Source: a virus. Taken from it: a stretch of 24,078 nucleotides of DNA. The position numbers were made by a program, and so were the translations under genes. Below are positions 1 to 24,078 of the stretch, in pieces. Position 1 is the first letter of the stretch, and every line of letters begins with the position of its first letter. The stretch spans positions 1-24,078 of IMG/VR virus record IMGVR_UViG_3300045778_000027. One strand, written 5' to 3'. Under the pieces are notes generated by a model. It saw only the letters and a list, made by a program, of their open reading frames with translations, was not told the origin of the DNA and did not search any database.

Positions 1-5
1 CGCTA

Positions 6-470
6 ATGGTATTGCGCTATAACTTCAAGCGTGATTTATCGGAACAGAAAAAGTTCATCGAAGGCGAAAATAGTGGAGTTCCTTATATCGCCAAGAGAAT
101 GAGGATCGTAGTGGAAAATGGGGTTAAAGTTAAAAAGATGACCGAACTGTCTCGTATCCCACAGTGGTATCACGAGGACAACGGGACCTACTTCACTATC
201 CTGAAATACGGTGTTAAGTTCCTGACCAATTCGAAGGGCGAAAAGCTTATCCGAGTCGGCACGAGCCTGGATGCTCTAGAAGAATATTACGACAAGCTTC
301 TAGACGCGACAGATCAGGGCAAGATGGACGAGGCCCTTATTAATGCTTCACCTGCAGCCGACAAGAGTAATCTACTTCAGGGGGTAGCAGCCGCAGCTGC
401 CACCTTTCAGGAAGCCCCGAAAGCCCCGGCAAAGACCGGAGCCAGGGGAGCAGCGAGAGCCAGAGCTTAA
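6..470 (+). CDS. Unrecognised phage protein with basic Ala-rich tail
   Basis: I do not recognise this 154-residue protein. Residues 1 to about 105 look like a compact mixed alpha/beta domain rich in Lys and Arg (TELSRIPQWYHEDNGTYFTI, then an acidic helix with LEEYYDKLLD). The last 45 residues are low-complexity Ala/Pro/Lys/Arg, ending GARGAARARA, which is typical of flexible nucleic-acid-binding tails; that function is inference. The frame is open to the window edge, so the true start may lie upstream. However, TAATG at 4-8 could be a stop/start overlap with an upstream gene, which favours the ATG at 6. Base composition and codon choice (GCC, CTG, CGA) are clearly GC-richer than the rest of the window. 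A second open frame continues past its stop to 582 (see findings). Confidence 0.6.
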   Translation: MVLRYNFKRDLSEQKKFIEGENSGVPYIAKRMRIVVENGVKVKKMTELSRIPQWYHEDNGTYFTILKYGVKFLTNSKGEKLIRVGTSLDALEEYYDKLLDATDQGKMDEALINASPAADKSNLLQGVAAAAATFQEAPKAPAKTGARGAARARA

Positions 471-573
471 TTACGAGACCTGGCAGGAAAGGGAAATCCG
501 GGAACAAAAAGCCCGGATAGACCGCGAAATTAGAGAGGTTCAACCGGCTCGTCCACGAGAAAGATCAAAAATA

Positions 574-597
574 ATCTTTTGATTTTTCTCAAAAGAT
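574..597. terminator. Hairpin 1 of tandem terminator
   Basis: Perfect 9-bp inverted repeat, arms 574-582 and 589-597, with a six-base loop (TTTTTC). It lies about 100 bases past the stop of the gene at 6-470 and directly before a second hairpin, so it probably helps end transcription from the left. The stem is AT-rich and weak alone. Confidence 0.45.
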
Positions 598-599
598 CG

Positions 600-632
600 A
601 AGGGACCTACCCGGATTGGGTTAGGTCCCTTT
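600..632 (+). terminator. Rho-independent-type terminator
   Basis: Strong GC-containing stem: 600-612 pairs with 618-631 with one bulged base, around a five-base loop, followed by a short TTT. It separates the GC-rich left gene from the AT-rich small-gene cluster. The T-run is short, so termination efficiency is uncertain. Confidence 0.6.
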
Positions 633-669
633 CGCGTGTCTCCCTCGTGGATTACTAGCCCCTATCTGG

Positions 670-756
670 CTACATGGAGTCCCTGCAGAGATTTTCAAGC
701 TCTAGCTAGATTAGACTAGCCCAAGCCCAAAAAATCTCTGCAGGGACTCCATGTAG
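670..756. repeat. Long stem-loop with perfect 26-bp arms
   Basis: Positions 670-695 and 731-756 are exact reverse complements over 26 bases, separated by a 35-base loop. The loop contains a small nested hairpin (GCTAG ... CTAGC). The arms include CTGCAG and have balanced base composition, unlike a terminator, and no T-run follows. It lies in the non-coding interval between the tandem terminator and the first small gene. A structured RNA, an RNase III processing site or a recombination/replication element are all possible; the sequence does not decide. Confidence 0.75.
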
Positions 757-782
757 GCTGTCGAAATATATAGACAGGTTAC

Positions 783-788
783 TAAATA
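783..788 (+). promoter_or_regulatory. Candidate T4-like late promoter element TAAATA
   Basis: ACTAAATAGG context 60 bases upstream of the start at 847, downstream of the hairpins. One of several TAAATA elements found in the short plus-strand leaders of this window. T4-type late promoters have the consensus TATAAATA near -10. The match here lacks the first two bases of that consensus. Confidence 0.35.
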
Positions 789-846
789 GGATATAGGATA
801 GCACGATAGGGTAGATCGGATTAACCTTATAACAAGGAGATAAAGA

Positions 847-1245
847 ATGAGAGAACTAGCGTGGTCTATATGGTCCCTAGCGCCTTGGGCCATTTTAGGC
901 TGGTGTTGGGTAAAGAGACAACAAATGAAAGATAAGAGAGACGCGAGAATTGCTTACCTCGAAAGCATTAAGCCACCTTATGGTTCAGAAGAGATTCATG
1001 CCTGGAGATTAAAAAGATTTAATCTTTTTCACGAATACGAGGTTACAATAGATAGGCCACAGGTAGAAGAGACTATAACCTATTATAGTGACATGGAAGC
1101 CTGGATCAAAGAATATAATGTAGATGTCGTCTATCGACCTGATTTCCCTTACGACAGAAGACTAGTGAATACGAGAATTATGAGATTTACCTATCTTTTT
1201 CGCAATAAGAAAGACGCAATGCTATTCAAACTGACATGGAGTTAA
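847..1245 (+). CDS. Small membrane-anchored protein ending in LFKLTW motif
   Basis: 132 residues, start set by an AAGGAG SD about 8 bases upstream. Residues 6-23 (Trp/Ala/Leu/Ile-rich, followed by KRQQ) form one likely transmembrane segment. A soluble domain of about 100 residues follows, with an aromatic/charged beta-alpha pattern. The protein ends NKKDAMLFKLTWS, the C-terminal motif shared by the next two genes and by the two genes at 9896 and 10189. It is the only family member with an N-terminal membrane segment. Function unknown. It probably heads an operon with 1249 and 1608 (3-base gap, then an overlap). Confidence 0.75.
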   Translation: MRELAWSIWSLAPWAILGWCWVKRQQMKDKRDARIAYLESIKPPYGSEEIHAWRLKRFNLFHEYEVTIDRPQVEETITYYSDMEAWIKEYNVDVVYRPDFPYDRRLVNTRIMRFTYLFRNKKDAMLFKLTWS

Positions 1246-1248
1246 GAA

Positions 1249-1608
1249 ATGACAAATATAATATATGTAAATCCTGCTAACATTAATGCTAAATGGCCAC
1301 CTGATCTTGAGTTATTCGATTTCAGGTATGAGGTAACAGAGGTATTTCTATTAGAATGTCATAAATGGAAAGAATATGAGGAGTTCCTGGACTGGATGCA
1401 CGAGAATAATATCGTAATGACTAGAACAATAAAGCATTGCGGTATGTTTTTCGATCCAGATGGAGATGAATATGACGCAAACTGGTTCGAAGTAGAAAAT
1501 ATTCGACAAACTATGAAACATCGCTGTATTGGTAAGCATCTTGCTCCTGGTAATGTAATCCTTGAGTTCTCTAGACAAGACGCGATGCTTGTGAAGTTGA
1601 GCTGGTAA
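1249..1608 (+). CDS. Small paralogous protein, LFKLTW family
   Basis: 119 residues, acidic and aromatic-rich, starting 3 bases after the previous stop. Residues about 16-50 (LELFDF ... EYEEFLDWMHENNI) align well with the next protein (LELFDF ... EYKEFLNWRVDNGI), so the two are paralogues by visible alignment. It ends SRQDAMLVKLSW with nothing after Trp. No catalytic motif is seen and I do not know its function. The start has no strong SD, so translation is probably coupled to the upstream gene. Confidence 0.75.
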   Translation: MTNIIYVNPANINAKWPPDLELFDFRYEVTEVFLLECHKWKEYEEFLDWMHENNIVMTRTIKHCGMFFDPDGDEYDANWFEVENIRQTMKHRCIGKHLAPGNVILEFSRQDAMLVKLSW

Positions 1609-1952
1609 TGAAAACACTCTATGTAAGCAAATATAATGATTGTTACTGGCAACACCCCTTTGTGCTAGAATTATTCGATTTTGAGATTAAAAAGAGTGAA
1701 ACTTTTATCTTTTATTGTAATAATAGCGAAGAATACAAAGAATTTTTGAATTGGAGAGTGGATAATGGGATAAAGCAGATTAAGGGATATAAGAAACACT
1801 CTGGATATTTCTGTGATAGTGGACAAAATCACAAACAAGTCAGACAAGCATTAAATCAAGGCTGCCCTGTTATCGGTGATATAAAGGGAAATTACGCCGT
1901 GATTATCGATGTCCCGATAGAAGATGCACTTTTGATAAAATTAACTTGGTGA
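1608..1952 (+). CDS. Small paralogous protein, LFKLTW family
   Basis: 114 residues, start ATG overlapping the previous stop (TAATG), a classic coupling arrangement. It shares the LELFDF and EYxEFLxW segments with the gene at 1249, and the C-terminus PIEDALLIKLTW with the whole family. Cysteines are few and not paired like a zinc site. Probably a small soluble accessory protein; role unknown. Divergence between the two neighbours is high, so the duplication is old. Confidence 0.75.
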   Translation: MKTLYVSKYNDCYWQHPFVLELFDFEIKKSETFIFYCNNSEEYKEFLNWRVDNGIKQIKGYKKHSGYFCDSGQNHKQVRQALNQGCPVIGDIKGNYAVIIDVPIEDALLIKLTW

Positions 1953-1959
1953 AAAACAT

Positions 1960-1965
1960 TAAATA
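1960..1965 (+). promoter_or_regulatory. Candidate late promoter element TAAATA
   Basis: ATTAAATAGT in the 39-base gap before the glycosyltransferase, about 20 bases upstream of its AGGAGG SD, leaving room for a transcription start between them. Confidence 0.35.
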
Positions 1966-1991
1966 GTATATCTATTAAACAGGAGGTGAAA

Positions 1992-3359
1992 ATGAAGATA
2001 TACGATAAAAGAGTTGCCTTTGCTATTTCTAGTTGGAATTTAATTGCCCACGGTGGTGTTGGTATTTTCGCTAAAACCTTTTTCGAAATGGCTGATGAGT
2101 TAAACTGGAAAGTGGATATTATACTTGATGTTCCACCTAAAAATAATAGTTTAGTAGACTGGTTAAAAGCAAGAAACACTAAATTCTTTATTCCACATAA
2201 TCCAATGAAATATGACGAACATCACAACATATATGTATTCAGTTCAACTTTATGTAACGAGAGGATAATCAACTTTCGTAATGCGTTTGTACAAGCGATG
2301 TCCGAACATGTATATGACTTTGTAATAGCCAACTTTCTAGAAGAAGTGGATGCAATTTATAATTTGGGATTCAGTAAAAATATTCCAATATTACTCTATA
2401 CCCATCACGAAAACACAGTTGGATTTTCTAACGATGTATTTATGGAAGAATATAGAACACGATACATTTCGCAGATGCAATATCCAAATATGGTAGTTGG
2501 CACCCAGTCAGAAGTAAATGTCGAATTTCTAAAAACTTCTTATAATGTATCTGCACTAGCATTACCTATGCGTGTTCCAGAAAGACAGTTACTTGAAAGT
2601 GTTGACCAAGAGAGAGATGGATTACTATTTATTGGCAGATACGAAGAAGGTAAAAATCCAGAAGCATTTACCAAAGCTTGTGAAGAAATAGGGGCAAAAC
2701 CAAAAGTCTTAACAGGCAAATCTTCAGTTAAGAAATGGATTGCAGAATTTAATAGACTTGGTATAGTTGACTATGAGATAAAAGCAGGAGTTATCGGTCT
2801 TGAGAAAGTAAAATTTATACAGAGTGCAAGGATGGCATTTCATCCATCATTAAGAGAATCATTTTCCTTTGCTACTTTTGAAGAACTTCACTCTTGTCCT
2901 ACATATGCTTTTGTCGAATATGGTTGGTATAATAATTTTAAGGATTTAGGTATCAACAAAGTTACTAAAAAAGATTACATAGAAGTAATGAAAGAATCTT
3001 ATAATCAACCTTGGGATCAAGAGTTCTACTTGAACCAACTTTCTAAATTACAAGAACACGATAAGAATATTTCAAGTAAATGGAAAGCTGTATTAGATAA
3101 TTTCAAGTCCAGGTCTACAAATAGAAACAAGAGAATTGTAGACCTGTTAACAGATAAGTGTATTACTCTACAAGATTTTTACAAGTTAAGAGACAGACCA
3201 TCTCTTGTCGGTGTAGACGAATATGCTTCTGTTCTAAATCAACGATCTTACTATAAAGTAATACAGGTAGATGATTATACATATGTAACTTCAAAGACAA
3301 ATAACATAGTATTTCCTGTAGAGTCAAAGAAAGATGACGATGATCTATTCTCATTCTAA
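1992..3359 (+). CDS. GT-B fold glycosyltransferase (GT4-like)
   Basis: 455 residues from the ATG at 1992. The GTG at 1986 overlaps a perfect AGGAGG SD (1981-1986), so it is not used. The N-terminal Rossmann half has the HGGVG loop (residues about 20-24). The C-terminal half has LLFIGRYEEGKNPEAF (from about 211) and HPSLRESFSFATFEEL (about 284-299) with the E-x7-E donor-site pattern (E289, E297) of retaining GT-B enzymes. It should transfer a sugar from a nucleotide-sugar; the acceptor is not shown. In phages, candidates are modified DNA bases or surface polymers. The last residues are SKKDDDDLFSF, an acidic Phe-ended tail discussed in findings. It stands alone between two TAAATA elements. Confidence 0.85.
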   Translation: MKIYDKRVAFAISSWNLIAHGGVGIFAKTFFEMADELNWKVDIILDVPPKNNSLVDWLKARNTKFFIPHNPMKYDEHHNIYVFSSTLCNERIINFRNAFVQAMSEHVYDFVIANFLEEVDAIYNLGFSKNIPILLYTHHENTVGFSNDVFMEEYRTRYISQMQYPNMVVGTQSEVNVEFLKTSYNVSALALPMRVPERQLLESVDQERDGLLFIGRYEEGKNPEAFTKACEEIGAKPKVLTGKSSVKKWIAEFNRLGIVDYEIKAGVIGLEKVKFIQSARMAFHPSLRESFSFATFEELHSCPTYAFVEYGWYNNFKDLGINKVTKKDYIEVMKESYNQPWDQEFYLNQLSKLQEHDKNISSKWKAVLDNFKSRSTNRNKRIVDLLTDKCITLQDFYKLRDRPSLVGVDEYASVLNQRSYYKVIQVDDYTYVTSKTNNIVFPVESKKDDDDLFSF

Positions 3360-3362
3360 ATA
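3357..3362 (+). promoter_or_regulatory. Candidate late promoter element TAAATA
   Basis: TCTAAATATA overlapping the stop codon of the glycosyltransferase, 32 bases before the next start. The overlap with a TAA stop makes a chance match easier, so support is weak. Confidence 0.25.
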
Positions 3363-3393
3363 TATCTATAGTTAATTAACAGGGAGACAAGGA

Positions 3394-3771
3394 ATGGGAA
3401 AAGAAAAAGTTTCTGTAGGTACACGTTTTATAATTGCTAATGAAGCTGGGTCTCGTAATGACCTAGCTTCAAAATATAATATAAGTCTAGTTTACATTAC
3501 TGAAATTAGAAGAAATTTCGGTAAAATACAAAGAAAGTTTTTATATGGCCAAATTGGCTTATCCGAAATTCGTTCTATTAATGGTTGTACAAGTGAAGAT
3601 GTAAAAGTATTCCTGGAAATAGTTCACCAGGCACGAGAGAAATATATTCGTGTTCCTAAAAATATATGTGTTCTAAAATTTACAAAAAAAGACTGGTATC
3701 TAGCAAGAGACAGAGAAGTTGTAGTCTGGTCAGGGTCTATATCTTCAAGCCCAAATCAGGTCGCTGTCTAG
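3394..3771 (+). CDS. Small helix-turn-helix protein
   Basis: 125 residues, with an AGGGAGA-type SD before ATG 3394. Residues about 19-42 (SRNDLASKYNISLVYITEIRRN) fit a helix-turn-helix, with the second helix after NIS. A second short helical repeat (LSEIRSINGCTSEDVKVFLEIV) follows. DNA binding is therefore plausible, as a regulator or an orphan recognition domain; no nuclease motif is present. The final codons lie in a 17-bp sequence that recurs 311 bases downstream (3758-3774 and 4069-4085). It is the last plus-strand gene before the candidate origin, so a role at that locus is possible but is inference. Confidence 0.65.
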   Translation: MGKEKVSVGTRFIIANEAGSRNDLASKYNISLVYITEIRRNFGKIQRKFLYGQIGLSEIRSINGCTSEDVKVFLEIVHQAREKYIRVPKNICVLKFTKKDWYLARDREVVVWSGSISSSPNQVAV

Positions 3772-4085
3772 ACTTCAAAGTAGAAAAGTAGAAGTAGAAA
3801 CAGGGTTTGAACAACTATAAGAAAACTTTTTAGCTTAAATTAAAATATATACTATACACTCCTACAAAACTATTACTTTTCTTACTTTCTTACTTAAAAT
3901 ATATATAATATAGGTTTTTTATATAGGTTTTGCTAGAGAAAGCTAGCTTTTTGGGTAAGTAAGAATACATAGAAATTACCTTGTATTCTTACTTTTGTAA
4001 CCCAAAGTTATACTTAATAATCGATGTTAATTTTCTGTATCCTGCCATCAGGCCAAGGCTCAAAGAAAAGGTCGCTGTCTAGACT
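3758..4085. repeat. 17-bp direct repeat pair flanking the AT-rich region
   Basis: AGGTCGCTGTCTAGACT occurs at 3758-3774 and again at 4069-4085, exact, 311 bases apart. The first copy covers the last codons and stop of the helix-turn-helix gene. The repeats bracket the hairpin-rich part of the intergenic region. They may record a duplication or insertion, or be a functional pair of binding sites. Confidence 0.7.
3951..4006. repeat. Large imperfect hairpin
   Basis: AAGTAAGAATACA at 3957-3969 pairs perfectly with 3982-3994. The stem extends outward, after a small bulge, through GGGT/ACCC (TTGGGT at 3951 with ACCCAA ending 4005). The loop is 12 bases. There is no strong T-run, so a structural or origin role is as likely as termination. 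Confidence 0.6.
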
Positions 4086-4105
4086 ATGTTAGAAAAATAG
4101 TAATA

Positions 4106-4295
4106 TGTTACGATTTTCGGGGTCCCAAAAACTCTCTAGAGACTCAAACTATATATAGTAAAAATCTATATTATATAATAAATATTTTATAATAATATAA
4201 CATCGTAACATATATCGCCCAAACTGGCTCTACACCTAGCTTTTTTGAGTGTTACGATGTTGGAAATAAAAACCCAACATCGTAAAATCGTAACA
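4106..4295. repeat. Iteron-like TGTTACGAT motif in both orientations
   Basis: TGTTACGAT at 4106-4114 and 4250-4258 (plus), and its complement ATCGTAACA at 4202-4210 and 4287-4295. A variant, ATCGTAAAA, is at 4279-4287. Copies at 4252-4263 and 4274-4285 also form a perfect 12-bp inverted repeat with a 10-base loop just past the stop of the helicase gene. Five copies of a nine-base word in 190 bases is far beyond chance and suggests a protein binding array (initiator or regulator). Confidence 0.65.
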
Positions 4296-5873
4296 TCACA
4301 TCGAGAAATTGAGCTGTTTTACCTTCCCATCTAGAAAATATTCTAGATATAGGTCGTCATTCACGAATTTTGGACTAGTATTCGTGTCTATCCATACATC
4401 TTGAGTTATTCTATCATTTCCGTGTGTAAGATTTTTCTTATCACCCATTATAGTCGGCTTATTCTTGAGTAACCAATTTTCTACTGCTGTATTGAAGTTT
4501 TTTGGCTTGAGCATAAAATTTATATGCTTGTGAGTAATATAGTAAGCCTGTTGGTAATAATCTCTCAATACACTTTTCTTAATATGAGTAAATGTAGTAT
4601 CATTAAATATTGCTTCAATTATTTCTATATGAAATGGCTGCTGTACACCTAGTAACTTCTTATAATCTGCTCCGTGTAAGCAAGAAGTATTTTGTACATC
4701 TCCGTGTTTTTGATACATACAATATAGCCACTTACCTACTTCTGTCTTGTCTTGTAATATAGTTGGAATAGCAACAGATTTAATCCAATCTTCACAAATC
4801 TTTGAAGTCTTATTTGGAATATTAAGTCTTGAATCCTTGACTAAAATATCGTAGATTGGAATACCACCATTTACAATACTCAGTCTATCATCGCTTGGAT
4901 CTCCTGTAACTCTCATAGCACCTTGAAATTCATTAGATTGAATTATTACTAGACAAGTAACATTTGTAAAATATTCTGGTTTGTTCTTCTCGTTACAAAC
5001 TATAGTTGAAGTCATTAACTTACTTTTTAATGCATTCATATCTATTTGTTCGTGGTCGTTGGTTTCATTTATTGCTATTACAGCTTTCCCAATCGAAACA
5101 GAATTGAAGTTACCAATATAATTCTTAATGTCTATATTGACTGCAACTAAATCTTTTCCAAATACTGTTGGTAATAATATTTCTGCAAGTAATCCTTTGC
5201 CTGTTCTACCTCGGTCATTTAATACAAGAGCAGGTAGCATTTGGTCTTCTGGATGTAGATACTTGTTCAATATAAGACGTTCTATATGAGTAATGTTTTC
5301 TTGTTTTCCACCACCGATTGAACTGATCAATACATCGAAGAACCAATGATAATTTGGAGATTCGACTGGTTGACAGAAATCCCACTCTAATAGATTCAAG
5401 TAATAAGGCATTTTCTCTTTCGTCCATTTATGTGTTAGGTCGAATACTTTTAATTCTTTCTCATTTAATACTTCGTCTAGTAAATCGAAATATGTAGGGT
5501 CTTTGGTTTTCTTATTATAACCTTCAAGTCCACCTCTCTTAATAAACTTCCATTTATTATTCTTGAATAATATCCACCAACCGTGGTCATTTACATAGAA
5601 GTGTAATCGTTCATCTTCTACCCATTTTTCGATATCTTGTTTTAATTGGGTATTGTCTCTAACGGGTTTCTGTATACCCATCTTACCTTCTATTTCATCT
5701 ATATATCTTAATATATCTTTTTTAGTGCCTTTTTTCTTCACACTAGCAAGATAATTGATTACTTGATCGTATTTGCGAAATATTTTAAGTTTGTCAATTA
5801 AATCTTCGTAATCCAGTTCCTGTAATGCTGGTTCATTCATTATTCTTCGTATAATTTCGTCTTGAATACCCAT
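4296..5873 (-). CDS. SF3-type replicative helicase (DUF5906/P4-primase-like)
   Basis: 525 residues from the ATG at 5873, chosen because GGAGG stands just upstream and the start overlaps the previous stop (TAATG). The longer start at 5915 would overlap the previous gene by 43 bases. Walker A is RGRTGKG (residues 221-227) and Walker B AVIAINE (264-270). A following LKSKLMTS ... VIIQSNE stretch matches sensor motif C of viral SF3 helicases, in the style of DUF5906 and phage/plasmid primase C-terminal domains. The N-terminal 200 residues lack a primase catalytic signature; the primase is the separate gene at 6736-7701. It should unwind the phage origin or fork. It is the last gene of the minus-strand operon and ends at the iteron-like array. 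Confidence 0.85.
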   Translation of the reverse strand: MGIQDEIIRRIMNEPALQELDYEDLIDKLKIFRKYDQVINYLASVKKKGTKKDILRYIDEIEGKMGIQKPVRDNTQLKQDIEKWVEDERLHFYVNDHGWWILFKNNKWKFIKRGGLEGYNKKTKDPTYFDLLDEVLNEKELKVFDLTHKWTKEKMPYYLNLLEWDFCQPVESPNYHWFFDVLISSIGGGKQENITHIERLILNKYLHPEDQMLPALVLNDRGRTGKGLLAEILLPTVFGKDLVAVNIDIKNYIGNFNSVSIGKAVIAINETNDHEQIDMNALKSKLMTSTIVCNEKNKPEYFTNVTCLVIIQSNEFQGAMRVTGDPSDDRLSIVNGGIPIYDILVKDSRLNIPNKTSKICEDWIKSVAIPTILQDKTEVGKWLYCMYQKHGDVQNTSCLHGADYKKLLGVQQPFHIEIIEAIFNDTTFTHIKKSVLRDYYQQAYYITHKHINFMLKPKNFNTAVENWLLKNKPTIMGDKKNLTHGNDRITQDVWIDTNTSPKFVNDDLYLEYFLDGKVKQLNFSM

Positions 5874-6352
5874 TAAATATTGCCTCCGAATGTTAATTTT
5901 TCGAGTAACAGCCAATTTCTAAATGACTGCATATTATCTACGGCTGTTTGAATATAAGCATACTTGATTTGCTCGTATTTTATAAGTTTTTCTTCAATAT
6001 TACCAGAATATAAATCTACTGACTGATTATTTCTAAAAACAAGATTGACCGTCCATTTTTCTTCTTCATTTTCAGTATACCTGTCGTGTGAATAGTGAGT
6101 ATTTTTATATTGAAATATTGAAACATCTACACCTAGAATACCTCTACTATGATATTCTGGATCAACTCTTTTGTCTTCTGCTGCTATATCATTTTCGTGC
6201 CATCGATGGGCATATCTATTAAGTGCATCTACAAACATTTCGATAGTTTCTCTATCTAACATTTCGCAAAAAGAATAACCTCTACGTCCACCTATTAATT
6301 TAGGTGTAGATGGCATTCTATAATATTTTTGTCTATTCGTTCTAAAAATCAT
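5873..6352 (-). CDS. Hypothetical replication-operon protein
   Basis: 159 residues, with a CAGGAG SD 6-8 bases before the ATG at 6352. Not recognised. It is highly charged with many Tyr, Asn and His (YKNTHYSHDRYTENEEEKW), no membrane segment, and no Walker or nuclease motif that I can identify. Its stop overlaps the helicase start, so the two are translationally coupled, which suggests a partner or loader of the helicase; that is inference from context only. Confidence 0.7.
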   Translation of the reverse strand: MIFRTNRQKYYRMPSTPKLIGGRRGYSFCEMLDRETIEMFVDALNRYAHRWHENDIAAEDKRVDPEYHSRGILGVDVSIFQYKNTHYSHDRYTENEEEKWTVNLVFRNNQSVDLYSGNIEEKLIKYEQIKYAYIQTAVDNMQSFRNWLLLEKLTFGGNI

Positions 6353-6373
6353 TTTATCTCCTGTGATAAATAG

Positions 6374-6400
6374 ATATACAAGAACCCATTTCTTGTATAT
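6374..6400. repeat. AT-rich hairpin between operon genes
   Basis: Perfect 11-bp inverted repeat, arms 6374-6384 and 6390-6400, with loop CCCAT. It lies in the only sizeable gap of the minus-strand operon, before the gene at 5873-6352, together with the palindrome at 6439. In the minus-strand mRNA it would form a leader hairpin about 20 bases upstream of the start codon. Confidence 0.6.
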
Positions 6401-6438
6401 TAGATTATTAAAATCTCCTGTTTTAATGAATCCGATCT

Positions 6439-6464
6439 AGCCCAGGAACATATGTTCCTGGGCT
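6439..6464 (+). terminator. 26-bp perfect palindrome with T-run on plus strand
   Basis: Positions 6439-6464 are a perfect palindrome (13-bp arms, centre CATATG), followed on the plus strand by TTTTGTATT. This fits a terminator for plus-strand (antisense) transcription. For the minus-strand operon there is no T-run after the stem, so it may instead be an RNA processing or stability structure between 6471 and 6352. Confidence 0.55.
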
Positions 6465-6470
6465 TTTGTA

Positions 6471-6734
6471 TTAGCGATAGACAGTGAACTCCATTTCTTG
6501 TCCAGACAGAAACAATTCTAGTGCTACTTCACACCTTGTCCTGGCTTTCTTAAATTCCCAAGGTTTGCAACCATCGAAATAGAACCACCAATCCATAATC
6601 ACATTATTATTTGGATTATGTCTGCGATATATTTCTTCATAGTCTCGATTAAATAATATTTCGAGTCCAGTTTGGTCCCTAGTGAATCTATATGGTAATG
6701 TAGTTCTTAACAATAATTCTTTTTTGCTTCTCAT
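6471..6734 (-). CDS. Small hypothetical protein after the primase
   Basis: 87 residues from ATG 6734, one base after the primase stop (TAAGATG), with GGAG about 10 bases upstream in the end of the primase gene. A longer frame reaching 6896 overlaps the primase and is a shadow. The sequence is basic at the N-terminus (MRSKKELLLRTTLPYRFTRD) with WWFYFDGCKPWEFKKARTRC in the middle. The aromatic-rich core suggests a small folded domain, but I do not recognise a family. Coupling to the primase suggests a role in replication. Confidence 0.65.
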   Translation of the reverse strand: MRSKKELLLRTTLPYRFTRDQTGLEILFNRDYEEIYRRHNPNNNVIMDWWFYFDGCKPWEFKKARTRCEVALELFLSGQEMEFTVYR

Positions 6735-6735
6735 C

Positions 6736-7701
6736 TTACTTGCTCCACTTAAATGAGTTACTATTATATGCGTAATCAATAGCATTCTTGGCTTCTTTAA
6801 TAAAAGACCTATGTTGCTTGTGCCAACGACCATCCTTTTTAAGATCAAGAGAACTAGCAAGTTGAGATAACTGAAGTGCATCGATAGTAATTCCACTTCT
6901 TACTGCTGCTCCTGCTACCTTAACCATAAAAATGTACAACCCCTTAAAATGTAATCCTTGACCAGAAGGTAAATCCAGGTATTCATCCACCCAGTATGGG
7001 CTGACTATCGGACTGTTCAAGGATACAGAACATAGGCTGCTAGTGTTATTTGGTCTAGCATATACCACCTGTTGTATCGATGCAGGCGGTGGCGGTGGAA
7101 AAGCTTCTATCAGCAAGTCAGGATCAAGTTCAAGCCCTGTAGTGCTTACATGTAATCCAGAGAATGCGCCTGGATAAATGCCTGGAACATAGTAACCACG
7201 CGATAAATCCTTGCACTGCTGATCAGTTGCGTGATCGAACATTTCGAATCCTGCGTGCCACACATCTTTCATCTCCTTTGGTAATACTGTTCTAGTAAAT
7301 GGTATGAATAACCTAAATTTCGGGCAAGTAATAGTTGCACTAGCAGTAGTATAGAGTGCATACTTGTATCCTTGAATTATAGGTAGAATTGAACTCGGTG
7401 ACACTGAACCAGTAACATCGAAGTCTAGAGCTAGAAATGACCACCCTGTAACATATTCATTCTTACGATGAACTATTCCATTATCATATAGAGCAGGGGA
7501 AATAAGTGGTGCGTGACTTTTATCTACTTGTTTTATTGTAGACCACGCTTCAATGTACATACAGAATTCAGCCCAATTCTTCGTGCTCTCGTTTGTACAC
7601 GCAGCAGAAGGGCACCACTTAATAATGTTTCTATTCCCATCTTCGATTGTCTTTGGGAATGATACCATATAACTATATCGAAATCTTGAGTTTGTCGGCA
7701 T
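6736..7701 (-). CDS. Archaeo-eukaryotic-type primase (prim-pol)
   Basis: 321 residues, ATG 7701 preceded by AAGGAGG. LALDFDVTG (D93, D95) is the metal-binding DxD of the AEP primase fold. CPKFRLFIPFTR (127-138) and DQQCKDLSRGYYVPG (160-174) match the conserved basic/aromatic and D-x-SR-x-YxxP blocks of phage and plasmid AEP-type primase-polymerases. A Pro run (FPPPPP, about 205-211) links to a C-terminal helical region (about 240-321) that could be a PriCT-like domain. It should make primers, and possibly extend them, for the SF3 helicase encoded two genes downstream. In NrS-1-type enzymes these activities are in one chain; here they are split. Confidence 0.8.
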   Translation of the reverse strand: MPTNSRFRYSYMVSFPKTIEDGNRNIIKWCPSAACTNESTKNWAEFCMYIEAWSTIKQVDKSHAPLISPALYDNGIVHRKNEYVTGWSFLALDFDVTGSVSPSSILPIIQGYKYALYTTASATITCPKFRLFIPFTRTVLPKEMKDVWHAGFEMFDHATDQQCKDLSRGYYVPGIYPGAFSGLHVSTTGLELDPDLLIEAFPPPPPASIQQVVYARPNNTSSLCSVSLNSPIVSPYWVDEYLDLPSGQGLHFKGLYIFMVKVAGAAVRSGITIDALQLSQLASSLDLKKDGRWHKQHRSFIKEAKNAIDYAYNSNSFKWSK

Positions 7702-7729
7702 TGCTTGCCTCCTTAAAAAATTAAAAAAA

Positions 7730-7936
7730 TTATTCTGCTGCTTCCATAGCCGCTTTTACTTGCTTCCATTTCTCTTTTATAGCTGCAGAAATAGCAGCTT
7801 TGTGAGCATCGCTCTTTGGCACTCCCTTGCTTGCTTTGCTCATATTTTCTTTACACTTGTCGGTTTTAGCGACACCCTTTAGTGCATCGCTGATTCTTTG
7901 TCTACGAAGCTTTTCTGCTTCAACTATTTTATTCAT
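7730..7936 (-). CDS. Free-standing NUMOD3-like DNA-binding protein
   Basis: 68 residues, start ATG 7936 overlapping the preceding stop (ATGA), AAGGAAG upstream. Two tandem units are visible: RISDALKGVAKTDKCKENMS and KASKGVPKSDAHKAAISAAI, each with the GxxKxxxxK/H...S/A pattern of NUMOD3 modules, which normally serve as DNA-binding parts of homing endonucleases such as GIY-YIG or HNH enzymes. No nuclease domain is attached. It could be a remnant, a partner of the HNH/AP2 nuclease four genes upstream in the operon, or an independent DNA-binding protein. A long T/A run follows it before the primase SD. Confidence 0.65.
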   Translation of the reverse strand: MNKIVEAEKLRRQRISDALKGVAKTDKCKENMSKASKGVPKSDAHKAAISAAIKEKWKQVKAAMEAAE

Positions 7937-8826
7937 TTCGTTTCTTCCTTTACTTGAATAAGTTTCATTCCGTAATTGTTAGGTTCTGTAGGCAATACAA
8001 AACCTGGTCTAAATTTTAATAGATTGTTTCTCTTGAACCCGTTGTAATTGACTGTATGATGCCACCTGGAGAATTTGTAGACTAGTTCAGAAACATCGGG
8101 ATGTACATCAACAAGCATCTTCGATTTAGCTACAGTTCCTTCTTTGAAATAAAAATCTTCACTATTACCTCCCTTCATAATCTGTGTTGAGATTTTATTC
8201 TGCAATAGACTATTGAACTGTATTGTACATAGTCCAGCTTTTAATATGTCAATAGATAAAATACTGTCTTCATTATATCGTCCCCTCCACCTAAATGGAA
8301 TATCATTCTTAATAAGATTACAAGAATAAATCCTCGTGTTAATAGTAAATGGTGGTAAATTACCTTTCTTACGAAGACAAAACATGGTGTAGTTGGGACC
8401 ACTCATTACAACATTTTCATATCTAATTGTAAAATCTTCACAAGCATCGAAGAAAGTAGATGCCTGACAAGGAATTTTAAGATTATGATTGAATCTAGCA
8501 AAGTTAGAAATGTTATCGTCCATCACCCAATGCCACTCATGTCCATAAGCAATAGAGTGATCCCACGCGAAGTTGCGCGCAGGACCAGGACCAGTAGACT
8601 TGGATAATCCAAGGTCATCACAGAGTTCGTACATAGATTTATAATCCAAATCTAGAGGTATTATGGTAGATTTTAATTCCCATTTATTAATGGCTTCCTG
8701 GTAATCAGCTATTTGGTCTGGTTCTACTATAATATAATGAGGAACATTCATTTTCGTAAGGGTTTTGGAAGTCATCATATATTGACTTCTACCTTTACTA
8801 GGTATATAAATTGGAAATTTTGGCAT
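7933..8826 (-). CDS. TET-associated-type glycosyltransferase (GT-A-like)
   Basis: 297 residues, ATG 8826 with AGAGGTG upstream. The N-terminal FPIYIPSKGRSQ and YIIVEPDQ blocks, GPGPARNFAWDHS (about 79-91) and HWVMDDNISNF with D103/D104 as the DxD-like metal site match the glycosyltransferase family associated with TET/JBP enzymes and GREB1 in phages and eukaryotes. A later RWRGRYNEDSILSIDILKAG block is also typical. Known or proposed role of the family: glycosylation of hydroxymethylated or otherwise modified DNA bases. No TET dioxygenase or hydroxymethylase gene is in this window, so the base substrate is unknown. Confidence in the family is fair, lower for the substrate. Confidence 0.7.
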   Translation of the reverse strand: MPKFPIYIPSKGRSQYMMTSKTLTKMNVPHYIIVEPDQIADYQEAINKWELKSTIIPLDLDYKSMYELCDDLGLSKSTGPGPARNFAWDHSIAYGHEWHWVMDDNISNFARFNHNLKIPCQASTFFDACEDFTIRYENVVMSGPNYTMFCLRKKGNLPPFTINTRIYSCNLIKNDIPFRWRGRYNEDSILSIDILKAGLCTIQFNSLLQNKISTQIMKGGNSEDFYFKEGTVAKSKMLVDVHPDVSELVYKFSRWHHTVNYNGFKRNNLLKFRPGFVLPTEPNNYGMKLIQVKEETK

Positions 8827-8827
8827 A

Positions 8828-9088
8828 TTACACCTCTTTTAACCCTTCAAATAAGACATATGCCTTATCTATGACTTTTCCAATTTCTGCTTGTGGATGC
8901 CAAACAGCTTTTGTTCTAGTTGTTAATGGTTGACCAATAATCTTCGAAAAATCTTTTATATCTTCTTCATTCTTGAAAGATACGAGAATTTGATACTTTG
9001 GAGTTTTGTCTTTATTATCGTAATCGGGCATACCTGCGTAAGACATTACATCTTGAGGTAGTTCAAATAAATCATCTGTTTTTGTCAT
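8828..9088 (-). CDS. Small conserved phage protein
   Basis: 86 residues, ATG 9088 with AGGAG 8 bases upstream. The core TPKYQILVSFKNEEDIKDFSKIIGQPLTTRTKAVWHP is a beta-alpha-beta pattern that I recall from small phage proteins and from domains attached to phage DNA methyltransferases; I cannot name a verified function. It is separated by 1 base from the glycosyltransferase start (TAATATG) and so is co-translated with it, which fits a DNA-modification context without proving it. Confidence 0.65.
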   Translation of the reverse strand: MTKTDDLFELPQDVMSYAGMPDYDNKDKTPKYQILVSFKNEEDIKDFSKIIGQPLTTRTKAVWHPQAEIGKVIDKAYVLFEGLKEV

Positions 9089-9099
9089 TATTAAATCTC

Positions 9100-9588
9100 C
9101 TATGGTTCGTAGTGGTTAATGAAATCTTTACCATATGTTGATACTGCTTTTTCAAGCCAATGCTGATAGGCTTCTTCTGGCGTATCGCAAGTAGGTAACT
9201 TAATAGATTTGTAGTTGTAATTGAATACAGCATACCATCTTGCTTTGTTCTTGACTTGACGAACACATCTGAATCCAGTCTTATTGTTCTTTGAAATAAC
9301 TCGCTTAAATGAATTCTCTCGTCTTGTAATGACTTGAAGGTTCTTCCAGCGATTATCATTTCGAATACCATTCTTATGATCCACCTGCTCTAGTGGAATA
9401 TTAGGTAACTTTCCAGTCATATATAATACAGCGCAGTTATGTTGCTTATATGTCTTTCCACTTATTGAAATAGAATTGTATCCATTAGAACTTCTTGATT
9501 TTACTACTTTGTTCGTCTTTCTACTGAAGAAAGTTCCAGTATCGGGGTTATAATAGTAACTTCGTCTTAATAATGCTTCTGTTAGCAT
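9100..9588 (-). CDS. HNH endonuclease with AP2 domain
   Basis: 162 residues, first gene of the minus-strand operon, ATG 9588 with AGGAGAG upstream. The HNH core is LEQVDHKNGIRNDNRWKNLQ: D70/H71, then N79, and N83-L in the third motif. From about residue 101 an AP2 DNA-binding domain follows (NKTGFRCVRQVKNKARWYAVF ... CDTPEEAYQHWLEKAVSTYG). This architecture is typical of free-standing phage homing endonucleases that nick or cut cognate sites and spread into related phages. Length is normal and nothing is broken. It sits beside the divergent promoter region. Confidence 0.85.
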   Translation of the reverse strand: MLTEALLRRSYYYNPDTGTFFSRKTNKVVKSRSSNGYNSISISGKTYKQHNCAVLYMTGKLPNIPLEQVDHKNGIRNDNRWKNLQVITRRENSFKRVISKNNKTGFRCVRQVKNKARWYAVFNYNYKSIKLPTCDTPEEAYQHWLEKAVSTYGKDFINHYEP

Positions 9589-9620
9589 AATAGTCTCTCC
9601 TGTCTAAAAAATCGAGCGGC

Positions 9621-9647
9621 CTAGGTCTCTAGGTCTCTAGGTCTCTA
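9621..9647. repeat. 8-bp tandem repeat, 3.4 copies
   Basis: CTAGGTCT repeats at 9621-9628, 9629-9636 and 9637-9644, plus CTA, all exact. It lies between the minus-strand candidate promoter and the HNH start, so in the 5' leader of the minus operon. Slippage-prone; copy number could vary between isolates. Confidence 0.75.
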
Positions 9648-9651
9648 TTTC

Positions 9652-9659
9652 TATTTATA
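9652..9659 (-). promoter_or_regulatory. TATAAATA, candidate late-type promoter
   Basis: Exact T4 late consensus TATAAATA on the minus strand, 64 bases upstream of the HNH/AP2 start. It could drive the whole minus operon. In an AT-rich intergenic region an eight-base match still needs experimental support. Confidence 0.4.
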
Positions 9660-9855
9660 AATCTATCTAGTCTAAAATTACCCCAAACAGGCTTTTTGGC
9701 GCTCGGACCTAAAAAAAGAAACAAATAAAAAAATTTTGGGTTCGCCACGAAACATTGTTACCCGGAATGGTCACGCCACGAAATTTTCGAAAAAAAAGCG
9801 CGGGTTCGAGTGGGCTAAAAATCTAAAATTTAATTTGTCCTCTTATTACTCTTAC

Positions 9856-9861
9856 TAAATA
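9856..9861 (+). promoter_or_regulatory. Candidate late promoter element TAAATA
   Basis: ACTAAATAAA, 35 bases before ATG 9896 and about 18 bases before its AGGAG SD. Placed to start transcription of the terminase and head gene block. Confidence 0.35.
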
Positions 9862-9895
9862 AACTAGCAAGCGTAAAACAGGAGAATTTTATCTA

Positions 9896-10183
9896 ATGAT
9901 TTTTAATAAATGGACTACTACTCAAGAGAGAGCAGAATTAGAGTTATGGTGTAATGAAAATTGTATAGGTGAATATACTATAACTTGGATATATTCAGAT
10001 GAAGATATAAATGAACTTACTGACTATTGTAGATTCGTTCCCGTAAATATTGAAGGTATAAAAGTTGGATATTTAGAAGTACAAGATATAAGAAAAATTA
10101 ATTGGAACAATGTCATTTTTAAGACAACGATCAAATTTAATGATCAGCAAGATGCAGTTCTATTCAAGTTAACTTTGGGATAA
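9896..10183 (+). CDS. Small LFKLTW-family protein
   Basis: 95 residues, start ATG 9896 with AGGAG at 9880-9884. The protein is acidic and Trp/Tyr-rich, and ends IKFNDQQDAVLFKLTLG, nearly the same as the ends of the genes at 847 and 10189. The N-terminal part does not align clearly with the other members, so the shared element is mainly the last 15 residues. A beta-strand, DA-helix, final strand arrangement would suit a small ferredoxin-like domain, but this is inference. Function unknown. It opens the plus-strand operon ahead of the terminase. Confidence 0.7.
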   Translation: MIFNKWTTTQERAELELWCNENCIGEYTITWIYSDEDINELTDYCRFVPVNIEGIKVGYLEVQDIRKINWNNVIFKTTIKFNDQQDAVLFKLTLG

Positions 10184-10188
10184 GAAAT

Positions 10189-10470
10189 ATGAAAGTAAAA
10201 ATCGAATCAAGTGAATTATTAAATTTAACAGTAACCGATATATCAAATGAAGATTTCGATAATAATATTTTACCTTGGCTTGAAGAAACCATTCCCTGTT
10301 TTTCTTGTATTAAAAAATATATCGGTGACCAATATATTCATAAGAATGTATTTAATAACCTAGATGATAATATTTTACGCTTTGAAGTTCCAGAGTTGAG
10401 TTTGTCTGCTGCTCATATATATTTGCCTACAGAATCAGATATAGTTCTATTCAAATTGACTTGGGGATAA
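10189..10470 (+). CDS. Small LFKLTW-family protein
   Basis: 93 residues, starting 5 bases after the previous stop. Acidic and isoleucine/leucine-rich, with two Cys in CFSC. It ends TESDIVLFKLTWG. The DNA across its end (10438-10478) matches the end of the previous gene (10151-10191) at 36 of 41 positions, including the following TAAGAAATATG start junction, so the 3' ends are related by duplication or gene conversion even though the bodies are not obviously similar. Function unknown. Confidence 0.7.
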   Translation: MKVKIESSELLNLTVTDISNEDFDNNILPWLEETIPCFSCIKKYIGDQYIHKNVFNNLDDNILRFEVPELSLSAAHIYLPTESDIVLFKLTWG

Positions 10471-10475
10471 GAAAT

Positions 10476-10826
10476 ATGCCTGAAGCACCACCTACATTCA
10501 AAAATACTTTTATTCGCAAACGAGAACCAAACAAACAGAAACAACAACTTGATTCATTAAGTTATGGTAATGATTGGGTTATTTTTCGGGAAGATTATAA
10601 AACAGGGTTCGATGAAGATGGTATGCCTCGTAGTTTATGTCGACATTGTTTCGATTTAGATATTATTAAATTTGCCGATGTCCTTGATCATATTGAGCCA
10701 GTAAGAGTAAATCCAGATAGAAAGCTAGATGAAACGAATATTCAACCTCTATGTAATTCACATCACGCCAAAAAAACACGTGAAGATTACGAAAAATATC
10801 CAAATCATTATACAAGTAATAAATAA
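10476..10826 (+). CDS. HNH endonuclease adjacent to terminase
   Basis: 116 residues from ATG 10476. An upstream TTG at 10461 lies inside the previous gene and is less likely. CRHC (C55, C58), VLDHIEPV (D71, H72), N88 in ETNIQPLC, C93 and HH (96-97) give a zinc-stabilised HNH fold of the kind encoded next to terminase genes in many phages. In HK97-type phages such an HNH protein assists terminase in cutting the packaging site, which would fit a cos-type mechanism here; the homing alternative is less likely given the position. The final KKTREDYEKYPNHY is typical of the family. Confidence 0.85.
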   Translation: MPEAPPTFKNTFIRKREPNKQKQQLDSLSYGNDWVIFREDYKTGFDEDGMPRSLCRHCFDLDIIKFADVLDHIEPVRVNPDRKLDETNIQPLCNSHHAKKTREDYEKYPNHYTSNK

Positions 10827-10832
10827 AATCAA

Positions 10833-11087
10833 ATGATTGATTTATGTAAAAGAGAACAAGACCTTCGACTTGAAGTAATACAAACAAACGGTCTTATAGA
10901 TGACGGTCAACTTGTAGGTATTGCCAGAATGTGGATGTTTAATCCACTTAAGGGAAATTTAATAATGCCAGATGATTTACAGCCTGAAACTCTTATAAGA
11001 TGGCTAAAAGCAGTAGAACTACTTTGGTATCACCAAATGAATATGCCTACTGAAGAATTGTTAATATGCAAATTATCGATGGAGTAA
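10833..11087 (+). CDS. Hypothetical small protein before terminase
   Basis: 84 residues, no good SD before ATG 10833; it starts 6 bases after the HNH stop, so coupling is likely. Mostly helical by eye (REQDLRLEVIQTNGLIDDGQL, PETLIRWLKAVELLWYHQ). It ends TEELLICKLSME, which loosely resembles the LFKLTW terminus (E-x-L-L-x-x-K-L-S), so it may be a divergent member; I rate that as possible only. Position just before the small terminase gene suggests a packaging-related role, unproven. Confidence 0.6.
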   Translation: MIDLCKREQDLRLEVIQTNGLIDDGQLVGIARMWMFNPLKGNLIMPDDLQPETLIRWLKAVELLWYHQMNMPTEELLICKLSME

Positions 11088-11090
11088 TAA

Positions 11091-11594
11091 ATGGCTAGGC
11101 CCTTAATTCCTATAGAACAGAAGATAGCAGAAGGTAAATTTAATAAAACACAAGCCAAGAAACCATCTGTAACTAGTCCAAAATGGCCACCTGTCCCTTC
11201 TCATTACTCTCAAATACATAAAGTAATATTCAAATCAGTATGTGAAATACTAGACCGTATGGAACAGCTTGATGTAGCAGATACATATATTATTCAAATG
11301 TTTGTAGATGCTTGGGTCTTGAGACAACAAAATCTGTCTATAATCGAAATAGAAGGGCTGTCTTATACTTCAAGTATTAATGGAGCCACTGTACATAGAA
11401 CTAGACCAGAATTTATTGGTTATGTACAACTAGACAATAAAATATTAAAATATATGAATAAGCTTGGTCTATCTCCAGCAGATAGAACACAGCTCAGTAT
11501 GATATTTAATGAAGAAAAGACCGCTAATGAAGTTGTCGAAGGTCAGATAGTAAATGATAATAGTAATTCGAATAGCTTGAGGATGTTTAATTAA
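11091..11594 (+). CDS. terS: Terminase small subunit (P27-like)
   Basis: 167 residues, 3 bases after the previous stop. It precedes the large subunit directly. The middle is helical with DTYIIQMFVDAWVLRQQN, and the C-terminal third has the block KYMNKLGLSPADRTQLSM that is diagnostic of the P27-type small terminase family. The basic N-terminus (EQKIAEGKFNKTQAKKPS) may contact DNA. Its role is to recognise the packaging site and regulate the motor. Its stop abuts the terL ATG (TAAATG). Confidence 0.8.
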   Translation: MARPLIPIEQKIAEGKFNKTQAKKPSVTSPKWPPVPSHYSQIHKVIFKSVCEILDRMEQLDVADTYIIQMFVDAWVLRQQNLSIIEIEGLSYTSSINGATVHRTRPEFIGYVQLDNKILKYMNKLGLSPADRTQLSMIFNEEKTANEVVEGQIVNDNSNSNSLRMFN

Positions 11595-13502
11595 ATGGCG
11601 GTTCCCTTAATAGATGGTAAAGTAGACTGGCAGACTTGGTCAAGAATACCGCATGAACATTCTAGAAGAAATCCATATCACGAAGAACCACATATTGGTT
11701 TCTATACCGATATGGCATGGCAATATGCTGAAGATGTAGTAAATGAAATTATTCCTGCTCCCAAATTAATTAAGATATCTTGTCAAAGAACATTAGATGA
11801 TTACGATAAATCATCAAATAATGATCCAGAATTTCCCTTTAGTTATAATGCATATAAAGTATTTCATATTTGTTGGTTTCTTGAAAATCTTGTACACGTC
11901 GAAGGTCCACTTGGTGGAGAATATTTCTGTCTAGAACCATATCAAGCTTGGATTATAAGTCAAGTTTTTGGTTGGGTGTACAATGAAAGTAGTGAATATG
12001 CAGGTTATAGAAGATATAAAAATGCATTTATAGAAGTTCCAAGAGGTAATGGTAAATCATTCTTATCTTCTGGTATTGCCATATACATGTTAGCAGCTGA
12101 TGGAGAAAGAGGTGCTCAAGTAGTATCCGCAGCTACAAACCAAAAACAAGCAAGAATTATTTTAGATGCAGCAAGACAAATGGCTCTTGAACCAAGGTGT
12201 TCATCATTAATGAGAAAAATAGGAGTTTCTGTACAGGCTCACGGAATATTCGCTAAAAAGAAAAATGGTAGATTTCTGGCTCTTACTGGACAAGGTAATA
12301 GACTTGATGGTCTTAATATTCATCTTGCCGCCATCGATGAAATACACGCTCATTCTACAAGAACTGTTTATGACGTTCTAGTAACAGGTGCCAAGAAGAG
12401 AATGCAGTCATTAATTTGGGTTATTACTACTGCAGGAACAGATATAGGTGGTATTGGTTATACTACTCATTCAATAGCTACAAAAGTTCTTACTGATCCA
12501 AGTCCAGCAGACAATAATCAATTTGTCGCCATTTGGTCATTGGATGAAGGTTCTGTAGACTATAATGAAGAAACAGGAGAGAAAACAGAAATACCTGGAG
12601 ATGACTGGACAGATCCAGCAGTTTGGGAAAAGGTTAATCCTTGTTGGTTTATTAAGGGATTCGCTCGTGAAGACTATAAATCAGAAGCAAATAAAGCCCT
12701 AAAGATGCCTACAGAACGTGCTAATTTTATGACAAAGCACTTAAATGTGTGGTTCAAAGATAATATGGTATGTCCTTTCGACATCGAAATTATGAGGACA
12801 AAACCAGTATTCGATCCAAATATTAATTGGGATGACTTCAAAGATCAACCTTGTTTTGCAGCCATCGATCTTGGTTCAGTTAGCGATATGACTGCTCTTA
12901 CATTGTTATTTCCAAAGTTCAGAGAAATCAAAGACGAAATTACTGGTAAGATAGAAAATGAACTCACTGTTTATTCTATGAACAAGTTTTATCTACCAAG
13001 ACAAGCAGTAAGACAATCCAAGATTTCTGACTATAAGGGATGGGAAATTACTAAAGCTATGACCGTAACAGAAGGTAATGTTACTGACTATAGAGTATTA
13101 CGCAAAGATATTGAACAGCTCAAAGAAAAATTTAATATTATTTCTATTGCATACGATGGATGGAATGCAGCGGAAATGGTAACTAAATTACAGGAAGATG
13201 GATTAAATATGATGAGAATGGCACAGACTGTTCCAAATCTATCTCCATCTACAAAAGACTTGGATAGATTAATTCGTGATAGAAGATTTAGATATGACAA
13301 TCCAATTCTACTTTGGCATGCCAATAATACTGTAGTGCAAGTAGATACAAATGGAAATATCAAACCTAAAAAAGAAATTAACAATAGTCCATTTAAGATT
13401 GATGGTATTATAACAAACGCAATGGGTATTATGAGTATGATAGCAGTAGGTATCTACGAATCACCTAATTATACTTACGAAGTGATTCCGGTCGGTTATT
13501 AA
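11595..13502 (+). CDS. terL: Terminase large subunit
   Basis: 635 residues, ATG immediately after the terS stop. The ATPase domain has Walker A VPRGNGKS (148-155), Walker B LAAIDE (244-249) and coupling motif TTAGTD (278-283). The C-terminal nuclease domain has FAAIDLGS (D425) and IAYDGWNA (D521), two of the metal-binding acidic residues of the RNase H-like fold. It belongs to the Terminase_1 group typical of HK97-type phages. It translocates DNA into the prohead and cuts the concatemer. Length is slightly above the usual 500-600 residues but no extra domain is evident. Confidence 0.95.
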   Translation: MAVPLIDGKVDWQTWSRIPHEHSRRNPYHEEPHIGFYTDMAWQYAEDVVNEIIPAPKLIKISCQRTLDDYDKSSNNDPEFPFSYNAYKVFHICWFLENLVHVEGPLGGEYFCLEPYQAWIISQVFGWVYNESSEYAGYRRYKNAFIEVPRGNGKSFLSSGIAIYMLAADGERGAQVVSAATNQKQARIILDAARQMALEPRCSSLMRKIGVSVQAHGIFAKKKNGRFLALTGQGNRLDGLNIHLAAIDEIHAHSTRTVYDVLVTGAKKRMQSLIWVITTAGTDIGGIGYTTHSIATKVLTDPSPADNNQFVAIWSLDEGSVDYNEETGEKTEIPGDDWTDPAVWEKVNPCWFIKGFAREDYKSEANKALKMPTERANFMTKHLNVWFKDNMVCPFDIEIMRTKPVFDPNINWDDFKDQPCFAAIDLGSVSDMTALTLLFPKFREIKDEITGKIENELTVYSMNKFYLPRQAVRQSKISDYKGWEITKAMTVTEGNVTDYRVLRKDIEQLKEKFNIISIAYDGWNAAEMVTKLQEDGLNMMRMAQTVPNLSPSTKDLDRLIRDRRFRYDNPILLWHANNTVVQVDTNGNIKPKKEINNSPFKIDGIITNAMGIMSMIAVGIYESPNYTYEVIPVGY

Positions 13503-13508
13503 TAAATA
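13503..13508 (+). promoter_or_regulatory. Candidate late promoter element TAAATA
   Basis: AATAAATACT right after the terL stop, 21 bases before the portal ATG and about 10 bases before its CGGAG SD. The leader would be very short. Confidence 0.3.
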
Positions 13509-13528
13509 CTACAAATACGGAGAATAAT

Positions 13529-14887
13529 ATGGCAGGTTTAATATTACCAGTCGGATTCGAAAGAACTCCACCTCAACTATCAAATCTAGATCGAAAAGAT
13601 AGTCCTACAATTGGTCCAGAATTAAGAGCCAATAGTAACGATGGATGGATTCCTTTGTTTGCTACTGGTGTTGCGGGTACATCTTCAACTGGTTATTACA
13701 TCGATCTTATGTCGGCACTACAAGTGCCTATGTTTTACGCTTGCGTAACAAGAATAGCCTGTGATCTAGCTTCATTACCTTGGATGTTAAATCACTATAC
13801 ATCTGGTTCTGGATGGACTCGTGTTCGTGATCATTATGCCCTGCGAAAACTAAATAAGCCTAATAAAAGATTTTCAAGATATGAAACCAACTATACAAGT
13901 TATTTTAACTATGTAGGTACAGGTAATGCTTTTCTAGCTACTCCACTTGAATGGACTGGTATGTATGCAGGTTTACCAGCAGCATTAATTCCATTAATTC
14001 CCTTCTTACAGTGCTCTATGCCATTTGAACAATATAATGGTGATCTAAAATACGGAGCCAACTCTAAATTATTTATTGGTCTACAGACACATAGAGCAAT
14101 AGAAGTTGGTTATGAGAGAACACTTGTTCAAGAAGAAATTATTCATATGCGACAAAACTCTATGAATACCGGCCTTTGGGGACAAAATCCATTTAGTTTC
14201 CTAGCAGATGCAGTTGGTATTGCTCTTGCAGGTCAAAGAATAAATGGAGTTGGAATGAAGAATGGTATGACAAATCAAGGGTTCTTAAAACCAACTGGTC
14301 GTGCAGGCCCTGAAGCAGTTCAGCAAGCACAATCTGCTTGGAAAACAGCTACATCTGGTATGAATAATGTAGGTAATACTCCAGTGATGCCAGGTGGTTA
14401 TGATTTTATTAAGACTACTTTGACTCCAGCAGAATTTGAACTTGGTATGATAAGAGATCGACAGAATGCAGACATAGCCAGAGCACTTCATGTTCCTGGA
14501 TCCCTAGTAGGTTTAACAGATGGTCTTGCTTCTAATTACCCTGCAGAATTAAATAACTATCAAAATAGATGTCTTACTCCAATTGCAACTCCATATGAAG
14601 AATTACATCATGATAAATTCTTTCCTGGTGATGATGCAAATGATTGGGAATTAAAACTTGACTTTGACTTTCTTGGTCGTGCAGATGAACTTTCTAGAAC
14701 AAATACCTATGCAAAACAAATACAACTTGGACTACGCAAGGTTAATGATATTATCGACCTCGAAAGATGGCCTAGAAATCCAGATGGTGATATCTATATG
14801 CAGGCTCTAAATACAGGTACATTTGGTGAAAATGGTAGTGATCAGCAAGCTGGTGACCTTAGTTCAGCCAAAGAAGGAAACAAATAA
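13529..14887 (+). CDS. Portal protein (HK97 family)
   Basis: 452 residues, ATG 13529 with CGGAG upstream. Position between terL and the protease, length, and the sequence pattern MFYACVTRIACDLASLPWML (N-terminal core), MKNGMTNQGFLKP, IRDRQNADIARALHVPGSLVG and FLGRADELSRTNTYAKQIQLG all fit the HK97-type portal family, in which twelve subunits form the DNA entry channel. The C-terminus is Gln/Ser/acidic and probably disordered. Its stop overlaps the protease start (TAATG). Confidence 0.9.
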   Translation: MAGLILPVGFERTPPQLSNLDRKDSPTIGPELRANSNDGWIPLFATGVAGTSSTGYYIDLMSALQVPMFYACVTRIACDLASLPWMLNHYTSGSGWTRVRDHYALRKLNKPNKRFSRYETNYTSYFNYVGTGNAFLATPLEWTGMYAGLPAALIPLIPFLQCSMPFEQYNGDLKYGANSKLFIGLQTHRAIEVGYERTLVQEEIIHMRQNSMNTGLWGQNPFSFLADAVGIALAGQRINGVGMKNGMTNQGFLKPTGRAGPEAVQQAQSAWKTATSGMNNVGNTPVMPGGYDFIKTTLTPAEFELGMIRDRQNADIARALHVPGSLVGLTDGLASNYPAELNNYQNRCLTPIATPYEELHHDKFFPGDDANDWELKLDFDFLGRADELSRTNTYAKQIQLGLRKVNDIIDLERWPRNPDGDIYMQALNTGTFGENGSDQQAGDLSSAKEGNK

Positions 14888-15522
14888 TGAGAAAAATAAC
14901 ATCCAAACAACTATATAATTTAGTAAAAGTAACTGGTAAAACTCCAAGTAATGTTTTAATACAAAAAGATTATACAGGTGTTTCTGCTTCGCTTGAAGGT
15001 AGACAAGTCAAGTTTGTATTCAGTTCTTCTGCAGTAGATCGTGATGGAGATATCATTCTACCAACAGGCATTGATACAAAGAATTTTATGAAAAATCCTG
15101 TAATACTTTGGGGACACGATGCATCTCAATTACCAGTAGGTAAGTGTACAAATATTGAAGTTGTAGGTAATGAACTACATGGTACAGTAGAAATTTGGCC
15201 TGAAGATATGCCAGAAATAGGCCCTAAATGCGAAGCTATCTATCAAATACTTAAAAAAGGTGTTCTTGGTACAAGTATTGGATTTTTACCAATTGATTAT
15301 GAATTTAATGAAAAGGGTGGAATTTTATTTAATAAGATACAATTAGCAGAAACATCCATAGTTACTATTCCATGTAATCAAGATGCATTACCTCTTGAAG
15401 TAGGTAAAGAAATACAAGAAGAAATTTTGGAAACAACTATTCCAGTAACGACATTAGAACTACCAAAGAAAGATTTGTCTATAATTCGTAAAAGACAGAT
15501 GCAAATACTCGGTATTTTCTAA
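14887..15522 (+). CDS. Prohead protease (HK97 family S78)
   Basis: 211 residues, start overlapping the portal stop by one base. VILWGHDASQLPVG contains the catalytic His (H77) and LGTSIGF the catalytic Ser (S130). QLAETSIVTIPCNQDA is the conserved C-terminal strand of the fold. It cleaves the scaffold (delta) part of the major capsid protein and itself during prohead maturation. The last 40 residues are a charged extension that is probably removed or disordered. Confidence 0.9.
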   Translation: MRKITSKQLYNLVKVTGKTPSNVLIQKDYTGVSASLEGRQVKFVFSSSAVDRDGDIILPTGIDTKNFMKNPVILWGHDASQLPVGKCTNIEVVGNELHGTVEIWPEDMPEIGPKCEAIYQILKKGVLGTSIGFLPIDYEFNEKGGILFNKIQLAETSIVTIPCNQDALPLEVGKEIQEEILETTIPVTTLELPKKDLSIIRKRQMQILGIF

Positions 15523-15536
15523 ATATAGACTAAATA
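15520..15536 (+). promoter_or_regulatory. Two TAAATA elements before major capsid gene
   Basis: TCTAAATATA (15520-15525) and ACTAAATATA (15531-15536) in the 58-base leader of the major capsid gene. A dedicated promoter for this highly expressed gene would be expected. The first copy overlaps the protease stop. Confidence 0.4.
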
Positions 15537-15580
15537 TAATAATAACAGCCAATAACAAGGCAAGATCCAAGGAGGACGAA

Positions 15581-17155
15581 GTGTCCGATTTAGTTAAGTT
15601 AATTAAAGAACAAGCCATGTATTTGGCTAAAAGAGAAGCACTGTCTATTCAAGTCAAAGAGATCGAGACTAGAATTGCAACTAAGGAAGCAGAAGGCGAA
15701 GACACCGGGGAAGATACTGGTGCTTTTAATTCATTAATCGAAGACATTAAAGAAGTCAGTTCCAAACTGGCTACTGTTGCTACAAGACTTGCACGTCTTG
15801 CTAGTGTCGAAGAAGCAAATGAACCCGAAACACCTCCTGGTGCAGATGAAGATGGTGAAAAGAATTATCGTCAAGTAACAACCAAAGGATTAAATCCAAT
15901 GTCAAAAGTTCACTCTAACTTCAATATTAATACTCGTGGTAAGCAAGTAGAGCCAAAGAACTCCGAATTTGAAAAAGTTATGTGGGAACAAATGGCACGC
16001 TTTATTGCTAACGATCAAACTGTAGGTTATGGACAACGTGGTGCAGCAGAATGGGCACAGAAGTTCTTACCTGGAAATGATCTAGCAGAGTTTGTCGCAA
16101 AGTCTTCATTTATGGTTCAAAAAGGACCAATGGATACTAGCACTCCAATTATTCCACAAACATGGATTAATGATCCGATTGGACTTTTATGGTCCGAATC
16201 AAGTGCATTAGGTCGTTTTCCTCGCGAACAAGTTCGTGGTGGACAAGCTACTGTGCCGAAAGTAATGTCTGCACCTACTTTCCATTATGTTGGAGAAACA
16301 CAGCAAGCTACAAGTTCTACTCAAACATATGAAAGATTACAAACTACTTGGCATGAATATCAAGGAGTTGCCGATATTACCAAGGAATTGATTTACTTCA
16401 ATCCTCTTGACGCAGGTGCTAGACTTGCAGCTGATATGAAGAATGGCCTTGAACGCTTCCTATTAACTGAAGCCATTTATGGAGATGGTTCAGCAGTTGC
16501 AGGTGCTACAGGAGTAGGTACAATTACCCGAGTAAAGGGATTAATTAACCAAGCAAATAGTTCAAATTACGCTACAGCTTCTTCTGTTTCTGGCGCAATT
16601 GATGCAACTACTGTAAGTAACGATTATGGACACCTACAATTGTTCTTCAGTGATAATAATATCGAAGTAGATGGTGCATTTCACTTAACTACTAAAGGTA
16701 TTGATCAGTTCAATGCTTCTGCACGTAATCAATATAACTACTACTTCCCAGAATATGGTTCAACTCGTAAGATTAATGGTATCGATGTTGTATCAACTCA
16801 ACTTATGGGTAACAACGACACTCTAGTAGTTGGTGGTGTTACTCTTACAGGTGCTATGATTATTACTGTACAGCCTAAATTTACTCGTTTCTATGAATTC
16901 TCTCCAGTTCAATTCTTAACTTCTGATATTGCTTCTTACAACTCCGGTGGTAATACAATTTCAGCTTTCGCAAATAGAACTGTAGTATTCAACGCTTACG
17001 GTACATTCGACTTCTTGGTTCACCAGGACCAAGCAGTTTCTCTATTCAACGATAACAAGCTTTGGACTCTTAGTAATGCGTCTGGTAAGTCTTATGTCAC
17101 TCCGACATCTGTACCTTACAGCCCAGCAGCTTCAGGTGCCAAATCTTCAAGCTAA
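15581..17155 (+). CDS. Major capsid protein with scaffold domain (HK97 fold)
   Basis: 524 residues, starting at GTG 15581 with a strong AAGGAGG SD 9 bases before. Residues 1 to about 75 are a charged coiled-coil (EQAMYLAKREALSIQVKEIETR ... DIKEVSSKLATVATRLARL), the delta/scaffold domain, followed by an acidic Pro/Glu linker to about 110. The rest is the HK97 capsid fold, with a TSTPIIPQTWINDPIGLLWS start, DITKELIYFNPLDAG, and a FLTSDIASYNSGGNTISAFA-type P-domain region. The upstream protease should remove the N-terminal domain. The GTG start on the most highly expressed gene is slightly odd but the SD compensates. Confidence 0.92.
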   Translation: MSDLVKLIKEQAMYLAKREALSIQVKEIETRIATKEAEGEDTGEDTGAFNSLIEDIKEVSSKLATVATRLARLASVEEANEPETPPGADEDGEKNYRQVTTKGLNPMSKVHSNFNINTRGKQVEPKNSEFEKVMWEQMARFIANDQTVGYGQRGAAEWAQKFLPGNDLAEFVAKSSFMVQKGPMDTSTPIIPQTWINDPIGLLWSESSALGRFPREQVRGGQATVPKVMSAPTFHYVGETQQATSSTQTYERLQTTWHEYQGVADITKELIYFNPLDAGARLAADMKNGLERFLLTEAIYGDGSAVAGATGVGTITRVKGLINQANSSNYATASSVSGAIDATTVSNDYGHLQLFFSDNNIEVDGAFHLTTKGIDQFNASARNQYNYYFPEYGSTRKINGIDVVSTQLMGNNDTLVVGGVTLTGAMIITVQPKFTRFYEFSPVQFLTSDIASYNSGGNTISAFANRTVVFNAYGTFDFLVHQDQAVSLFNDNKLWTLSNASGKSYVTPTSVPYSPAASGAKSSS

Positions 17156-17168
17156 AAATACTATTGAT

Positions 17169-17194
17169 AATTGGGGGATTAATTTCCCCCAATT
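17169..17194. terminator. Hairpin after major capsid gene
   Basis: Perfect 10-bp stem (17169-17178 with 17185-17194) containing five G-C pairs and a six-base loop, 14 bases after the capsid stop. There is no T-run, so it may reduce read-through or protect the capsid mRNA 3' end rather than fully terminate. Confidence 0.6.
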
Positions 17195-17215
17195 ATCTCC
17201 AATTAGGAAAAACAC

Positions 17216-17398
17216 ATGTTCGTAAAATTAATACAAGATCATGGTCCATATCTAGTAGGTAAAATAGTTGAAGTCAACGATGTTATTGCAAATGATCTTC
17301 AGAAGAAATTAATTGCAGTAGAAGTCAAGACAGATCAAATATCTCTAAAAAATATTAGATATTCTACTCCAAGCGCTGTAATCAAGAAAGTGATCTAA
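17216..17398 (+). CDS. Small SH3-like protein after capsid
   Basis: 60 residues, SD AGGA about 9 bases upstream. KLIQDHGPYLVGKIVEVNDVIANDLQKKLIAVEV fits the small beta-barrel proteins often encoded right after the major capsid gene (pattern: hG-x-Y-x-x-G-x-h-x-x-V-x-x-x-x-A). Role in those phages is unclear; a head-associated or assembly accessory role is likely from position. The stop overlaps the next start. Confidence 0.7.
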   Translation: MFVKLIQDHGPYLVGKIVEVNDVIANDLQKKLIAVEVKTDQISLKNIRYSTPSAVIKKVI

Positions 17399-18042
17399 TG
17401 CTTACATATCTTACATCTACACCTACAGTTAATCCAGTTGATTTGGAATTACTTCGACTCCATTGTAGAGTAGATGAACCAAATGAATTTCAATTACTGA
17501 AATTATATGCAGCGGGTGCTACTGACTTCCTGGAAAAATATCTAGGTAGATCATTTCTTGTAAAGAATTATAGTTGGACATTTGGACGAGATGATAATTT
17601 TCCCATAAATGGTTTTATGGGTCTTGACTATGTATCATTTCCACTACTTTGGAATTGGATGTCGTGGGAACAATCAATTATGCTACCAAGAGTAACAACT
17701 TCCTTATCTTCTGTAGTCTTAAATTATTGGCAGTATGACGCATATACATTAACACCAAGTGTTGATTATGCTTATGACTTAAATACTGCTCCAGGTAAAG
17801 TCAAGTTTTATCATTACGACCAAGTAGTGTATCATACTAGTTCAGTAACTGTTAATTTTACATCTGGATATGGTACAACTACAGATAGCATACCTCCAAA
17901 TATTTTAAGAGCCATCATGGTATTAACTTCTGAAGCATACGATCAACGTGGTGATACTGGTTATAGTAATGAAGTTCTTGAAAGAGTGTATGATATGGTA
18001 GCCAACGAAAGACTAGCATGTTTCGGTTCGCAGTGGTTATAA
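17398..18042 (+). CDS. Head-tail connector (gp6-like)
   Basis: 214 residues, TAATG overlap with the previous gene. The N-terminal VDLELLRLHCRVDEPNEFQLLKLYAAGATDFLEKYLGR is the helical signature of HK97 gp6/SPP1 gp15-type connectors. A beta-rich insertion (about 75-160) and a C-terminal helix (PPNILRAIMVLTSEAYDQRGD) follow. Twelve copies attach below the portal. Length is typical of the longer variants. Confidence 0.85.
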   Translation: MLTYLTSTPTVNPVDLELLRLHCRVDEPNEFQLLKLYAAGATDFLEKYLGRSFLVKNYSWTFGRDDNFPINGFMGLDYVSFPLLWNWMSWEQSIMLPRVTTSLSSVVLNYWQYDAYTLTPSVDYAYDLNTAPGKVKFYHYDQVVYHTSSVTVNFTSGYGTTTDSIPPNILRAIMVLTSEAYDQRGDTGYSNEVLERVYDMVANERLACFGSQWL

Positions 18043-18052
18043 GGAAAATTAA

Positions 18053-18421
18053 ATGAGTAATTTACCAACTACTGTAGGCAATATGAGATGGTCTGTATTA
18101 CTAGCAGATGAATACTTGGTACAGAAAGGTGTCACCTTAAAAACTGTATATGAAAATCCTGTTACTGTATTCGCTGCAATAGGTCCAAGTAAACCTTATC
18201 GTGCTCTATATGGTGTACAAGCAGACATCGGTAATTTCACACATCGAATAGTAATTCGTTACAGACACGATATACATTTATTTAAGGCAGTCATTAGACA
18301 ACGAGAACGAATTGACGGCACTATAAATATAGAAATATTTCGTATTCATTCAGTAACAGAATGGGAAGGCCAGCAAATTTGGCTAGTATTAGATGCAGAA
18401 CTCTTAACAGGAACAAATTAA
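18053..18421 (+). CDS. Head-tail adaptor / head closure protein
   Basis: 122 residues, SD AAGGA before ATG 18053. Beta-rich, with FTHRIVIRYRHDI and RIDGTINIEIFRIHSVTEWEGQQIWLVLDAELL, the pattern of SPP1 gp16-like head closure proteins. Residues from about 51 to the end are duplicated in the next ORF, differing at H/P in RYRHDI, A/E in FKAVI and A/V in LDAELL. This copy has the complete N-terminus and is taken as the functional gene. Confidence 0.85.
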   Translation: MSNLPTTVGNMRWSVLLADEYLVQKGVTLKTVYENPVTVFAAIGPSKPYRALYGVQADIGNFTHRIVIRYRHDIHLFKAVIRQRERIDGTINIEIFRIHSVTEWEGQQIWLVLDAELLTGTN

Positions 18422-18856
18422 AGTGGCAGATTTTATTTCATTAACTATTGATAATAAAGCAGTTTTGTTTGACAAGAAAGAAGTCAAGAAAGTTGTTAGA
18501 CAAGCAGGTATAATCTTAAAAAAGCCTGCTCTAAATGGTGTACAAGCAGACATCGGTAATTTCACACATCGAATAGTAATTCGTTACAGACCCGATATAC
18601 ATTTATTTAAGGAAGTCATTAGACAACGAGAACGAATTGACGGCACTATCAATATAGAAATATTTCGTATTCATTCAGTAACAGAATGGGAAGGCCAGCA
18701 AATTTGGCTAGTATTAGATGTAGAACTCTTAACAGGCACAAATTAAAGTGGCAGATTTTATTTCATTAACTATTGATAATAAAGCAGTTTTGTTTGACAA
18801 GAAAGAAGTCAAGAAAGTTGTTAGACAAGCAGGTGTAATCTTAAAAAAGACTGCTC
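18202..18856. repeat. 325-bp direct tandem duplication
   Basis: Two adjacent copies: 18202-18526 and 18527-18851, with TGCTC at each boundary (18202, 18527 and 18852, spaced exactly 325). By eye only about eight single-base differences separate the copies. The unit holds the last 72 codons of the adaptor gene and the first 35 codons of the tail completion gene. It is not a multiple of three, yet the junction is in frame and makes the chimera at 18423-18746. Confidence 0.9.
18423..18746 (+). CDS. Chimeric ORF: tail completion N-terminus fused to adaptor C-terminus
   Basis: 107 residues, GTG start one base after the adaptor stop, in the same context as the GTG at 18748. Residues 1-35 match the start of the 18748 protein (MADFISLTIDNKAVLFDKKE ...) with one difference (GII for GVI). 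From about 36 it switches to the last 72 residues of the adaptor, carrying RYRPDI, FKEVI and LDVELL in place of RYRHDI, FKAVI and LDAELL. It is an in-frame product of the tandem duplication. It may be a translated by-product or a second adaptor-like subunit; I cannot tell which. All three amino acid differences in the adaptor part are non-conservative. Confidence 0.7.
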   Translation: MADFISLTIDNKAVLFDKKEVKKVVRQAGIILKKPALNGVQADIGNFTHRIVIRYRPDIHLFKEVIRQRERIDGTINIEIFRIHSVTEWEGQQIWLVLDVELLTGTN

Positions 18857-19299
18857 AAGAATATATTCGAGCAAGTGATTCATCTGGCAGAATGTATGGA
18901 AAGCATCAAGCTAGTGGAGCAGGTCAATCTCCAAATAATTTAGTTGGAATACTTGCTAATTCGATACATATCAAAACTAGTAAGTCTGGACTAGCTGCAA
19001 TTATTACAGATGATGCTACAGCCCCGAATGGAAAATATTCATATGCACTATCACTTGAAGGTGGATCTGTAGGTGGTGGCGGAGGCAAGACATTTAAGGG
19101 TAAAACAAATATAAGAAATAAAGGTCATGGTAAAAGCGGTAAGATGGGAAGTAATGTTATTACTCCATCTACAATTCGCAAACAAGAACCAAGACCATTC
19201 TTATCTAAAGCCATAGAAGCAAAAAGTCCTGAACTAGATATTCAAATAAGACAGGCACTTTTACTTGGCGTAAAATTAAAGGATGTAAGAAATGGCTAG
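18748..19299 (+). CDS. Tail completion / neck protein (HK97 gp10-like)
   Basis: 183 residues, GTG start in the same GGCACAAATTAAAGTG context as the chimera. YSYALSLEGGS and PRPFLSKAIEAKSPEL near the C-terminus are the hallmark of HK97 gp10-type neck proteins. A Gly/Lys-rich stretch (VGGGGGKTFKGKTNIRNKGHGKSGK, two-part) is an unusual flexible basic insertion before it. It probably joins the head closure ring to the tail terminator. The ORF overlaps the next start by 8 bases. Confidence 0.8.
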   Translation: MADFISLTIDNKAVLFDKKEVKKVVRQAGVILKKTAQEYIRASDSSGRMYGKHQASGAGQSPNNLVGILANSIHIKTSKSGLAAIITDDATAPNGKYSYALSLEGGSVGGGGGKTFKGKTNIRNKGHGKSGKMGSNVITPSTIRKQEPRPFLSKAIEAKSPELDIQIRQALLLGVKLKDVRNG

Positions 19300-19837
19300 T
19301 TTTACTACAATGGATACTTATATTCAAAGAGTTCAGGCTGCAAGAAAACCAGCCGGAACAAAGTTATTTGTTACTGTAGCTGGAGCAACTGTAGTCGATT
19401 TATCATATTTTACTAGTGTAAGACCACCAGCTGCTTTCTTTGTACCTACTACTATTTCTTCAGAACCAAATCAAGATCAAAACGAAATTTACCAAGAAAC
19501 TTGGTATAATTTTACCGTAATTGTTATCTTGAATAATACTGTAGATGAGCGTGGACAAGATACTGCAACTCAAGCTTTCGATGAATATTTTTGGATTATG
19601 TTACAAATGTTACTGTATTACTCAAATCCAAACGATGATAGATCATTAATGCCTCTTGAATTTGTAAGTGCAGTTAATAGAACTATGAATCGTGCTCAAA
19701 ATGTGTTTGAATATAATTTTAGACAACCATTTACTATTACTACACTAGATGGTGACATGCCTACAGGTATTGATATAACTAAAATTACTATTGATACCAA
19801 TTTTAGTTTGAATGCAGTAATACAAATTTCACCTTAA
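19292..19837 (+). CDS. Tail terminator-like protein
   Basis: 181 residues, SD AAGGA, overlapping the previous gene. Its position between the gp10-like protein and the sheath corresponds to the tail terminator of Mu-like and other contractile tails (Mu gp37-type region). Alpha/beta composition with ETWYNFTVIVILNN and DEYFWIMLQMLLYY is compatible with the terminator fold. The assignment rests mainly on position and is moderate. Confidence 0.65.
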   Translation: MASFTTMDTYIQRVQAARKPAGTKLFVTVAGATVVDLSYFTSVRPPAAFFVPTTISSEPNQDQNEIYQETWYNFTVIVILNNTVDERGQDTATQAFDEYFWIMLQMLLYYSNPNDDRSLMPLEFVSAVNRTMNRAQNVFEYNFRQPFTITTLDGDMPTGIDITKITIDTNFSLNAVIQISP

Positions 19838-19853
19838 ATTTGATTACAAATAA

Positions 19854-19859
19854 TAAATA
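19854..19859 (+). promoter_or_regulatory. Candidate late promoter element TAAATA
   Basis: AATAAATATT in the 55-base leader of the sheath gene, about 20 bases before the AAGGAG SD. Confidence 0.35.
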
Positions 19860-19892
19860 TTGATATAAGTTTTATTAAAGAAGGAGCCAACA

Positions 19893-21368
19893 ATGGCATC
19901 AACTATTCAAGTAGCCCCAATAGTTCCAAGTAATTGGAATCTGCCGGGTTTCAATTATAAGATTACTGCCGGCGCTCCTGCTGTGTCCGGAACTGGATAC
20001 CGCTATTTACTGATCGCTCAAACTACAACAGCAAGCGCGGCTACTACTACTCCACAGTTTGCTACTTCAGTTCAGCAAATAGCAAAGACATATGGATATG
20101 GTTCAAGTATTGCTTTGTTATATGCAGCAGTAAGAGAGAATGACCAATTTACAGAAACATATGTTCTACCTCTACCTGATCCATCTGGTTCTGCTTGTGA
20201 AGTGGTTCTTTCTATTGCTCCAACTACTCAAAGCGCATATGGTCAAATTCCATTACTCGCCGCAGGTGCTTCACTTCCAGTTATTACTAATCCAGGTGAT
20301 ACTGCAGGTTCAATTTATAATAGTATTGTAACTACAGTCAATCAAACTACAAATTTACCATTTACTGCATCTACAGATGGTTCTACCGGTGTAACATTAA
20401 CTGCAAAGAATGTAGGTGTTATAGGTAATTTCGATGTAAGATTTGGTTATTATGGTCCAAGAAATGGCGAAGTTATGCCAGACGGTGTTACTATTACTAC
20501 TACAGTAACCAACGGTGTAGGTGCTCCAGATTTAGCCGCAGTATTTGCTACATTACCAGAATTACAATTTAGTCAAGTATTCAGTCCTTATTCGGATGTA
20601 GAAAATACAAATGCAGTAATTGCTCAAATGGGTGACATAAGTGGTGCTTGGTCAGACAGAAAACAATTATTCGGTGAAGGCGTTATTGCTCTTAATGTTG
20701 GATCAGCAGCAGGTGCTCTTACTTGGGTAAATAATTTTAATTCTCAGTTTATCTCTGCACTTCCAATTCAGAACTCTCCAGAACCAATCTATCAAGTTCT
20801 CGGCAAATCTTATGGCTTTGCAGGTTTTTCCACTTCTGTAGATCCAGGAACACCATTACAAAATGTACAACTGGGTTTCTTGGCTCCTGCTCTTGAAGAT
20901 CAATGGGACAGCGAAACTAGAAATGCTCTTGTTAATGCAGGTCTTTCCACATTTAGAACAGATAATACTGGAACTGTATGGGCAGAAGATTTCGTTACTT
21001 CATATACTACAGATTCAACTGGACAACCAGATAATACATTTAGAAATTTGGAAACAATGAATTGTGTAGCAGACATCGTCCAGTTCTTAAAAGCTTATAT
21101 GTTAGCGGCGTATCCAAGACCCAAGTTATTTGACGACAATGTTTCTGTACCTACTATTCAAAATGCAACTACTGCAAATACTATGCTTGCTTCTTTGAAT
21201 TCTGGTTATAAGCAACTATGTAATCAATTAAGAGCAGATCAATATGCTTTCTTCGTGGCAAACTCTGCAGTACAGCGTAATGGTAATGAAGTTCGCTTCT
21301 ATGCACCAATTACACCACCAGGTCAAGGCAAGCAGATTAATATTCAGTTCAGCGTATTTTTAGGTTAA
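19893..21368 (+). CDS. Tail sheath protein (Mu gpL-like)
   Basis: 491 residues, AAGGAG SD, long leader with a TAAATA element. The N-terminus SNWNLPGFNYKITAG and the block TYGYGSSIALLYAAVREN are typical of Mu-type contractile sheath proteins. So are the mid-section SPYSDVENTNAVIAQMGDISGAWSDRKQLFG and the C-terminus VQRNGNEVRFYAPITPPGQGKQINIQFSVFLG. It polymerises around the tail tube and contracts on infection. Full length for the family, no break. A perfect hairpin follows it. Confidence 0.92.
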   Translation: MASTIQVAPIVPSNWNLPGFNYKITAGAPAVSGTGYRYLLIAQTTTASAATTTPQFATSVQQIAKTYGYGSSIALLYAAVRENDQFTETYVLPLPDPSGSACEVVLSIAPTTQSAYGQIPLLAAGASLPVITNPGDTAGSIYNSIVTTVNQTTNLPFTASTDGSTGVTLTAKNVGVIGNFDVRFGYYGPRNGEVMPDGVTITTTVTNGVGAPDLAAVFATLPELQFSQVFSPYSDVENTNAVIAQMGDISGAWSDRKQLFGEGVIALNVGSAAGALTWVNNFNSQFISALPIQNSPEPIYQVLGKSYGFAGFSTSVDPGTPLQNVQLGFLAPALEDQWDSETRNALVNAGLSTFRTDNTGTVWAEDFVTSYTTDSTGQPDNTFRNLETMNCVADIVQFLKAYMLAAYPRPKLFDDNVSVPTIQNATTANTMLASLNSGYKQLCNQLRADQYAFFVANSAVQRNGNEVRFYAPITPPGQGKQINIQFSVFLG

Positions 21369-21375
21369 CCATAAA

Positions 21376-21403
21376 TCAGGGGATATCTTTTGATATCCCC
21401 TGA
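21376..21403. terminator. Perfect 12-bp hairpin after sheath gene
   Basis: Arms 21376-21387 and 21392-21403, loop TTTT, seven bases after the sheath stop. No T-run follows. As with the hairpin after the capsid gene, it sits directly behind a highly expressed structural gene and may stabilise its mRNA end or partly terminate. Confidence 0.65.
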
Positions 21404-21415
21404 AGTAATCAGTAA

Positions 21416-21421
21416 TAAATA
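21416..21421 (+). promoter_or_regulatory. TAAATA before tail tube gene (weak)
   Basis: AATAAATAGG only 14 bases before ATG 21435 and directly before the AGGGAG SD. A T4-type start site about 6 bases downstream would fall at the SD, so this copy is a doubtful promoter even though it shares the motif. Confidence 0.2.
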
Positions 21422-21434
21422 GGGAGTAGAAGAT

Positions 21435-21803
21435 ATGGCAATGAAAAGAGGTGGAGTTTACTCCGTATTCATAGCTGGAAGTCCAGAAGATGTCGTTGGC
21501 GATGTCACTGTAAAATATAATACAATAAAAAGAGAAAATTTGATCGGTTTAGATAAAGTACACGGGTATCAAGAAAATCCTGATGTATCTTTTATTAGTT
21601 TAACCGTTCGTGCTCAACCAGGGCGTGATCAAAATTATTACTGGCAATTAACAGAAGCCGATGTAACAGTCAATTTTCGTGATGGTCGCCAAGCGACAGG
21701 TCAAGCAGGTTGGTTCATTGACGATCTTGAAGAAGAAGTCAAAGAAGGTACAATCAAAGTTAAGTTCTGTTTCCAGGATGAACTTTTGACCGTGACCCAA
21801 TAA
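21435..21803 (+). CDS. Tail tube protein (Mu gpM-like)
   Basis: 122 residues, AGGGAG SD. Follows the sheath gene, as in Mu-like phages. The sequence GGVYSVFIAGSPEDVVGDVTVKYN and YYWQLTEADVTVNFRDGRQATGQAGWFIDDLEEEVKEGTIKVKF fits the tube family (central blocks LTEADVTV and GR). It forms hexameric rings around the tape measure. Confidence 0.88.
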   Translation: MAMKRGGVYSVFIAGSPEDVVGDVTVKYNTIKRENLIGLDKVHGYQENPDVSFISLTVRAQPGRDQNYYWQLTEADVTVNFRDGRQATGQAGWFIDDLEEEVKEGTIKVKFCFQDELLTVTQ

Positions 21804-21815
21804 CAAGGAAATAAC

Positions 21816-22163
21816 ATGGCAGATTTAACAAATTTACACCATAAACTTGGTGTTCCCAAGACACTAGTAATTACTTTCGATGAACCAATTCCAGATGGAT
21901 CTGGGAAAACAGTTGAAAGTATTAAACTCCGTTCACCTACTTTCGGGGAAGCAAGACAAGCAGATAAACGCGGAGCAGGTTCATTAGATGAAATGCTTTG
22001 CTTAATTGCTACTATTGCAAGTGTAAAAGAAACAGTAGTAAATCAAATGCCTCTTTGGCAAGTCGAGGAAGCAGGAAGTTTTTTAATGAGTTTTTCCAAG
22101 GCCGCCAAGAAGATTGGGACAACCTCTGCTGGTACACCACTAGATACTGGCGCCTCCCAATAA
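21816..22163 (+). CDS. Tail assembly chaperone, short form (zero frame)
   Basis: 115 residues, SD AAGGAAA. Its position between tube and tape measure is that of the Mu gp41-type chaperone. The region KLRSPTFGEARQADKRGAG ... IATIASVKETVVNQMPLWQVEEAGSFLMSFSKAA resembles the tail assembly chaperone domain (T-F-x-E and helix). The last residues (AAKKIGTTSAGTPLDTGASQ) are unremarkable. A slippery heptamer at 22079-22085 lets part of the ribosomes extend into the -1 frame. Confidence 0.88.
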   Translation: MADLTNLHHKLGVPKTLVITFDEPIPDGSGKTVESIKLRSPTFGEARQADKRGAGSLDEMLCLIATIASVKETVVNQMPLWQVEEAGSFLMSFSKAAKKIGTTSAGTPLDTGASQ

Positions 22164-22264
22164 AAGGTGAAGGCTCTTTTATGAGCCTTACAGAAGCAGA
22201 AGTAATATATTGGTGTGCTGGTGCCTCATATATTCAAGAAAAGGAGCACAATCTTTCAAAGTAA
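21816..22264 (+). CDS. Tail assembly chaperone, frameshift product (149 aa)
   Basis: Zero frame through codon 90 (22085), then -1 frame from 22085 to TAA 22262-22264, giving 149 residues. The slip site T-TTT-TTA is in exact register (AGT TTT TTA). The -1 extension NEFFQGRQEDWDNLCWYTTR ... MSLTEAEVIYWCAGAS has a Trp-rich ending resembling the extended forms of phage tail chaperones, which bind the tape measure protein. No separate start is needed for it. The site and extension are visible; the usage ratio is not. Confidence 0.8.
22079..22085 (+). promoter_or_regulatory. -1 ribosomal frameshift slippery heptamer
   Basis: TTTTTTA fits X-XXY-YYZ in the correct zero-frame register. The following stretch (CAAGGCCGCCAAG) is GC-richer but I see no obvious strong stem close downstream. 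It is the only in-register heptamer I found between codon 60 and the zero-frame stop. Confidence 0.85.
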
Positions 22265-22280
22265 GTGCTCCTTATTTTTC
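22241..22280 (+). terminator. Terminator-like hairpin overlapping chaperone end
   Basis: Perfect 9-bp stem (22241-22249 with 22265-22273), 15-base loop containing the frameshift stop codon, followed by ATTTTTC. It ends 20 bases before the tape measure start. It could attenuate transcription into the tape measure gene, matching the low copy number needed for that protein. Confidence 0.6.
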
Positions 22281-22293
22281 ATAAGGAATTTCA

Positions 22294-24078
22294 ATGGCTG
22301 CAAATGGAATATATCAAATAGCATTTAGAGTAGACCCTGCGAATGCAGCTAAAGGCATTCAGTCTATTAATAAAGAAATGCGTTCACTTCAAAAACCAGC
22401 TAATGATATTAAGAAATCTTTGAATGAATGGAAAGAACTGTCTGGATTAAATGCAGTAACTTCCGATTTAGGTAAAGTCAAAAATTCTATAGAAAATGTA
22501 CTTTCTTCCGTGGTAAAATTGACTCTTGCACTTGGTGGTGTGTCGGGTGCCCTATCTATTGCAGGCTTTGTTTCTGAATTGAAACAAGCAGGTGATTATG
22601 CTCAGCACATTAGAAATCTTGGCCTGTCTCTTGGTCATCCCAAAGATACTCTTCAAACAAGACAATTTATAAATGCAGGTAAAATTACTGGTGCATCTGA
22701 AGGGTCAATAGAAAGTGCATTACTTGCTCAAAATCAACTAAAACAAGATGTTCATATGGGCAAGCAAGATAATGCAACTATGCAAAAAACAGATTTCTTG
22801 AGACGAGCAGGTATTGCTAGTACAAAAGAAGAAATAGATAAAATGTCTCCAGAAGAATTATTTGATAAGCAAATGAAATACTTCAAGAAGATGAAACCTG
22901 GAGCAAATAGAGATGCCGCAATGACCCAGCAGGGGTTTGATCCAAGTCAATTGAATAAAACAGTTGAAGATTGGGATAAGGCAAAAGAAACTTCTGCTAA
23001 GATTACTATGGTAAATCAAAAAGATCTTGACGACCTTGATCAAATGACTACTGATCTACAGACATTGAAAGTAGAAGGTACAGAAGCATTTCAATCAGTA
23101 GCTGCGGCTTTTGCTCCACTTGTAGGTGAACTGGTCCATGATTTTGGAAACTGGCTTAATGCAAATAAAGGCGAAATTAAAGCCTGGGCAGAAGGTGTTG
23201 CAACTGCAATACATAATTGGTATATAGACCCAGAAGGATTTACAAAACTCAAGAATGAAGTGATCGCGATTTGGCAGAGAGTCGAATGGGTTGTAGATTT
23301 ACTTGGTGGATGGAAAAATACATTAAGAGATATATTTGTTATTTGGGCTAGTCTAAAAGTATTAAGTTTCGCTTCACATGTATTATCATTTATTAATAAT
23401 TTACGAACAGCACTTGGAGTAGCAAGAGAATTAAAAGCTGCACTTGGTTTTGGTAGAGCAGCATCTGCTCTAGCTGGAGCTGGAGAAGCAGCTTCAGCTG
23501 CAACTGGAAGTATAGCTGCCGGGGCAGCGGTTGAAGGTGGAGTAGTTTCGGCTATAGCAGGTGTTACTGGAACACTTCTAGCGGGTCTTACAATTTCTAC
23601 TCTAGCCGCGCTGGGAATGTCTTGGATTATTAAGAATTCAGCTGAAGCACTAGCGGATGCTCTTGGTGTAAACAAGCACGGTCAGTCAAGTGGCTCAAAA
23701 GGAACTCAAGGCTCACAAAATACAGGAGCACAAGAAACAGGAACTACCACTGGAACAGGTGCAGGTGGTAGAGGTTCAGCCTCATCAGGACATGGTCACG
23801 CTGGTTTTGCTAAAGGTGTAGAAAGAACTGCTCTTCCAACTATGGATAGATCAAATCCAGTAGACCTTGCACGCAAACAACAGTATGTTTATGATAGTGC
23901 AATTAAAATGGGTCTATCTAAAGCAGAAGCGTCTGGAATGGTAGCTGGATTAACTCGTGAAAGTCAGCTAAATGAAAAGGCAGTTGGAGATGGAGGACAT
24001 GCTATTGGTATTGGTCAACATCATGAAGACAGACAAAAGAAAATAGCGGAGCACTTAAATATAAAAAATTATAAAGAT
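22294..24078 (+). CDS. Tape measure protein with tail lysozyme domain (partial)
   Basis: ATG 22294 with an AAGGAA SD; 595 codons open to the window edge, so the 3' end is missing. N-terminal coiled-coil, then a hydrophobic stretch (VVKLTLALGGVSGALSIAGFV, in two parts at about residues 73-93). A helical region with two more hydrophobic segments follows (FVIWASLKVLSFASHVLSFI, and AIAGVTGTLLAGLTISTLAALG, in two parts). A Gly/Ser/Thr/His-rich linker follows. The last part (SAIKMGLSKAEASGMVAGLT, then RESQLNEKAVGDGGHAIGIGQHHEDR) is the start of a tail-lysozyme domain with the ES...GDGG...GIGQ signature. This sets tail length and should help cross the cell wall. Confidence 0.88.
   Translation, partial: MAANGIYQIAFRVDPANAAKGIQSINKEMRSLQKPANDIKKSLNEWKELSGLNAVTSDLGKVKNSIENVLSSVVKLTLALGGVSGALSIAGFVSELKQAGDYAQHIRNLGLSLGHPKDTLQTRQFINAGKITGASEGSIESALLAQNQLKQDVHMGKQDNATMQKTDFLRRAGIASTKEEIDKMSPEELFDKQMKYFKKMKPGANRDAAMTQQGFDPSQLNKTVEDWDKAKETSAKITMVNQKDLDDLDQMTTDLQTLKVEGTEAFQSVAAAFAPLVGELVHDFGNWLNANKGEIKAWAEGVATAIHNWYIDPEGFTKLKNEVIAIWQRVEWVVDLLGGWKNTLRDIFVIWASLKVLSFASHVLSFINNLRTALGVARELKAALGFGRAASALAGAGEAASAATGSIAAGAAVEGGVVSAIAGVTGTLLAGLTISTLAALGMSWIIKNSAEALADALGVNKHGQSSGSKGTQGSQNTGAQETGTTTGTGAGGRGSASSGHGHAGFAKGVERTALPTMDRSNPVDLARKQQYVYDSAIKMGLSKAEASGMVAGLTRESQLNEKAVGDGGHAIGIGQHHEDRQKKIAEHLNIKNYKD

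Follow-up and report, generated by a model that had tools for sequence, protein, structure and literature searches.

A family of small phage proteins with a common FKLTW C-terminus, present in dozens of copies in some giant phages

The window analyzed here (G000) is a virus record of 24,078 bases from a tailed phage, probably a phage fragment, whose large terminase is approximately 35% identical to the terminases of Burkholderia and Marinobacter phages. Six open reading frames (ORFs) in it had been proposed, from the sequence, to form a family of small proteins sharing a C-terminal ending. All six are present in the window sequence, with the following coordinates and endings:

847 to 1245, plus strand: family member of 132 amino acids ending in DAMLFKLTWS, with the Trp helix MEAWIKEYNV and a hydrophobic N-terminal stretch, a possible anchor (E, 9e-10; rank 2 of 198)
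1249 to 1608, plus strand: family member of 119 amino acids ending in DAMLVKLSW, with the Trp helix EFLDWMHENN (E, 0.018; rank 4 of 198)
1608 to 1952, plus strand: family member of 114 amino acids ending in DALLIKLTW, with the Trp helix EFLNWRVDNG (E, 0.62; rank 5 of 198)
9896 to 10183, plus strand: family member of 95 amino acids ending in DAVLFKLTLG (E, 3e-11; top rank of 198)
10189 to 10470, plus strand: family member of 93 amino acids ending in DIVLFKLTWG, with the Trp helix NILPWLEETI (E, 4e-7; rank 3 of 198)
10833 to 11087, plus strand: proposed sixth member ending in ELLICKLSME, mostly helical in appearance; unsupported, with no profile match

Ranks and E-values refer to a profile grown without any window sequences and run against the 198 ORFs of the window, with E-values scaled to 10,000 sequences. 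The five members occupy ranks 1 to 5, and the next ORF follows at an E-value of 9.8. Profile A2, which includes the five window proteins, is circular for the window and was not used as evidence. The original prediction thus holds for five of its six proteins: the clean profile gives no match to 10833–11087, the supposed divergent sixth member, and the ICKLSME ending of this protein may be a product of chance. The membership of 1608–1952 rests partly on its homology, extending along its length, to 1249–1608, its paralogue (34% identity over 106 residues; E, 1e-17), with whose stop codon its start codon shares one base. When the last 10 residues are cut off, 9896–10183 keeps its match to the clean profile at 5e-7 and both 847–1245 and 1249–1608 are matched weakly, with 10189–10470 and 1608–1952 not rising above background. 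The membrane anchor proposed for 847–1245 is plausible at most, consisting of a hydrophobic segment rich in Trp with basic residues after it. None of the six ORFs has a match better than an E-value of 0.03 in Pfam or PHROGs. In IMG/VR, the only relatives of the window terminase and of 10833–11087 belong to the same virus in another assembly, and no relative of 1249–1608 was found.

Other features of the window include an HNH endonuclease gene at 10461–10826, which separates the family members from the terminase, and a tandem duplication of 300 bases (98% identical; spacing, 325) at 18202–18826 in the head-tail gene region, which creates a chimeric ORF (18423–18746) in which the beginning of one gene is joined to the end of the adjacent one. 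In addition, a perfect palindrome at 6439–6464, between two minus-strand genes, forms a hairpin of 11 pairs; TTT follows it, and it is a possible terminator.

A degenerate DNA pattern for D-A-x-x-F-K-L-T-W scanned over IMG/VR returned 89 stretches with 106 in-frame matches, repeats included, in 99 distinct ORFs. A stop codon follows 1 to 3 residues past the Trp in 85 of the 106 matches; a few matches run on for 11 to 24 residues past it. With a broader profile, 326 of 402 relatives (approximately 80%) stop no more than 3 residues from the profile end. Upstream of the motif, the relatives share a helix of the form acidic-W-[LC]-x-x-N and a hydrophobic strand whose last residue is Phe. In the conserved alignment columns, the Trp of helix 1 is present at 98% and the Phe before the motif at 83%, and the terminal helix shows Ala at 90%, Phe at 94%, Lys at 90%, and Leu at 93%. 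Only three parts stay constant across paralogues, namely the Trp helix, the strand, and the terminal helix. Comparison of 101 members with Pfam, PHROGs, NCBIfam, and PADLOC revealed no shared family, giving scattered single weak matches or none, and no family in a PDB sequence search recognizes the members. We hold with high confidence that the five window genes and their relatives constitute one large phage protein family of common fold that has no library entry.

Copy numbers, taken as whole-record profile counts, reach 93 in a phage of 416 kb and 83, 82, and 76 in three phages of 436 to 465 kb; further records contain 63 copies in 183 kb, 50 copies in 119 kb, and, in another record, 61 copies. 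Phosso, an isolated Sinorhizobium phage of 469 kb, carries 49 copies, annotated as hypothetical where inspected. Some 20-kb stretches are made up almost exclusively of family members. At one locus (L074), 36 members lie within about 12 kb in two facing blocks, and at another (L175), 36 of 45 genes are clear members. In sampled stretches, the family accounts for 7% of genes in Phosso and for 16.5%, 29%, and 41% in G001, G006, and G012, respectively. Among the ten largest non-family genes checked inside arrays, the only ones identified were one HNH endonuclease and one M15 peptidase.

The profile finds no match in T4, phiKZ, G, RaK2, P-SSM2, XacN1, SCTP-2, CBB, and CcrColossus, nor in four smaller named phages (13 of 15 named phages in total), while six weak matches occur in Atu_ph07 and one match in Vp_R1. 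When individual members were compared with 50,697 phage records by tblastn, the search was too weak, and Phosso alone was clearly found. A scan of 84,980 cellular genomes gave ten occurrences of the exact pattern. Two of them, in Rhizobium and Novosphingobium, are clear members that apparently reside in prophages; in Rhizobiaceae, 2 of 298 genomes have a profile match. The family occurs almost exclusively in phages. The weak relatives, such as those in Atu_ph07, show a strand followed by an acidic-Ala/Ser-helix signature (e.g., FFKNKSDSLRFKLANG and FKRRTDALKFIKHIND), and their last helix is apparently longer, is not C-terminal, and mostly lacks the FKLTW ending. This suggests that the FKLTW form may be a shortened version of a wider class.

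The copies are old. Of 257 copies with a comparison, 248 have their closest counterpart in another genome and not in their own, a count made on nine copy-rich contigs or loci that cover only part of each genome. Orthologue-like pairs have a median dN/dS of 0.14, with no value above 1 in 39 usable pairs, and their residue differences amount to 30% in the rest of the protein versus 24% in the tail. Nearest copies in other genomes together with the low dN/dS indicate old, separate, maintained genes and not fresh duplicates. Purifying selection also speaks against a chance resemblance of short, biased C-termini. The motif is short and some window members are weak; however, 10,328 reversed ORFs yielded no profile match below an E-value of 0.2, and most of the named phages have no match, whereas others carry 49 to 93 copies. 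Chance is refuted for the family, where we give it next to no credence, and is possible for 10833–11087.

The same data bear on the idea that the copies, spread by tandem duplication, serve as decoys or inhibitors against host defenses and have diversified rapidly and recently under an arms race. Dense same-strand arrays such as those of L074 and L175 fit this idea, as do the widely varying lengths and N-termini, and binding of defense proteins by old, stable copies would be compatible with the data. Yet the nearest relatives lie overwhelmingly in other genomes, dN/dS is far from values above 1, and no member matches PADLOC, and we consider such decoys improbable.

Selection acts on the protein. 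Synonymous diversity in the motif matches that in the gene body, for example at Leu (2.50 versus 2.56 bits) and Ala (1.93 versus 1.92 bits), with Phe as an exception showing moderate codon bias (0.79 versus 1.00 bits), and such similarity indicates that neither DNA nor RNA is the level selected. The genes are closely spaced and many tails continue with Gly-Gly, which could point to a translated nucleic acid feature, namely a ribosome-binding site for the next gene, a recombination site, or a terminator. However, the codons of the motif are as diverse as those of the gene body, and the Gly-Gly tails are mostly encoded by GGTGGN and are not enriched before close downstream genes. Codon diversity rules out an RNA-level feature, and the Gly-Gly tails do not act as ribosome-binding sites either; the probability left to a nucleic acid feature of any of these kinds is negligible.

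The original prediction had offered two accounts of the fixed ending: a common small fold whose last helix and strand are conserved, or a docking tag read by one partner. An AlphaFold model of 9896–10183, the only window protein modeled, was built on an alignment of 101 very divergent sequences and has a mean pLDDT of 85.4; residues 81 to 90 average 96, making the terminal helix its best predicted part. The model comprises strand b1 (2–7), helix a1 (9–22), strand b2 (27–33), an inserted helix and hairpin (35–62), strand b5 (75–81), and the terminal helix (84–94). D-A-x-L-F-K-L-T-W is accordingly predicted as the last alpha-helix of a beta-alpha-beta-...-beta-alpha domain and not as a loose tag. 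The common fold gains support from homology that reaches the upstream helix with its Trp and from an ending that lies in a well-predicted helix; of the conserved "last helix and strand," the helix stands, and no strand follows the ending in the model. The profile and this one model indicate that the gene stops at the motif because the domain ends there. Helix 1 is normally amphipathic (hydrophobic moment, 0.37), and the terminal helix has hydrophobic residues on almost every side (0.17).

A PDB fold search with the model gave no significant match (best E, 0.39; TM, about 0.4). The best of these matches are ferredoxin-like proteins of the PII/GlnK and CutA types, which share the beta-alpha-beta layout; the family model lacks the last strand of the ferredoxin-like fold and has no sequence match to them. 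In BFVD, two uncharacterized proteins of uncultured Caudovirales phages, A0A6J5P8C3 and A0A6J5LSA7, have fold probabilities of 0.99 and 0.87 with TM values of 0.53 to 0.58. Their E-values (0.14 and 1.2, respectively) are not significant, and neither protein has a name or function.

We favor, with a probability of roughly 60%, a reading in which one family with a single small domain uses its terminal helix as a common contact while each copy performs a specific accessory job. One face of the helix would pack on the sheet, and the other, with the almost invariant Phe-Lys-Trp, would form the contact common to all copies. We infer this contact from a helix that is hydrophobic at nearly all positions and has Lys at 90%, since such a helix usually makes contacts on both of its sides; we see about even odds that it serves as a common surface, either for a shared partner or for a dimer. 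The hydrophobic helix could instead be buried by a longer N-terminal part. Searches for a partner gene of the family and for a solved or named relative returned none. The variable N-terminal and loop parts would give each copy its own target; few parts are constant across paralogues and the rest is conserved between orthologues, which fits a common part combined with a copy-specific part. In big phages, purifying selection maintains dozens of old, separate copies, and divergence and dN/dS suggest that each copy has a single stable and specific accessory task during host take-over and does not act as a hypervariable decoy. A role as modulators of host take-over is put forward tentatively, at somewhat less than even odds. 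In T4 internal proteins, the capsid-targeting sequence is an N-terminal, cleaved signal. These likewise display a short terminal element common to otherwise variable small phage proteins; unlike that signal, the FKLTW element is C-terminal and, in the model, part of a folded domain.

The docking tag would be a short helix attached to different folds and read by one hub, to which dozens of proteins could thereby connect, with a phage or host AAA+ protease, RNA polymerase, or the ribosome as candidates. Similar tails do occur on helical-looking proteins of Rhizobium sp. 2MFCol3.1 (L095, 644–5245) and a related record (L134, 2561–4509), five of which end in VAKLSYTGGAA, VAKLSYDGGEA, VAKLRLSV, LLAKLSQQ, and LLAKLAQE, next to true members ending in FKLTWDGGAA, FKLSYGGGEA, and FKLAHGGGQ. 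The AlphaFold model of one of them (L095, 644–913; pLDDT, 80) is all-alpha, and its tail forms a short helix, although the model rests on 5 sequences. The near-invariant Lys and the hydrophobic residues all round the terminal helix would also suit a tag, and Phosso encodes ClpX-like and ClpS proteins. However, in five family-rich phages a loose motif ends only 12 of 1,102 non-family genes, against about 4.7 expected, with about 5 of the 12 being perhaps divergent members (one Phosso cluster, or look-alikes). The helical set is limited to two related prophages; a profile of the helical tails found no further relatives, and the helical protein occurs in 1 of 298 Rhizobiaceae genomes. Because the motif is rare outside the family except in these prophages, we place the common fold first and regard a docking tag, with any of the candidate hubs, as unlikely. 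Rather unlikely too is a hub-and-adaptor system in which a hub would read the FKLTW helix on up to about 90 old adaptors per genome with varied targets, and in which other folds in some prophages would bear this helix too.

For most genes of giant phages no function is known, and here one unrecognized family makes up a large share of gene content. Phage G carries an expansion of a zinc ribbon with about 35 copies that was called unprecedented (Iyer et al. 2021, PMC7824862). There, too, a single small domain of unknown function has expanded within one giant-phage lineage. The FKLTW domain is a different one, is absent from phage G, and reaches 76 to 93 copies, more than twice as many, exceeding per genome the largest phage expansion that we found in the literature. 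A search of open-access literature returned no biological text on FKLTWG and nothing on the family among paralogous expansions of jumbo phages. Lineage-specific expansion of small domains in giant phages is a known kind of event; the FKLTW family differs in sequence and has no entry in the libraries searched. Since the copies are old and conserved, each likely matters, and with Phosso, an isolated phage whose host is grown in the laboratory, the question is open to experiment.

Finally, a tRNA neighborhood of the arrays, suggested by Phosso, is absent from most arrays of other phages. Phosso (L150, 1983–2058) and G001 (L166, 11086–11159) each contain a tRNA gene that ARAGORN labels tRNA-Pyl and whose anticodon is CTA, and these are possibly amber suppressors; many ORFs at both loci still end in TAG. 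In addition, a small-gene cluster of Phosso (L161, 1588–3356; 391–393 kb of the genome) encodes proteins ending in VILKLALGI, MILKLMT, VILKLAL, MLLKLTFV, and MLLKLMFS, a possible divergent branch of the FKLTW domain.
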